Source of the DNA: Gammaproteobacteria bacterium
GTDB lineage: Bacteria; Pseudomonadota; Gammaproteobacteria; Pseudomonadales; Azotimanducaceae
Length of the DNA stretch: 50,029 bases
Assembly (NCBI GenBank): GCA_002684495.1
Contig: NYVG01000008.1
Coordinates: forward strand, 32,299 to 82,327
Direction of reading: 5' to 3'
Below are positions 1-50,029 of the stretch, one piece after another (position 1 is the first letter of the stretch; each line of letters starts with the position of its first letter). The notes beneath the pieces are model-generated. The model saw nothing but the letters and a program-made list of their open reading frames with translations, had not been told where the DNA came from and searched no databases. The translations under genes and the position numbers were made by a program.

Positions 1-13
1 TTAGGAATCCGAC

Positions 14-649
14 GTGCATCCATTACTGCAATCATATCTAGAAGAAATGCCGCTTATAGCAATACTTCGCGGCATCACATTTGCTGAGGCTACAGATGTT
101 GTAGATGTGCTGTACCAAGCCGGCTTTCGTATTGTCGAGGTGCCGCTCAACTCACCGGATCCCATACGCACTATCCAGCACATTGCATCAACGTTCGGTG
201 ATCGCATGTTGGTAGGCGCCGGTACCGTATTGGACCCAGCTGAAGTGCAGGCGGTCTGGGACGCCGGCGGCCAGATTATCGTATCGCCGAACACCGATCC
301 GGATGTCATTCGCGCCAGCGTTGCTAAAAATGCGGTGAGCCTGCCAGGTGCCGCCACCCCGAGCGAGGTATTTACCGCGCTCAAAGCGGGTGCTCATGGG
401 GTAAAAGCTTTCCCGGCAGAGATGCTTACCCCCCCGGTGATCAAAAGCTGGAAGTCCGTACTGCCCACTGCGATACCAGTTCTAGCCGTAGGCGGAATCA
501 CCACCGCTAGCGCTCGGGCTTACTGGCAGGCTGGGGTCAATGGATTTGGCCTCGGCGGCTCACTATACAAGGCAGGCAAATCGATAGACGCCATTGCCCA
601 TGACGCTGCGCAATTTGTGTCATTAATACATAGCCTGCGCCAGCACTGA
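14..649 (+). CDS. dgoA: 2-dehydro-3-deoxy-6-phosphogalactonate (KDPGal) aldolase
   Basis: Class I aldolase of the KDPG/KDPGal family, which cleaves 2-keto-3-deoxy-6-phosphogalactonate to pyruvate and glyceraldehyde 3-phosphate in the cytoplasmic De Ley-Doudoroff route for galactose. The 211 residues match the family's usual length. The N-terminal LIAILRGIT, the VEVPLNSP segment with the presumed general acid/base Glu42, the LVGAGTVL strand and the Schiff-base lysine Lys131 in VKAFPAEM are all visible. AFPAEM rather than FFPAE, and the overall wording, favour KDPGal over KDPG aldolase. The start is GTG at 14, preceded by TAGGA. A TAG at 2-4 could be the stop of an upstream gene, perhaps a 2-keto-3-deoxygalactonate kinase, but that lies outside the window. 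Family assignment is firm; substrate is inferred. Confidence 0.88.
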   Translation: MHPLLQSYLEEMPLIAILRGITFAEATDVVDVLYQAGFRIVEVPLNSPDPIRTIQHIASTFGDRMLVGAGTVLDPAEVQAVWDAGGQIIVSPNTDPDVIRASVAKNAVSLPGAATPSEVFTALKAGAHGVKAFPAEMLTPPVIKSWKSVLPTAIPVLAVGGITTASARAYWQAGVNGFGLGGSLYKAGKSIDAIAHDAAQFVSLIHSLRQH

Positions 650-654
650 ATCCA

Positions 655-1308
655 TCAGCTAGCATAGCCCTGGGCGACCCGTGTGCCTGTTGCCGCCTCG
701 CGCCAACTGAGGCCCATGGCCAGCAACCCTAGCAACAACGCCACCACTAAACGCGGGTCACCCAGCTGAAACCATGGATCTATCGGAAATGCTATGGTTT
801 TGCGCAATGCTGCCACCTTAAAATCGTGGGAGCCGGAAAAGGCTGGGTTGGTGGTAATGTCGAAAAAATCCCGGCGGCTGCGGTAACGCATCATCGCCCC
901 TTGGGTCCAATGCTCCATTCCCGGTGCATTCATTAAGTCTATGGCAGTATTCGCCGCCTCACCAAAGATTACTGGATGGCTCGCCCGCGCAAATAACGCG
1001 GGGTACATAAACTCCATATATTTATCGAGCACATCACTGCTGCTGTCGCTGGGCTTCACCCCCTCAATCTGCAACGGCGTTTCGTACAAATCAATCACAT
1101 TGAGCACAACGAAGTCATCACCAGTATCAGCGCGCATAAAGCGCTCAAGCATAATCCGCTGCTCTGGCTCCACACGGCGCTGATCAAAGTGCTCGAGATA
1201 CTCGCCGATTTCCTCCTCAGTCAGCGGCCCGCCAAAAGACGTATACCAACTGAAAAATAGTACATACAGCAGCCCACTACTTAACCAAATCCATCGCGTG
1301 CGTGTCAT
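655..1308 (-). CDS. hypothetical protein with N- and C-terminal membrane segments
   Basis: I do not recognise a family. The 217-residue protein has one hydrophobic segment near the N-terminus (around WLSSGLLYVLFFSWY), a polar central part of about 160 residues, and a second hydrophobic segment near residues 184-203 (LVVALLLGLLAMGL), so it is probably an inner-membrane protein with an exposed middle domain. I chose the ATG at 1308 because GGAGGG lies four bases upstream; an ATG 18 bases earlier has no such site. It is the last gene of a leftward group with the hotdog protein and the acyl-CoA dehydrogenase (50-base gap), which is the only clue to function. It ends five bases from the convergent aldolase gene. 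Confidence 0.6.
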   Translation of the reverse strand: MTRTRWIWLSSGLLYVLFFSWYTSFGGPLTEEEIGEYLEHFDQRRVEPEQRIMLERFMRADTGDDFVVLNVIDLYETPLQIEGVKPSDSSSDVLDKYMEFMYPALFARASHPVIFGEAANTAIDLMNAPGMEHWTQGAMMRYRSRRDFFDITTNPAFSGSHDFKVAALRKTIAFPIDPWFQLGDPRLVVALLLGLLAMGLSWREAATGTRVAQGYAS

Positions 1309-1358
1309 AAGCCCTCCAATCGCCATAACCTAATGGAGAGCATTAATTTATGCAACGA

Positions 1359-2210
1359 CTAGTCCGCGTAGGCTGGCGACGAAGCCTTCATACAACGCGA
1401 TTGCATCAATAAGGTCGCGACCTTCGCACCTTGCGGGTCAAATGCTTCTGTTTCGTACCAAACATATTCTGTTTGCGGACTTTGACCCACGCACAGCACT
1501 TTGCTGACAAGATGATAATCACGATTCATAAGCAGCGGACCGTTGTGGAAAGCGATCTCCATGGCACCGAATAGACCCACCATTTCGCCTAAATACGGCT
1601 CCATACCCTGCATGGGGTAAGCCCACAAAAATTCCAGCACAGTAGCTGGCGCGGCGACCGGTTCACCCCAAGGCGATTCGTGACGATACCAGTCCAACGG
1701 ATCGCTTATGAGGTTTGCATCAAAACGCTCAAACTGCCTTGTTGGCGAGGTATGCACATCGTATTCGCCCAGCGATAAGCCCGTGTGCAAACGGTGCAAT
1801 ATGCGCAGCTCCGATGGGTCACAGGGCCGATAGTCTTTGTTGCGCAATTCCGTACTGACATGCTCTCCAAGGGAGGCTGTGCCCGTGGCAACTAACAAGC
1901 CGTCTTCGCGCTCCATCCACACTTTCGTCGATGCAGCACCAGATGCAGGTTGTTCTACGAACACTTGGACTTTTTCTAAATCGACGGTGGCGTTTTTGAA
2001 GTTGAGGGATAAATTACCGCGCTCAAACCATTCATTGCCAAAGATCTTCACCAACACCGGAGGGAATTGATTCATATGAATATCCCCAGCCACGGTGCCG
2101 CCACGAAACCCCAGCTTTGCTGCCGTAGCATCGTCGTGAATACTGCCCTCGCCTTCATCCGCCGACCAATTTCGTGCAGCCCAAATCGGGCCTGTAATTA
2201 TTTCTGTCAT
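1359..2210 (-). CDS. double-hotdog (MaoC/thioesterase-like) protein of unknown substrate
   Basis: A protein of 283 residues that reads as two hotdog halves. The N-terminal half contains a long helix-like GGTVAGDIHMNQFPPVL followed by the strand LSLNFKNATVDLEKVQVFV. The C-terminal half (about 180-275) contains PATVLEFLWAYPMQGM and paired strands. Hotdog folds of this kind act on acyl-CoA esters as hydratases or thioesterases. I do not see the Asp-x4-His pair of the R-hydratases, so the reaction is open. AGGAGTGAGGGG directly precedes the ATG at 2210. It lies 36 bases downstream of the acyl-CoA dehydrogenase gene on the same strand, which supports a role in the same fatty-acyl or aromatic-acyl breakdown pathway. 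Confidence 0.6.
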   Translation of the reverse strand: MTEIITGPIWAARNWSADEGEGSIHDDATAAKLGFRGGTVAGDIHMNQFPPVLVKIFGNEWFERGNLSLNFKNATVDLEKVQVFVEQPASGAASTKVWMEREDGLLVATGTASLGEHVSTELRNKDYRPCDPSELRILHRLHTGLSLGEYDVHTSPTRQFERFDANLISDPLDWYRHESPWGEPVAAPATVLEFLWAYPMQGMEPYLGEMVGLFGAMEIAFHNGPLLMNRDYHLVSKVLCVGQSPQTEYVWYETEAFDPQGAKVATLLMQSRCMKASSPAYAD

Positions 2211-2246
2211 CCCCTCACTCCTGCGACTATGAAACGCTGCGCTCAG

Positions 2247-3446
2247 CTAATCAGGCAATCCTAATACCCGCTTCGCAATAATGTTTAGTTGTACTTCGTT
2301 GGACCCCCCGGCGATTGAAATTGACTTCGCTTCCAACCACAAACGGCACATTGAAATTTCCTCGTCAGTAAAGGCCTGACCCTGCCAACCCACCCCTTGG
2401 GTGCCGCGCACCCGTAACTGTGCTTCGAGCTGAGCTTTTACATAATTCGCTTCGACATATTTAAAAATCGAGGTGGCTGCCCCGGGGGTATCTGCCTCGG
2501 CTTCAGCAACCGCGCGCTGCTGTGTCAGCACAAAGCTGCGTCGTAACATTTCGGTATCGATCAAGTCACGGCGCAGCCTAGCATCACTCGGCCCTGCCTC
2601 TTGGCTATACTGTTGGAGCATTTGCGCCATTGGTAACGCCGGTTTGATACGTTGCATGGGGCCTACGGTATCTGCACTGGCTAACGCTGCAAGCCCAGAT
2701 CGCTCGTGCTGTAACAAGCGCTTACCCACCGTCCAACCCTGATTCAGTTTGCCAATCAAATTCGTCTTTGGAATGCGCACATTGTCGAAAAACGTCTGGC
2801 AAAACGGCGAGCCGCCATTAATCATTTCAATCGGCCGGGTGCTCACACCCTCGCTATCCATAGAAAACACGACAAAACTGATGCCCTCATGCTTCGGCGC
2901 ATTGCGGTCGGTACGCACCAAACAAAACATCCAATCGGCAAAATTCGCACCAGAGGTCCAGATCTTCGCGCCATTTAGAACAAAGTGGTCGCCCTGATCT
3001 TCAGCATAACTCTGCAATCCCGCGAGATCAGAACCGGCACCCGGTTCACTATAGCCTTGGCACCATGCCACCTCGCCTCGAGCAATAACCGGTAAGTGCT
3101 CGAGCTGCTGTTCCTCGGAACCGTATTCCAGCAAGGTCGGCCCGATCATGGATACCCCCATCCCACCCAACGGTGGCCGCGCCTTAATGCGCTGCAACTC
3201 GTCCAATAAGACCACAAACTCTTCTTTGCTTAGGCCAGCACCACCATACTCCTGGGGCCAGGTCGGTACAGTCCAGCCCCTGGCAGCCATGCGCTCCAAC
3301 CATAGGTAGGCTTCCGGATTAGAGCTGCGGCGTTTACTGCCACCGCCAACATCTTCGCCCGGGACCATGCGCGTGCGCATGGATGGCGGACAATTTTCGT
3401 CCAGCCAATCTCTGGTGTCCGCACGAAACTGTTGTAAATCCGTCAT
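2247..3446 (-). CDS. acyl-CoA dehydrogenase family protein
   Basis: Flavoprotein of 399 residues, the normal length for the family; such enzymes make the 2,3-enoyl-CoA and pass electrons to ETF. Visible landmarks are an all-helical N-terminal third, the FAD and substrate loop WCQGYSEPGAGSDLAGL at about 128-144, LNGAKIWTSGANFADWMFCLV in the beta domain, and the C-terminal helices with AGGSNEVQLNIIAKRVLGL. Where medium-chain enzymes carry the catalytic Glu in a YEG motif, this protein reads IAGG, so the base must sit elsewhere or the substrate differs, as in the FadE-like branch. A GGAGAGGG site precedes the ATG. It heads a leftward group with the hotdog and membrane proteins. The exact acyl-CoA substrate cannot be told from sequence. 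Confidence 0.88.
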   Translation of the reverse strand: MTDLQQFRADTRDWLDENCPPSMRTRMVPGEDVGGGSKRRSSNPEAYLWLERMAARGWTVPTWPQEYGGAGLSKEEFVVLLDELQRIKARPPLGGMGVSMIGPTLLEYGSEEQQLEHLPVIARGEVAWCQGYSEPGAGSDLAGLQSYAEDQGDHFVLNGAKIWTSGANFADWMFCLVRTDRNAPKHEGISFVVFSMDSEGVSTRPIEMINGGSPFCQTFFDNVRIPKTNLIGKLNQGWTVGKRLLQHERSGLAALASADTVGPMQRIKPALPMAQMLQQYSQEAGPSDARLRRDLIDTEMLRRSFVLTQQRAVAEAEADTPGAATSIFKYVEANYVKAQLEAQLRVRGTQGVGWQGQAFTDEEISMCRLWLEAKSISIAGGSNEVQLNIIAKRVLGLPD

Positions 3447-3467
3447 CGTTTGCCCTCTCCCAACAAT

Positions 3468-3492
3468 AAAAAAAAGCCCACTGCCTCGGGCT
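3468..3492 (-). terminator. terminator-shaped hairpin in the leader of the acyl-CoA dehydrogenase gene
   Basis: Read on the minus strand, AGCCC (3492-3488), an eight-base loop and GGGCT (3479-3475) are followed directly by a run of seven to eight T (3475-3468). It lies about 20 bases upstream of the start at 3446 and just below a TATAAC-like box near 3500. The gene to its right runs the other way, so the hairpin does not follow any leftward gene. It would act either as a leader attenuator or as a block to antisense transcripts from the molybdoenzyme gene. Confidence 0.5.
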
Positions 3493-3580
3493 GGCTTAAG
3501 TTATACCATAGACCAGATGGGGGCGTTCGCCAGACCCACTGAAGCGATCTAGAATGAGCCATGGACAGCGGAGAGGGTCA

Positions 3581-4828
3581 ATGCAATCGACAGAACATAA
3601 GGGTATTGGCCGTCGACAATTCTTAACAGCCAGCAGTGTCAGCTCATTCAGCGCGCTACTGGGCATGCGCATTCCTTATCTGCCCTTGCTGCCTGTCGGT
3701 GTGGCGCCGATAGCGCTTACAAACGCTAATGCGTCCATAATTCCACACAAGCCTGGACTAGTGGTACTCAACAACCGCCCCATCAACGCGGAAACTCCGG
3801 CGCATCTGCTAGACGATGCCATAACCCCTGCCGCAAAGATGTTTGTCCGCAACAATGGCATTCCGCCACGACTGACATCCGATCAAGCCGCTAACTGGAC
3901 GTTGCGTATCGGTGGCGAATCCTGCGCACGACCCAGCGCATTGTCGCTGGCTGACCTGCAGGAAAAGTTCCAACACCATACCTATCAATTACAGTTGGAA
4001 TGCGGTGGTAACGGTCGCAGCGAATTTTTCCCGCCAGCGCGAGGCAATCAGTGGAGCACAGGAGCGGTGAGCTGCGCACGATGGACCGGTGTGCGGCTGC
4101 GCGATGTGCTGCAACATTGCGGTATCAAAGACGACGCCGTCTATGTTGGTTACAACAGTGCCGACAGCCACCTCAGCGGCGATCCAAACCTACAACCGAT
4201 CTCCCGCGGAGTGCCCATGCATAAGGCACTAGAAGACGAAACCCTGATCGCCTGGGCGCTAAATGGTGCAGATATCCCGCCGCTACACGGCTATCCGTTA
4301 CGTCTGGTCTGCGGCGGCTGGCCAGCCTCCGCATCGGGCAAATGGCTGAACGAAATCCTCATTCGTGACCGCATCCACGACGGCGCCAAAATGACCGGCA
4401 GCGCTTATCGCGTGCCGTGCACACCTGTAGCACCAGGCACCAAGGTACCCGACGCGCAAATGTGCATTATTCAGTCTATGCCTGTGAAGTCGTTAGTTAC
4501 CTTCCCTAAGTCAGGCGTTCAACACAAACTTGCCGAACCAATGAACTTGCGCGGACACGCCTGGGCTGGCGATCGCGCCGTGAGCGCTATGGCGACTTCC
4601 ATCGACTTTGGGGCCACTTGGCAGCCCTGCAAACTGCAGCCACCAGCTAATCGCTTGGCCTGGCAACAGTGGTCAACCAAAGTAAGCTTTCCACAACCGG
4701 GCTACTTCGAAATTTGGGCACGAGCTACCGACGATCAGGGCCACAGCCAGCCAATAGTGGTCCCGGGCTGGAACCCAAAAGGCTATTTAAACAATGCCAG
4801 CCACCGCATTGCTGTGGCAGTGGTCTAA
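3581..4828 (+). CDS. sulfite-oxidase-family molybdoenzyme (SorA/SoxC-like), Tat-exported
   Basis: Periplasmic molybdenum-cofactor enzyme expected to oxidise sulfite or a related sulfur compound and give electrons to cytochrome c. A twin-arginine signal (GRRQFLTAS, residues 10-18) starts the 415-residue protein. The Moco domain follows, with Cys141 in LECGGNGRSEFFP matching the molybdenum-binding cysteine of sulfite oxidases, then GAVSCARWTGVRLRDVL and a C-terminal immunoglobulin-like dimerisation domain (about 290-415, with GHAWAGD and VPGWNPKGYLNNA). There is no haem-b domain, as in bacterial SorA. I chose ATG at 3581 because GAGAGG precedes it. The cytochrome gene begins two bases after the stop, the arrangement known from SorAB and SoxCD. 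Sulfite as substrate is inference. Confidence 0.85.
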   Translation: MQSTEHKGIGRRQFLTASSVSSFSALLGMRIPYLPLLPVGVAPIALTNANASIIPHKPGLVVLNNRPINAETPAHLLDDAITPAAKMFVRNNGIPPRLTSDQAANWTLRIGGESCARPSALSLADLQEKFQHHTYQLQLECGGNGRSEFFPPARGNQWSTGAVSCARWTGVRLRDVLQHCGIKDDAVYVGYNSADSHLSGDPNLQPISRGVPMHKALEDETLIAWALNGADIPPLHGYPLRLVCGGWPASASGKWLNEILIRDRIHDGAKMTGSAYRVPCTPVAPGTKVPDAQMCIIQSMPVKSLVTFPKSGVQHKLAEPMNLRGHAWAGDRAVSAMATSIDFGATWQPCKLQPPANRLAWQQWSTKVSFPQPGYFEIWARATDDQGHSQPIVVPGWNPKGYLNNASHRIAVAVV

Positions 4829-4830
4829 GC

Positions 4831-5163
4831 GTGCGGCGAGCTATCACTGCTTTGTATATGCTTTTTGCCATGCCGGCAGCCGTCGCCGCTGTGGATGAGC
4901 AGACTGGATTAATCAAAGAGGGCGCTTGGCAATTGGTGGCTGCACATTGCGGTAGCTGCCATTCCTTGCAGTTGGTCACCAGCAATCGCGGCGACCGACA
5001 AATTTGGCTTGAAACCATACGTTGGATGCAGGAACGGCAAAATCTTTGGCAACTGGACACGCAAACGGAAGATCAAATTCTTACTTATCTCGCCGACAAC
5101 TATCCAGCTCGCGCCCCGAGGCGGCGCAAACCATTGGCTGCAGATTTACTGCCGACGAATTAA
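4831..5163 (+). CDS. periplasmic monohaem cytochrome c, electron acceptor of the molybdoenzyme (SorB-like)
   Basis: Small exported c-type cytochrome of 110 residues. A signal peptide (about 1-20, ending AAVAA) precedes a single haem-binding CGSCH at residues 40-44; Met66 in IRWMQERQNLW is the likely sixth ligand. The GTG at 4831 is two bases after the stop of the molybdoenzyme gene, so translation is probably coupled. By analogy with SorAB, it takes electrons from the molybdenum centre and passes them to the respiratory chain. The tail (PRRRKPLAADLL) is basic and without known function. An upstream extension of the same frame overlaps the molybdoenzyme gene and is not needed. Confidence 0.82.
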   Translation: MRRAITALYMLFAMPAAVAAVDEQTGLIKEGAWQLVAAHCGSCHSLQLVTSNRGDRQIWLETIRWMQERQNLWQLDTQTEDQILTYLADNYPARAPRRRKPLAADLLPTN

Positions 5164-5254
5164 TCCAAACAATAAATTCCACAGGGTTGAGGCTTAGAGT
5201 ACCATCGGCGCCGCCGTCCGACTTCACCAGCGTACAAACAATTAGGATAAGTGA

Positions 5255-5470
5255 ATGAGCAAATATGCCCTAGCAAAAGAGCTGCTAAACAGCGGATACG
5301 AACAAGGTAAGGCGCTGAGCCTGGATGAGGCCGACGTCGCTGAAGTGATGATTACATCCGCAATCCAGGAACTTATTCGGGTGAAAGGCGCTGCTTATAC
5401 CAAGGATTTTTTGCGCTACGAAACCGATTCGGTTTCGGAAAAAGGCGTATTCGAAATTCAACGTCGATAG
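5255..5470 (+). CDS. small hypothetical protein
   Basis: A 71-residue polar, mostly helical protein with no membrane segment, cysteine or motif I recognise. AGGATA lies upstream of the ATG at 5255. It sits 91 bases after the cytochrome gene and nine bases from the convergent HxlR gene. Its length, codon use and ribosome site make it credible, but I cannot propose a function. Confidence 0.55.
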   Translation: MSKYALAKELLNSGYEQGKALSLDEADVAEVMITSAIQELIRVKGAAYTKDFLRYETDSVSEKGVFEIQRR

Positions 5471-5479
5471 CCGCTTGCG

Positions 5480-5860
5480 TTAAGAATCTCCGAGATACTT
5501 CTCTCCGAATTTTCGCACTTCTCGCAACAACGGCTTCAGCTCCTTGCCTTTTGACGTTGGCACATATTCAAAACGCGGCGGGTTGGGTTGGTACATTATC
5601 TTCTCCAGCAAGCCCAATCGGGTCAGTTTTTTTAGGCGTTGCGCCAACAAATTGCTGGGAATCCCTTCTTTCTGGCCGGCGAAGTCCGCGTAAGTGCGCG
5701 CCCTGAAGAACAGGGCGTCGCGCATAACTACCAGAGTCCATTTGTCGCCTAATACATCCAATGCTCGAGCTACCGGACACGAAGAACGAAACCGAGATTT
5801 CGTTACCGCAGCTGTGTCGAAATCAGAGCTCGAAGACTGTTTGCCACCAACAGAAGTCAT
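5480..5860 (-). CDS. HxlR/MarR-like winged-helix transcriptional regulator
   Basis: DNA-binding regulator of 126 residues in the HxlR family. The family signature CPVARALDVLGDKWTLVVMRD begins at Cys28, the position that senses oxidants or electrophiles in several HxlR members. Then come the recognition helix region (GIPSNLLAQRLKKLTRLGLLEK) and the wing (RFEYVPTSKGKEL). The gene starts nine bases after the stop of the MATE pump gene on the same strand, so the two are co-transcribed. The natural reading is that it controls its own operon through the inverted repeat at 7258-7280, probably in response to a toxic small molecule. The ligand is unknown. Confidence 0.85.
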   Translation of the reverse strand: MTSVGGKQSSSSDFDTAAVTKSRFRSSCPVARALDVLGDKWTLVVMRDALFFRARTYADFAGQKEGIPSNLLAQRLKKLTRLGLLEKIMYQPNPPRFEYVPTSKGKELKPLLREVRKFGEKYLGDS

Positions 5861-5869
5861 AGCTACCCC

Positions 5870-7225
5870 CTAGATTTTGTTAGCCCTACGCCATGCGCCA
5901 GCTCTTATCGCAACAGCAATTACTAAAGCATAGGTCAGCATTGCTCCTGCCGCCGCGATGTAGATACCGGATAAACCAAAACCTAACACGAACGCTAGCA
6001 CATAGGCGCCTAGGGCAGCGACAACAACACGCAGCACCGTAGCCCACACTGGCCACCACATAGCGCTCGCCCCTTGTGAGGCAAAGTACAGAGACAATCC
6101 TAAGCCATGGAAAAAGAAAAATGGTCCAACAATTTGAATATAACCCTTGGCCGCTGCATGCACCGCAGGCACATCAGTAAACGCACCGATCCATGCATCC
6201 GGAAATAACGCTAATACAATACCGACCAAGCCGGCTACGAGTCCTGCGCTGAGACCCCCTACACGGCCCAACCGTTCGGCCCGGCCTAAGTCTCCGGCGC
6301 CCACGCTGACCCCAACCGCCGAGGTCATCGCCGCACCCAAGCCAAATACCAAGGGAATAATTAAGAACTCAATTCGCGAGCCAATGCCGTAACCGGCTAA
6401 TGCTGCCTCGCCAAAAGTGGCAACAAAAGCCGTGAGCACCAATACTGTAGCAATCGTCAACAGCGGCGACAGCGAACCCGGCAACGCCACTTGCAAGATA
6501 TCGTTGAAATCCGACTTGGAAAACATCATCGCCGATCGGCGCAAATGTACCGGAAAATCACTTTTCACAAGCCTGAAGAATAACGGCACGCACAAGATTG
6601 CTGCTGATATGACCGCTGAAATAGCGGCACCGCTGATCCCCATTGCAGGCAGACCCGCCCAACCCAAAATCAAGCATCCAGACAAGGGAATCTGAATCAG
6701 CGCGTTGAATATCATCACCGCTGCAGGAAACTGCATTTCCCCCATGCCCCGATAGATCGCCGACACCGTACCAATTAACCAGAGAAAAACGCCGCCGGCT
6801 AATATTAGCATCGCGTAGGCATGAGATTGCGCCAGCACCTCGCCTTCGCCACCCAAAAAACGCAAAAATGCTTTACCTCCGAGAAGAAAAATCACCAGCA
6901 ATACAGCCGCACCTGCCATAGCCAACACTAACGCGTGCCAGACCAAACGCTCAGCTTTAGCGACATCACCTGCACCCAATGCACGTGCGATAGAGGCTGC
7001 AACCGCGCCGCCCATAGCACCACCTGAAAGAGTTTGGGTTAACATCAACAATGGAAACGCCAACGCGATAGCCGCCAGCGAAATTTTCCCCAACTGACCC
7101 ACAAACCACACCTCGGCCAAGCTCACACTACCTTGAATAAAAAACGCCACAGTGCTCGGTGCGGCCATACGCGCCAACAGCGGTAGCGCGGGTGCCGAGA
7201 GCATTTGTTGAGTGCGGGCGTCCAT
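5870..7225 (-). CDS. MATE family multidrug/toxin efflux transporter
   Basis: Inner-membrane antiporter of 451 residues with about twelve hydrophobic segments in two homologous halves, the standard MATE layout. Typical features are the start of helix 1 (LPLLARMAAPSTVAFFIQG), an acidic-poor pore and the second-half repeat beginning near ILQVALPGSLSPLL. Such pumps expel cationic or amphipathic compounds using Na+ or H+ gradients. AGGAG six bases before the ATG fixes the start at 7225. It is followed immediately by an HxlR regulator, and a perfect inverted repeat lies 33-55 bases upstream of the start. The substrate cannot be read from sequence. Confidence 0.88.
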   Translation of the reverse strand: MDARTQQMLSAPALPLLARMAAPSTVAFFIQGSVSLAEVWFVGQLGKISLAAIALAFPLLMLTQTLSGGAMGGAVAASIARALGAGDVAKAERLVWHALVLAMAGAAVLLVIFLLGGKAFLRFLGGEGEVLAQSHAYAMLILAGGVFLWLIGTVSAIYRGMGEMQFPAAVMIFNALIQIPLSGCLILGWAGLPAMGISGAAISAVISAAILCVPLFFRLVKSDFPVHLRRSAMMFSKSDFNDILQVALPGSLSPLLTIATVLVLTAFVATFGEAALAGYGIGSRIEFLIIPLVFGLGAAMTSAVGVSVGAGDLGRAERLGRVGGLSAGLVAGLVGIVLALFPDAWIGAFTDVPAVHAAAKGYIQIVGPFFFFHGLGLSLYFASQGASAMWWPVWATVLRVVVAALGAYVLAFVLGFGLSGIYIAAAGAMLTYALVIAVAIRAGAWRRANKI

Positions 7226-7257
7226 AGTCGGCTCCTTAGAGGTGGGCTATCACTTTA

Positions 7258-7280
7258 GTGACTTTCATTTTTAAAGTCAC
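7258..7280. promoter_or_regulatory. inverted repeat, probable HxlR operator
   Basis: GTGACTTT (7258-7265), seven bases, AAAGTCAC (7273-7280): a perfect eight-base inverted repeat with an A/T-rich centre, 33-55 bases upstream of the MATE start. HxlR proteins bind as dimers to such repeats in their own promoters. Binding by the HxlR protein at 5480-5860 is inference. Confidence 0.6.
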
Positions 7281-7384
7281 AGGCTATTTCCCTCTATGGG
7301 TATGTTTAAAATGATTGCCTAGCAAGTACAGCCCTGCCAAATGAAATCACTCAAAGCTGGCGAGATGACCTGAATTTCCGGTAG

Positions 7385-7915
7385 TGTCTCAATCCATATC
7401 CACCCAGCGGCGCGAATCTACAACCCTGGCACTTCGCAATAACCACAGACCCTGAAGTTAAAGGCCGTTTGCGCGCCCTCGCCGAAGAAGAAGAACGCAA
7501 CTTTTATACCCATCGTGCCAGCGACGAGTGGCTACAAGCATTGGCACCCTTGGGCACCGACGCGGACAAGCCATTTTTGGAAATCGCACCGGTGTTAATT
7601 GGAGTTTTTCAGCAGAAGTTTCACTTTGATTCTGCCGGCAACAAACACAAGCATTACTACCCCGCAGAATCCACCGGGCTGGCCTGCGGTCTGTTAATCA
7701 GCGCCCTGCATCAATCTGGCTTGGCCACGCTTACCCACACGCCAAGCCCAATGAAATTTATGAACGATATCTTTCAGCGGCCAGACAATGAAAAAGCATT
7801 CCTATTGTTGGTGGCTGGGTATCCAGCTTTAGACTGTTGGGTGCCGGACATAACACGAAAGTCCCTAGACGAATTTACCAGTACAGTCGGTGCCGCTACG
7901 CCACCGCTGAGCTAA
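7385..7915 (+). pseudogene. nitroreductase family protein, 5'-truncated
   Basis: The frame open from 7385 to the stop at 7915 encodes the C-terminal three quarters of a flavin nitroreductase of the iodotyrosine-deiodinase-like group. It starts with the conserved [12 protein letters not shown] (7400-7435), continues with [27 protein letters not shown], and the FMN-binding [19 protein letters not shown], and ends with LLVAGYPA. The expected 40-50 N-terminal residues, including the RRSxRxF flavin motif, are missing: a TAG lies in frame at 7382 and nothing similar is found in the preceding 150 bases in any forward frame I read. No ATG or GTG lies before the conserved core; the only possible start, TTG at 7469, would lose the PSGAN loop. 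I read this as a deletion remnant. Confidence 0.75.
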
Positions 7916-7984
7916 ACCATATCTGCGTGTATGTAGGCAGATGTCTGCGAGGTTGTTACAGTTAAATTCCAAGCGAGAGAGTTC

Positions 7985-9238
7985 ATGAGCAAAACCCTAA
8001 TTACCGTAACAACCCTGTTGATTTGCTCATTAGGTTGGGCCGATCAAAACCCTGACCTATTAGCCAAAGCTGCGGCCTTGCATGAACGTATTCTGACCAT
8101 AGACGCCCATGCAGATATTGAGATTCCTGGACAACCATCCAGTTATGTTGGCCCTGATGGCCTGTCAAAAGTTGCCCCAGACAAAATGCGCGCCGGCGGC
8201 CTCGACGCTGTGGTGATGTCAGCAGCGGTAGGACCCAAGCCACGCACGGCTGCAGGCTATGCCGAGGCCCGCGCCATTGCCGAAAGCGAGCTCAACGCCA
8301 TGGTCGATTTAGCGGCCGAATCAGCCAATCAGGTCACGTTGGCGACTACCACCAAAGCGCTGCTCGAGGCACATCAGGCGGGCCAGCGTGGGGTTATTCT
8401 CGGTCTGCAAAACGCACTAATCCTTGGTACCAAAGTGAGTGCTGTCGACGACTTCTTCGCAGCAGGCGTGCGGGTTTTTGCCCTGACTCACATGGGCCAT
8501 AACGCATTTGCGGATTCATCTCGGCCCTTATTCAACGCGGCACTTGGGACCCGCGAGCCAGACGCCGAACACGGTGGTCTGTCAGATCTCGGGCGCGCTG
8601 CAATCCAAAGAATTAACGCCCTCGGCGGCATTGTCGACATTTCGCAACTGTCCAAACAGGCGGCTTTGCAGGCTATGACAACCTCCACAACACCGGTTAT
8701 TGCCAGCCACTCCAACGCATGGGCGTTGACCAACGTCAGTCGAAACTTATCTGATGAGGAACTTGATGCCATCGCAGCGACGGGCGGGGTGGTGCATGTT
8801 GCCCCCTTCGCTGGCTATCTCTTCGATTCATCAGATCCAGAGTTAGACGCAGCAATCCGGGCTGTGCGGCGCAAAGCGGGCATTGACGAGAACTACCTAT
8901 ATCCTTTCGAACTGTATTGGGAAATCAACGACCCAGCAATTAAGACCGAGTTTCTAACCGCAGTACGCCGCTTGCTGGGACCTATTAACTTAGACACCAT
9001 GCTCAACCATCTGGACTATGTGGCTGAACGCATCGGGGTTGATCACGTCGGCATCGGCACAGACTTTAACCACGGCAGCGGCATCGACGGCTATCAGGAT
9101 GCAAGCGACGCGCTAAACGTTACCCTAGGCCTGATCCAACGGGGCTACAGCGCTACCGATATCGAAAAAATTTGGGGCGGTAATTTTATCCGCGTTTGGC
9201 AGCAGGTTGAGAACGCCCGGGACACTAAAGACATTTAA
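7985..9238 (+). CDS. exported membrane-dipeptidase (peptidase M19) homologue
   Basis: Renal-dipeptidase-like TIM-barrel protein of 417 residues with a signal peptide (1-19, cleavage after WA). The first metal pair is present as His42 and Asp44 in DAHAD, and the ASHSNAWAL motif gives the His equivalent to human His219. Two other canonical ligands look altered: the bridging Glu (human Glu125) is Gln141 in LGLQNALILG, and the His198 position reads DISQLS. The late GIGTDFNHGSG motif is intact. Family members hydrolyse dipeptides or act as amidohydrolases on other substrates. The sulfatase gene follows after 24 bases, so both probably act in the periplasm from one transcript. Peptidase activity is uncertain given the ligand changes. 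Confidence 0.82.
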   Translation: MSKTLITVTTLLICSLGWADQNPDLLAKAAALHERILTIDAHADIEIPGQPSSYVGPDGLSKVAPDKMRAGGLDAVVMSAAVGPKPRTAAGYAEARAIAESELNAMVDLAAESANQVTLATTTKALLEAHQAGQRGVILGLQNALILGTKVSAVDDFFAAGVRVFALTHMGHNAFADSSRPLFNAALGTREPDAEHGGLSDLGRAAIQRINALGGIVDISQLSKQAALQAMTTSTTPVIASHSNAWALTNVSRNLSDEELDAIAATGGVVHVAPFAGYLFDSSDPELDAAIRAVRRKAGIDENYLYPFELYWEINDPAIKTEFLTAVRRLLGPINLDTMLNHLDYVAERIGVDHVGIGTDFNHGSGIDGYQDASDALNVTLGLIQRGYSATDIEKIWGGNFIRVWQQVENARDTKDI

Positions 9239-9262
9239 TTCCGAGCATCAAGGATAATTCAT

Positions 9263-11065
9263 ATGCGAACCACCATTGTCTGGTTATTCAGCTGCTTTGT
9301 TATGGCAGTCAGCACGCCGTCGCTCAGTGCAGCACCAGAACAAGACACGGTAACGGAGACGCAGCCGCCGAATATCGTATTGCTGTTGGCTGATGATCTG
9401 GGGTTTAGCGACTTGGCGAGCTACGGCAGCGAGATCAGTACACCCACCTTGGATATATTGGCATCCCAAGGGGTTCGCTTCAGCAACTTCCATGTCGCCG
9501 CTAACTGCGCGCCCACTCGGGCCATGCTGATGACTGGGGTCAACAATCATCGCGCTGGCGTGGGCAATATCATCGAAATGATTCCCGATAAATTTCGCGG
9601 ATCGCCCTCATACCAAGGAACGTTAAGCACCAATACGGTTACCGTCGCAACATTACTCCGCGACGCCGGCTATCACACCTATATGGCCGGCAAATGGCAC
9701 CTAGGCCAAAGCCCGGAACTGCTGCCCAGTGCTCGGGGATACGAACGCACCGTAGCGCTAGCAGACTCCGGCGCAGACAACTGGGAACAAAAGCCCTATA
9801 TGCCAATTTACGACCAGGCTAACTGGTTCGCCGACGGCGAGCGTTTTGACTTACCCGAAGATTTCTACTCATCGCGATTCTTAATCGACAAGATTATTGA
9901 GTTTGTCGACAGTAATGCCGAGTCCGACGCACCGTTTTTTGCCTATGTGCCCTTTCAAGCGGTGCATATTCCGGTACAAGCACCCCAGGCGTTTATTGAT
10001 CGCTATGAGGACACTTATAAAGATGGCTGGGAAGTGCTGCGCGCTCGGCGTTACCAAGCCGCTAAAACCCTAGGTCTGGTGCCTGAAAATAGCACTGTGG
10101 AGCCCATGGCCAGCACCCAATCTTGGCAAAACCTTGAGCCAGAGACCAAACGCTACCAAGCCAAACGCATGGCGGTCTACGCCGCCATGGTAGAGGCCAT
10201 GGACTTTCACATTGGCAGGTTAATCCAACACCTAAAAGACACCGATCGTTATGACAATACTATTTTCATTTTTGCATCGGACAATGGCAGCGAAGGCGCC
10301 GGCATAAATATCGAGAGCAACTTGGTCAACGACCTTATGCTCAGCCTCATTGATTATAACGACGACTATGAAACCTTGGGGTTAAAAGGCAGCTTTAACA
10401 CCATCGGCCCGAACTTTGCGAGCGCTGCTGCATCGCCCTTGAGCTTTTATAAATTCTACGTCGGCGAGGGCGGTTTGCGAGTCCCTCTTATAATCGCTGG
10501 TGAGCCGCTGAACCTATCTGACCCCAACAGCATTATCGATGCTTTTAGTTACGCTACCGACATCGTTCCGACAATATTGCAGATGACTGGCGTGCCTCAG
10601 CCAAACGGGCGCTACAACGGTAGAGAAGTGGAACCCATCGTTGGGCGCAGCGTGGTGCCGTTATTAGAGGGTCAGACCCAGCGTATCTACGGCGACGATG
10701 ACGCCATAGGCTATGAACTGAACGGCCACCGAGCGCTGTTTTTGGGTGATCATAAGATTGTGTATAACCGCCCACCCATCGGCGACGGCGTATGGCATCT
10801 CTATAACATCGCCACCGATCCTGGCGAAACTCAGGATCTCAGGGACCAACAGCCCCAGCGCTTCGCGCACATGCAAGCACTATACGAACAATTCGTTGTG
10901 GAACATGGCGTGCTGCCCGTGGCAGAGGATTTCGATCCGCAGCAAGTGATGGTATCGCGAATGATGCGCGACCGCTTTGGCGGCTATCTGATCGCCTTGG
11001 TTTGCGTCGTGGTGGCGCTTGTGGCCTTTGGTTTTTATCGCAGACGACGCCTTAGAACGCACTAA
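9263..11065 (+). CDS. exported, membrane-anchored type I sulfatase
   Basis: Formylglycine-dependent sulfatase of 600 residues. A signal peptide (1-23) is followed by the metal-binding ADDLGFSD (Asp44, Asp45) and the signature CAPTR at 82-86, whose Cys82 is converted to formylglycine by FGE or anSME. AGKWHLGQ and FIFASDNGSEGAG complete the active site. The C-terminus has a single hydrophobic segment (about 572-590) followed by RRRR, so the catalytic domain is probably held on the periplasmic face of the inner membrane. The gene is 24 bases behind the M19 gene. Sulfated algal or animal polymers, or sulfate esters as a sulfur source, are the usual substrates; no carbohydrate-utilisation cluster surrounds it, so the substrate is open. 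No maturation enzyme is encoded in this window. Confidence 0.9.
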   Translation: MRTTIVWLFSCFVMAVSTPSLSAAPEQDTVTETQPPNIVLLLADDLGFSDLASYGSEISTPTLDILASQGVRFSNFHVAANCAPTRAMLMTGVNNHRAGVGNIIEMIPDKFRGSPSYQGTLSTNTVTVATLLRDAGYHTYMAGKWHLGQSPELLPSARGYERTVALADSGADNWEQKPYMPIYDQANWFADGERFDLPEDFYSSRFLIDKIIEFVDSNAESDAPFFAYVPFQAVHIPVQAPQAFIDRYEDTYKDGWEVLRARRYQAAKTLGLVPENSTVEPMASTQSWQNLEPETKRYQAKRMAVYAAMVEAMDFHIGRLIQHLKDTDRYDNTIFIFASDNGSEGAGINIESNLVNDLMLSLIDYNDDYETLGLKGSFNTIGPNFASAAASPLSFYKFYVGEGGLRVPLIIAGEPLNLSDPNSIIDAFSYATDIVPTILQMTGVPQPNGRYNGREVEPIVGRSVVPLLEGQTQRIYGDDDAIGYELNGHRALFLGDHKIVYNRPPIGDGVWHLYNIATDPGETQDLRDQQPQRFAHMQALYEQFVVEHGVLPVAEDFDPQQVMVSRMMRDRFGGYLIALVCVVVALVAFGFYRRRRLRTH

Positions 11066-11095
11066 GCTAAATAGTACCCAAGCAACTCGGCAAGA

Positions 11096-12133
11096 TTAGT
11101 CGATACGAATTTCTGTGCTATCGGAAGGCAACCAGAAACGCATGCCGTCGAGGGTCATGACCACGTCGGTTTCAATGTCCCGAGTAAAAATCTTTTCCAT
11201 TAACGTGTTACGCGTCGGCGGCACCAGATGATAGAGCGCCACCTGCCGAATGTTCGCGCGTTTTGCCATACCATCAAGATTGCGGGTGTCCACGTGATAG
11301 TCGAGCACATCACGCAGCACTTGGGCTTGCTTGTCGGCGCCTGCCGCCGCCGCGGCCTTTGCTAAAGTATGAATGAGCTTGTGCGACAGGGCATCTGTCA
11401 GCAACAAGTCTACATTGGTGGCCGCTTGTTCAAGCCCCTTGGTCACAATAGTGTCGCCGCTCACCACCACGGAACGGCCCATATAATCGAAGCGATAGCC
11501 GAATGCCGGCTTAATGGGCGAATGGTCAACTTCAAATGCGGTAATCGTTAAACCATCCTCATCACGTATCACACCGGGTTGAATCGTACGCGCGGCGATA
11601 ACTCCAAGAGCCGCGGGCATAAGTTCTTCGCCATGATGCAAGGTGCGGTAGCCGCGATCGAGCTCAAACGCCATGTTGTAACCCGCAACCACCTGTTCAA
11701 CACCTTGCGGTCCGATCACCAGCATGGGCTCCGGTCGCCCGGCAATCCAAGACGCAAGGTTCATATCGCCGATGCCGGAAATGTGGTCCGAGTGAAAATG
11801 TGTCAGTAGCAGCCCGCGCATCAATTGGTAGGGTGCGCCATTTGCTTGCATAACGGTGTTCGAGCCAGACCCGGAATCAACCACAAACATCTGATTGCCC
11901 GCGCGCACCATGATACACGCCTGAGCGCGGGTCGGGTCGGGCAACGGCGATGAACTGCCACACACCATGACCTCTAAGCCCTCAAAATCATAGGGTTTAA
12001 GCGTGCTGGCCATCTGCGCCTCGAGCGCCTGCTCCAGCAAAAAGTCTTGGCCCCCGGGTAAATTAGTCAATCCGGCATAAGCGCCTGTGCCTAAGACGAT
12101 GACAGCCGCCAAAGTTATCAGTAATTTTTTCAT
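11096..12133 (-). CDS. exported metallo-beta-lactamase-fold hydrolase (RNase Z/arylsulfatase-like)
   Basis: MBL-fold protein of about 345 residues with an N-terminal hydrophobic signal (KKLLITLAAVIVLGTGAYA). The metal site is clear: HFHSDH near residues 113-118, GDT in VVVSGDTIVT for the bridging Asp, and later a DYHVD segment. The domain order resembles the RNase Z/AtsA branch, but export makes tRNA processing unlikely; a periplasmic esterase, lactonase or phosphodiesterase role is more probable. ATG at 12133 has GAGG seven bases upstream; a GTG one codon earlier is possible. It converges on the sulfatase gene (30-base gap). Confidence 0.78.
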   Translation of the reverse strand: MKKLLITLAAVIVLGTGAYAGLTNLPGGQDFLLEQALEAQMASTLKPYDFEGLEVMVCGSSSPLPDPTRAQACIMVRAGNQMFVVDSGSGSNTVMQANGAPYQLMRGLLLTHFHSDHISGIGDMNLASWIAGRPEPMLVIGPQGVEQVVAGYNMAFELDRGYRTLHHGEELMPAALGVIAARTIQPGVIRDEDGLTITAFEVDHSPIKPAFGYRFDYMGRSVVVSGDTIVTKGLEQAATNVDLLLTDALSHKLIHTLAKAAAAAGADKQAQVLRDVLDYHVDTRNLDGMAKRANIRQVALYHLVPPTRNTLMEKIFTRDIETDVVMTLDGMRFWLPSDSTEIRID

Positions 12134-12221
12134 CACCTTGCCTCTCGCTCATCTTATATTTTTAATGAAATCCATTAACTTTAAGCTGCCCGGCATGTCG
12201 GGGCAAGCACATTCATCGAGG

Positions 12222-13178
12222 CTATTCAGCCACCAGACAGGTTTCTGACAGCAGTACCGGGTTACAGCGAATGCCGCCATCAATGGAAACGCGATAGTCC
12301 GTACCAAAATGCGTCGCTGGGAAGTAATAATCGGTGCTAATGGCTTGGGCGCCGCTGGCAAAGGCTTGCTCGCGTCGTCGAGTGTCGTTTACTCGGGCCT
12401 CCAAAGTATTGGCATCAGCGCGGGTACGCACCAAATACCCTGCCCTGACCAACCTTTGAATACGCGCAAAATCCTTTATCGGATCATTGATGATCATCAC
12501 CCCGGCTGCCGGATGCCCTTCTGGTGCGTTGGTAAACATGGGCCGGCTCTGCCAATTGTTGTAATACCAATCGCGCTTGCTACCGCCCTCATCAAGAATC
12601 AAGAGCAGTTTACCGCGCGCTTGCTCCAACGTCGGCCAATTCAGCCCCTGCACATCTGCAGGCTGGATTAATTGGGTCGCTAATGCTTCGCGTAGTTGTT
12701 CATCGAGTAGGTTCAGTGCCCCGGGGGTGAACGGCTCAGGGTCGGGCAAACCCGTAATCACCTGGTCTTTCAAATTAAAGCTGATCCAAATAGGTGAATG
12801 CCGCGGATTCTTTTCCGACCACGCGCGAACCTCATGCAAACACAGCAACAGTGTGTGGCAGTGACTATTCATATCAATGACTTGGGCGTGCCCTACGGGA
12901 AAAGACCGCTCTTCAGGGTCATAAAACAGGTCGATCTCGAGCTTCCGTAGGCCAAGATCCAACTGCTGCGCCAACGGTACATGCCAGTACTCTAGGCTTT
13001 CCGCAGTTTTAGCATCCAGTAGATGCAAAGCCTTAAAGATCAACGGTGACATGGCCTGTTTATAGCTATTATGGCTACCCACAAATTGAATCTGATTTAT
13101 CTTCAATTGCGTGCTGTCGGCTAATGCGTATTGCGCTGCGCAGAGCAGGCACAAACCCAGCACACTGAGCCTAATCAT
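12222..13178 (-). CDS. exported Ca2+-dependent phosphatidylinositol-specific phospholipase C family protein
   Basis: Phosphodiesterase of 318 residues in the PI-PLC Ca2+-dependent family, which adopts a TIM barrel and cleaves phosphoinositide headgroups or similar phosphodiesters. A signal peptide (1-20) precedes VGSHNSYKQAMSP with catalytic His36, a Glu/Asp metal pair in LEIDLFYD, and GHAQVIDMNSHC with a second histidine. A further core strand reads WISFNLKDQV. The ATG overlaps the ribA stop by four bases (ATGA), so the two are translationally coupled although no biochemical link is known. Together with the glycerophosphodiesterase and patatin genes nearby, it suggests turnover of phospholipid headgroups. 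The substrate is inferred from the family. Confidence 0.82.
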   Translation of the reverse strand: MIRLSVLGLCLLCAAQYALADSTQLKINQIQFVGSHNSYKQAMSPLIFKALHLLDAKTAESLEYWHVPLAQQLDLGLRKLEIDLFYDPEERSFPVGHAQVIDMNSHCHTLLLCLHEVRAWSEKNPRHSPIWISFNLKDQVITGLPDPEPFTPGALNLLDEQLREALATQLIQPADVQGLNWPTLEQARGKLLLILDEGGSKRDWYYNNWQSRPMFTNAPEGHPAAGVMIINDPIKDFARIQRLVRAGYLVRTRADANTLEARVNDTRRREQAFASGAQAISTDYYFPATHFGTDYRVSIDGGIRCNPVLLSETCLVAE

Positions 13179-13984
13179 TCGATGTCTTCATCGCTAAGCT
13201 TATGACCCCAATCGCGCTTGGCATTCAGATACCGTTTATTCCAGTCGCTGACCCCAATAACATGCTTAACCGCTTCGACCCGGGTAAGACCAAGCTCCGC
13301 AAGATCATTTATTTTTTTCGGATTATTAGTAAGCAAGCGGAACCCTGCATCGCCGATAAAGTACTTGAGTATAATTCCTGCATCAGTGAAATCTCGAGAG
13401 TCATCCGGCAAACCCAGCGAGCGGTTGGCCTGATAGGTATCCTCGCCAGCATCTTGCAAAAGATAGGTTGCCGCTTTGGCCCAAAGACCGATACCACGGC
13501 CCTCGTGACCCGCCATATAAACCAGATAACCACCTGCAGAGTCTTCGCTGATGCGCGCAATAGCTGAGCTGAGTTGCGGTCCGCACTCACAACGCTCAGA
13601 GCCAAATACATCACCCGTTAAACAATTTGAATGCACCCGCACCAGCGGATTAGCGTCCGGCTCGCCGACCACTAAAACGCTGTTAACCGCCAACGGCGAT
13701 ACCAGATGGGAAAATAAGTGTTGGCCACCTCGAGCATTTAAATCAGCAGCCAAGGACTCGACCTGTTTGAGTTCAGTACTGCGCACAGCGGCATACCATT
13801 GCACCGTGGTTTTTACCCCTGGCAGGCTCATCGGCAAAGGAATTGGACCCAATAGATTGATCGCCAGTTCACCGGGCGATTCAGGCGTCGCCACATCGAT
13901 CAGCTGGCCCTCGGAATTCACACGCACCAGTTTACCATCAGCTATAAGACGTTTGCGGACATCAGGATTTAGGTAAGTAAACAT
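13175..13984 (-). CDS. ribA: GTP cyclohydrolase II with N-terminal extension
   Basis: Catalyses the first step of riboflavin synthesis, opening GTP to the diaminopyrimidine with loss of formate and pyrophosphate. The zinc site is Cys121, Cys132 and Cys134 in HSNCLTGDVFGSERCECG. The nucleotide loop reads GHEGRGIGL where E. coli has RQEGRGIGL, and LLTNNPKKINDL closes the fold. At 269 residues it is about 70 longer than E. coli RibA because of an N-terminal extension (about 1-75) of unknown function; it lacks a DHBP-synthase domain. It is co-translated with the phospholipase gene. The altered loop and the extension leave room for a specialised paralogue rather than the housekeeping enzyme. Confidence 0.78.
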   Translation of the reverse strand: MFTYLNPDVRKRLIADGKLVRVNSEGQLIDVATPESPGELAINLLGPIPLPMSLPGVKTTVQWYAAVRSTELKQVESLAADLNARGGQHLFSHLVSPLAVNSVLVVGEPDANPLVRVHSNCLTGDVFGSERCECGPQLSSAIARISEDSAGGYLVYMAGHEGRGIGLWAKAATYLLQDAGEDTYQANRSLGLPDDSRDFTDAGIILKYFIGDAGFRLLTNNPKKINDLAELGLTRVEAVKHVIGVSDWNKRYLNAKRDWGHKLSDEDIE

Positions 13985-14090
13985 ATTTTCCGGCGGTTAC
14001 CTTGGCACTGTAGTTTTTCCGCAGCCAACCAGACGTCTGGCTTGCAGCGGGCGCCTATTCTGCATCAAAACCACGGTCAATGACGCGCAA

Positions 14091-15176
14091 TTATAAATTT
14101 CCAATAATCTCTGAGCCAACCTGCTCCAGCACGTCGAAGCGGGTGTCAAAGTTCGGCAGAATCATCACCTGATCCAATCCTGCATCTGCCAGCTGCTGGA
14201 GCTGTTCCAGCAACTCATCCCGCGTGCCAATCATACTGGCTGCAGAGAGCACTTCAGGTGTTAAAAACCGCTCTTCTTCCTCCACCACCCAACAATTATG
14301 CCCTGCATGAATACGCTGGTGACGTCGCTCCGCCGGATAACTCTCCATCAACACGGTGTAATCCTCCCAGATACCACTGGCGAAGTGCGGCGGCTGGTGA
14401 CCGAAATTACGAAATTGATCGTAGGCATAATGCACAGAAGCCATTGCCATGGCACCACATTGAGCTTTAACCCGGGGCGAATCTACCGCTTCTCCGGGCT
14501 CCAATAGCACCATGGTAGTCAACGCCGTGGTGTAAAAGTCTTCCCCGTTTGGGTTATCCGGCGAGCGCAGGTCGCGCCCCGCAGCACGGGCACCCTCAGC
14601 CAACATATGCCACGTACCCAGCATGGCACTGGGATTTGCTGCCCCTAGCACTGCACCATGACCATAGCGCCCGGCCAGTGCCAAGGATTTAGGTCCAAAC
14701 CCCGACACGTAGAGCGGGATTTCATCCTCAAAGTTAACAAACCCACGATCCGGCATAATGTGCCGAATCGGCAAATTCTGATCAGCATGTTGGTACCAGG
14801 CTTCTTCGCCTTTGAGCAAGGGTGCGAGCGTTTGCAAATAAGTTTCGAATTCCGCAATACGCTGAGGCGGTAGCCCCATGACCCGCATGGCGGTATTGCC
14901 CGCGCCAACGCCAAAAAACGTTCGCCCAGGCGCCAGCGCATTTATAGTGGCTATGCCTGCAGCATTTACCGGCGCTGGGCGAGTGCCAGAGATCGCAACA
15001 CCAGTGCCGATATTTATACGCGACGTTCGATCTGCCACCAACGCAAGAGTGGCAAAGCAATCGGACCAAAGCATCTGGGAATCCGCCATCCACGCATGGC
15101 TGTAGCCTAATTCTTCAGCCCGAACCACATAGCCCACGTCGTTAATGTGGGACGCAACGCAAACCCCTATATGCAT
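14091..15176 (-). CDS. LLM-class flavin-dependent oxidoreductase
   Basis: Luciferase-like TIM-barrel monooxygenase or reductase of 361 residues. The N-terminal VVRAEELGYSHAWMADSQ, the strand INIGTGVAISGTRPAPVNA, GRTFFGVGAGNTAMRVMG and YVSGFGPKSLALAGRYGHG are typical of the F420/FMN-dependent branch. The protein should bind reduced FMN or F420 and act on a small organic molecule. AGAGGTCGTT precedes the ATG at 15176. The MaoC-type hydratase gene lies 24 bases upstream on the same strand, so the pair may work on one acyl or ring-derived substrate. Substrate and cofactor choice cannot be settled from sequence. Confidence 0.82.
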   Translation of the reverse strand: MHIGVCVASHINDVGYVVRAEELGYSHAWMADSQMLWSDCFATLALVADRTSRINIGTGVAISGTRPAPVNAAGIATINALAPGRTFFGVGAGNTAMRVMGLPPQRIAEFETYLQTLAPLLKGEEAWYQHADQNLPIRHIMPDRGFVNFEDEIPLYVSGFGPKSLALAGRYGHGAVLGAANPSAMLGTWHMLAEGARAAGRDLRSPDNPNGEDFYTTALTTMVLLEPGEAVDSPRVKAQCGAMAMASVHYAYDQFRNFGHQPPHFASGIWEDYTVLMESYPAERRHQRIHAGHNCWVVEEEERFLTPEVLSAASMIGTRDELLEQLQQLADAGLDQVMILPNFDTRFDVLEQVGSEIIGNL

Positions 15177-15200
15177 AACGACCTCTACTCTGGGAACGGT

Positions 15201-15674
15201 TTAGAAAACGATGCGCAGCACGCTTTCTGCAACGCACGCGGGCTTTTCAGTGCCGTCGATTTCCACCGTCATTTCGTTGATGACTTCGAGCATGCCGCCT
15301 TTTTCTTCAACGCTGACTAGTTTGCCGCGGGTGCGAATTTTTGCACCAACCTGTACTGGCGACATAAATCGCACTTTATTCCAGCCGTAGTTGATGCCCA
15401 TCTTCATGCCGTCAAGCGCCGGCAAGCCAACGCCTTCACCACCTGGCAAAAAGCTCATCAGCGACATTGTCAGCTGCCCATGGGCAATTGGAGCACCAAA
15501 GGGTCCGGCTTTAGCACGCTCAGGGTCGGTATGAATCCACTGTTGATCAAGGGTTGCATTGGCAAAGCCATTGACCCGATCTTGCGTGATTTCAAACCAG
15601 TCCGTAGGTTCAGAGGACTGACCAATTTTGGCATTCAAAGTAGTAATCGCATTTTCCAGTGCAGGGTTAGACAT
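15201..15674 (-). CDS. MaoC/NodN-type (R)-specific enoyl-CoA hydratase
   Basis: Single-hotdog hydratase of 157 residues, the usual length for this group. The hydratase pair Asp43 and His48 (D-x4-H in LDQQWIHTDP) and the GPFGAPIAHGQLTMSL helix are both intact, so it should hydrate trans-2-enoyl-CoA to (R)-3-hydroxyacyl-CoA. AGGAG stands seven bases before the ATG at 15674. The LLM oxidoreductase follows on the same strand after 24 bases. Family assignment is firm; chain length and pathway are open. Confidence 0.87.
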   Translation of the reverse strand: MSNPALENAITTLNAKIGQSSEPTDWFEITQDRVNGFANATLDQQWIHTDPERAKAGPFGAPIAHGQLTMSLMSFLPGGEGVGLPALDGMKMGINYGWNKVRFMSPVQVGAKIRTRGKLVSVEEKGGMLEVINEMTVEIDGTEKPACVAESVLRIVF

Positions 15675-15734
15675 GGAGAGCTCCTGTTGTAGATAAAAAC
15701 TGGAGTCTAACCCTATGGAAGCTGCAACGGTTGT

Positions 15735-16523
15735 TCAAGACTTGACCAAGGACTCAGAGCCGATAAACCCGCCAGCACATGACAGCAATAGGTCGATAGC
15801 TCTGTGCAAAGAGACCTCAACGGCCGCTGGCTCTGCAGCAAGCTCAACCGTCGTAGAGGCGGCCAAGTTAGCCGCTAGCATCGGCTCCTGCACACGCGAA
15901 GACCATAATTGCATAGCATCACCGGGTATATCAGCTAATTCGCGAAGCAACTCAGGCGATACCGCGCCGACCGCCCGAGAGAGTTCAAAATCCACTGTAT
16001 TGTGCAAATGGCTCAGTAACTTAGGCCCCATCATCTGGGGTGCTATGTGCTGGGGATCCGCACGCCGCATAAGCCGTTGAATCACCTCAATTAAAAACGG
16101 CAAGATCGGACAATCTTGACGAAATGCGGCCACAGCATTGTGCACATTGCCGCGCACCTCAAAAGCGGATTTGCCACGTTTGCGTTGCACCCAATATTCA
16201 TAACCAAAAAGACAAGTCGTCCGGGGAGCTATACGCAAGTGTGGAGCGAATACCAATACATCCGCATCCAACCAGATAACACAGTCCGCCGTCCTCTCTC
16301 GCAACAACTGCTGCATCCACAGCAGCCGCGCCAGATCTGTTGCTACCGGCAGCTTTTCACCGCATTTGTGCAGATACCAAGCTGGAACGAATTCAAATAG
16401 TTCGTCGCCCAAAAAACGGTATTCGTACTGGGCTATTGCCGCCCAACTTTGCACACTAGCAAGACAGCGCTGCATCCACTCGGGTCGTTGATCTGCCGCA
16501 CTTTGCAGCACTAGGGTTTTCAT
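15735..16523 (-). CDS. putative GT-A-fold glycosyltransferase
   Basis: A 262-residue protein whose central motif ATDLARLLWMQQLLRE followed by IWLDADVLVF (Asp86 and Asp88) resembles the ARYxxL and DxD region of GT32-like glycosyltransferases; the acidic pair would hold a metal and the sugar nucleotide. The C-terminal third is Ala-, Glu- and Leu-rich and not recognisable. There is no signal peptide. The start has no obvious ribosome site. It is 60 bases beyond the MaoC gene on the same strand without a clear functional link. It may modify a surface glycan or glycolipid; acceptor and donor are unknown. Confidence 0.6.
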   Translation of the reverse strand: MKTLVLQSAADQRPEWMQRCLASVQSWAAIAQYEYRFLGDELFEFVPAWYLHKCGEKLPVATDLARLLWMQQLLRERTADCVIWLDADVLVFAPHLRIAPRTTCLFGYEYWVQRKRGKSAFEVRGNVHNAVAAFRQDCPILPFLIEVIQRLMRRADPQHIAPQMMGPKLLSHLHNTVDFELSRAVGAVSPELLRELADIPGDAMQLWSSRVQEPMLAANLAASTTVELAAEPAAVEVSLHRAIDLLLSCAGGFIGSESLVKS

Positions 16524-16641
16524 AACGTTGCGCCTTATTACCAGTTGACTGGCTGAATAGAACTCGTAGCAACTTGGCAGAAATCTGTCACCGCGCGCGT
16601 GGTAGCCTGTAACTTTCTATGTTGCACACTGCACAGGAGAG

Positions 16642-17805
16642 ATGCCGGTGAAGCTCCGCCACTTTAGTCTTTTGACCATGCTAATGCTCACAGCGGGCGC
16701 TGCCCAGGCCGAAGTCGACCCAACCAATCGAGCACTATCACTCGCCGCCGACTTGGCCGCCGGCGCTCTAAAAGACCAGTTGCAAAACTGCGCCAGCGGG
16801 CCTTTTACTCCAACCGAGTTTTCCATCGCACATCGCGGTGCACCATTGGGATACCCTGAGCACAGTCGCGAAGGCTACATTGCAGCCGCCAAAATGGGCG
16901 CGGGTATTATTGAGTGCGACGTTACGTTTACTAAAGACCTAGAGTTGGTATGTAGACACTCCCAATGCGATTTGGCCAGTTCAACCAATATTCTGCAAAC
17001 CGAGCTGGCCAACACCTGCCGACAGCCATTCACTCCAGCCCAACAAGGCGAACCGGCCAGCGCCCAATGCTGTACCAGTGACATCACGCTGGCGGAGTTT
17101 AAAACCCTGTGCGCGCGCCCTGACGTTAAGAACAGTCAAGCGACCAGTGTTGACGAATTTCTGGCTCCGTTAGACAGCCCGGTAATTGATCAACCGAATC
17201 AATGCGGCATAGTAATGAGTCATCGCGACAGCATCGAACTGATCCGCGATCTGGGTGCGGCCTTTACGCCGGAACTGAAGCGCCCCGAAGTACCCATGCC
17301 ATTCAATGGCTTCAGCCAGCAGGACTATGCCAAAAAATTACTGACCGAGTACCAACAGGCTGGTGTGCCGACAAATCAGGTCTACCCCCAGTCCTTCAAC
17401 ATCGATGACGTGAGATACTGGATCGAAAACCACCCGCAATACGCTCAGCAAACAATTTGGCTAGTGCCGCGACAGCGACAGATTGTGCCACTCTCTTTGG
17501 CAGAGCTGCAGTCTCTGAAAGCAGAGGGGGTACATATCATTGCACCACCTATACCCATGTTGGTGCAACAGAACTCCAACGGGCAGGTAGAACCCACCGC
17601 TTTCGCTAAAGCCGCGAAGGCGTCGGGACTGAAAATAATCACTTGGACATTTGAATCGGCACGTGCCACCAAAGCTGTCTATGGCGACACTCCCGGGCTT
17701 ATGCTTGAAACCTTAGAGGTACTCGCCCAAGAAATTGGGGTCAGCGGTGTATTCTCTGATTGGCCGGGCACAGTAACCTATTACGCGAATTGCTCAATGA
17801 ACTGA
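16642..17805 (+). CDS. exported glycerophosphodiester phosphodiesterase
   Basis: GDPD family TIM-barrel enzyme of 387 residues with a signal peptide (1-23, AAQA). Active-site residues visible are His64-Arg65 in IAHRGAP, the metal pair Glu91 and Asp93 in GIIECDV, and His106 in LVCRHSQCDL. It should split glycerophosphodiesters into sn-glycerol 3-phosphate and alcohols in the periplasm. An insertion of about 60 residues with several cysteines (TCRQPF, AQCCTSD, LCARPD) lies between the catalytic His and the next barrel strand, as in periplasmic GlpQ-like relatives, and may hold disulfides. AGGAGAG precedes the ATG. It stands alone on the plus strand between a glycosyltransferase and a patatin. 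Confidence 0.86.
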   Translation: MPVKLRHFSLLTMLMLTAGAAQAEVDPTNRALSLAADLAAGALKDQLQNCASGPFTPTEFSIAHRGAPLGYPEHSREGYIAAAKMGAGIIECDVTFTKDLELVCRHSQCDLASSTNILQTELANTCRQPFTPAQQGEPASAQCCTSDITLAEFKTLCARPDVKNSQATSVDEFLAPLDSPVIDQPNQCGIVMSHRDSIELIRDLGAAFTPELKRPEVPMPFNGFSQQDYAKKLLTEYQQAGVPTNQVYPQSFNIDDVRYWIENHPQYAQQTIWLVPRQRQIVPLSLAELQSLKAEGVHIIAPPIPMLVQQNSNGQVEPTAFAKAAKASGLKIITWTFESARATKAVYGDTPGLMLETLEVLAQEIGVSGVFSDWPGTVTYYANCSMN

Positions 17806-17956
17806 ACGTCGTTCAGCAAATTTGCTTCTTTGTCAGGGCGAAATTAAGCACCACATCAAAAAACGCTCTGGATCAGCTGAAACAGCTCGCGCTAGGGCTG
17901 ACCAGATGAAGCAAGAGAATCATCAATCGGCACATAGTTATAACGTGGACGAGACC

Positions 17957-19132
17957 TCAGTCTGCGTTTTCACCATTAGGCTCAGCCAGTAAAAAATCGC
18001 GTATTTCTTCGCTGCGCGCAGCAGTATCTTGTTCACCTAACAGCATCAGTAAGCGCAGATATTCAGGCTCAAACATCACCATACTTAGCGCATCAGCACT
18101 GGACTCGCGTTTATCGCCCAAGCCCTGACCAAAAAAACGAAATGCTTTTGGCAACTCCAACTCATGGGCACGAGCCAGCTCACCCAGATCTTCCTTGGGG
18201 CGCAGCACCATCACATCTACTGGCCTAAACCCGTCCCACTGGGCAGCAGGTATTTGCGCCAGCAGGTCATTAATACGCTGCATCTGCAGTGCGTCGAAGT
18301 CCAACAAATCGAGAAATACTGAATTCAACAACACCCCCGCGATTTGCGCAGGCGACGGGTACGGCTCACTCACCGAGTTGCTCTCTCCACCTTCAGCCGC
18401 ACGGGGCGATACCGCGAGAATACGCTCAGCACCCAAATGCATGGCGGGCGACAGTGGTGCGTTCAACCGAATGCCACCGTCGCCGTGCCATTGCCCATCC
18501 AAGGATATTGCGGGAAAGAACATAGGTAACGCTGCCGACGCAAGAATGTGCGGCACCGTAAGTTCTGCCGACTTGCTAGTAAGCTGGCCCTTTTGCCACA
18601 GATTTTCGTTAATGCTTTGCACCCACGCCTCAGAACGGCCGCTGGCATAGTTGGTGGTAATAATCGCTACGGCTTCAATCACAGCTTCTTGCAGGTTTTC
18701 ATCAATACCCACAATGCGCCCGTCTTGTTCTAACAAATGGGTGTGCAAAAATTGCTCTAGCGGCGTGCTATCGACCATACCACGCACATCACCGCGTCCC
18801 AGTCGACCGCCACTGAGCACGCGCAACCCCCAATGCAAAACCCGCCGCGATACATGTCGAAAATCAGCATGGTAAACCTTATTAGTCTCTAGGCTCAGCC
18901 ACAGCTCAGACAATCGCTCCACCGCATCCGACCAATCGCCTCGATAAGCCGCTAGCTGTGCCGCATTAATGGCCCCAGCAGATACCCCGGTCAGAATCTT
19001 CGGCCGATACTCTGGAATCGCTTTAGCGATATGACGCAGGCATCCAACTTGGTAGGCCGCACGGGCGCCACCACCAGACAACACCAGAGCCTGGCGCACG
19101 CTATTGGGGGTTGGAGCGGATGGGTTGTTCAT
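17957..19132 (-). CDS. patatin-like phospholipase
   Basis: Lipid acyl hydrolase with the Ser-Asp dyad. From the ATG at 19132 it has 391 residues: oxyanion loop LSGGGARAAYQVG (18-30), nucleophile elbow GVSAG with Ser51, and the DGG motif in WHGDGGIRLNAPLSP. The C-terminal 130 residues are helical and less conserved. No signal peptide is visible, so it probably acts in the cytoplasm on membrane lipids. A longer frame runs upstream to 19267, but the residues before Met46 of that frame are basic and unlike the family, and would overlap the divergent MFS gene. Only a weak GGAAA site precedes the chosen start. Confidence 0.84.
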   Translation of the reverse strand: MNNPSAPTPNSVRQALVLSGGGARAAYQVGCLRHIAKAIPEYRPKILTGVSAGAINAAQLAAYRGDWSDAVERLSELWLSLETNKVYHADFRHVSRRVLHWGLRVLSGGRLGRGDVRGMVDSTPLEQFLHTHLLEQDGRIVGIDENLQEAVIEAVAIITTNYASGRSEAWVQSINENLWQKGQLTSKSAELTVPHILASAALPMFFPAISLDGQWHGDGGIRLNAPLSPAMHLGAERILAVSPRAAEGGESNSVSEPYPSPAQIAGVLLNSVFLDLLDFDALQMQRINDLLAQIPAAQWDGFRPVDVMVLRPKEDLGELARAHELELPKAFRFFGQGLGDKRESSADALSMVMFEPEYLRLLMLLGEQDTAARSEEIRDFLLAEPNGENAD

Positions 19133-19205
19133 TTTTCCATGGCGCGTTGGGGCAAAAATTCCTATCACTATAACAGCGGCGCGGCGCATAACGTATGATG
19201 CGGCG

Positions 19206-20507
19206 ATGCTGCAAAAACTATCGACGGTTAAACCAAGGATGAACGCCCTATTTCGGCCCAATGGCAAGGTGTTCTACGGCTGGTGGATCGTACTTGCCTG
19301 CGCCGGTGTGCAATGGCTCGCGGCCATGACCTGGATGCACTCCTACGGGGCCTATACCCTGCATCTGCAGGAGGAATTCGGCTGGAGCATGTCGATACTG
19401 TCCCTAGCATTTGCCCTAACCCGGTTAGAAAGCGGCTTGCTCGGGCCCCTCCAAGGCTGGCTCGTAGACCGCTATGGCCCGCGCTTAATTCTTGTCATTG
19501 GCACGATTATTTTTGGTCTGGGTTTCTTCTTATTCAGCCAAGTGCAGAGCATTACCAGCTATTTTATCGCCTTCATTCTCATCGCTCTGGGTTCCAGTCT
19601 GGGCGGCTTTGCCACCCTGATGGTGGCCATCGTCAGCTGGTTCGACCAACACCGCGCCAAAGCCATCGCCTGGTCACAATTCGGTTTCTCGATCGGTGGT
19701 CTATGCGTGCCGCTGGTCGTACTGGGCTTAGAGTTTTTTGGTTGGCGCACCATGGCACTGTATTCTGGCATTGCCGTGCTGGCCTTGGGCTTGCCCATGG
19801 TGGCATTGATTCGCCACCGACCTGAAGACTATGGCGAGGTACCCGACGGCATCAGCAACAATACGCTTACCGCGGCTGCCGAGACCACAACAGGGTTTGT
19901 ACCACAAGTCAGCCTGTCCTGGCGCCAGGCCGTGCGAGAGCCGTCTTTTTGGCTGATTTCCACCGGCCACGGACTGTCGCTGCTGACCGTATCGTCCATG
20001 CTCGCCCACCTAATCCCACACCTGACTAATGGTTTGGGCTATACACCGGTGCAGGCCGGCCTAGCGTTTGCACTGATGACCGGCGTGCAAATGGGCGGCT
20101 TGCTGCTGGGCGGTATCCTTGGTGACCGCTACGAGAAAAGTTTTATTTGCGTGCTCTGCATGGCCGGTCATTGCGTAGGCCTGCTAATGGTGACCTACGC
20201 CAGCAGCCCCATTTGGATTCTTGGCTTTGCCCTATTCCATGGCTTTGCTTGGGGCATTCGCGGGCCTTTGATGGTGGCCTTGCGCGCCGACTATTTCGGC
20301 CCCAAGTCGTTTGGCACCATCATGGGCATCTCCTCCCTGATCGTCATGATCGGCATGACCATAGGACCCATTGCTTGCGGAGTATTATACGACCTCTATG
20401 GCAACTACGAGCTCGCCTTCACCATTATGGCCCTGTGTTCTTTGGCAGGCGGACTATGCTTTTGGTTTGCTAAGCCACCGACCATCCTTACAGAGCAGCC
20501 AAGCTAA
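19206..20507 (+). CDS. MFS transporter (oxalate/formate-antiporter-like, OFA branch)
   Basis: Secondary transporter with about twelve hydrophobic segments. The N-terminal FYGWWIVLACAGVQWLAAM and the loop-2/3 motif GWLVDRYGPRLILVIG are typical of MFS proteins in the OFA/monocarboxylate branch; the second half begins near SFWLISTGHGLSLL. It probably carries a small organic acid. The start is uncertain: ATG at 19206 gives 433 residues, while ATG at 19239 has AAGG touching it; a longer frame from 19104 would overlap the divergent patatin gene. Its last 20 bases overlap the convergent beta-propeller gene. Confidence 0.82.
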   Translation: MLQKLSTVKPRMNALFRPNGKVFYGWWIVLACAGVQWLAAMTWMHSYGAYTLHLQEEFGWSMSILSLAFALTRLESGLLGPLQGWLVDRYGPRLILVIGTIIFGLGFFLFSQVQSITSYFIAFILIALGSSLGGFATLMVAIVSWFDQHRAKAIAWSQFGFSIGGLCVPLVVLGLEFFGWRTMALYSGIAVLALGLPMVALIRHRPEDYGEVPDGISNNTLTAAAETTTGFVPQVSLSWRQAVREPSFWLISTGHGLSLLTVSSMLAHLIPHLTNGLGYTPVQAGLAFALMTGVQMGGLLLGGILGDRYEKSFICVLCMAGHCVGLLMVTYASSPIWILGFALFHGFAWGIRGPLMVALRADYFGPKSFGTIMGISSLIVMIGMTIGPIACGVLYDLYGNYELAFTIMALCSLAGGLCFWFAKPPTILTEQPS

Positions 20508-21531
20508 GTTCCGCCAGCGCAATACCCGACTCTCCGGCTACCGCATAAAAAAGATAAACGCGTCCGTCATCCACCAACAGTGCCGGATCGCGCAATTCAT
20601 TGACGCGGCCATAGGCAGTGCTGCGCATAGATGGCACCAAGGGCGCGTTCGCGCCTTCCCAAGATTCTTCGGGGCGCAGCACCTCGCCATGATTCACCTG
20701 CTGCCAAAGCATCCAGTCGCCGGAAAGTTGCACCGTACTCAACTTAATATGCTCTGGGGCGTCACCCGCCTGAGTCCAAAACACCCATAGCTGATCATCT
20801 CTCACCATCACCGCCGAATGACGCATTTTCGGATTGAACAGCAACGGCCCCGCAACAAAGTCGCCCAGGGGGTTTTGCGAACGATAAAACTGCCCAGGCA
20901 TTGCCAATCCATAACGCTGCCCCTGCCAGTCGAAGGCGCGCCAGTAAGTGCGGCCAAGTATTTCTGGCTGCGCGGTAAAGTTAATGCCGTCATCAGAAAC
21001 CGCCACCCTCGAGACCTGAGAGGCCAGCGCATCTAAACCGTGGTAATACATAACAATGCGCTGGTTTGCATGGTCGACGTGGACATCTGGCGAGGCGATA
21101 TGGGGCACGGTGAGGTCGATCACTCGATCATGGGGAAAGCGCTCACCGGTACTGGCAAAGTACGCCGCATATTCGCGGCGTTGCGCATCGCTGACACTGG
21201 GCTCAGCTGTAAGAAAGTATGAATCTTCAATACGCAACGTACCCGGCACATGAATCTTCCACGGGCCAGTCACCGCGTCGGCATAGGCCAAACGAATGTA
21301 CCGGCCCTTGTGGTCGGCAAAGTACAAATAGTACTTACCCAGCGGATTTTGCAGCCACTCCGGTACTCGAATAACTGACGGCCCCTGAATGTTCATGCCA
21401 ATACTGGGATCGAGTTGCGGGTGAATAATTGGCCCGTCACCCAAACGGGTTACCGTCACAAGATCCGCTGCCTGAACCTCCACAATACTGCCGGCCAAGA
21501 ACGCAGCAATAACAATAAATCGACGCCACAT
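20488..21531 (-). CDS. exported five-bladed beta-propeller, glycosidase-like protein
   Basis: A 347-residue protein with a signal peptide (1-21, VQAA). The repeated pattern of short strands and phrases such as GPSVIRVPEWL, KYYLYFADHKGRYIRLAYA, AVTGPWKIH, ASPDVHVDHANQRIVMYYHG and LRDPALLVDDGRVYLFYAV is that of GH43/GH32-type five-bladed propellers, where the Asp in the first strand of each blade contacts sugar. A clear catalytic triad cannot be assigned by eye, so it may bind or cleave glycans. GGAGAAGAG precedes the ATG at 21531. Flanking MFS genes may bring in the products, but that is inference. Confidence 0.65.
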   Translation of the reverse strand: MWRRFIVIAAFLAGSIVEVQAADLVTVTRLGDGPIIHPQLDPSIGMNIQGPSVIRVPEWLQNPLGKYYLYFADHKGRYIRLAYADAVTGPWKIHVPGTLRIEDSYFLTAEPSVSDAQRREYAAYFASTGERFPHDRVIDLTVPHIASPDVHVDHANQRIVMYYHGLDALASQVSRVAVSDDGINFTAQPEILGRTYWRAFDWQGQRYGLAMPGQFYRSQNPLGDFVAGPLLFNPKMRHSAVMVRDDQLWVFWTQAGDAPEHIKLSTVQLSGDWMLWQQVNHGEVLRPEESWEGANAPLVPSMRSTAYGRVNELRDPALLVDDGRVYLFYAVAGESGIALAELSLAAL

Positions 21532-21638
21532 CGCTCTTCTCCAATCCCCGGTTCGCACGATTATGCCGCTTTTTCTTTTCAGTGCAGCAAAGCATAGGCA
21601 CACTGCGCTGCACTAGACCCAAACACAGAGAGACAGAC

Positions 21639-21932
21639 GTGGCTAAAACCGGTTGTACGCTAAAGTACCTGGCACGGGGGGTAGTGCCCCGCCGCGACAG
21701 TAAGAGCGCTTTACTCGCAGAGTTACAAGAAGTCATTCCTCAAAGCACCGTCACGGTGTTACCGGTAAATCAGGGCTATTCCATTGAACTGGAATTTACC
21801 GATATCGCACCATTCAACCGCAGCAGTTTTGAGCCCTATATTGCAGACCAGGTATTGAGCGAGGCGTTAAATTTACGCTGCCAGTTCAGCGGCTCACTGC
21901 AGTTGGATCTATTGAAAACATACTTCTACTAG
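21639..21932 (+). CDS. hypothetical protein
   Basis: A 97-residue protein (GTG start at 21639, AGAGAG upstream) with no signal peptide or membrane segment and no family I recognise. It has a basic N-terminal third (LKYLARGVVPRRDSKSALL) and an alternating hydrophobic pattern further on (STVTVLPVNQGYSIELEF), suggesting an alpha/beta fold. A start at 21582 is possible but would overlap the leader of the divergent propeller gene. It overlaps the convergent MFS gene by four bases at 21929-21932. Confidence 0.5.
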   Translation: MAKTGCTLKYLARGVVPRRDSKSALLAELQEVIPQSTVTVLPVNQGYSIELEFTDIAPFNRSSFEPYIADQVLSEALNLRCQFSGSLQLDLLKTYFY

Positions 21933-23188
21933 GCCGCAACCGCTTTCGGGGCCGCTCGATAAAATGAGATCGCCACAGCCGATCCAACGTAGAGACACAA
22001 AAACACCATAAAGGCGGGATCATAAGAACTATAAACATCGTAAACCCAGCCAGCGAAAGGCACCCCTATGATTTGAATTGGGAACATGGCCGGTCGCATT
22101 AATCCTAGAACAGCACCAAAACGTTCACGACCAAAGGTCGCGCCCACAATGGCTCCCTGCATAGGAATGACGCCACCAACGCCCAAACCAAAAATCGCGG
22201 CGCCAAGGGTAAACATCAACAGCCCATCATTTTTGAACATCAAAAACTGGCCCAAAAACTGAAGAATAATTACCAACACCAGTACTCTGCGCACTGGCTG
22301 CCGATCGGCGATCCAGCCAAAGCCAAGCTTGCCAAAGACACCGATCCCAGCGCACACCGACATCACTTTGGCGGCGTCTGCGAGACCGACCCCAAGATCA
22401 ACCAAACGCGGAATCATATGAGTCAGCGTTGCGCTCATAGAACAAAACAGCAATGAAAACGCGGCCACAATCACCCAGAAATTACGTTCTCTGATGACAT
22501 CACGCATACCAATGCGCGGCGCTGGCACAACTGGACTACCCGCGGGCAGCGGCAACGCACCGTCTGGCCGCAAGCCCACATCCTCTGGCCGAGAAATGAC
22601 CAGCCGTAAGACCAACGGCACGACCATGAACATGGTGAATAAGCCAAAAACCAGAAAGCCGGTTCGCCAGTCAAAGCCTTCGACCAAGTAGGCACTGACA
22701 TTAGGCATCACTACCCCAGACAAGGAGACACCAGCCGCGGCGATACCCAATGCCATACCACGACGTTTATCGAACCAATTCGCGACCAACTTACTGGTGG
22801 CTAGATGCCCCATGCTGCTGGCACCGAAACCGATGAATACACCAATGACCAAGTAGAATTGCAGCAGTGAATTCACTTGAGAGAGCAGCAAAAAGCCAAA
22901 GGACATGGATAAAGCACCGGTAGCAATCACTCGCCGCAGCGGAAAACGATCTAGCGCGCGACCCACCAAGGGTGCCGCAATGGCTCCAACCGCATGAGTT
23001 ATGGTCAGACCCAGTGACGCGCCCAGGTGCGAACCCAGCATCGCACCCAGGTCTGAATCGCCAAATTCTTTGGCAATGGCATTAAAGAAAACACCGTAGG
23101 AATAGAAGAAAAAACCGACCGCTACGAAGTCCACCGAAAACGCGACCAGAACCATTCTCCAGCCCAGAAACCGCTTCGGCTTTTGCAC
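21929..23188 (-). CDS. MFS transporter (monocarboxylate-type)
   Basis: Secondary transporter of 419 residues with about twelve hydrophobic helices: GWRMVLVAFSVDFVAVGFFFY opens helix 1, APLVGRALDRFPLRRVIATG is the motif-A loop, and FGWIADRQPVRRVLVLV the equivalent in the second half. It belongs with monocarboxylate or OFA-like carriers, as does the protein at 19206-20507, but the two are not close copies. Start is GTG at 23188 with a weak AGG upstream. The CoA-transferase gene is divergent across a 214-base gap, so it may import the acid that enzyme activates; this is a guess from position. Confidence 0.82.
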   Translation of the reverse strand: MQKPKRFLGWRMVLVAFSVDFVAVGFFFYSYGVFFNAIAKEFGDSDLGAMLGSHLGASLGLTITHAVGAIAAPLVGRALDRFPLRRVIATGALSMSFGFLLLSQVNSLLQFYLVIGVFIGFGASSMGHLATSKLVANWFDKRRGMALGIAAAGVSLSGVVMPNVSAYLVEGFDWRTGFLVFGLFTMFMVVPLVLRLVISRPEDVGLRPDGALPLPAGSPVVPAPRIGMRDVIRERNFWVIVAAFSLLFCSMSATLTHMIPRLVDLGVGLADAAKVMSVCAGIGVFGKLGFGWIADRQPVRRVLVLVIILQFLGQFLMFKNDGLLMFTLGAAIFGLGVGGVIPMQGAIVGATFGRERFGAVLGLMRPAMFPIQIIGVPFAGWVYDVYSSYDPAFMVFLCLYVGSAVAISFYRAAPKAVAA

Positions 23189-23305
23189 CAGATAACCTAG
23201 AAGAGTAAACCCCTACGTTAACACAGGGGCGGTAACCATGGGCCAGCTGTCAGCATAGTGTCGAATACACGGCACAATACTGACTGTTTAACCCCGACCC
23301 TATCC

Positions 23306-23320
23306 CTAAACAATGTTTAG
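23306..23320. promoter_or_regulatory. 15-base palindrome, probable operator
   Basis: CTAAACAATGTTTAG is a perfect seven-base inverted repeat around one central base, in the divergent gap between the MFS and CoA-transferase genes, 83-97 bases upstream of the latter. Its size and symmetry fit a TetR- or LacI-type operator. No regulator gene is adjacent, so the binding protein is unknown. Confidence 0.45.
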
Positions 23321-23402
23321 AGCGCGAACTACAACACACAAGACTTGCGTAACAGCCACGCCTTGGTTGTAATCCATGTCCGCGAATTTTTGGGAATGGA
23401 GA

Positions 23403-24632
23403 ATGGCCGCACCGCTCGATAACGTTGTTGTTTTAGAAATAGATAACTGGATGGCTGCGCCCAGCGCCGCCGCTGTGCTGGCTGATATGGGCGCCACCGT
23501 AATCAAGATCGAGCCCTTGACCGGCGATCCCATGCGCGACATGGGGCGACCAGTAAAAAATCCAGACCTCAGCGAAGACTTCAAAAATTACGACTTCCAA
23601 TTCGATGTCGATAACCGGGGCAAGCAATCCATCGCGGTGGCCCTAGACCAACCCGAGGGTGCGGACTTGGTGCGCAAATTAGTCGCCAAGGCCGATATTT
23701 TTATGTGCAATCTGTTAACCGCGCGACAGCAGAAATTTGGTCTGGAACCCGAGACTCTGTTCAAAATTAACCCCAAGCTGGTGCACGCCACCCTAACCGG
23801 CTACGGCACCAGTGGCCCCGACGCCTGGCGTCCGGGCTACGACGTCACAGCCTTCTTTGGCCGCTCTGGGCTCTATGATGCGTCCCGCGAGGGCGATGAC
23901 GGCATGGTCCCCATGGCCCGCCCCGCGCAAGGTGATCACACCACGGGCTTAGCCATGGTGGGTGCGATCCTAGGCGCGTTGCGCTTAGCGGAAAAAACCG
24001 GGCAAGGCCAAGCCGTGGAGACCTCGCTATATGAGACAGCGGTATGGACTCAGGCGACTGATTATTCAGTCACCGCAATGGATCACGCCCCGGTAAGGCG
24101 CCGGCCACGCCACCAGATGCTCGCCATCTGTGCCAATCGCTTCCCCTGTGGCGACGGCAAGTGGGTGGTATTCAATATGATGCCAGACACTGCCTACTGG
24201 CCACGTTTGGTGAAATGTTTGGGCTGCGAAGAACTAATGGACGATCCGCGCTTTGTTGATCCGTCGACACGCTACAAAAATATGGGCGAACTGATTGATT
24301 TAATCGACAACGCTCTGGCAGCAAAGAGTCGCGACGAATGGGGCAAAATTTTCGACGACGCCGGTCTAATCTGGGGTCCGGTAATGGGCCTACACGAAGT
24401 ACCCCAAGACCGACACGCTCAAGAGTTGGGTATGTTCCCGACCATTAGCCATCCGCAACTGGGCGACTACACCACAGTAAATATCCCGATGCGCTTCTCC
24501 ACTGCTGACGTCAAGCCACAGGGTCCGTCGCCATTGCTGGGTGAACATACCCAACAGGTCCTGGAAAACGCGGGTTTCAGTGCAGCAGAAATCACCGAGC
24601 TGCGCAGCCAAGGCATCGTTAACGACGCGTAA
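23403..24632 (+). CDS. CaiB/BaiF family (family III) CoA-transferase
   Basis: Transfers CoA between carboxylic acids through an aspartyl-CoA thioester intermediate. From ATG at 23403 the protein has 409 residues, normal for the family. The N-terminal Rossmann part (VVVLEIDNWMAAPSAAAVLADMGATV, KIEPLTGDPMR), the catalytic Asp178 in ARPAQGDHTTGLAMVGAILGAL, the ETSLYETAVW segment and the C-terminal swap region (PSPLLGEHTQQVL) are all present. A GGGAA site precedes the ATG; an ATG nine codons earlier is less likely. larB starts 12 bases after the stop, so CoA transfer and nickel-pincer cofactor synthesis are probably co-transcribed. Confidence 0.88.
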   Translation: MAAPLDNVVVLEIDNWMAAPSAAAVLADMGATVIKIEPLTGDPMRDMGRPVKNPDLSEDFKNYDFQFDVDNRGKQSIAVALDQPEGADLVRKLVAKADIFMCNLLTARQQKFGLEPETLFKINPKLVHATLTGYGTSGPDAWRPGYDVTAFFGRSGLYDASREGDDGMVPMARPAQGDHTTGLAMVGAILGALRLAEKTGQGQAVETSLYETAVWTQATDYSVTAMDHAPVRRRPRHQMLAICANRFPCGDGKWVVFNMMPDTAYWPRLVKCLGCEELMDDPRFVDPSTRYKNMGELIDLIDNALAAKSRDEWGKIFDDAGLIWGPVMGLHEVPQDRHAQELGMFPTISHPQLGDYTTVNIPMRFSTADVKPQGPSPLLGEHTQQVLENAGFSAAEITELRSQGIVNDA

Positions 24633-24644
24633 GCCGCCACAGTC

Positions 24645-25385
24645 ATGAGCATCGATCGCATCCTCAATCAATTACAAAGCGGTGATCTGTCGATTGCCGA
24701 GGCCGAAGCACAAATTCGCGAACATTACTTCAGCGACCTCGGTCATACCGTGGTGGACAATCATCGCGAGCAGCGCACGGGCAGCGCCGAGGTCATTTAT
24801 GCCGCAGGCAAAACACCAGAACAAATCGCCGAGATCTTTGCGCATATGCGCGCCCGGGGCAGCAGCGTTTTAGCCACTCGCCTCAGTGCTGATGCCTATG
24901 CCGCATTGACCAATCTACCCGCAGACGCCCAGTACCATAGCCACGCGCAGCTGCTGACCTGGCACGCCACAGCACCCAAGCCGCAAACTTCCACCATCGC
25001 GGTCGTCACTGCGGGTACATCAGATATGGCCGTAGCTGAAGAAGCAGCTCTCACCGCCGAGTTTTATGGCAATCCAGTTATGCGCATCAACGACGTCGGA
25101 GTGGCGGGATTACACCGGCTTCTGGCGCGGATTGATGAACTGCGCACCGCCAAAGTGCTCATCGTGGTTGCAGGCATGGAAGGGGCACTGCCCAGCGTCG
25201 TTGGTGGCTTGGTAGACAAACCTGTCATCGCGGTACCCACCAGTGTCGGTTACGGCGCGGCCTTTGACGGTGTTGCCGCGCTGCTGGGTATGCTTACCAG
25301 TTGCGCATCAGGCATTTCGGTTGTAAACATTGATAACGGCTTTGGTGCCGGCTTTTTGGCCAACCGCATCAATCGACTGGAATAA
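24645..25385 (+). CDS. larB: nickel-pincer cofactor biosynthesis protein LarB
   Basis: LarB carboxylates nicotinic acid adenine dinucleotide at C5 and hydrolyses the phosphoanhydride, giving pyridinium-3,5-biscarboxylate mononucleotide, the first step of the nickel-pincer nucleotide made for lactate racemase. The 246-residue protein has the usual order: an N-terminal domain (AEVIYAAGKTPEQIAEIF) and a PurE-like C-terminal domain with VVTAGTSDMAVAEEAALTAE, VVAGMEGALPSVVGGLVDKPV and PTSVGYGAAFDGVAALLGML. It lies 12 bases after the CoA-transferase gene and three bases before larE. No larC or larA is encoded in this window. Confidence 0.93.
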   Translation: MSIDRILNQLQSGDLSIAEAEAQIREHYFSDLGHTVVDNHREQRTGSAEVIYAAGKTPEQIAEIFAHMRARGSSVLATRLSADAYAALTNLPADAQYHSHAQLLTWHATAPKPQTSTIAVVTAGTSDMAVAEEAALTAEFYGNPVMRINDVGVAGLHRLLARIDELRTAKVLIVVAGMEGALPSVVGGLVDKPVIAVPTSVGYGAAFDGVAALLGMLTSCASGISVVNIDNGFGAGFLANRINRLE

Positions 25386-25388
25386 AGC

Positions 25389-26240
25389 ATGACCCCAGAA
25401 CTGAGCCAAAAGTACCAACATCTGCAAGACATCATTGCCGGCTACGAAACGGTCATTGTGGCTTTTTCTGGCGGCATAGACAGTTCGTTGGTAGCCTATG
25501 TGGCCGGGCAAGTTTTGGGTACCAAGGCACTCGCAGTCACCTCGGGTTCAGCCAGCCTTAAGCGTACCGACTTGGCACTTTCCAAACGCCTGAGCGACGA
25601 TTGGGGCATCGCCCATGAAGTCATCGTCACCGACGAACTGAACAAAGCCGATTATCGCGCCAATCCAACCAATCGCTGCTTTCACTGCAAAACCTCGCTG
25701 TATACCGAACTGCAACAAATCGCCGAGGCTCGGGGCGTGGCAGTCGTTGCCAACGGCACTAATCTGGATGACCTCGGCGACCACCGCCCCGGACTCGTGG
25801 CTGCTGAGAACCACAACGTGCGCTCGCCCTTGGTCGAAAGCGGCTTTCACAAGGCTGACATCCGCACCCTGGCCACAGACCTTGGGCTAGAAAATGCCGA
25901 CAAGCCCCAAGCCGCCTGCTTGTCCAGCCGCTTTCCCTACGGCACCGCGATCAATCAAGAATTGTTAGCTCAGGTTGAGGCCGCCGAAGACATTCTGGCA
26001 GAACTCGGCTTTACTCAGTTTCGGGTGCGCCATCATAGCGATGTGGCACGCCTCGAGGTGCTGCCTGCCGAATTCGCGCTTGCAGCAGAACATCACGCGA
26101 CGCTAGAACAGCGCATCAGGGCGCTGGGCTATCGCTTCGTCACGCTAGACCTAGGCGGTTTCCGCTCAGGATCCCTGAACGAAGGTTTACAGCCCGAGCA
26201 AATACAAGTAGTTAATATATTCGACGGTCAGGAGCGGTAA
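25389..26240 (+). CDS. larE: ATP-dependent sulfur transferase LarE (nickel-pincer cofactor synthesis)
   Basis: LarE adenylates the carboxylates of the LarB product and replaces them with thiocarboxylates. The 283-residue protein has the PP-loop SGGIDSS at 27-33, the conserved NRCFHCKTSLY with Cys97 and Cys100, NGTNLDDLGDHRPG, and Cys177 in ACLSSRFPYGT, matching the position of the sacrificial sulfur-donating cysteine (Cys176) of Lactobacillus LarE. Only this one cysteine is visible around the site, which suggests the sacrificial type rather than the [4Fe-4S] type. The gene begins three bases after larB. LarC, which inserts nickel, and a LarA-type enzyme to use the cofactor must lie elsewhere if the pathway is complete. 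Confidence 0.93.
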   Translation: MTPELSQKYQHLQDIIAGYETVIVAFSGGIDSSLVAYVAGQVLGTKALAVTSGSASLKRTDLALSKRLSDDWGIAHEVIVTDELNKADYRANPTNRCFHCKTSLYTELQQIAEARGVAVVANGTNLDDLGDHRPGLVAAENHNVRSPLVESGFHKADIRTLATDLGLENADKPQAACLSSRFPYGTAINQELLAQVEAAEDILAELGFTQFRVRHHSDVARLEVLPAEFALAAEHHATLEQRIRALGYRFVTLDLGGFRSGSLNEGLQPEQIQVVNIFDGQER

Positions 26241-27536
26241 GCCGTAGCCCTTATTGAGCGTTGGGAGAGTGCTACGGCAATACCAGAAGAATTCAGTCGT
26301 GAGTACATCGACCAGGCCAGCGAAGACACTCAACTTTATCAAACCATCGTTACCAGCAAGGAGCCCTACCGCAGCTTGGCGCGGAGGGACTTTCAGTAAT
26401 CTGCCAAACACGGCTTTAGCCACAAAGCCAGCGATGCTCCAGCAGAAAGCCCAGCACCCGGGCTGGATTTAGACAACCCTCAGTTGTACTACAACACCGA
26501 TGGAGCCGCGGCAGCCTATTAGCGCGACAAAGACCTACCCCATCCGCAAAAGGACATTAACCAGCTCCGCAGCGACCTAGCCCAATGGGGTTATCGTCTG
26601 ATCGACCAGGCGTTGTCGCCGACCCAACTGCAGCACATGAGTGCACGTGTGCGGGACCAAGCTGCCGGTGAGCGTAAAGCCGGCATCGCGTCGTGGATGG
26701 GCACAGAACCAGTACCAGGCGAAAAATTAACCACCACGCAATTTGTGCACTGCCTCATCAACAAGGGCGAGCAATTCCTACACTGCGTGGAACACAACAC
26801 CAACGGCGTGCAGGCCGCCCACGTGATCGAGCGTTTGGTTAGCGAAAGCATTGGCGAGCGCTTCTTGATGTCATCCTTTATTGCCATCATCACCAATAAA
26901 CATAATCTGCCCCAGGCGCTGCACCAGGATCAGGCCATCGCGCCATTTCAGGATATGGCCGCACCCTATACCTGCAACACCATGTTTATTCTCGACGATA
27001 TGGGTCCGCACAATGGCGGCACCTTGGTGGTTCCAGGTTCCCACAAATTACTCAGCGCGCCAGGTACAGGCCAACCCCTCGATACCCCCCTGCCACCAGC
27101 AATCAATCTCAGCGCACCTGCCGGCACCGTAATGATCTTTGAAGGGCGACTGCTGCATGGCACCGGTGTTAACCGCTCAGACGCCGCGCGCACAGTCCTA
27201 GTCATGAACAGCATCAAACCGTTTATGCACCAGCAAGAGCTGCATTTATTTTCTGCCCACAGCAGTATCTTAGAAAACGCATCAGATAAATTACTGTACC
27301 GACCGGGCGCTATGCCCACCGGCCTCGGCGGCATCGAGGGTGCATGGAACGGCGACCGCATAGTGGGGCAGCGGCTGACCATGGAGCAAGGCAATTATCT
27401 GGCCGTTGGCGAGTTATCGCCCCACAGTTCTAAACAGGGCTTAACGCAAAACTTCGGCTACCGGCATTCCGAAGTGGGTACCCGCCAAGCGCCCTACCAA
27501 CCCGAGGGCACAGACAAAAACTCCACTACATTTTAA
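26241..27536 (+). pseudogene. phytanoyl-CoA dioxygenase (PhyH) family protein with two in-frame stops at its 5' end
   Basis: From about 26523 to 27536 one frame encodes a Fe(II)/2-oxoglutarate dioxygenase: GYRLIDQALSPTQL, the HxD metal pair in ALHQDQAIAPF (codons 26922 and 26928), the distal His in RLLHGTGVNRS (codon 27156) and GTLVVPGSHK. The same frame continues upstream with protein-like sequence back to the larE stop (REYIDQASEDTQLYQTIV, LDLDNPQLYYNTD) but is cut by TAA at 26397 and TAG at 26520. No ATG or GTG occurs between the TAG and the conserved core; TTG at 26613 would remove the first core strand. I read it as a recently inactivated gene, or two adjacent remnants. Rescue from a non-standard start is possible but unsupported. 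Confidence 0.65.
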
Positions 27537-27549
27537 AGCAGCTGCGGTC

Positions 27550-28440
27550 CTAACCTTCGGCGGCGTTGCCCTGACTTCTTAGGAATTGGCGCATCTGCCG
27601 GTCGTAACGACTAGTGGCAGACTTACGGCCCTCCCGCACCCAAGGCTGGGCTACAGGTGCGGCTGCGGCTTCTACCTCATCGCCCATCACGGTAACCCGC
27701 TGAATCACCCGCTCGCCCTCAAAATCGTTTAGCACAAAGTGCTGGGTGCAACGGTTATCCCAGATGGCGATGGTGCCCGGGGTCCAGTGGTAACGCACCG
27801 TAAAGCGCGGGTTCTTGACCCAATCCGTCAGATAATCCAGAACCACGCGGCTTTCGGTCGCATTCATCTCCACAATACGACGAGTGAAATGCTCATTTAC
27901 ATACAGAGCTTTTGCACCGGTTTCCGGATGCACCCGCACTACTGGATGAATGGCCATAATGTCTGGGCGACTGTGGGGTGCTGCATCGTGCAGGGCCGTA
28001 GTGCCCTCGCACAATTGCTGCATCGGCACGGACAACTCCGCATAAGCCTGATGCAGATTAGTCCACATGGTGTCACCACCAAACTCCGGGCACTTAACCA
28101 TATGCAGAATCGACATGATCGAAGGTTGGTCTTGAAAGGTAATGTCGGTGTGCCACTCGTCCGCAACGCCACCTTGGGTGGCAGCCAACTCAAAAATATA
28201 TGGGTGATCGGTAAACGGGTTTTTTAGATTAGGGTGATCTTCCAGTTCACCAAAATTATGCCCGAACGCCACATGCTGTTCGGGGCTCATGGTCTGCCCG
28301 GGAAAAAACAGTACTTTGTGTTCCAGCAACAATTCGTTGACCTGCTTGACGTCGGCCTCGGTCGCGATAGTTAGATCAACATTGGTGACCTCTGCGCCTA
28401 ACGCCCCTGCCAGTCGCTTAACTTGCCATTGATTAGCCAT
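27550..28440 (-). CDS. TauD/TfdA family Fe(II)/2-oxoglutarate-dependent dioxygenase
   Basis: A 296-residue non-haem iron oxygenase. Metal ligands are His97 and Asp99 in DEWHTDITF and His234 in NRCTQHFVLNDF; Arg248 (or the nearby Arg244) in GERVIQRVTVMGD would bind 2-oxoglutarate. The N-terminal GALGAEVTNVDL and HKVLFFPGQ are standard for the taurine/2,4-D dioxygenase group. Such enzymes hydroxylate taurine, sulfonates, aryloxyacids or similar acids; the substrate is not deducible. The ATG at 28440 is chosen because AGGAGGAAACC precedes it; an ATG seven codons earlier overlaps that site. It lies 53 bases downstream of the aldo/keto reductase gene and converges with the PhyH remnant. Confidence 0.88.
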   Translation of the reverse strand: MANQWQVKRLAGALGAEVTNVDLTIATEADVKQVNELLLEHKVLFFPGQTMSPEQHVAFGHNFGELEDHPNLKNPFTDHPYIFELAATQGGVADEWHTDITFQDQPSIMSILHMVKCPEFGGDTMWTNLHQAYAELSVPMQQLCEGTTALHDAAPHSRPDIMAIHPVVRVHPETGAKALYVNEHFTRRIVEMNATESRVVLDYLTDWVKNPRFTVRYHWTPGTIAIWDNRCTQHFVLNDFEGERVIQRVTVMGDEVEAAAAPVAQPWVREGRKSATSRYDRQMRQFLRSQGNAAEG

Positions 28441-28493
28441 GGTTTCCTCCTGCCCAGCCATTGGGCGCTCCGCTACCCCGTGTATTCCTGCTC

Positions 28494-29399
28494 TTATCCG
28501 TTCGCGATCAGCACATCATCACTAACATCGCGCACGAACAAAGGCTCGATACCATGTTCGACTATATCTTTTTGCAGCGCGTCTATGTCAACTTGCTGAC
28601 GCGATGCGGCAGCCGCTTGCAGCAGCATTTCCAATAGTGTGGCATCGCTACTGGTGTTCAAAAACAGCCCCGACCGCGCCAGCACAAAGTCTACCGCACG
28701 TTGCACCGCGCCGGAGTCTTTAAGCGGCCGATACCAGCTCAAACGCCGCTCTGGATCATCGTCTTGCCAACGGCGTGCGGCGATACTTTTTATGGTTTGC
28801 ATGGCCACCCCACGGGCTGAGCAAAGTTCATACAGCGCTTCAAAATCAGCTGCGTACGCGGGGTTATTCATCATAACAAAACTGTACGGCACCAAAATCG
28901 AATCAAAGGCGTAGGTCTCAAGACTCTTGATGTGCATGGCAGGCGCGTAGGTGCCATGACCGGTTACGCCAATAAACCGCACCAGACCTTGATCTTTTGC
29001 CTCGATGAGCCCCTCCAAAGCACCACCAGCACTCATAGCAGTCTGCCAATCGTCTTCGTGGGTAAGATTGTGCAGCTGAATCATGTCGATCTGCTCTACC
29101 TGCATCCGCTCCAATGAGGCATGCAGTTGCGCCTTGGCCTTAGCAGCTGTGCGGTGGCCGGTCTTGGTGGCTAAAAATACCTCGCTGCGATGCTGGGCCA
29201 GCCAAGGTGCTAAACGTAACTCCGCGTCGCCATAACTGGCCGCCACATCAATATGGTTGACCCCGTAACTACTCATCAGATCCAAGGTCCGGTCAGCGCG
29301 CTCTTGTGACATCGCACCCAAGGCCGCGGCCCCAAAAATCGCGCGACTGCTGTGATGTCCGGTACTGCCAAACGCCGCCTGTTCCATACTCTGATCCAT
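28494..29399 (-). CDS. aldo/keto reductase
   Basis: NAD(P)H-dependent (alpha/beta)8-barrel oxidoreductase of 301 residues. The catalytic tetrad is visible as Asp51, Tyr56, Lys79 and His110 (HIDVAASYGDAE, FLATKTGHR, IQLHNL). The late region has QTIKSIAARRW, in place of the usual cofactor-binding strand. It resembles the group of AKRs with a shortened or modified C-terminus. The TauD gene follows on the same strand, so the pair may process one substrate (oxidation to an aldehyde or ketone, then reduction), which is inference from position. Confidence 0.84.
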   Translation of the reverse strand: MDQSMEQAAFGSTGHHSSRAIFGAAALGAMSQERADRTLDLMSSYGVNHIDVAASYGDAELRLAPWLAQHRSEVFLATKTGHRTAAKAKAQLHASLERMQVEQIDMIQLHNLTHEDDWQTAMSAGGALEGLIEAKDQGLVRFIGVTGHGTYAPAMHIKSLETYAFDSILVPYSFVMMNNPAYAADFEALYELCSARGVAMQTIKSIAARRWQDDDPERRLSWYRPLKDSGAVQRAVDFVLARSGLFLNTSSDATLLEMLLQAAAASRQQVDIDALQKDIVEHGIEPLFVRDVSDDVLIANG

Positions 29400-29558
29400 C
29401 CTGTTCCCTATGCAGATGATGCTGCTAACATAACGCTATGGTGACGCTACAATCATCGTTTACAGCATGCAGTGCAAGCAAGTTTTCATTGCGCCGCGCC
29501 AGCCCCGCCGACAGCCCGTGGCAGCCCTACTGCTGCGACATTTTTTTTGGTTGAGTCC

Positions 29559-29981
29559 ATGAGCACTGTGGTTTGCTGGAACTGTGGCCGTGATCTTGCC
29601 GATATCCCTCGACCTATCAGTCGCCACAGTAATTGCCCCGAATGCTTCAGTAACCTGCACTGCTGCAGACTGTGCAAATATTTTTTGCCCGAACGGGTCG
29701 GCGTTTGCGCCGAGGATCGCGCCGACCCGCCAGTGGAAAAAGAAAACGCAAACTTTTGCGATTTCTTTCACCCAGCAAATGCCGCATTCCAACAATCAAC
29801 AGAAACTAAGCGCAAGGATGCCAGCGCCGCACTTGCGCGTTTATTCGAAAACACCAAGGCAGAAACAACAGCAGCGCCAGGCTCTGCCTCTCCTGACGAG
29901 GCGGCTAGAGATGGCTCAACTGTAGAAAGCCCTATCGACTTGCTAAACGAACTGTTCGTTACCCGTCCAAAAAAGCCATGA
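29559..29981 (+). CDS. cysteine-rich zinc-ribbon protein, partner of TerB-like protein
   Basis: A soluble 140-residue protein in two parts. Residues 1-70 hold nine cysteines: CWNC (6, 9), CPEC (26, 29), CCRLC (35, 36, 39), Cys50 and Cys67, plus His23, so at least two structural zinc sites are likely. Residues 75-140 are helical at first, then Ala-, Thr- and Ser-rich and probably disordered. An upstream ATG at 29472 is less likely because the conserved-looking part begins at MSTVVCWNC. The TerB gene starts 59 bases later on the same strand. I know no defined function; binding of RNA, DNA or a protein partner is equally open. Confidence 0.65.
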   Translation: MSTVVCWNCGRDLADIPRPISRHSNCPECFSNLHCCRLCKYFLPERVGVCAEDRADPPVEKENANFCDFFHPANAAFQQSTETKRKDASAALARLFENTKAETTAAPGSASPDEAARDGSTVESPIDLLNELFVTRPKKP

Positions 29982-30040
29982 GCGATTGACTCCCAGAGGT
30001 GTTTGCCCAACTATAGACTGGCAAATTTTTGGAGATCACC

Positions 30041-30493
30041 ATGGCCTCGGGCAAACTTTCTAGTGTTCTTAAGCTCTTTGACAACGATCCTACTCCGGAG
30101 GAGCAGGCTGAGTTAAAAAGAGAGGTGATGTTATTAGTGCTTGCTCGAGCAACCGCTGCCGACACAAACATCAAAGATATCGAGATCGAAAAAGTACGAG
30201 AAGTTCTCGCTGCGCACTTGGATACCGAATTCGACGCCAGCGAGGTACGCGTGGCGGCCAACTCGGAACTTTATGAACGGGCACCATTAAAGAAGATTCT
30301 GTCCACGTCCGCGGCGCGCATGCGCGATGAGGACAAAGTGGAGACCATTCAGGCCCTTGCAGAGGTTATCGCTGTTGATGGTCGCGTAAGCGCCTTGGAA
30401 ATCGCTTTCTTTAACGATGTTGCAACCGCCATGTCGTTGACACCCGCAGAAATAATGGGCTTGCAACAAGAAGTGTCAGTACGCGGCAGCTAG
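30041..30493 (+). CDS. TerB-family (tellurite-resistance-like) protein
   Basis: All-helical cytoplasmic protein of 150 residues in the TerB superfamily. The family's acidic helix ends can be seen in ARATAADTNIKDIEIEKV and LAEVIAVDGRVSALEIAFF, the pair of repeat units that build the seven-helix fold and bind metal. Despite the name, isolated TerB proteins are usually stress or membrane-associated scaffold proteins, and no TerC, TerD or TerE gene is nearby. ATG at 30041 is chosen over 30029 because GGAGATCACC directly precedes it. It follows the zinc-ribbon gene, with which it probably forms a two-gene unit. Confidence 0.82.
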   Translation: MASGKLSSVLKLFDNDPTPEEQAELKREVMLLVLARATAADTNIKDIEIEKVREVLAAHLDTEFDASEVRVAANSELYERAPLKKILSTSAARMRDEDKVETIQALAEVIAVDGRVSALEIAFFNDVATAMSLTPAEIMGLQQEVSVRGS

Positions 30494-30507
30494 GCCAAAA
30501 GCCACCG

Positions 30508-30539
30508 CTGCGGCGCTGTTCGCTGCGACAGCGCCGCGG
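30508..30539 (+). terminator. strong GC-rich hairpin after the TerB gene
   Basis: GCGGCGCTGT (30510-30519), an eight-base loop, and ACAGCGCCGC (30528-30537) form a perfect ten-base stem, extendable by two more pairs. It lies 17 bases after the TerB stop. No T-run follows, so it is a candidate 3'-end-protecting or Rho-assisted terminator rather than a classic intrinsic one. Confidence 0.45.
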
Positions 30540-30554
30540 ACAACCCTAGAGATT

Positions 30555-30579
30555 GCGCGGGAATCTATAAATCCCGCGC
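30555..30579 (+). promoter_or_regulatory. hairpin upstream of acnB
   Basis: GCGCGGGA (30555-30562), nine A/T-rich bases, TCCCGCGC (30572-30579): a perfect eight-base stem about 80 bases before the acnB start. It may be part of the acnB leader or promoter region. The AT-rich stretch just after it (CTAATATACT) could serve as a -10 region. The role is not known. Confidence 0.35.
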
Positions 30580-30658
30580 GGCTTCTAATATACTCCGCCT
30601 CCGATTTCGAGCTATCCATTCGCTCGCTTATTTAATCTTTACGAGGAGGCCGAGAGCC

Positions 30659-33268
30659 ATGCTTGAAGCGTACCGAGCTCATGTCAGTGAGCGTGCAGAA
30701 CTTGGAATACCCCCGAAAGCATTGGATCCAGCCTGGACCGCAGACCTAGTAGAACTGCTCAAAGCGCCGCCCGCTGGAGACGAAGAATTTTTGCTCGATC
30801 TCATCGCTAATAGAGTGCCACCTGGAGTCGATGAAGCTGCCTATGTTAAAGCGAGCTTTTTATCCGCCATTGTTAATGGCGAAGCCTCATCACCGCTTAT
30901 CGATCGCGCTGCCGCAGTGGTACTGCTGGGCAATATGCATGGCGGCTACAATGTAGAGACCCTGGTTAAACTGCTGGACGATGCAGAATTAGCCGCGGCG
31001 GCTGCACAGGAACTTAAATCCACTACTTTGGTATTCGACGCCTTCCATGATGTGGCGGCTAAATCCGACGCAGGCAACGACTTCGCAAAATCCGTGCTGC
31101 AATCCTGGGCTGACGCTGAGTGGTTTACCAGTAATGACGCCGTTCCGGAAAGCATCAAAGCGGTGGTCTTTAAAGTTTCTGGCGAAACCAATACCGATGA
31201 TCTATCACCGGCCCAAGATGCATGGTCACGACCGGATATACCATTGCACGCACGTGCTATGTACAAGATGACTCGCGACGGCTTGGAGCCAGAGGAGCAC
31301 GGCAGCATCGGCCCAATGGCGCAGATCGAAGCCATGCGTAATCACGACCTGCCTGTGGCCTTCGTTGGCGACGTCGTCGGCACCGGCTCATCGCGTAAAT
31401 CTGCAACCAACTCTGTGCTGTGGTTTTTTGGCGAGGATATTCCCGGCGTGCCGAATAAGCGATCTGGCGGCATATGTATCGGCAACAAAGTAGCACCCAT
31501 TTTCTTCAATACTATGGAAGACGCAGGTGCACTGGTATTTGAGGCACCAGTAGAACAGCTTAACTTCGGCGACGTTATTGAGATACGCCCCTACGAGGGC
31601 AAAATCCTTAACGAAGCGGGTGAGGTGCTGTCGGAGTTCGAACACAAATCCGATGTCATTCTCGACGAGGTTCAGGCCGACGGACGCATTAACCTTATTA
31701 TCGGTCGTGGTCTGACCCAGCGCAGCCGCGAACATTTAGGCCTGCCTGCATCAGAGGTATTCCGCCGTCCCGATACACCCGAAGCATCGGACAAGGGCTA
31801 TACCTTGGCACAAAAGATGGTGGGCAAAGCGTGTGGTCTTGAGGGCGTGCGCCCGGGCACCTACTGCGAGCCTAAAATGACCACCGTAGGCTCCCAAGAC
31901 ACGACCGGACCGATGACTCGCGACGAGTTGAAAGACCTCGCTTGCTTAGGTTTTTCTACAGATCTGGTCATGCAGTCGTTCTGTCATACCGCCGCTTATC
32001 CAAAACCCGTGGACATTGACACACAGCATAACCTGCCCGATTTCATTATGAATCGCGGCGGCGTGTCCTTGCGCCCAGGTGACGGCATCATTCATAGCTG
32101 GCTCAACCGCATGTTGCTCCCAGACACGGTTGGCACTGGTGGGGACTCCCACACGCGCTTTCCAATGGGCATTTCATTCCCCGGCGGATCTGGGCTGGTG
32201 GCATTTGCTGCCGCAACAGGGGTCATGCCATTAGATATGCCAGAGTCCGTATTAGTGCGCTTCAAGGGCGAAATGCAGCCCGGCATCACACTACGAGACC
32301 TGGTGCATGCGATCCCCTACTACGGTATTAAAGAAGGTTTACTGACCGTTGAGAAGAAGAACAAAAAGAACTTCTTCTCTGGTCGCGTGCTCGAAATTGA
32401 AGGCTTAGAGACACTTACCGTCGAGCAGGCCTTTGAATTGTCCGACGCCTCCGCTGAGCGCTCAGCAGCGGGTTGTACCATCAAGCTCGGTGAGGATTCG
32501 GTTGCCGAATACTTACGCTCGAATACCACCCTGCTGCGCTGGATGATTGCCGAGGGGTATGGCGATATGCGTACCTTGGAACGCCGGGTACAGAAAATGG
32601 AAGAGTGGCTGGCCAATCCATCACTTATGAGTGCTGATGCTGACGCCGAATACGCCGCCATCATTGAAATTGATCTGGCCGACATCAATGAGCCCATCGT
32701 CTGTTGCCCTAATGATCCAGACGATGCAAGGCTATTGTCCGAGGTTGCTGGCGACAAGGTCGACGAAATTTTTATCGGTTCGTGCATGACCAATATCGGT
32801 CACTTTCGCGCGGCTGGCAAACTACTGGACGAGGCTGAGGCGGTGAATACGCGCTTTTGGATCTGCCCACCAACACGCATGGACGCTCATACGCTAATGG
32901 AAGAAGGCTACTACAATATATATGGCCGAGTCGGCGCACGCACCGAAATGCCAGGTTGCTCTCTGTGCATGGGCAACCAAGCACGAGTTATTGCGGGCAC
33001 CACCGTACTGTCGACATCCACTCGGAACTTCCCGAATCGTCTCGGCGACGGCTCAAACGTATACCTAACCTCCGCCGAGCTGGCCTCAGTGGGCGGTATT
33101 TTGGGTCGACTGCCTACACCTGCAGAATATATGGAATACGCATCAAAAATTGATTCCATGGCTTCGGAGGTTTATCGCTACATGAATTTCGATCAAATCG
33201 AGTCGTTCCAGAAATCTGCAGAACAAGGCAAATTGATTGCCGCACAGCAGATTGTCGAGGTTGCGTAA
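30659..33268 (+). CDS. acnB: bifunctional aconitate hydratase 2 / 2-methylisocitrate dehydratase
   Basis: TCA-cycle enzyme that isomerises citrate and isocitrate through a [4Fe-4S] cluster; AcnB proteins also act in the methylcitrate cycle and can bind mRNA when the cluster is lost. The 869 residues match E. coli AcnB (865). The order is typical: N-terminal HEAT-like domain (1-160), swivel domain with GDVVGTGSSRKSATNS, then the catalytic domains. Cluster cysteines are Cys709 in GSCMTNIGHF and Cys767 and Cys770 in GCSLCMG. AGGAGG precedes the ATG by nine bases. A hairpin lies in the upstream region and a terminator-like hairpin follows the stop. Confidence 0.97.
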   Translation: MLEAYRAHVSERAELGIPPKALDPAWTADLVELLKAPPAGDEEFLLDLIANRVPPGVDEAAYVKASFLSAIVNGEASSPLIDRAAAVVLLGNMHGGYNVETLVKLLDDAELAAAAAQELKSTTLVFDAFHDVAAKSDAGNDFAKSVLQSWADAEWFTSNDAVPESIKAVVFKVSGETNTDDLSPAQDAWSRPDIPLHARAMYKMTRDGLEPEEHGSIGPMAQIEAMRNHDLPVAFVGDVVGTGSSRKSATNSVLWFFGEDIPGVPNKRSGGICIGNKVAPIFFNTMEDAGALVFEAPVEQLNFGDVIEIRPYEGKILNEAGEVLSEFEHKSDVILDEVQADGRINLIIGRGLTQRSREHLGLPASEVFRRPDTPEASDKGYTLAQKMVGKACGLEGVRPGTYCEPKMTTVGSQDTTGPMTRDELKDLACLGFSTDLVMQSFCHTAAYPKPVDIDTQHNLPDFIMNRGGVSLRPGDGIIHSWLNRMLLPDTVGTGGDSHTRFPMGISFPGGSGLVAFAAATGVMPLDMPESVLVRFKGEMQPGITLRDLVHAIPYYGIKEGLLTVEKKNKKNFFSGRVLEIEGLETLTVEQAFELSDASAERSAAGCTIKLGEDSVAEYLRSNTTLLRWMIAEGYGDMRTLERRVQKMEEWLANPSLMSADADAEYAAIIEIDLADINEPIVCCPNDPDDARLLSEVAGDKVDEIFIGSCMTNIGHFRAAGKLLDEAEAVNTRFWICPPTRMDAHTLMEEGYYNIYGRVGARTEMPGCSLCMGNQARVIAGTTVLSTSTRNFPNRLGDGSNVYLTSAELASVGGILGRLPTPAEYMEYASKIDSMASEVYRYMNFDQIESFQKSAEQGKLIAAQQIVEVA

Positions 33269-33288
33269 CCGAGGTATGTAAGTAGCTC

Positions 33289-33315
33289 GTGGGCGCCACC
33301 AAGCTCGGCGCCCGC
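33289..33315. terminator. terminator-like hairpin between convergent acnB and HAD genes
   Basis: GGGCGCC (33291-33297), a nine-base loop, GGCGCCC (33307-33313), extendable by a wobble and a GC pair. It sits 20 bases after the acnB stop and just before the end of the convergent HAD gene, so it can serve both directions. Flanking T-runs are weak. Confidence 0.5.
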
Positions 33316-33323
33316 AGCTGCTT

Positions 33324-33986
33324 TCACAAATGATCCAGCAGTTCCCAAGCTGTATTCAATTGCACTCGAGGTACGGTCAACGCAGACGAGTCTTGATTGC
33401 TGCCTGCATCCGGAATGTGAAACACTTTAAGGCCTGCCTGGGCAGCCGCCATCACTCCAATATGTGAGTCCTCGACTGCCCAACTGGCATTGGCAACCAC
33501 GTTCAACTTGCGCAACGCTAAAAGGTAAGGATCAGGCGCAGGTTTCGTTTTCCCGGCCTCGTCAGCACAGACAAACAGCTGAAAGAAATCGCGCAAACCC
33601 GCCTCCAGCAGGTGCTGTTCACATATGTCGCGGCGGTTCGAGGTCGCCACTGCCATAGGAATCGAAAGCTCTGCGAGACGCTCCAACACTGGGACCACAC
33701 CAGGCTTTACGGCGACCGGATCTACCCGGGTGTGCTGATCGAAGCATAGGCTCCATCGTTGGTGCAGGGCTTCATGGTCGTATTGTTCACCGTAGGCTGC
33801 GGTCAAAATTGCCTTAGTCTCAGCATGACTGGTGCCGATACAGCGGTCGTAGACTCGATCTTGATATTCAAATCCCAAGTCAGTAATCGCACGAGCAAAG
33901 GCAATTCGAGCCGGGGTCTCTGTATCCAATAGAGTACCGTCCATGTCGAACACTACGGCCTTTGGCAAGTTAGCCGGCGTGTTCAC
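33324..33986 (-). CDS. HAD-superfamily hydrolase (phosphoglycolate phosphatase / beta-phosphoglucomutase-like)
   Basis: Phosphatase of 220 residues, subfamily IA. Motif I is VFDMDGTLLDTE with nucleophile Asp14 and acid Asp16; motif II is VATSNRR; motif III is the Lys in GKTKPAPDPYL; motif IV is AVEDSHIGVMAA. A helical cap domain lies between motifs I and II, as in phosphosugar phosphatases and phosphonatases. The ATG overlaps the stop of the potassium-channel gene by four bases, so the two are co-translated. The substrate, probably a small phosphosugar, is unknown, and the link to the channel is not obvious. Confidence 0.86.
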   Translation of the reverse strand: MNTPANLPKAVVFDMDGTLLDTETPARIAFARAITDLGFEYQDRVYDRCIGTSHAETKAILTAAYGEQYDHEALHQRWSLCFDQHTRVDPVAVKPGVVPVLERLAELSIPMAVATSNRRDICEQHLLEAGLRDFFQLFVCADEAGKTKPAPDPYLLALRKLNVVANASWAVEDSHIGVMAAAQAGLKVFHIPDAGSNQDSSALTVPRVQLNTAWELLDHL

Positions 33987-34852
33987 GAACTTTGATCATC
34001 CGCATGAGCCCCAGAGCGACCCCGCTGATATAACGCCTCGCCACAGCGCCAACAAAAGCTCGCCTCTCGAGAATGACCCTCAGCCGCGCATTCAGGACAA
34101 ACGCGCGTATTGGCCTGGCGTCGATTAGCCTCATTCAACTCAAGGGTCACTATGCCGGTGGGTACCGCAATAATACCGTAGCCCATTATCATTATGAGCG
34201 CCGCAATGGACTGGCCAAGGGGGGTAATGGGCGCGATGTCACCATAGCCGACAGTAGTCATGGTCGTTACCGCCCAGTAAATACTGTGGGGGATGCTGGC
34301 AAATTCAGGGTTGTGGCCACCCTCCACCAGATACATCAGCGAGCCAAACACAACCATCAGAGCCATAACAGAACAAATGAATACGGTGATTTTGCGGCGA
34401 CTTGCAGCCAGGGCTTGAGTAATCAATTCAGCCTCGCCCACATAGCGCACCATGCGTAATACACGGAATACTCTGAGCACCCGCAACACACGTACCACTA
34501 GAAAGTACTGAGAGCCGTCAATCCAGAGGCTCAGCAACATCGGCAAGATACCCATGAGATCGACAATGCCGTAAAAACTTCCGGCATAGGCCCATCTGTT
34601 TTGTATCGACCAGAGCCGCAACCCATATTCGATAGCAAAGACCAAAGTAAACGCCCACTCCGCGAGGTAAAGCCAATCCCCGAAACGGGCATGAATCTCA
34701 GGCACTGAGTCAAGCATCACTAAGATTACGCTGGCGAGGATGAAAACAATTAAGCCAACATCAAATGCCTTGCCTGCCTTGGTTCCAGCCTCAAAAATGA
34801 TAATTCGGACATCATCTCTAAATGTCCGCAATTCTTTCTGCTCCGCGCTCAA
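33983..34852 (-). CDS. voltage-sensor-type potassium channel with C-terminal zinc ribbon
   Basis: Six-helix cation channel subunit of 289 residues. S1-S3 span about 30-110; S4 is LVVRVLRVLRVFRVLRMVRY (118-137) with arginine at every third position, the voltage sensor; S5 is about 155-177; the selectivity filter is TTVGYGD at 199-205, a potassium signature; S6 is about 215-237. The cytoplasmic tail carries Cys252, Cys255, Cys267 and Cys270 (CPEC and CWRC), a zinc ribbon in place of a usual RCK or cyclic-nucleotide domain. The start is TTG at 34852, with GGAG eight bases before it; no better start is visible. It is divergent from the TonB-kinase-channel group and is followed by an overlapping HAD gene. 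Confidence 0.88.
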   Translation of the reverse strand: MSAEQKELRTFRDDVRIIIFEAGTKAGKAFDVGLIVFILASVILVMLDSVPEIHARFGDWLYLAEWAFTLVFAIEYGLRLWSIQNRWAYAGSFYGIVDLMGILPMLLSLWIDGSQYFLVVRVLRVLRVFRVLRMVRYVGEAELITQALAASRRKITVFICSVMALMVVFGSLMYLVEGGHNPEFASIPHSIYWAVTTMTTVGYGDIAPITPLGQSIAALIMIMGYGIIAVPTGIVTLELNEANRRQANTRVCPECAAEGHSREASFCWRCGEALYQRGRSGAHADDQSS

Positions 34853-35114
34853 AAATGTTCTCCAATAGCCAAAACGTTTTTTACACCTAGGCCAAAGAAA
34901 AGCAAACCACTCTGGGCGCGATCTCTCGTACCGTTACTGAATGACACAAATTCGTGGGGGCAAATTTTATCGAGTAATCGTCCTGTAATTTTTCTTACCA
35001 ATTGTTTACTTTTGGTGCGCATTTTTAGATCATCGGGCCTTCAATGAGTTCCGCAAAATTGGCATTATGCCTTTTTTAAATATCTATCTTCATATTTTGG
35101 ATTGCGAAAGAAAA

Positions 35115-35522
35115 ATGATTAGCCAACTTTCAGTTAACGTTTTCAACCCACGCTTGGCGATGGTCACTGTTCTTGGCGGATTGATCGTCGCGTTACTTTT
35201 GGTATCACCGAACGCTTTGGCCGAGAAAGGCTACGTGGGAGACGAAGTAGTGGATATCCAGCGTATTTCAGAGGGCAGATTTCGCTATCCGCGCTCGGCT
35301 GCGCGCCGCGAGATCGAGGGAGAGGTCAAAATTGAATTTACCGTGGGGGTGACTGGCGAAGTCGTAGACGCCTTCGTTCTAGAAGCGACTCCCCCTAACC
35401 GTTTTGAAAAAAACGCGCTGAAGTATGTTCGCTCGTGGATCTATGAGCCATTGCGAGTAAATGGCGTACCGACTGAGGTGCAGCGCATCGAAACAAAGGT
35501 TGTATACCGGCTTCAGAGATAG
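35115..35522 (+). CDS. TonB C-terminal-domain protein with N-terminal membrane anchor
   Basis: A 135-residue protein. A hydrophobic segment (about 14-36, ending NALA) acts as a signal peptide or inner-membrane anchor. The rest is a TonB C-terminal domain: YPRSAARREIEGEVKIEFTV followed by GEVVDAFVLEATPPNRFEKNAL and SWIYEPLRVNG. The proline-rich spacer of true TonB is missing, so it is unlikely to span the periplasm and energise outer-membrane receptors; such short forms are more likely periplasmic adaptors. ATG at 35115 is favoured over 35067 because GAAAGAAAA precedes it. It is the first gene of a run with the hybrid kinase 69 bases downstream. Confidence 0.78.
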   Translation: MISQLSVNVFNPRLAMVTVLGGLIVALLLVSPNALAEKGYVGDEVVDIQRISEGRFRYPRSAARREIEGEVKIEFTVGVTGEVVDAFVLEATPPNRFEKNALKYVRSWIYEPLRVNGVPTEVQRIETKVVYRLQR

Positions 35523-35591
35523 CTTCGCGGCTACAGGACTTAGCCGTTCAGAACATCCAGAAGAGGTTTTTATTAGGAGTCGCAAACGCTC

Positions 35592-38500
35592 GTGCTAATT
35601 AGATATCAAATTCTGGCTGCGGTTACCCTATCTTGCATTGCCATCGCCGTCGTAATGGGAATCGGGCTGCGACAGCAGATCGAACTACAGGAAGAAACGC
35701 TTTCTACTACCAGCACGACCTTATTTGATGCGTCTTGGTCAAACACAAATGAAAGCAGTTTCATCACCTATCTCGAGAAATGGAATCCAGACGGCTTTTC
35801 TAATGATTATATTGAGCGCTTTGGTCCCCGTGCCGATCTGAGCGAATTCGACGAGTCTGAAATCGGCGTTCTTAACAAAGCTATCGCCGAGCGCGACAAC
35901 GACTCTGTAGACGACCTAGTGAGCTATATCCTCGAATCTGATTTCGACGAGGGCTATCTGAGTTTTAGTATCGTCTACGCACTCGATGGCGAGCGCTTAT
36001 TTTGTGGCTCGGCTTTCGATTACGGTGTCGACCCGTGCAGTAGCACCGCGGAAATCGACTTCCAATCGCCACTAGATACGTTCTTGCAGCGAACTGTGCG
36101 TTCCAAACGCCAGATCGTCTTTGTTGACGACGTCAGCAATGAAGAGGCTCCAACCATAAATCAAGCCATCGTCTTTCCAGTAAAAAACGCTGACCGCAAA
36201 ATCATCGGCGTAGTTGTGATCGCAAGGAACATGTTTTCAAACATCGAATTGTATGAAGAGCTATATGAAGTGCGAGCGGCAATTATCACACCAGACTACG
36301 ACTTGTCGCTTGAGGCCTACGATACAGTTGAGGAGGGCGTTTTTGGCATAAACAACATCGACGCTTTGATCGCGGCTGCTAAGACCGAACTCCAGAGCCA
36401 AGCCAGTCGCTCGATCTTCACTGAAAACTTAACTGAGCTAGGAGCGTCAGTTACCGTGCTGTCCCTCAGCGACTACTTGCCGGGTGGGCGCGCTAACCTC
36501 GTTGTATTCCAAGATCAGAAAGAGCAATTCGATGCCTTAGCGGCATCTAATTTATTGGTCTACTCAATTGTTTTCGCTCTGATTGTGTTCATCACTGTGG
36601 GCGTGATTTACATCACCGCCAAAGCTTTCGCCGGCATCACCTCGGCAATCGGTGTACTGCAGTCCCTGACGAACGACGAGCTTGATGCACAAATGCCTGT
36701 GCGAAAAGGCTTACTGGCCTCAGATACGGATGAGGTAGGGCAGCTTGCAGGATCTCTGGAGAGCTATCGCGCGACGTTGCTCGAGAATCATGCCAACGCG
36801 GAAGAGCGATACCAACGTCGCCGTCAGCGAGACCAAATTATTCTCGAAAAGATGAGCAATCTCGCCGAGCAGCTCGACGGTGAAGCTAAAGATCTCATGG
36901 TTGGTGATATAGCTCGAATGAAGGAGTTATCTGAACAAGAATCAGAGAATGACCGCGAAGATTCTTCTATCGAGATGATGTCCCTGGCGTTTACTCGAAT
37001 GTCAGACGAGGTAAATCAGCTAATCAAGGCCAAGACTGAGGACATGGAGGCCGCTAGAGATGAGGCCATCAGCGCAAATGCCAATCGCGCTCAGTTCTTC
37101 AACAACATGAGCCACGAACTGCGTACACCACTAAACGCCGTATTGGGTTATTCCGAGATGTTGCAGGAAGAATGTGAGGACATGGGTTATGACGACCTGC
37201 TGCCCGACATCGAGCGCATCAATACATCAGGACGACATCTGCTTGCCCTTATCAATGACGTTTTGGATCTATCCAAGATCGAAGCCGGTAAGATGGAAGT
37301 ATTCCCCACCAACTTCGATATCGAAAATGTGGTGGAAATGCTGACCGCGATCAATACACCATTATCAGAGAAAACCGGCAATGCTTTTGTGATCGAACAG
37401 GATGAGATCTCGGGCACTATGTATTCTGACGAAACTAAGTTGCGTCAAATCCTTACTAATTTTTTGAGCAACGGATTTAAAAACACCGAGAAAGGTACTG
37501 TTACTCTGCGGATCACCCCCGAAACCGATAGCGATGGCAGCAATCGTGAAATGATTCGCTTCTCGGTGATTGATACCGGTACCGGTATACCACCGGAAGC
37601 GCTAGAAACTCTGTTCGACGAATTCACCCAAGTTCAAACGTCGACAATGCAGAAGGCTGCTCAGGTTCAAGCAAGTACCGGCCTGGGATTGGCCGTTACG
37701 AAAAAGCTCGCAGAAATGATGGGGGGAACTGTCGCCGTAACCAGCGAGATGGGCGTCGGGTCGGATTTCTCACTGATATTGCCTCGCAACATCGGTGGCG
37801 ATGACGAAGACCTCGAGGCCATTGAAGATCTGCAAACGGTGGATTCAGAAAAGCCGTATGTGGTTCTGATTGATGACGACCCGTCGATTCACGAAGTAGT
37901 TAAACGCACCCTCAACAAGGCCAATATAAACCTGATTGGCACCACCGATGGCGAGCGCGGGCTGCAAATTATTCGCGACAAAAAACCTGGCTTGATTCTG
38001 CTCGATGTCTACATGTCCGGGCGCGATGGCTGGTCGATCCTACGCGAGATTAAAACTGACGAAACCATCAAAGATGTACCGGTGGCTATGGTCACCCAAT
38101 TGTCTGAGGAAAAATTCGCAGAGTCATTGGGTGCCAACGGTTATTTCACTAAGCCCATTGATCGCGCGGTTTTCGTCCAGGAAGTAAACAGGCTGCTCGG
38201 TGCAGAGGCCTCATCGGAATCTAAGGTATTGGTAGTTGATGATGACGAAAATACCAGGGAGTTGCTCAGCCGGATTCTGACCGATGAAGGTTTCAAGGCC
38301 ACTTCAGCAGAGGACGGCATAGCTGGCCTTGAAGTGATTAAGTCGACCTTAGAAGATGAAGATCGACCACGCTTGATCGTCCTAGACATCGAAATGCCGC
38401 GAATGGATGGCCTGCAATTCCTTGACGCCTACGCAGCACAAGTCGACGAGGCACAACATGTGCCTATCGTTATATTTTCCGGTAAGGACATGTCGACGAC

Positions 38501-38612
38501 ACAACAAGAAATCCTCGATCAGTTCGACAACGTCAAAGGCTTTGTGCCTAAGGGCGATATGTCGAACCTCACAAGCTTCATATCTAAATTAAACTTGGAC
38601 CAAACAGCCTAA
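35592..38612 (+). CDS. membrane hybrid histidine kinase with two receiver domains
   Basis: Sensor kinase of 1006 residues. TM1 is about 6-25; a large periplasmic sensor of roughly 290 residues (25-316) with a CACHE-like pattern follows; TM2 is about 320-343; then a HAMP-like linker and an acidic coiled coil up to about 500. The HisKA box is NMSHELRTPLNAVLGYSEML with phosphoacceptor His508. The ATPase domain has DTGTGIPPEAL and STGLGLAVTKKLAEMMGG. Receiver 1 (about 755-870) has Asp805 in LILLDVYMSG and receiver 2 (about 880-1000) has Asp932 in LIVLDIEMPRMDG. There is no Hpt domain. Start is GTG at 35592 with AGGAG upstream. The POLLUX-like channel and a single receiver follow, pointing to a local phosphorelay. 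Confidence 0.92.
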   Translation: MLIRYQILAAVTLSCIAIAVVMGIGLRQQIELQEETLSTTSTTLFDASWSNTNESSFITYLEKWNPDGFSNDYIERFGPRADLSEFDESEIGVLNKAIAERDNDSVDDLVSYILESDFDEGYLSFSIVYALDGERLFCGSAFDYGVDPCSSTAEIDFQSPLDTFLQRTVRSKRQIVFVDDVSNEEAPTINQAIVFPVKNADRKIIGVVVIARNMFSNIELYEELYEVRAAIITPDYDLSLEAYDTVEEGVFGINNIDALIAAAKTELQSQASRSIFTENLTELGASVTVLSLSDYLPGGRANLVVFQDQKEQFDALAASNLLVYSIVFALIVFITVGVIYITAKAFAGITSAIGVLQSLTNDELDAQMPVRKGLLASDTDEVGQLAGSLESYRATLLENHANAEERYQRRRQRDQIILEKMSNLAEQLDGEAKDLMVGDIARMKELSEQESENDREDSSIEMMSLAFTRMSDEVNQLIKAKTEDMEAARDEAISANANRAQFFNNMSHELRTPLNAVLGYSEMLQEECEDMGYDDLLPDIERINTSGRHLLALINDVLDLSKIEAGKMEVFPTNFDIENVVEMLTAINTPLSEKTGNAFVIEQDEISGTMYSDETKLRQILTNFLSNGFKNTEKGTVTLRITPETDSDGSNREMIRFSVIDTGTGIPPEALETLFDEFTQVQTSTMQKAAQVQASTGLGLAVTKKLAEMMGGTVAVTSEMGVGSDFSLILPRNIGGDDEDLEAIEDLQTVDSEKPYVVLIDDDPSIHEVVKRTLNKANINLIGTTDGERGLQIIRDKKPGLILLDVYMSGRDGWSILREIKTDETIKDVPVAMVTQLSEEKFAESLGANGYFTKPIDRAVFVQEVNRLLGAEASSESKVLVVDDDENTRELLSRILTDEGFKATSAEDGIAGLEVIKSTLEDEDRPRLIVLDIEMPRMDGLQFLDAYAAQVDEAQHVPIVIFSGKDMSTTQQEILDQFDNVKGFVPKGDMSNLTSFISKLNLDQTA

Positions 38613-38628
38613 GGTTAGCCCCTAAAAA

Positions 38629-38750
38629 ATGCAGCCATCACGAAGAAAGAGCTTCGACCTTTCTAAATTCCGGGATCAATTCGGGATGCGCCGGCTGCGC
38701 TACCTGTTTGTCGTAAATACGCGCAAAATCCGGTCTTCCCGCTCTTCGTC
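38629..38750 (+). other. probable true 5' end of the POLLUX-like channel gene, out of frame by one base
   Basis: ATG at 38629 opens a frame reading SFDLSKFRDQFGMRRLRYLF, the basic amphipathic N-terminus expected just before the first helix of CASTOR/POLLUX proteins. At about 38710 the protein-like reading passes to the next frame (RKYAQNPVFPLF), which runs without a stop into the channel at 38751. Adding one base within TTTGTCGT would join them as one reading. The frame of this segment itself ends at a TGA at 38764-38766. Confidence 0.6.
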
Positions 38751-40619
38751 ATGTTCGTACTGCTGACCATCTTTACCGCTATTGGGATGAGTGCATATTT
38801 TTTTGGTCTACTGGATCCGGATTCTTTGAAAGCAGAAGGGATTGCCGCTGATTACGATAACGGATTTGTAGACACGTTGTATTGGTCCCTAAAGCATATC
38901 CTCGACCCCGGGGCGTTTTCCGAGGACTACTCAGCATCTGGCGCTATTATCGCGATTGGCTTCATGAATACATTGATGGGCCTGATCATCGTTGGCGGCA
39001 TCATCGGTTTCGTCATTAACTTGATCCAAAGCAGCATGGAAGAACTGCGTCGCGGCGGAACGGCGGTACAGGAATTCAACCATATCGTAATTCTTGGATG
39101 GAACCGAAAAGTCGTCTCCATCCTGCGTTTTTTCGAGGCATTAAAACAACGCCAGCCCATCGTCATCCTCGCCAATACGGACATCGATATGATGTCGGAA
39201 GAAGTACGGCTGGTAGAGCGTAACTTCAAGTATGTACGCGTGATGCCTCAGCATGGCTCGCCCACACTGGCGACCGAATTGGATCGGGTATGCGTACAAG
39301 AGAGTCGCGCCATCATCATGCTCGCGGACGAGGGTGCTGTCGGCAATATCCAATCGAAAGATATACCTACAATCAAAACGCTCATGCAGCTGCAGAATCT
39401 AGAGTGGAGTAATGGTGTACCGAATACCGTCGTTGAAATCACCGATCAAGACAACGTTGATATTGCGGACATCGCGACGAAGTCGTCCGTTCCTGTGGTC
39501 TCCAGCTCCGACTTCGTCAGCAAGACCGTTGTGCAATGCTCCCGCTATTTAGGCTATTCCGCAGTCTACGCAGAGCTATTTTCTTTCGGCAATAACAACA
39601 TTGTTCTACACAGCGTCAAAGGGTACGAAAACAAGTACTTTGGCGAAGTCGCCCAAGCGTTCAAAAATAGCATTCTCCTTGGAGTTAGCTGGGTAGAAGA
39701 GAAAAACGGGGTGGAGCGGCGCACCGCTGTCCTTAACCCTGAACCCGATTACGAACTCTTTGACGATGAAGAGCTGATTATTTTGACCAGCCAAGAGGGC
39801 CCTGAAATAAGTGGCCTTCCAACAGCCCAGATACAGCCTCTTATGGACGTAGCGCCGTATGAGCGCCCCGTTTTCAATCGAGTGCTTATACTCGGTTGGA
39901 ATGCGAGCATTATCGACATACTGCGGGAATTCGACGGTCATGCTGTACAAGAGGTCACCGTAACCATCGTCAGCAGTCATTCAGAGGAATTCGTTGAGCG
40001 CATATTTGGCGGCGATATGGCTAAGGGCTTGAATCAGGTTAAGGTGACCTATAAAAATTCAGACACGGCCAACAGAGGTGTACTTAAGAGCCTAGATATC
40101 CCCAGCTATGACGACGTGATCGTTCTCGCCGACGAATCGAATCCTGCATACGACCCGGACTCTCGCACATCTTTAACCCTGTTAATGATCAGAGAGCTCA
40201 AAGAAGCATTAGACGAAAACGAGGAATTCCCCAGCGTTACCGCAGAATTTTACGACCAAGACACCCGTGCACTATGCATTGACACGCCTCTGACAGATGC
40301 GGTTATAAGTCCGGAGTTTGTGAGCATGCAGCTGACCCAGTTGGCACGGCAGCCAATTCTGGCGTCTATTTACAAGGAGCTCCTCAGTGCCGGGGGAATC
40401 GAAATTGCACTGCGCCCAGTTCATTTATATGTTCCCTTAGAACAAGAAATTTCGTTCAGTGAGCTAATCGTTGCAACCCAACAGGTGAATGAAATCGCTC
40501 TGGGTATTATGATTGGTAGAGGTGGAGACAAATTGACGTTGAACCCGCACAATGACTTGCGATTTCAATTCACAGAAGATGACCAGGTTGCTGTGTTAGC
40601 ACAGCAAGTTTATACCTGA
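38751..40619 (+). CDS. CASTOR/POLLUX-like ion channel subunit
   Basis: Membrane channel related to plant CASTOR/POLLUX and their bacterial relatives. TM1 is about 1-20, a pore-like segment with YWSLKHILDPGAF follows at about 44-58, TM2 is about 64-93 (NTLMGLIIVGGIIGFVINLI), then the diagnostic SSMEELRRGGTAVQEFNHIVILGWN leads into two RCK-like Rossmann domains starting near 110 (IVILGWNRKVVSILRFF) and 380 (VLILGWNASIIDILREF). Ligands such as Ca2+ or nucleotides bind RCK domains and open such channels. ATG at 38751 lies inside the first helix, so this start is probably wrong and the real one is at 38629 behind a frameshift. It is placed between the hybrid kinase and a lone receiver. Confidence 0.85.
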   Translation: MFVLLTIFTAIGMSAYFFGLLDPDSLKAEGIAADYDNGFVDTLYWSLKHILDPGAFSEDYSASGAIIAIGFMNTLMGLIIVGGIIGFVINLIQSSMEELRRGGTAVQEFNHIVILGWNRKVVSILRFFEALKQRQPIVILANTDIDMMSEEVRLVERNFKYVRVMPQHGSPTLATELDRVCVQESRAIIMLADEGAVGNIQSKDIPTIKTLMQLQNLEWSNGVPNTVVEITDQDNVDIADIATKSSVPVVSSSDFVSKTVVQCSRYLGYSAVYAELFSFGNNNIVLHSVKGYENKYFGEVAQAFKNSILLGVSWVEEKNGVERRTAVLNPEPDYELFDDEELIILTSQEGPEISGLPTAQIQPLMDVAPYERPVFNRVLILGWNASIIDILREFDGHAVQEVTVTIVSSHSEEFVERIFGGDMAKGLNQVKVTYKNSDTANRGVLKSLDIPSYDDVIVLADESNPAYDPDSRTSLTLLMIRELKEALDENEEFPSVTAEFYDQDTRALCIDTPLTDAVISPEFVSMQLTQLARQPILASIYKELLSAGGIEIALRPVHLYVPLEQEISFSELIVATQQVNEIALGIMIGRGGDKLTLNPHNDLRFQFTEDDQVAVLAQQVYT

Positions 40620-40653
40620 CTTTAAGGCCTTAATGCAGGAACAAGGGGTGCTC

Positions 40654-41019
40654 ATGACCAAAATTCTCATCGTCGAAGACAACGAAATGAACCGCGACAT
40701 GTTGTCGCGCCGACTGTCCCGAAAGGGTTATGAAATTGAGATCGCGGTAGACGGCGCCGAAGGCTTGGTGATGATGCGAAACAATACACCTGATCTTGTG
40801 CTCATGGACATGGGTTTACCTGTGATGGACGGCTGGGAGGCGACAACCCAAGCCAAGGCTGATCCGGCGATTGCCGGCATTCCAATCATCGCCCTCACTG
40901 CACACGCAATGGAAGAAGATAAACAAAAAGCGCTGGGCGCTGGCGCTGATGATTTCGACACTAAGCCAGTTAACTTGCAGCGATTGCTCGAGAAAATCGA
41001 ACAAAATCTCGCCTCCTGA
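40654..41019 (+). CDS. single-domain response regulator (CheY/DivK-like receiver)
   Basis: A 121-residue stand-alone receiver. The acidic pocket is Glu8-Asp9 in LIVEDNEMNRD, the phosphoacceptor is Asp52 in LVLMDMGLPVMDGWEA, the Thr switch is in IALTAHAME and the Lys in DTKPVN. It has no output domain, so it must act by protein contact or as a relay intermediate. ATG at 40654 is preferred because AAGGGG lies upstream; an ATG seven codons earlier is possible. It starts 34 bases after the channel gene. I infer that it is phosphorylated by the hybrid kinase and may bind the channel or another target. Confidence 0.9.
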   Translation: MTKILIVEDNEMNRDMLSRRLSRKGYEIEIAVDGAEGLVMMRNNTPDLVLMDMGLPVMDGWEATTQAKADPAIAGIPIIALTAHAMEEDKQKALGAGADDFDTKPVNLQRLLEKIEQNLAS

Positions 41020-41054
41020 TCGGGGCTACAGCCCCTACTCGCGCCGCTCATTGC

Positions 41055-41078
41055 AGGCCCAGCCTGTATTGCGGGCCT
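41055..41078. terminator. terminator-like hairpin between convergent receiver and ggt genes
   Basis: AGGCCC (41055-41060), a twelve-base loop and GGGCCT (41073-41078), followed by CTAGTTTGTCTT, lie 36 bases after the receiver stop. A smaller hairpin, GGGGC-TACA-GCCCC at 41022-41035, directly follows the stop. Either could end the rightward signalling transcript. Confidence 0.5.
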
Positions 41079-41094
41079 CTAGTTTGTCTTGATC

Positions 41095-42834
41095 CTATTG
41101 GGCGAACTGTTGCGCCCGCTCTGGACCCAAGGCTGCACCCGCATTACGAGGATCTGCCATCCCATAAAGGCCATTTTCGTTCTGCATAACCGAGTTCGCA
41201 TCGCCAATACCGGAACCATAAAAGGCCGGCACCTCGATTAGGTTTTTATGCCCTTTAGCCTGCAACAGCGCCTTCGTGTCTGGCGAAAAGGCAAAACCCT
41301 CATGCATTATCCGGTCGGGTAGCCATTGATGATGAAAACGCGGACTTGATACCGCGTCGGACAGACTCATACCGTGATCGATAACATTCATAATCACTTG
41401 CAGAGTGGTCGTAATAATTGTGCTGCCGCCCGGCGAACCCGTCACCAGTAATGGCTTGCCATCCTTGCGCACGATGGTTGGCGTCATAGAACTGAGCATG
41501 CGCTTGCCCGGCTCTATGGCATTGGCTTTGCGTCCGATCAGACCAAAAGCGTTGGGGCTATCTTCTTTCGCGGAAAAGTCGTCCATCTCATTGTTGAGCA
41601 GAAATCCTGCTCCGGTGACTACCATCTTGGCGCCGTATGAAAGATTCAGCGTCGTGGTATAGGCCACAGCATTACCTTGCGCATCGATGACCGAAGCATG
41701 AGTCGTCTCAGGGCTCTCATAGGGGATATTTCCGGCACCAATATCTGCACTAACGCTCGCTTTTGCCGAGTCAAAATCAGCAAAGCGCTGTTGCGCATAG
41801 TCTTTACTGATCAACCTCGCGATCGGTACCGGATAAAAATCTGCATCACCAAGATGCTGGGCGCGGTCCGCATAGGCACGACGCTCAGCTTCGATCATTA
41901 AATGAATACTCTTAGCGCTACCGTAGCCCATCGCTGCAATATCATAGGGCTCTAACATATTGAGCATCTGCACCAACAAAATACCGCCAGACGAAGGCGG
42001 AGGCATAGATACGATTTCGTGGCCGCGATAGGTGCCACGAATCGGCTGCCGCCAACTGGAACGATAGTCGAGTAGGTCTTCATGGCTGATCAGACCACCG
42101 CCGCGCTGCATTTCTGCTACCAGCAAATCTGCGGTTTCACCTTGATAGAAACCTGCCCTGCCGACCTTTTGAATACGCCGCAGCGTATTTGCTAGATCAG
42201 TTTGAACAAACAAGTCACCCGATTCGTAGAGTTCGCCAGCATTGGAAAACACCGCAGCCGACGCCGGATACTGAGCAAATGCCTTCTGGCGTCGCACAAA
42301 TTGTCCGGCCAAATCGCGATCGAGCACAAAACCCTTGGCTGCAAGATCTATAGCAGGCTGCATCACGCGCTTACGATCTAGGCGGCCATAGCGCTCCAAA
42401 ACATCTAGCAACCCAGCCACACTGCCCGGCACGCCGACCGCCAAGTGCGAAGCCGTAGATAGCCCTTTTACCACCTGGCCTTCGCCATCCAAAAACATAT
42501 CTTTGCTGGCCGCCCCAGGCGCACGTTCTCTATGGTCATTGGCGATCACAGTGCCGTCAGCCAGATGAATAACCATAAAGCCACCACCGCCGATATTGCC
42601 CGCAGACGGATAGGTCACCGCCATGGCAAAACCAACACCCACCGCAGCATCAATGGCATTACCTCCATCAGCCAAAATCTGCGCGCCAACCTCCGACGCC
42701 AGCGCCGAGCGCGAGGCGACCATGCCGCCGGCATCCATAACTGCTTTGGGTGCAACAGCATGAACAAATCCCGCAAAACCACAACCGACCCAAAACAGCC
42801 AGTGTTGGAGCCAACGAACGAATGATTTATGCAT
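41095..42834 (-). CDS. ggt: gamma-glutamyltransferase
   Basis: Periplasmic N-terminal-nucleophile hydrolase of 579 residues that removes the gamma-glutamyl group of glutathione and related peptides. A signal peptide (about 1-26, ending VHA) is followed by the large-subunit part with YPSAGNIGGGGFMV and DHRERAPGAA, the Arg that binds the substrate carboxylate. Autocleavage should occur before Thr377 in ESPETTHASVIDAQGNAV, making the small subunit with that threonine as nucleophile. GSPGGSTIITT is the oxyanion region. It converges with the signalling group, and the divergent ycaQ gene is 151 bases away, so it is probably a single-gene unit for glutathione salvage. Confidence 0.93.
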   Translation of the reverse strand: MHKSFVRWLQHWLFWVGCGFAGFVHAVAPKAVMDAGGMVASRSALASEVGAQILADGGNAIDAAVGVGFAMAVTYPSAGNIGGGGFMVIHLADGTVIANDHRERAPGAASKDMFLDGEGQVVKGLSTASHLAVGVPGSVAGLLDVLERYGRLDRKRVMQPAIDLAAKGFVLDRDLAGQFVRRQKAFAQYPASAAVFSNAGELYESGDLFVQTDLANTLRRIQKVGRAGFYQGETADLLVAEMQRGGGLISHEDLLDYRSSWRQPIRGTYRGHEIVSMPPPSSGGILLVQMLNMLEPYDIAAMGYGSAKSIHLMIEAERRAYADRAQHLGDADFYPVPIARLISKDYAQQRFADFDSAKASVSADIGAGNIPYESPETTHASVIDAQGNAVAYTTTLNLSYGAKMVVTGAGFLLNNEMDDFSAKEDSPNAFGLIGRKANAIEPGKRMLSSMTPTIVRKDGKPLLVTGSPGGSTIITTTLQVIMNVIDHGMSLSDAVSSPRFHHQWLPDRIMHEGFAFSPDTKALLQAKGHKNLIEVPAFYGSGIGDANSVMQNENGLYGMADPRNAGAALGPERAQQFAQ

Positions 42835-42985
42835 GGATTAATTACCTTTCAGTAAGCGGCGAAATTGCTCGAGCAGCCACAGTTTTGCCTTGCTATGGCG
42901 CCCTTGCAAAGAAGTACAATGACAAGATTGTGAACAAAGCCCCACGCGGCGGCAATAGCTTGACGCAACCAAAATTCTAACAATT

Positions 42986-44200
42986 ATGCTAACTGTATCA
43001 AAGCCACGAGATCTAAAAAAACTCCGTCGCCTCGCGTTGTACGGCCAGGGCTTAACCACTGCCAGCGCCTTTGGGCACGGACACGCAGCAGCGTTGTCTG
43101 CGATAGAGCACTTGGGTTATGTGCAATTAGACAGCATCAGCGTGATAGAGCGGGCGCACAACCACACATGGTTCAGTCGGGTTCCTAACTTCAACCCGGG
43201 TTTAAGTAACGACATGTTGGAACAGGGTGAGATATACGAATATTGGGCCCATGCCGCAGCCTATATGCCAATGCGAGACTTTCGTTTTTCGCTTATCGAC
43301 AAAGCCCGGGTACGCGCTGGCGAACACCGCAGCAAGCTTCCCAAAGATACCAAGCTGATGAACAAAGTGATGCAGCGAATTCGCATCGATGGCCCAATGA
43401 GCACCCGGGATCTTGAAACTCCTCGGACCAAACGCAGCGGCTGGTGGGATTGGAAACCTGCCAAAAAAGCCGCCGAGCGGCTGTATCTGCAGGGTGATCT
43501 AATGATCTGCTCGCGCGCCGGCTTTCAGAAAACCTACGATCTGACTGAACGCGTCTTGCCGAGTTCAGCTGCCACCATAATGCCAAGCCTAAGCGAGTGG
43601 GCTAATCACCTGATCGACGAACAATTGAATTGCCATAGTCTGGTGACCCTGCCAGGCATTACCTATAGCCGACGTCATGCCGGCCTTACCCGGGCGGTTA
43701 AGGCTGAAGTGCTACACCGCCTTGCAATGGCAGAACTGCAGCAAGTGCAGCTACCTAACAATCAAGTCTATTACTCGCGCCCGGGACTATTAGACCAGCC
43801 GCTACCTCGAGTAAGTTCACAACTGCAGATACTGTCGCCCTTCGACAACCTCGTTATTCAACGGGCGCGACTACACTCGCTGTTCAACTTCGATTATCAA
43901 ATTGAATGTTATGTGCCTGCAGCTAAACGTCGCTATGGCTATTTTGCGTTGCCGCTATTGTACCGGGATGAACTAGTGGGCCGGATAGATTGCAAAGCCC
44001 ATCGCGCGCAACGGCATTTGGCTCTGCAAAGCGTACATTTGCAGTGTAAAGAGGCAGACACTGATTCCGTGTGCCGGGCGTTAGCTGCCGCCTTACCGGA
44101 GTTTGCCAAGTTCCAAGACTGCGACACCGTAAGCTGCGAGCAGGTATCGCCGCGATCCGCTACACGAGTTCTACAGCGCGCATTGGCGCGACACTTCTAG
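42986..44200 (+). CDS. ycaQ: YcaQ-type (AlkX/AlkZ-like) DNA interstrand-crosslink glycosylase
   Basis: Winged-helix DNA glycosylase of 404 residues, the usual length for E. coli YcaQ, which unhooks crosslinked and alkylated bases. The catalytic QxD motif is Gln47-Leu48-Asp49 in LGYVQLDSISVIERAHNH. EYWAHAAAYMPM and the tandem winged-helix region with LYLQGDLMICSRAGFQKTYDL follow, and a beta-barrel domain near the C-terminus (YFALPLLYRDELVGRIDCKA) completes the family layout. QxD rather than QxQ places it in the YcaQ/AlkX group. The ATG at 42986 has no obvious ribosome site. The gene is followed by uup in the same direction after 76 bases. Confidence 0.88.
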   Translation: MLTVSKPRDLKKLRRLALYGQGLTTASAFGHGHAAALSAIEHLGYVQLDSISVIERAHNHTWFSRVPNFNPGLSNDMLEQGEIYEYWAHAAAYMPMRDFRFSLIDKARVRAGEHRSKLPKDTKLMNKVMQRIRIDGPMSTRDLETPRTKRSGWWDWKPAKKAAERLYLQGDLMICSRAGFQKTYDLTERVLPSSAATIMPSLSEWANHLIDEQLNCHSLVTLPGITYSRRHAGLTRAVKAEVLHRLAMAELQQVQLPNNQVYYSRPGLLDQPLPRVSSQLQILSPFDNLVIQRARLHSLFNFDYQIECYVPAAKRRYGYFALPLLYRDELVGRIDCKAHRAQRHLALQSVHLQCKEADTDSVCRALAAALPEFAKFQDCDTVSCEQVSPRSATRVLQRALARHF

Positions 44201-44276
44201 TCCATAAAAATACCCCACCGCGCCTATTCAACCCTGCAACCGCTATAATGTGGCGCTTGCTAACTTTGACCACCTT

Positions 44277-46064
44277 ATGAGTCTTATTCGCTGCGACAAC
44301 TTATCCATTGCCTTTGGCGATACACCGCTATTGGACAATGCCCATCTGAGCATTGAGGGCAATGAGCGCGTATGCCTAATTGGTCGGAACGGCGCAGGCA
44401 AATCAACACTGCTGAAAATTCTCAGTGGCGATCAACTCGCCGATCAGGGCACCGTACAAGCTCGGAGCGGGCTACGCATCAGCAGCCTTGCACAACAACT
44501 ACCGGTTGCAGACGACACCACAGTAATGGACAGCGTCCGTGCGGGGCTTGCCGACCAGTTCCGTCTAATCGACGAATACACGGAACTCAGTACTCGCGCC
44601 ACTGACGATGCTGACTTAGCCAAGCTCGAGCAGCTACAGTCGCAAATCGATACCTTGGGCGGATGGCAGCCAGAACAACAGGCCGAGAGTATCGTCACCC
44701 AATTAGCTCTACCGGCCTCTGCGTTAATGGCAGAGTTATCGGGTGGCTGGCGCCGGCGCGTTGCTCTGGCACGAGCCTTGGTCAACAAACCGGATTTGCT
44801 GTTACTGGACGAACCCACCAACCACTTAGACATTGCGACCATCGAGTGGCTGGAACACGAGGTACGCGGCTACGCAGGGAGCGTAGTATTTATTACCCAC
44901 GATCGGGCATTCTTACAAAAACTCGCCACACGCATTGTTGAAATTGATCGTGGCCAGGTCGTAAGTTGGCCCGGCGACTACAACAACTATCTGCGCTTGA
45001 AGGAACAAGCGCTCGAAGAGGAACAAGCCCATAACGCCCTCTTCGACAAACGCCTCGCCGACGAGGAAGTGTGGATTCGTCAGGGTATAAAGGCGCGACG
45101 CACGCGCAACGAAGGCCGCGTGCGCGCCCTCAAGGCGCTGCGCGTCGAGCGCAGCCAACGTATTGAGCAACAGGGCCGCGCCCAAGTAGAGGTATCTGAC
45201 GCAAAAGAATCCGGTCGCAAGGTTGTGGAGGCAAAAAACGTCAGCCACAGCTTCGGTAACGACAGTCTACTCAGCGACTTCAGTCTACGGGTTATGCGCG
45301 GCGATCGAATCGGCTTAGTGGGCAACAATGGCGTGGGTAAAACAACCCTGCTGAAAATTTTGTTGGGTGAATTGCAACCGGATCGGGGCAGCGTAACGTT
45401 GGGTACACAACTGAGCGTAGGCTACTTTGATCAAGTACGGCAAACCTTGAATCGCGACCAGACCGTGGCGTGGAATGTCGCCGAAGGTCGAGATCATGTC
45501 ACCATTAATGGTGCTGACCGGCACATTGTCGGCTACCTGAAAAACTTTCTGTTCACGCCACAACGGGCACGCACACCAGTACACAAATTGTCTGGCGGCG
45601 AGTGTAATCGGCTGATGCTGGCGAAGCTGTTCGCCCGGGCCAATAACCTATTGGTGCTGGACGAACCTACCAATGATCTCGACATTGAAATGCTCGAAGT
45701 GCTGGAGCAAAAGCTGGTGGAATTTCAGGGCACCTTGATCGTGGTGTCCCACGACCGCGCCTTTATGGACAACGTGGTTACCAGCACCCTGGTGTTTGAG
45801 GACAGTGGCGACATCATCGACTACCCAGGCGGTTTCAGCGATTGGGAGGCTCGGGGACGGGCTCTACGCATCGCAGACGCACCGGGAGCCGAGCAACAAA
45901 AAACAAACAACCCTACGTCGGAAGCAACCAGCTCGACAACCCCAGCCACAACTGCAGAACCAAAAGCCCAGCAGAAAAAACGCCTTAGCTACAAACTGCA
46001 ACGGGAACTAGAGCAACTGCCGGAGCAGATCGAAGCGCTGGAGCAACAGGTGGCGTCATTATAG
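44277..46064 (+). CDS. uup: ABC-F ATPase Uup, ended early by an amber codon
   Basis: Soluble tandem ABC ATPase of the ABC-F group; Uup binds ribosomes and branched DNA and affects precise transposon excision. Domain 1: Walker A GRNGAGKST, signature LSGGWRRRVALARAL, Walker B LLLLDEPTNHLD. The linker carries the arm (KRLADEEVWIRQGIKARRTRNEGRV). Domain 2: GNNGVGKTT, LSGGECNRLMLAKL, LLVLDEPTNDLD. ATG at 44277 begins the conserved MSLIRCDNLSIAFGD. The C-terminal coiled coil that binds DNA in E. coli Uup starts at about KKRLSYKLQRELEQLP but is cut by TAG at 46062, giving 595 residues. The frame continues downstream with the rest of the coiled coil (see next entry). Confidence 0.93.
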   Translation: MSLIRCDNLSIAFGDTPLLDNAHLSIEGNERVCLIGRNGAGKSTLLKILSGDQLADQGTVQARSGLRISSLAQQLPVADDTTVMDSVRAGLADQFRLIDEYTELSTRATDDADLAKLEQLQSQIDTLGGWQPEQQAESIVTQLALPASALMAELSGGWRRRVALARALVNKPDLLLLDEPTNHLDIATIEWLEHEVRGYAGSVVFITHDRAFLQKLATRIVEIDRGQVVSWPGDYNNYLRLKEQALEEEQAHNALFDKRLADEEVWIRQGIKARRTRNEGRVRALKALRVERSQRIEQQGRAQVEVSDAKESGRKVVEAKNVSHSFGNDSLLSDFSLRVMRGDRIGLVGNNGVGKTTLLKILLGELQPDRGSVTLGTQLSVGYFDQVRQTLNRDQTVAWNVAEGRDHVTINGADRHIVGYLKNFLFTPQRARTPVHKLSGGECNRLMLAKLFARANNLLVLDEPTNDLDIEMLEVLEQKLVEFQGTLIVVSHDRAFMDNVVTSTLVFEDSGDIIDYPGGFSDWEARGRALRIADAPGAEQQKTNNPTSEATSSTTPATTAEPKAQQKKRLSYKLQRELEQLPEQIEALEQQVASL

Positions 46065-46202
46065 GAGCAAACCGCAGCGGCGGATTTCTTTCAGCGTCCG
46101 TTCGAACAGACAGAGCCAGTACTGAAAGCGCTCGCAGACACCCAAGCCCAACTGGACGAAGTAACCGAGCGCTGGATTGAACTGGACGAACAAAGCACCT
46201 GA
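46065..46202 (+). other. orphaned C-terminal coiled-coil end of Uup after the amber stop
   Basis: After TAG at 46062-46064 the same frame stays open for 45 codons to TGA at 46200-46202. It reads as the expected end of a Uup coiled coil: ADFFQRPFEQTEPVLKAL, then AQLDEVTERWIELDEQST. The TGA is one base from the end of the convergent histidine-phosphatase gene, the spacing expected for the original end of uup. A single base change (CAG to TAG, for example) accounts for it. Confidence 0.8.
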
Positions 46203-46203
46203 C

Positions 46204-46923
46204 TCAGGGCGACAACAAGTTCTCATCCACTTTGACAATACCTCCATGCTGGCTACGCAGCAGCAATTGTCCCTGTTCGCGATACATAAGCAGACCGTCG
46301 AGAAAGTCCACCGGCGCCGCGGCAATGGGCTCTAGGCCCGACCCGTGGCGCACGGTGTAGACCGTCATGTCGTGGCTAACGCACAAATCCAGCTGCGGCT
46401 TTGCGCCCAGTGCCGGGGCGTCTAACTTGCCGCGCAGCACCCGCAACACCATCGCGACAGCCACATTAGTCGGCATCATCACATCCTCGGCGATATCGCC
46501 ACCAAACCACTGAGTTAAATACGCGGCTAACCCGCCACTCATGCTCATGCCCTTCCACATACGAACGTGATCCAAAGCGTAGAAAATCCCCAGCGCTTCC
46601 AACGGTCGTACGCTTTGCATGTTCTGCGCTGCGCCTTTGAGCACCAACTCCGCTGTTTCCACGCAACGTTCCGGCGGACTGGCATAGCCGCGCAATTGAA
46701 TGTCCGCCGTTAACGCGCCGCCCATAGCCACAGCCAACTCGCGACCGTGATCAGTTAACGGATTAAGTAAGTCGTTTATGTCGCGATTGTACTCTCGCGC
46801 CGAGTGACGCATCAATAACACCCCACGCTGGCCGCCATTGCCAAAGTGATCATTGACCATCTTTGCGGTCGCTTGGCCGTAGTCGGTACGAGTATCTGCA
46901 TTAAAGCCGGCATCAGCTGTCAT
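46204..46923 (-). CDS. histidine phosphatase superfamily protein
   Basis: A 239-residue phosphatase-fold protein. The RHG-type motif is LLMRHSARE with Arg39 and the phospho-accepting His40; a second Arg lies in SPPERCVETAE, and the second catalytic His is in CVSHDMTVY. The order and spacing fit the acid-phosphatase branch more than phosphoglycerate mutase. No signal peptide is visible, so it is likely cytoplasmic. AAGGAACGCT precedes the ATG. It lies tail to tail with uup and head to head with the SDR gene. The substrate is unknown. Confidence 0.8.
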   Translation of the reverse strand: MTADAGFNADTRTDYGQATAKMVNDHFGNGGQRGVLLMRHSAREYNRDINDLLNPLTDHGRELAVAMGGALTADIQLRGYASPPERCVETAELVLKGAAQNMQSVRPLEALGIFYALDHVRMWKGMSMSGGLAAYLTQWFGGDIAEDVMMPTNVAVAMVLRVLRGKLDAPALGAKPQLDLCVSHDMTVYTVRHGSGLEPIAAAPVDFLDGLLMYREQGQLLLRSQHGGIVKVDENLLSP

Positions 46924-47036
46924 AGCGTTCCTTGTGGTAATTCAACTCCGAGTATTGGTATGTTAGCCCAAGCGGCGGCGGGAGTGGCAGCGCTGCACAA
47001 TCACAGGGGACGCCAACAACAGGCTGGGAGCACAAC

Positions 47037-47951
47037 ATGCAAAGACTAGAAGACAAGATCGCCGTCGTTACCGGCGCAGGCCGAGGCATCGGTAAAGAAA
47101 TCGCCTTATTGATGGCATCCTTGGGCGCCAAAGTTGTTGTGAACGATCTGGGCGGTAATACCGACGGCACGGGTACAGGCAAAATTGCTGATGATGTCGT
47201 GGCAGAAATACGTGCCGCCGGCGGCGAGGCTGTCTCTAATACCGATTCCGTTGCCGAGGTCGGCGGTGGCGAGGCCTTGGTGCAAACCGCACTGGACAAC
47301 TTCGGCGGTATGGACATCTTAGTAAATAACGCGGGCATTTTGCGCGACCGTACCATTTTCAAAATGGAAGAGTCCGACTGGGATGCGGTAATCGCCGTAC
47401 ACCTGAAGGGCCACTATTGCTGCACTCGGCCTTTCGCCAACTACATCCGCAGTGAAAACCGTACTGGCGGTCGTATCATCAATTTCTCCAGCGTCTCAGG
47501 TCTGTATGGCAACTTTGGCCAGGCTAACTATGCGGCGGCCAAGGCCGGCATCGCCGGCTTCTCTAGAGTCATGGCTCTAGAATTGGCAAAGTATGGCTGT
47601 ACCAGCAACACCATTTCCCCGGGCGCATTAACCCGCATGACCATACCCCTGCGCGAAAACCGCGGCGAGAATGTTGGCGACAGCGAAATCGAAAGCGGTG
47701 GTCCACAGCACATCGCACCCATCTGTGCCTGGCTTGCCAGCGACGCTTCGGCAGGTATCACTTCCGAGATCTTTCACACTGGTCGCGGCGGCATCGCAAT
47801 TATGCAGCAACCGAAAATCATCAAGCAGTTTAAGAAGCGCGGCAGCGTATGGACCATGGACGAACTGGATCAGATTGTGCCCCAGCTAATCGACGCGAAG
47901 AAAGCCAATGTGGCGGCTGCAGATGAGAGTGGCAAACCGATAGAGCTTTAG
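47037..47951 (+). CDS. short-chain dehydrogenase (3-hydroxyacyl-CoA dehydrogenase-like SDR)
   Basis: NAD(P)-dependent oxidoreductase of 304 residues. The cofactor motif is TGAGRGIG (12-19), followed by NNAG at 97-100, the catalytic Ser in NFSSVSG (about 152), Tyr165 and Lys169 in ANYAAAK. VVVNDLGGNTDGTG and the overall length resemble the dehydrogenase unit of peroxisomal multifunctional enzyme 2, which oxidises (R)-3-hydroxyacyl-CoA. The C-terminal 50 residues (IIKQFKKRGSVWTMDELDQI) extend past the core SDR fold as in that group. It would fit downstream of a MaoC-type R-hydratase such as that at 15201-15674, though the genes are far apart. Confidence 0.87.
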   Translation: MQRLEDKIAVVTGAGRGIGKEIALLMASLGAKVVVNDLGGNTDGTGTGKIADDVVAEIRAAGGEAVSNTDSVAEVGGGEALVQTALDNFGGMDILVNNAGILRDRTIFKMEESDWDAVIAVHLKGHYCCTRPFANYIRSENRTGGRIINFSSVSGLYGNFGQANYAAAKAGIAGFSRVMALELAKYGCTSNTISPGALTRMTIPLRENRGENVGDSEIESGGPQHIAPICAWLASDASAGITSEIFHTGRGGIAIMQQPKIIKQFKKRGSVWTMDELDQIVPQLIDAKKANVAAADESGKPIEL

Positions 47952-48020
47952 GCCCGAGGCAAAATTAACCCAACCAATCCGAATACCAACACAACGGTAA
48001 TCGGAACCTAGGGCAGCGAA

Positions 48021-49676
48021 TCAGAAATACCATGCCCAGCGCAGGTAATAGCGGTCGCTGCCGCCTTGGGTATGGATCTCACCCTGGGGACTAATCGCCG
48101 CGAGCAGTGGTGCAAATTCGTCGCCTGCATCAGCATAGCCGCCGATATAACCGAACTGCAGTCGTTGATTTTGCGCGGCGTCTACTGAGACCTGACCCTG
48201 CAGCAGTGCGCTGCCATCGCTAAGATTATTGATCACCGACAGCGACTGGGTTACTAACGGATGCCACTGATAACTGGCGCCAAGGGCGAGGTAGTCGCGC
48301 ATTAAATTGAACACTTCGCCTCGCAGCAATGCGGTCTGCAGCTGGCGCGGCAACGCCTCTCCGGCAGTGGGCATATGCTGCATACCAAAGTCGTTATGGA
48401 AATATTCTGCGAACACGTAAGCCATACGATCACGGATCGGGAAGGCCACATCAGCGTTAACAATGCCCAGCAAACGCCAACGATCACCACTCACTAGCCC
48501 CTCCCGCCAGGCCAGGTCTGTACGGATTACTGCCGGCCCTACAGGCTGGCGCACACTCAGGCCTACAAAGTTTTGGTCGTAGTGGTTAGCAACGATCAAC
48601 TCAAATTCACTATTGCGCAGGTAACCATGCCACTTGGCCGCGGTACTGCTGACCCCGCTGCGTATTTGCTGGCGTTCATCGCGGCGCATCACATGCAGCA
48701 CCTGCAGGTCATGGCCATTGGGCAACAAGCGTTCCACCAGCACGAGGTCGTCGCCATTTTTGTAGTCCCGATCTACCGCTGTGGGAGCGAAGGGATTAAA
48801 GGGATCTAACGGCTGGAAAACAATACCACTGCCCCAACTGACCGCTTGACGACCAAGGGTGACGCTCCAATCCGCCTGGTGCCACTGCATGCTCAGACGA
48901 TCGATGCGGTGCGACCATTGGTGCCGCGCCCCTGCATCGGTCTGCCAGGTCATGTCCAGTAGACGCCCAGCATCGGTAGTGGCCACTTGGTCTATCTGCC
49001 CAAGGGCCGCCTGACCCCACTGCACCGCATCGCCAGCCTGCAATAGCGTGCTGTGATGCAGTTGGAACTGCAGTGGTCCAACTATTTTGTTCAAGATGAT
49101 GCGTAAGTCACCGCTGGCATCCGTTGTGGGGTTGCTCACCTGCATGCGCTGCCAATCCGACCCCGGTAAATCTGCCGCCAGGGCAAAGCCTTTAACCCGT
49201 GCATCCACCTGCATGGGCTGTGCGATAGGCCGCGGTTTTTTCTTCGTTTGGGCTCTTGGAACCGGCCGTGGCTGCGCCGCGGACTGCACCGGTGTCGCCT
49301 TGGGAACTGGACTGGTCGGTAACGCTGCGGTCTGGCTCACCTCAGCTTTAGGGCGCGCTTGCCCAGCCAGAGTCAGTAGCCACGCGTCAGGGTATTTGAG
49401 CTGTCGCAATTGTTGCAGCAGTCGCTGGCGGTTTTGTGCCGTGGCGGCCACAAGCACCCGCGTACGTCCATTAGCAGCCAGCAACCTGACGGGAGCGTTT
49501 ATTCCGCGTTGGCGTAAATGTGTTTCTGCACTGGTCCGGGCGCGCTCGGCATTACCTTGATCCGCATAGCTGCCCACGACTATGGCGTATTCGTCGGCCC
49601 ATACCACCTGCGCCGTAACAACACTCAGCGCCACCGCCATAAGCACTCTTGCGAAACCGCCCAGCGCGTTAATCAT
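48021..49676 (-). CDS. SPOR-domain / outer-membrane beta-barrel fusion protein
   Basis: An exported protein of 551 residues in three parts. After a signal peptide (1-27, ending VVWA) comes a SPOR-like domain (about 28-105: YAIVVGSYADQGNAERA, then RVLVAATAQNRQRLLQQLRQL), which in other proteins binds denuded septal peptidoglycan. Next is a Pro-, Ala- and Lys-rich linker (about 106-170). The remaining 380 residues alternate polar and aromatic residues and end in YYLRWAWYF with a terminal Phe, the mark of an outer-membrane barrel. Start at 49676 is chosen because this ATG overlaps the end of the ABC ATPase gene (ATGATTAA), implying coupled translation. The barrel may be the outer-membrane part or a partner of that transporter. 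Confidence 0.72.
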   Translation of the reverse strand: MINALGGFARVLMAVALSVVTAQVVWADEYAIVVGSYADQGNAERARTSAETHLRQRGINAPVRLLAANGRTRVLVAATAQNRQRLLQQLRQLKYPDAWLLTLAGQARPKAEVSQTAALPTSPVPKATPVQSAAQPRPVPRAQTKKKPRPIAQPMQVDARVKGFALAADLPGSDWQRMQVSNPTTDASGDLRIILNKIVGPLQFQLHHSTLLQAGDAVQWGQAALGQIDQVATTDAGRLLDMTWQTDAGARHQWSHRIDRLSMQWHQADWSVTLGRQAVSWGSGIVFQPLDPFNPFAPTAVDRDYKNGDDLVLVERLLPNGHDLQVLHVMRRDERQQIRSGVSSTAAKWHGYLRNSEFELIVANHYDQNFVGLSVRQPVGPAVIRTDLAWREGLVSGDRWRLLGIVNADVAFPIRDRMAYVFAEYFHNDFGMQHMPTAGEALPRQLQTALLRGEVFNLMRDYLALGASYQWHPLVTQSLSVINNLSDGSALLQGQVSVDAAQNQRLQFGYIGGYADAGDEFAPLLAAISPQGEIHTQGGSDRYYLRWAWYF

Positions 49677-50029
49677 TGCGATCGATAAGTCCGTCCAACA
49701 AATGCACTTGGCGCCCTGCATGAGCCATTACCATAGGGTCGTGGGTTGCTGTGATGATAGTCATGCCATGGTCAGAGTTTAGCTTACTCATAAGCACTAG
49801 CAATTCTTCTGTGGTCGTGGAATCCAAGTTTGCCGTGGGTTCGTCGGCGACCAGTAATACCGGTTCGGTAACGATGGCTCGAGCGATCGCGACACGTTGT
49901 TGCTGGCCACCCGACAATTCCCCAGGAAGCCGATCGCCGAGTTCTCCAAGACCCAAATTTGCGAGCGCCTGTTCAGCCCGCTGGCGCCGCTGCTGTTTAT
50001 CCACTCCCTGCAATTGCAGGATAAATTCA
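49669..50029 (-). CDS. ABC transporter ATPase, LolD/MacB type (5' end outside the window)
   Basis: C-terminal half of an ABC ATPase; the gene runs off the window end, so Walker A is not seen. Visible are the loop before the signature (ILQLQGVDKQQRRQRAE), signature LSGGQQQRVAIARAI, Walker B VLLVADEPTANLDS and the switch histidine in TATHDPMV. ADEPTANLD and the short C-terminus place it with LolD/MacB/FtsE-type ATPases that pair with FtsX-like permeases and move lipoproteins or peptides across the envelope by mechanotransmission. Its last eight bases overlap the SPOR/barrel gene. Confidence 0.88.
   Translation of the reverse strand, partial: EFILQLQGVDKQQRRQRAEQALANLGLGELGDRLPGELSGGQQQRVAIARAIVTEPVLLVADEPTANLDSTTTEELLVLMSKLNSDHGMTIITATHDPMVMAHAGRQVHLLDGLIDRND

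Follow-up and report, generated by a model that had tools for sequence, protein, structure and literature searches.

Bacterial two-component systems act mostly on genes, motors or second messengers, and those concerned with ion transport, such as KdpD/KdpE, work through a DNA-binding regulator. For its part, DivK acts on kinases, by protein contact. The plant channels CASTOR, POLLUX and DMI1 are Ca2+ gated and have four predicted transmembrane (TM) segments, and no kinase partner is named in the available part of the source (PMC6697748). In Escherichia coli, binding of PtsN to the cytoplasmic region of the K+/H+ antiporter YcgO, a transporter with a putative RCK domain, depends on phosphorylation state and controls YcgO, according to the part of the report available (PMC11808508). 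A literature search that covered few subscription journals found no paper in which a lone receiver is linked to an ion channel, whether CASTOR/POLLUX or other.

Four ORFs, all on the forward strand of the window (the whole stretch of DNA analysed, 50,029 nucleotides), encode a TonB_C protein, a hybrid kinase, a CASTOR/POLLUX channel and a lone receiver (Table 1). The first-pass annotation had proposed this same-strand set, and all four ORFs were found where it had placed them, with gaps of 69, 138 and 34 bases; its alternative second gap of 16 bases is counted from an ATG at 38629, in another frame. Pfam recognized TonB_C (59 bits) in the first protein, HisKA, HATPase_c and two Response_reg domains in the kinase, Castor_Poll_mid and Slo-like_RCK in the channel, and Response_reg alone in the receiver. 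The absence of a DNA-binding output, also claimed earlier, was confirmed by Pfam within the window's unit, the neighbors in relatives being annotated only in part. The hairpins said to end the unit (41022-41078) found no such backing, since the 10 terminator-like hairpins in the region were not clearly above the shuffled expectation (mean, 6.8; sd, 2.8), and a promoter scan returned 1 candidate versus 7.0 expected. In relatives, kinase and channel genes are separated by 1 to 58 bases or overlap; the 1-base gap in L215 to L219 and the 8-base overlap in L220 and L221 suggest that both would be carried on one transcript.

Table 1. Features of the kinase-channel-receiver locus in the window
Feature	Coordinates	Strand	Details
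TonB_C-domain protein	35067..35522 (151 aa) or 35115-35522 (135 aa)	+	ORF, Pfam; accessory
Hybrid histidine kinase, 1006 aa	35592..38612	+	TM-like 7-25, 321-339; HisKA, HATPase_c, two REC
Kinase periplasmic sensor region, no recognized family	35667..36557	+	Pfam, PDB profile search
Channel gene 5' end, in another frame than the rest	38629..38763	+	L011-like N-terminus until frame change
CASTOR/POLLUX-type channel ORF, 622 aa	38751..40619	+	Two TM-like helices, pore loop, two RCK domains
Pore loop GFVDTLYWSLKHILDPGAFSEDYSA	38862..38936	+	Filter Asp = residue 52 of 622-aa ORF
Lone DivK-like receiver, 121 aa from 40654	40654 (or 40633)..41019	+	Response_reg alone

Judged by gene neighborhoods, the kinase, the channel and the lone DivK-like receiver are a conserved gene unit. 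A channel tree of 58 rows placed all of the 30 channels with at least 34% identity to that of the window in a single clade (SH-aLRT, 99). In subclade A1, which holds the window's type, all 15 loci have the receiver beside the channel and 14 of them also have the hybrid kinase, the contig of the remaining one (L211) beginning inside the channel; most A1 loci came from a family-wide search and joined the comparison once the first set had already shown the pattern. Among the 15 loci of the sister subclade A2, 10 have the receiver, with the genes arranged in several ways, and 7 have a kinase or kinase fragment. No receiver of this type was observed at any of 27 more distant CASTOR/POLLUX loci in the stretches examined (shortest counted, 6 kb; shortest dropped row, 3.6 kb). 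The receiver is inverted in L013 and L210, and in L070, L109 and L110 the channel gene converges on a kinase-receiver pair. Separation of these genes in related genomes, named beforehand as the finding that would count against the unit, was not encountered in A1: kinase, channel and receiver stay together, including where the receiver is inverted. Co-occurrence was also seen in two other orders, where the receiver (E of 1e-40 or better) was present in all 11 genomes that have the channel (E of 1e-250 or better) and in 6 of the 32 that lack it (Fisher p of 2e-6, uncorrected for relatedness).

Four A2 channels (L193, L209, L213 and L214) showed neither receiver nor kinase in the flank examined, which for L213 and L214 comprised 5 to 10 kb on each side; with these two in hand, the notion that the whole clade of at least 34% identity carries the receiver was withdrawn. 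The tree and counts exclude L224, whose 3.6-kb contig carries a channel fragment (27%) and showed no receiver, and L019, which was matched only weakly (E of 8.6e-4). L016 was kept out of the trees because it contains only the start of a channel whose end is in L012, and a further channel piece (G1245:C149) lay outside the set compared. Flanks were examined for 12 of the 22 channel matches (besides the window) of one search and for 8 of the 10 of another. An overlap filter hid genes in a 20-locus listing (L212, L214, L216, L223, L225 and L226), of which nine loci were redone unfiltered, and the same filter left another listing with no genes for L153, L159 and L160. A contig scan of genomes gave two loci only, and a plasmid search gave eight records, all below 60% identity (Streptomyces, Deinococcus and Nonomuraea).

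The channel assignment was in agreement with the POLLUX-like protein with two RCK-like domains described earlier. Pfam placed Castor_Poll_mid on two separate stretches (66.6 bits, against a cut-off of 26.7), together with Slo-like_RCK, and phmmer aligned residues 101 to 484 and 482 to 600 with the solved gating ring of plant CASTOR (6o6j; E of 1.6e-42), in accordance with the tandem RCK domains expected of CASTOR/POLLUX. Two hydrophobic stretches and a DPG at residues 52 to 54, in place of the AD(S/A)G filter of CASTOR, correspond to a two-TM pore with an Asp-x-Gly filter instead of TVGYG. Between the ATGs at 38629 and 38751 the channel gene shifts frame: the first frame resembles L011, an intact relative of 660 aa, up to "...YLFVVNTRK", after which the other frame takes over, reflecting either a draft-assembly slip or a real lesion. 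An AlphaFold2 model from a 3-row alignment (mean pLDDT, 42.6) was too poor for use.

The Ca2+-ligand set of CASTOR (S345, D442, D444, E493, D553 and D554) was matched only in part, the window showing D at 442, D at 444, N at 493, Q at 553, E at 554 and a gap at 345, with the alignment uncertain at positions 345, 553 and 554. This set is a property of the characterized plant members and does not define the sequence family. Positions 442 and 493, and also 553, are acidic less often in the linked clade than in the unlinked channels, whereas position 444 is acidic in 12 of 14 A1 channels versus 3 of 27 unlinked ones, which argues against a simple loss of the Ca2+ sites; an early reading of the linked clade as devoid of the ligand residues altogether was softened after this larger comparison. 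In the A2 pores the filter Asp is lost. Since the D265N change abolished currents in CASTOR, according to the available portion of the source (PMC6697748), A2 proteins may by analogy be non-conducting.

The hybrid kinase with its two receivers was as previously described, with HATPase_c present and the phospho-acceptors at His508 (HisKA), Asp805 (first REC) and Asp932 (second REC), all of them invariant in four of four aligned kinases. Its sensor region had no Pfam match and no significant profile match in the PDB (best E, 0.25), and an AlphaFold2 model from a 2-row alignment (mean pLDDT, 33.5) was too poor for use. No HPt match (PF01627, E of 0.001) was found in the 62 contigs of the organism's own draft genome, while 8 of 14 control genomes gave one; thus, direct transfer from kinase to receiver would be the simplest route. 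The receiver has a complete set of acidic pocket, Asp, Thr and Lys and, as claimed, no output domain and an acceptor at Asp52 (counted from the start at 40654; codon 40807-40809), invariant in four of four aligned copies. DivK was its best PDB match (E of 5.1e-25), and the receivers of 14 A1 relatives are 73 to 95% identical to it.

The TonB_C protein fared differently from its first description as an inner-membrane-anchored core component. It has a single hydrophobic stretch (residues 30 to 48) followed by ALA-E, related copies carry similar small-residue motifs at that place, and such an arrangement is the pattern of a signal peptide, so that the protein is probably soluble and periplasmic. 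The TonB_C domain occupies residues 72 to 149 of 151, and neither the inner-membrane anchor nor the long periplasmic span of a TonB energy transducer was found, there being no long linker. Of the 11 A1 loci checked, only 3 have a TonB_C gene ahead of the kinase; such a gene occurs in the window, in L011 and twice in L016, and is absent from the eight other A1 kinase loci checked, seven of which have beta-lactamase-family genes at that position (recognized by Pfam in four and by likeness in three).

The receiver and kinase are also found at loci lacking a channel, where their neighbors are REC-cyclases, a REC-SpoIIE protein or no evident partner, so the receiver type, by its gene contexts, is not dedicated to channels. 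In L064 to L068 the receiver is 55 to 61% identical, an adjacent protein of about 510 to 526 aa carries a REC at five of five loci (with a cyclase by Pfam in the two tested, L064 and L065), and a kinase is present at four of five; the REC-SpoIIE protein was recognized by Pfam in L149 and by likeness in L150 and L151. From these cassettes, the channel seems to occupy the output slot. These enzymes carry their own REC, and the lone receiver there may not be the final output. Receivers were present with no channel found in G004, G1133, G563, G1138, G717, G1142 and G1156, and in G1140, G1134 and G1129 a second copy lies apart from the channel; some of these genomes are incomplete drafts. A receiver clade dedicated to channels had been expected but was not found, the channel-adjacent receivers being non-monophyletic, with five changes on the receiver tree.

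A two-component signaling operon with an ion channel as its output is a possible reading of the locus, with a probability a little short of even. The kinase would use its periplasmic region to sense a signal in the envelope, perhaps relayed by the periplasmic product of the gene immediately upstream (a TonB_C protein here, beta-lactamase family in other members), autophosphorylate on His508 and phosphorylate the lone receiver at Asp52, while its two internal receivers would tune or drain the phosphoryl flow. The phosphorylated receiver would bind the RCK gating ring and open or close a pore that, in the window's type, probably conducts a cation, and the channel would take the place that REC-cyclases or REC-SpoIIE proteins fill in related cassettes. 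Direct control of ion flux by the kinase-receiver pair is plausible from gene content, most likely through action of the phosphorylated receiver on the gating ring, a last step that we infer. The broader idea of a new output class, in which a phosphorylated lone receiver from a modular cassette, paired at other loci with cyclases or phosphatases, gates a CASTOR/POLLUX channel via the RCK ring and partly displaces Ca2+ gating, is more tentative.

The modularity of the cassettes, which swap partners, and the four A2 channels standing without the receiver-kinase pair would also suit mere co-expression, with a shared promoter and purpose (e.g., envelope or osmotic stress), no contact, and a phosphorelay controlling something else; this seems unlikely, as channel and receiver remain adjacent where their genes converge, which precludes a common transcript (L013, L210, L070 and L107 to L110). 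It is about equally unlikely that the receiver acts on the kinase, with the channel as an input reporting ion flux or gating-ring state and the output elsewhere in the genome. The nearest solved relative of the receiver, DivK, fits this arrangement, as does the pairing of receiver and kinase with no channel nearby, which makes their partnership basic, whereas L105, L107 and L108, with a receiver adjoining the channel and no match to the window kinase in contigs of 10.6 to 13.4 kb, favor a receiver-channel link. These three contigs end, and in L107 and L108 a further REC protein (220 aa) adjoins a 399-aa protein that carries no annotation. Receivers and kinases are common, some kinase lying in the stretch examined at 3 of the 27 unlinked loci (L077, L081 and L115), and yet chance proximity is highly improbable, being contradicted by a specific receiver at every A1 locus and, in the stretches examined, at no unlinked one.

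If the receiver does gate the channel, envelope sensing would be coupled rapidly to ion flux across the membrane, and the bacterial relatives of the plant symbiosis channels CASTOR and POLLUX would gain a regulatory context, together with a way to ask how RCK rings shift from ion ligands to protein partners. The conserved clustering in uncultured bacteria suggests that the sensor would gate the channel directly and not via gene switching.

Compared with known systems, the window shares with KdpD/KdpE a kinase signaling tied to ion transport but has no DNA-binding regulator in its unit, and it shares with DivK-type regulators the lone receiver, which is partnered here by genes for a hybrid kinase and a channel instead of the cell-cycle kinases. 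The REC-cyclase and REC-SpoIIE cassettes (L064 to L068 and L149 to L151) have in common a lone receiver of 55 to 68% identity, in most cases beside a histidine kinase, and differ in their third partner, an enzyme that brings a receiver of its own (by Pfam in L064, L065 and L149). As in the proposed scheme, PtsN-YcgO has a phosphorylation-dependent partner controlling a transporter with a putative RCK domain; in the part of the report available, however, the partner is a PTS phosphocarrier and not a His-Asp receiver, the transporter an antiporter and not a CASTOR/POLLUX protein, and the site a CorC-like domain (PMC11808508). With the plant nuclear channels CASTOR, POLLUX and DMI1, as far as the available source describes them (PMC6697748), the window channel shares a two-helix pore followed by two RCK domains and an Asp-x-Gly filter, and it differs from CASTOR in its two TM-like helices, its kinase partner gene and several Ca2+-ligand positions.

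Four genes, all on the same strand, occupy positions 35067-41019 of the window (see the table). Their open reading frames and Pfam content showed that the set of TonB_C protein, hybrid kinase, POLLUX-like channel and lone receiver described in the first-pass annotation is real, and no DNA-binding protein was found within the unit, as that annotation had stated. The window channel matched the gating ring in the crystal structure of Lotus CASTOR (E value, 1.6e-42), and a profile of five channel relatives weakly matched the RCK channel MthK (1.6e-4). It received no NCBIfam name. In its own genome, the channel gene was the only match to PF06241 (two stretches), and none of the 14 control genomes had a match.

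Features of the window and of two other loci
Feature	Sequence	Position	Strand	Content
acnB (aconitase)	window	30659-33268		
K+-type channel	window	33983-34852	-	Ion_trans (122 bits)
TonB_C protein, gene 1	window	35067 or 35115-35522	+	TonB_C
Hybrid kinase, gene 2	window	35592-38612	+	HisKA, HATPase_c, two Response_reg
Channel N terminus	window	ATG 38629 to ~38725	+	one frame; other frame takes over
Channel, gene 3	window	38751-40619	+	Castor_Poll_mid (two stretches), Slo-like_RCK
Lone receiver, gene 4	window	40633 or 40654-41019	+	Response_reg, nothing else
Kinase gene fused with Na+/sulfate-symporter-like membrane region	L106	11391-13985		HATPase, two RECs; no HisKA match (Pfam)
POLLUX-like channel of the unlinked group; adjoining hybrid kinase encoded on the other strand	L115	8937-12808		

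A second ion channel, of the voltage-gated K+ type and with a weakly zinc-ribbon-like tail, is encoded just upstream; in L210, a locus from another genome, homologues of this channel, of the HAD gene and of GGT also lie 3 to 5 kb upstream of the kinase. The window and three relatives (L013, L016 and L210) all have acnB adjoining the channel locus or a few kilobases from it, so the genomic location of the locus is constant.

In the relatives, the channel starts approximately 40 residues farther upstream than the window ORF, as in L011, whose 660-aa channel begins 18 bases past the kinase. In the window, the N terminus and the remainder lie in different frames, so this copy is interrupted, either by a slip of the draft assembly or by a true lesion. 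The two alternative kinase-channel gaps proposed earlier are accounted for by this change of frame within the channel gene.

Searches covering 390 genomes from the order, 369 from the class and 398 from the phylum, as well as two further orders (23 and 20 genomes), added more channels, flanking DNA being taken for 12 of 22 non-window channel matches in one search and 8 of 10 in another; a later family-level search of 206 genomes gave further loci. Before the latter, the receiver was near the channel at 14 of the 15 loci with channels at least 34% identical to that of the window, the lone exception being a 3.3-kb contig (L094) in which a kinase fragment adjoins the channel, and no such receiver was found near channels of about 25% identity. 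In the family search, the receiver adjoined the channel in L210, L211, L212, L215 to L221 and L222/L223, a 79-residue channel end accompanied a 98% identical receiver in L227, and neither receiver nor kinase partner was found beside the channel in L193, L209, L213 and L214. The complete window order was present in L011 (a UBA6968 MAG) and across two contigs of one genome (L016 and L012), with two TonB_C genes in the latter; in L013, the kinase-channel pair faces a convergent receiver.

In a channel tree of 58 rows, built by a quick method with SH-aLRT support only and containing long branches, the 30 channels at or above 34% identity formed a single clade (support, 99), which divides into the window-type subclade A1 (15 rows; 99) and its sister A2 (15 rows; 100). 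A1 channels were accompanied by the receiver in 15 of 15 cases (that of L222 on contig L223, next to the channel's 3' portion) and by the kinase in 14 of 15 (that of L012 on contig L016); the L211 contig starts within the channel. Among the A2 loci, 10 of 15 had the receiver and 7 of 15 had a kinase, either whole or as a fragment, the four loci devoid of both sitting at two places within A2. Thus, the kinase-channel-receiver adjacency on which the first-pass annotation was built is kept in related genomes, and the module is conserved. A gene for a periplasmic solute-binding protein adjoins the channel in the receiver-less L193, L209 and L214; Pfam identified SBP_bac_3 in L193 and L214, and the L209 protein was assigned from the resemblance of its sequence start.

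TonB_C, which had been counted as a core part, is peripheral to the module. The kinase start is present at 11 A1 loci. Directly ahead of it are TonB_C genes at three of them (window, L011 and L016) and beta-lactamase-family genes at seven; Pfam assigned five proteins from L013, L210, L215 and L218 to PF00144, and the genes of L219, L220 and L221 were recognised by likeness in ORF lists. L222 has neither. The PF00144-type proteins have signal-like starts and are usually encoded two in tandem, directly upstream of the kinase. Both kinds of slot protein look periplasmic, and the kinase may therefore read envelope state through them. The kinase sensor regions themselves differ across clade A (A1 plus A2): those of the window, L013, L210 and L215 matched no Pfam family, those of L069 and L111 matched SBP_bac_3, and those of L070 and L110 matched CHASE, whereas in L106 a transporter-like region is fused to the kinase.

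In A1, the kinase and channel genes are separated by 1 base (L215 to L219), 2 (L013 and L210), 18 (L011) or 58 (L212) or overlap by 8 bases (L220 and L221), and co-directional channel and receiver genes are 17 to 55 bases apart, a closeness that points to one transcript. The receiver gene is inverted in L013 and L210. Several gene orders occur in A2, where the receiver adjoins the channel in L105, L107 and L108 on contigs with no match to the window's kinase, making receiver and channel the tighter pair there. In L115, the channel and its neighbouring kinase may represent another, independent pairing or may lie together by chance.

PMC6697748 describes the CASTOR filter aspartate, D265, as essential for current. 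This Asp was present in all 14 A1 rows covering the position and in all 27 unlinked channels (more distant and without this receiver nearby), and it was replaced by Arg or Pro in all 15 A2 proteins (L069, L070, L094, L097, L105 to L111, L193, L209, L213 and L214). Thus, A2 proteins may conduct differently or not at all, and the loss suggests either a change of selectivity or a sensor-like protein that does not conduct. Regarding the Ca2+ ligands of CASTOR, in counts that ignore relatedness, position 442 was acidic in 6/14 A1, 0/15 A2 and 22/27 unlinked channels; position 493 was Glu in 5/15, 0/15 and 16/27, respectively (Asn in the window); and position 553 was Asp in 0/14, 1/15 and 19/27, the alignment being uncertain here and at 345 and 554. 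Position 444 showed the opposite trend (acidic in 12/14, 0/15 and 3/27). Read from these alignments, the Ca2+ sites appear lost in part in A1 and more fully in A2.

Conservation is higher for the receiver, 75 to 76% identical to that of genome G021, than for the kinase and the channel, each at 35%. Receivers of 55 to 61% identity occur at five loci from other genomes, where an adjacent protein of approximately 510 to 526 aa carries a REC domain (5/5) and a histidine kinase is present at four; both such partners analysed (L064 and L065) were REC plus cyclase by Pfam. In L149 to L151 the partner is REC plus SpoIIE (Pfam on L149; position and likeness for L150 and L151). Channel-linked receivers were intermixed with others in the receiver tree (5 changes). 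Given these varied partners and the mixed tree, the cassette is modular, with the channel seemingly placed where an output would be.

The kinase phospho-acceptor residues are intact, and no HPt domain was matched in the draft genome. The phosphoryl group would pass directly from His508 to the lone receiver, which would then act on the RCK ring of the channel. Direct control of ion flux by phosphorylation, one of the options first proposed, is a candidate mechanism and the leading reading of these sequences. Searches of the open-access literature found no earlier example of a channel acted on by a receiver, and one may exist. A precedent for a partner that acts, depending on phosphorylation, on the cytoplasmic portion of a transporter is PtsN with YcgO of Escherichia coli, YcgO having a putative RCK domain (PMC11808508). 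In the REC-cyclase and REC-SpoIIE cassettes the enzyme has its own REC, whereas the window-type channel has none, which makes a receiver acting in trans attractive.
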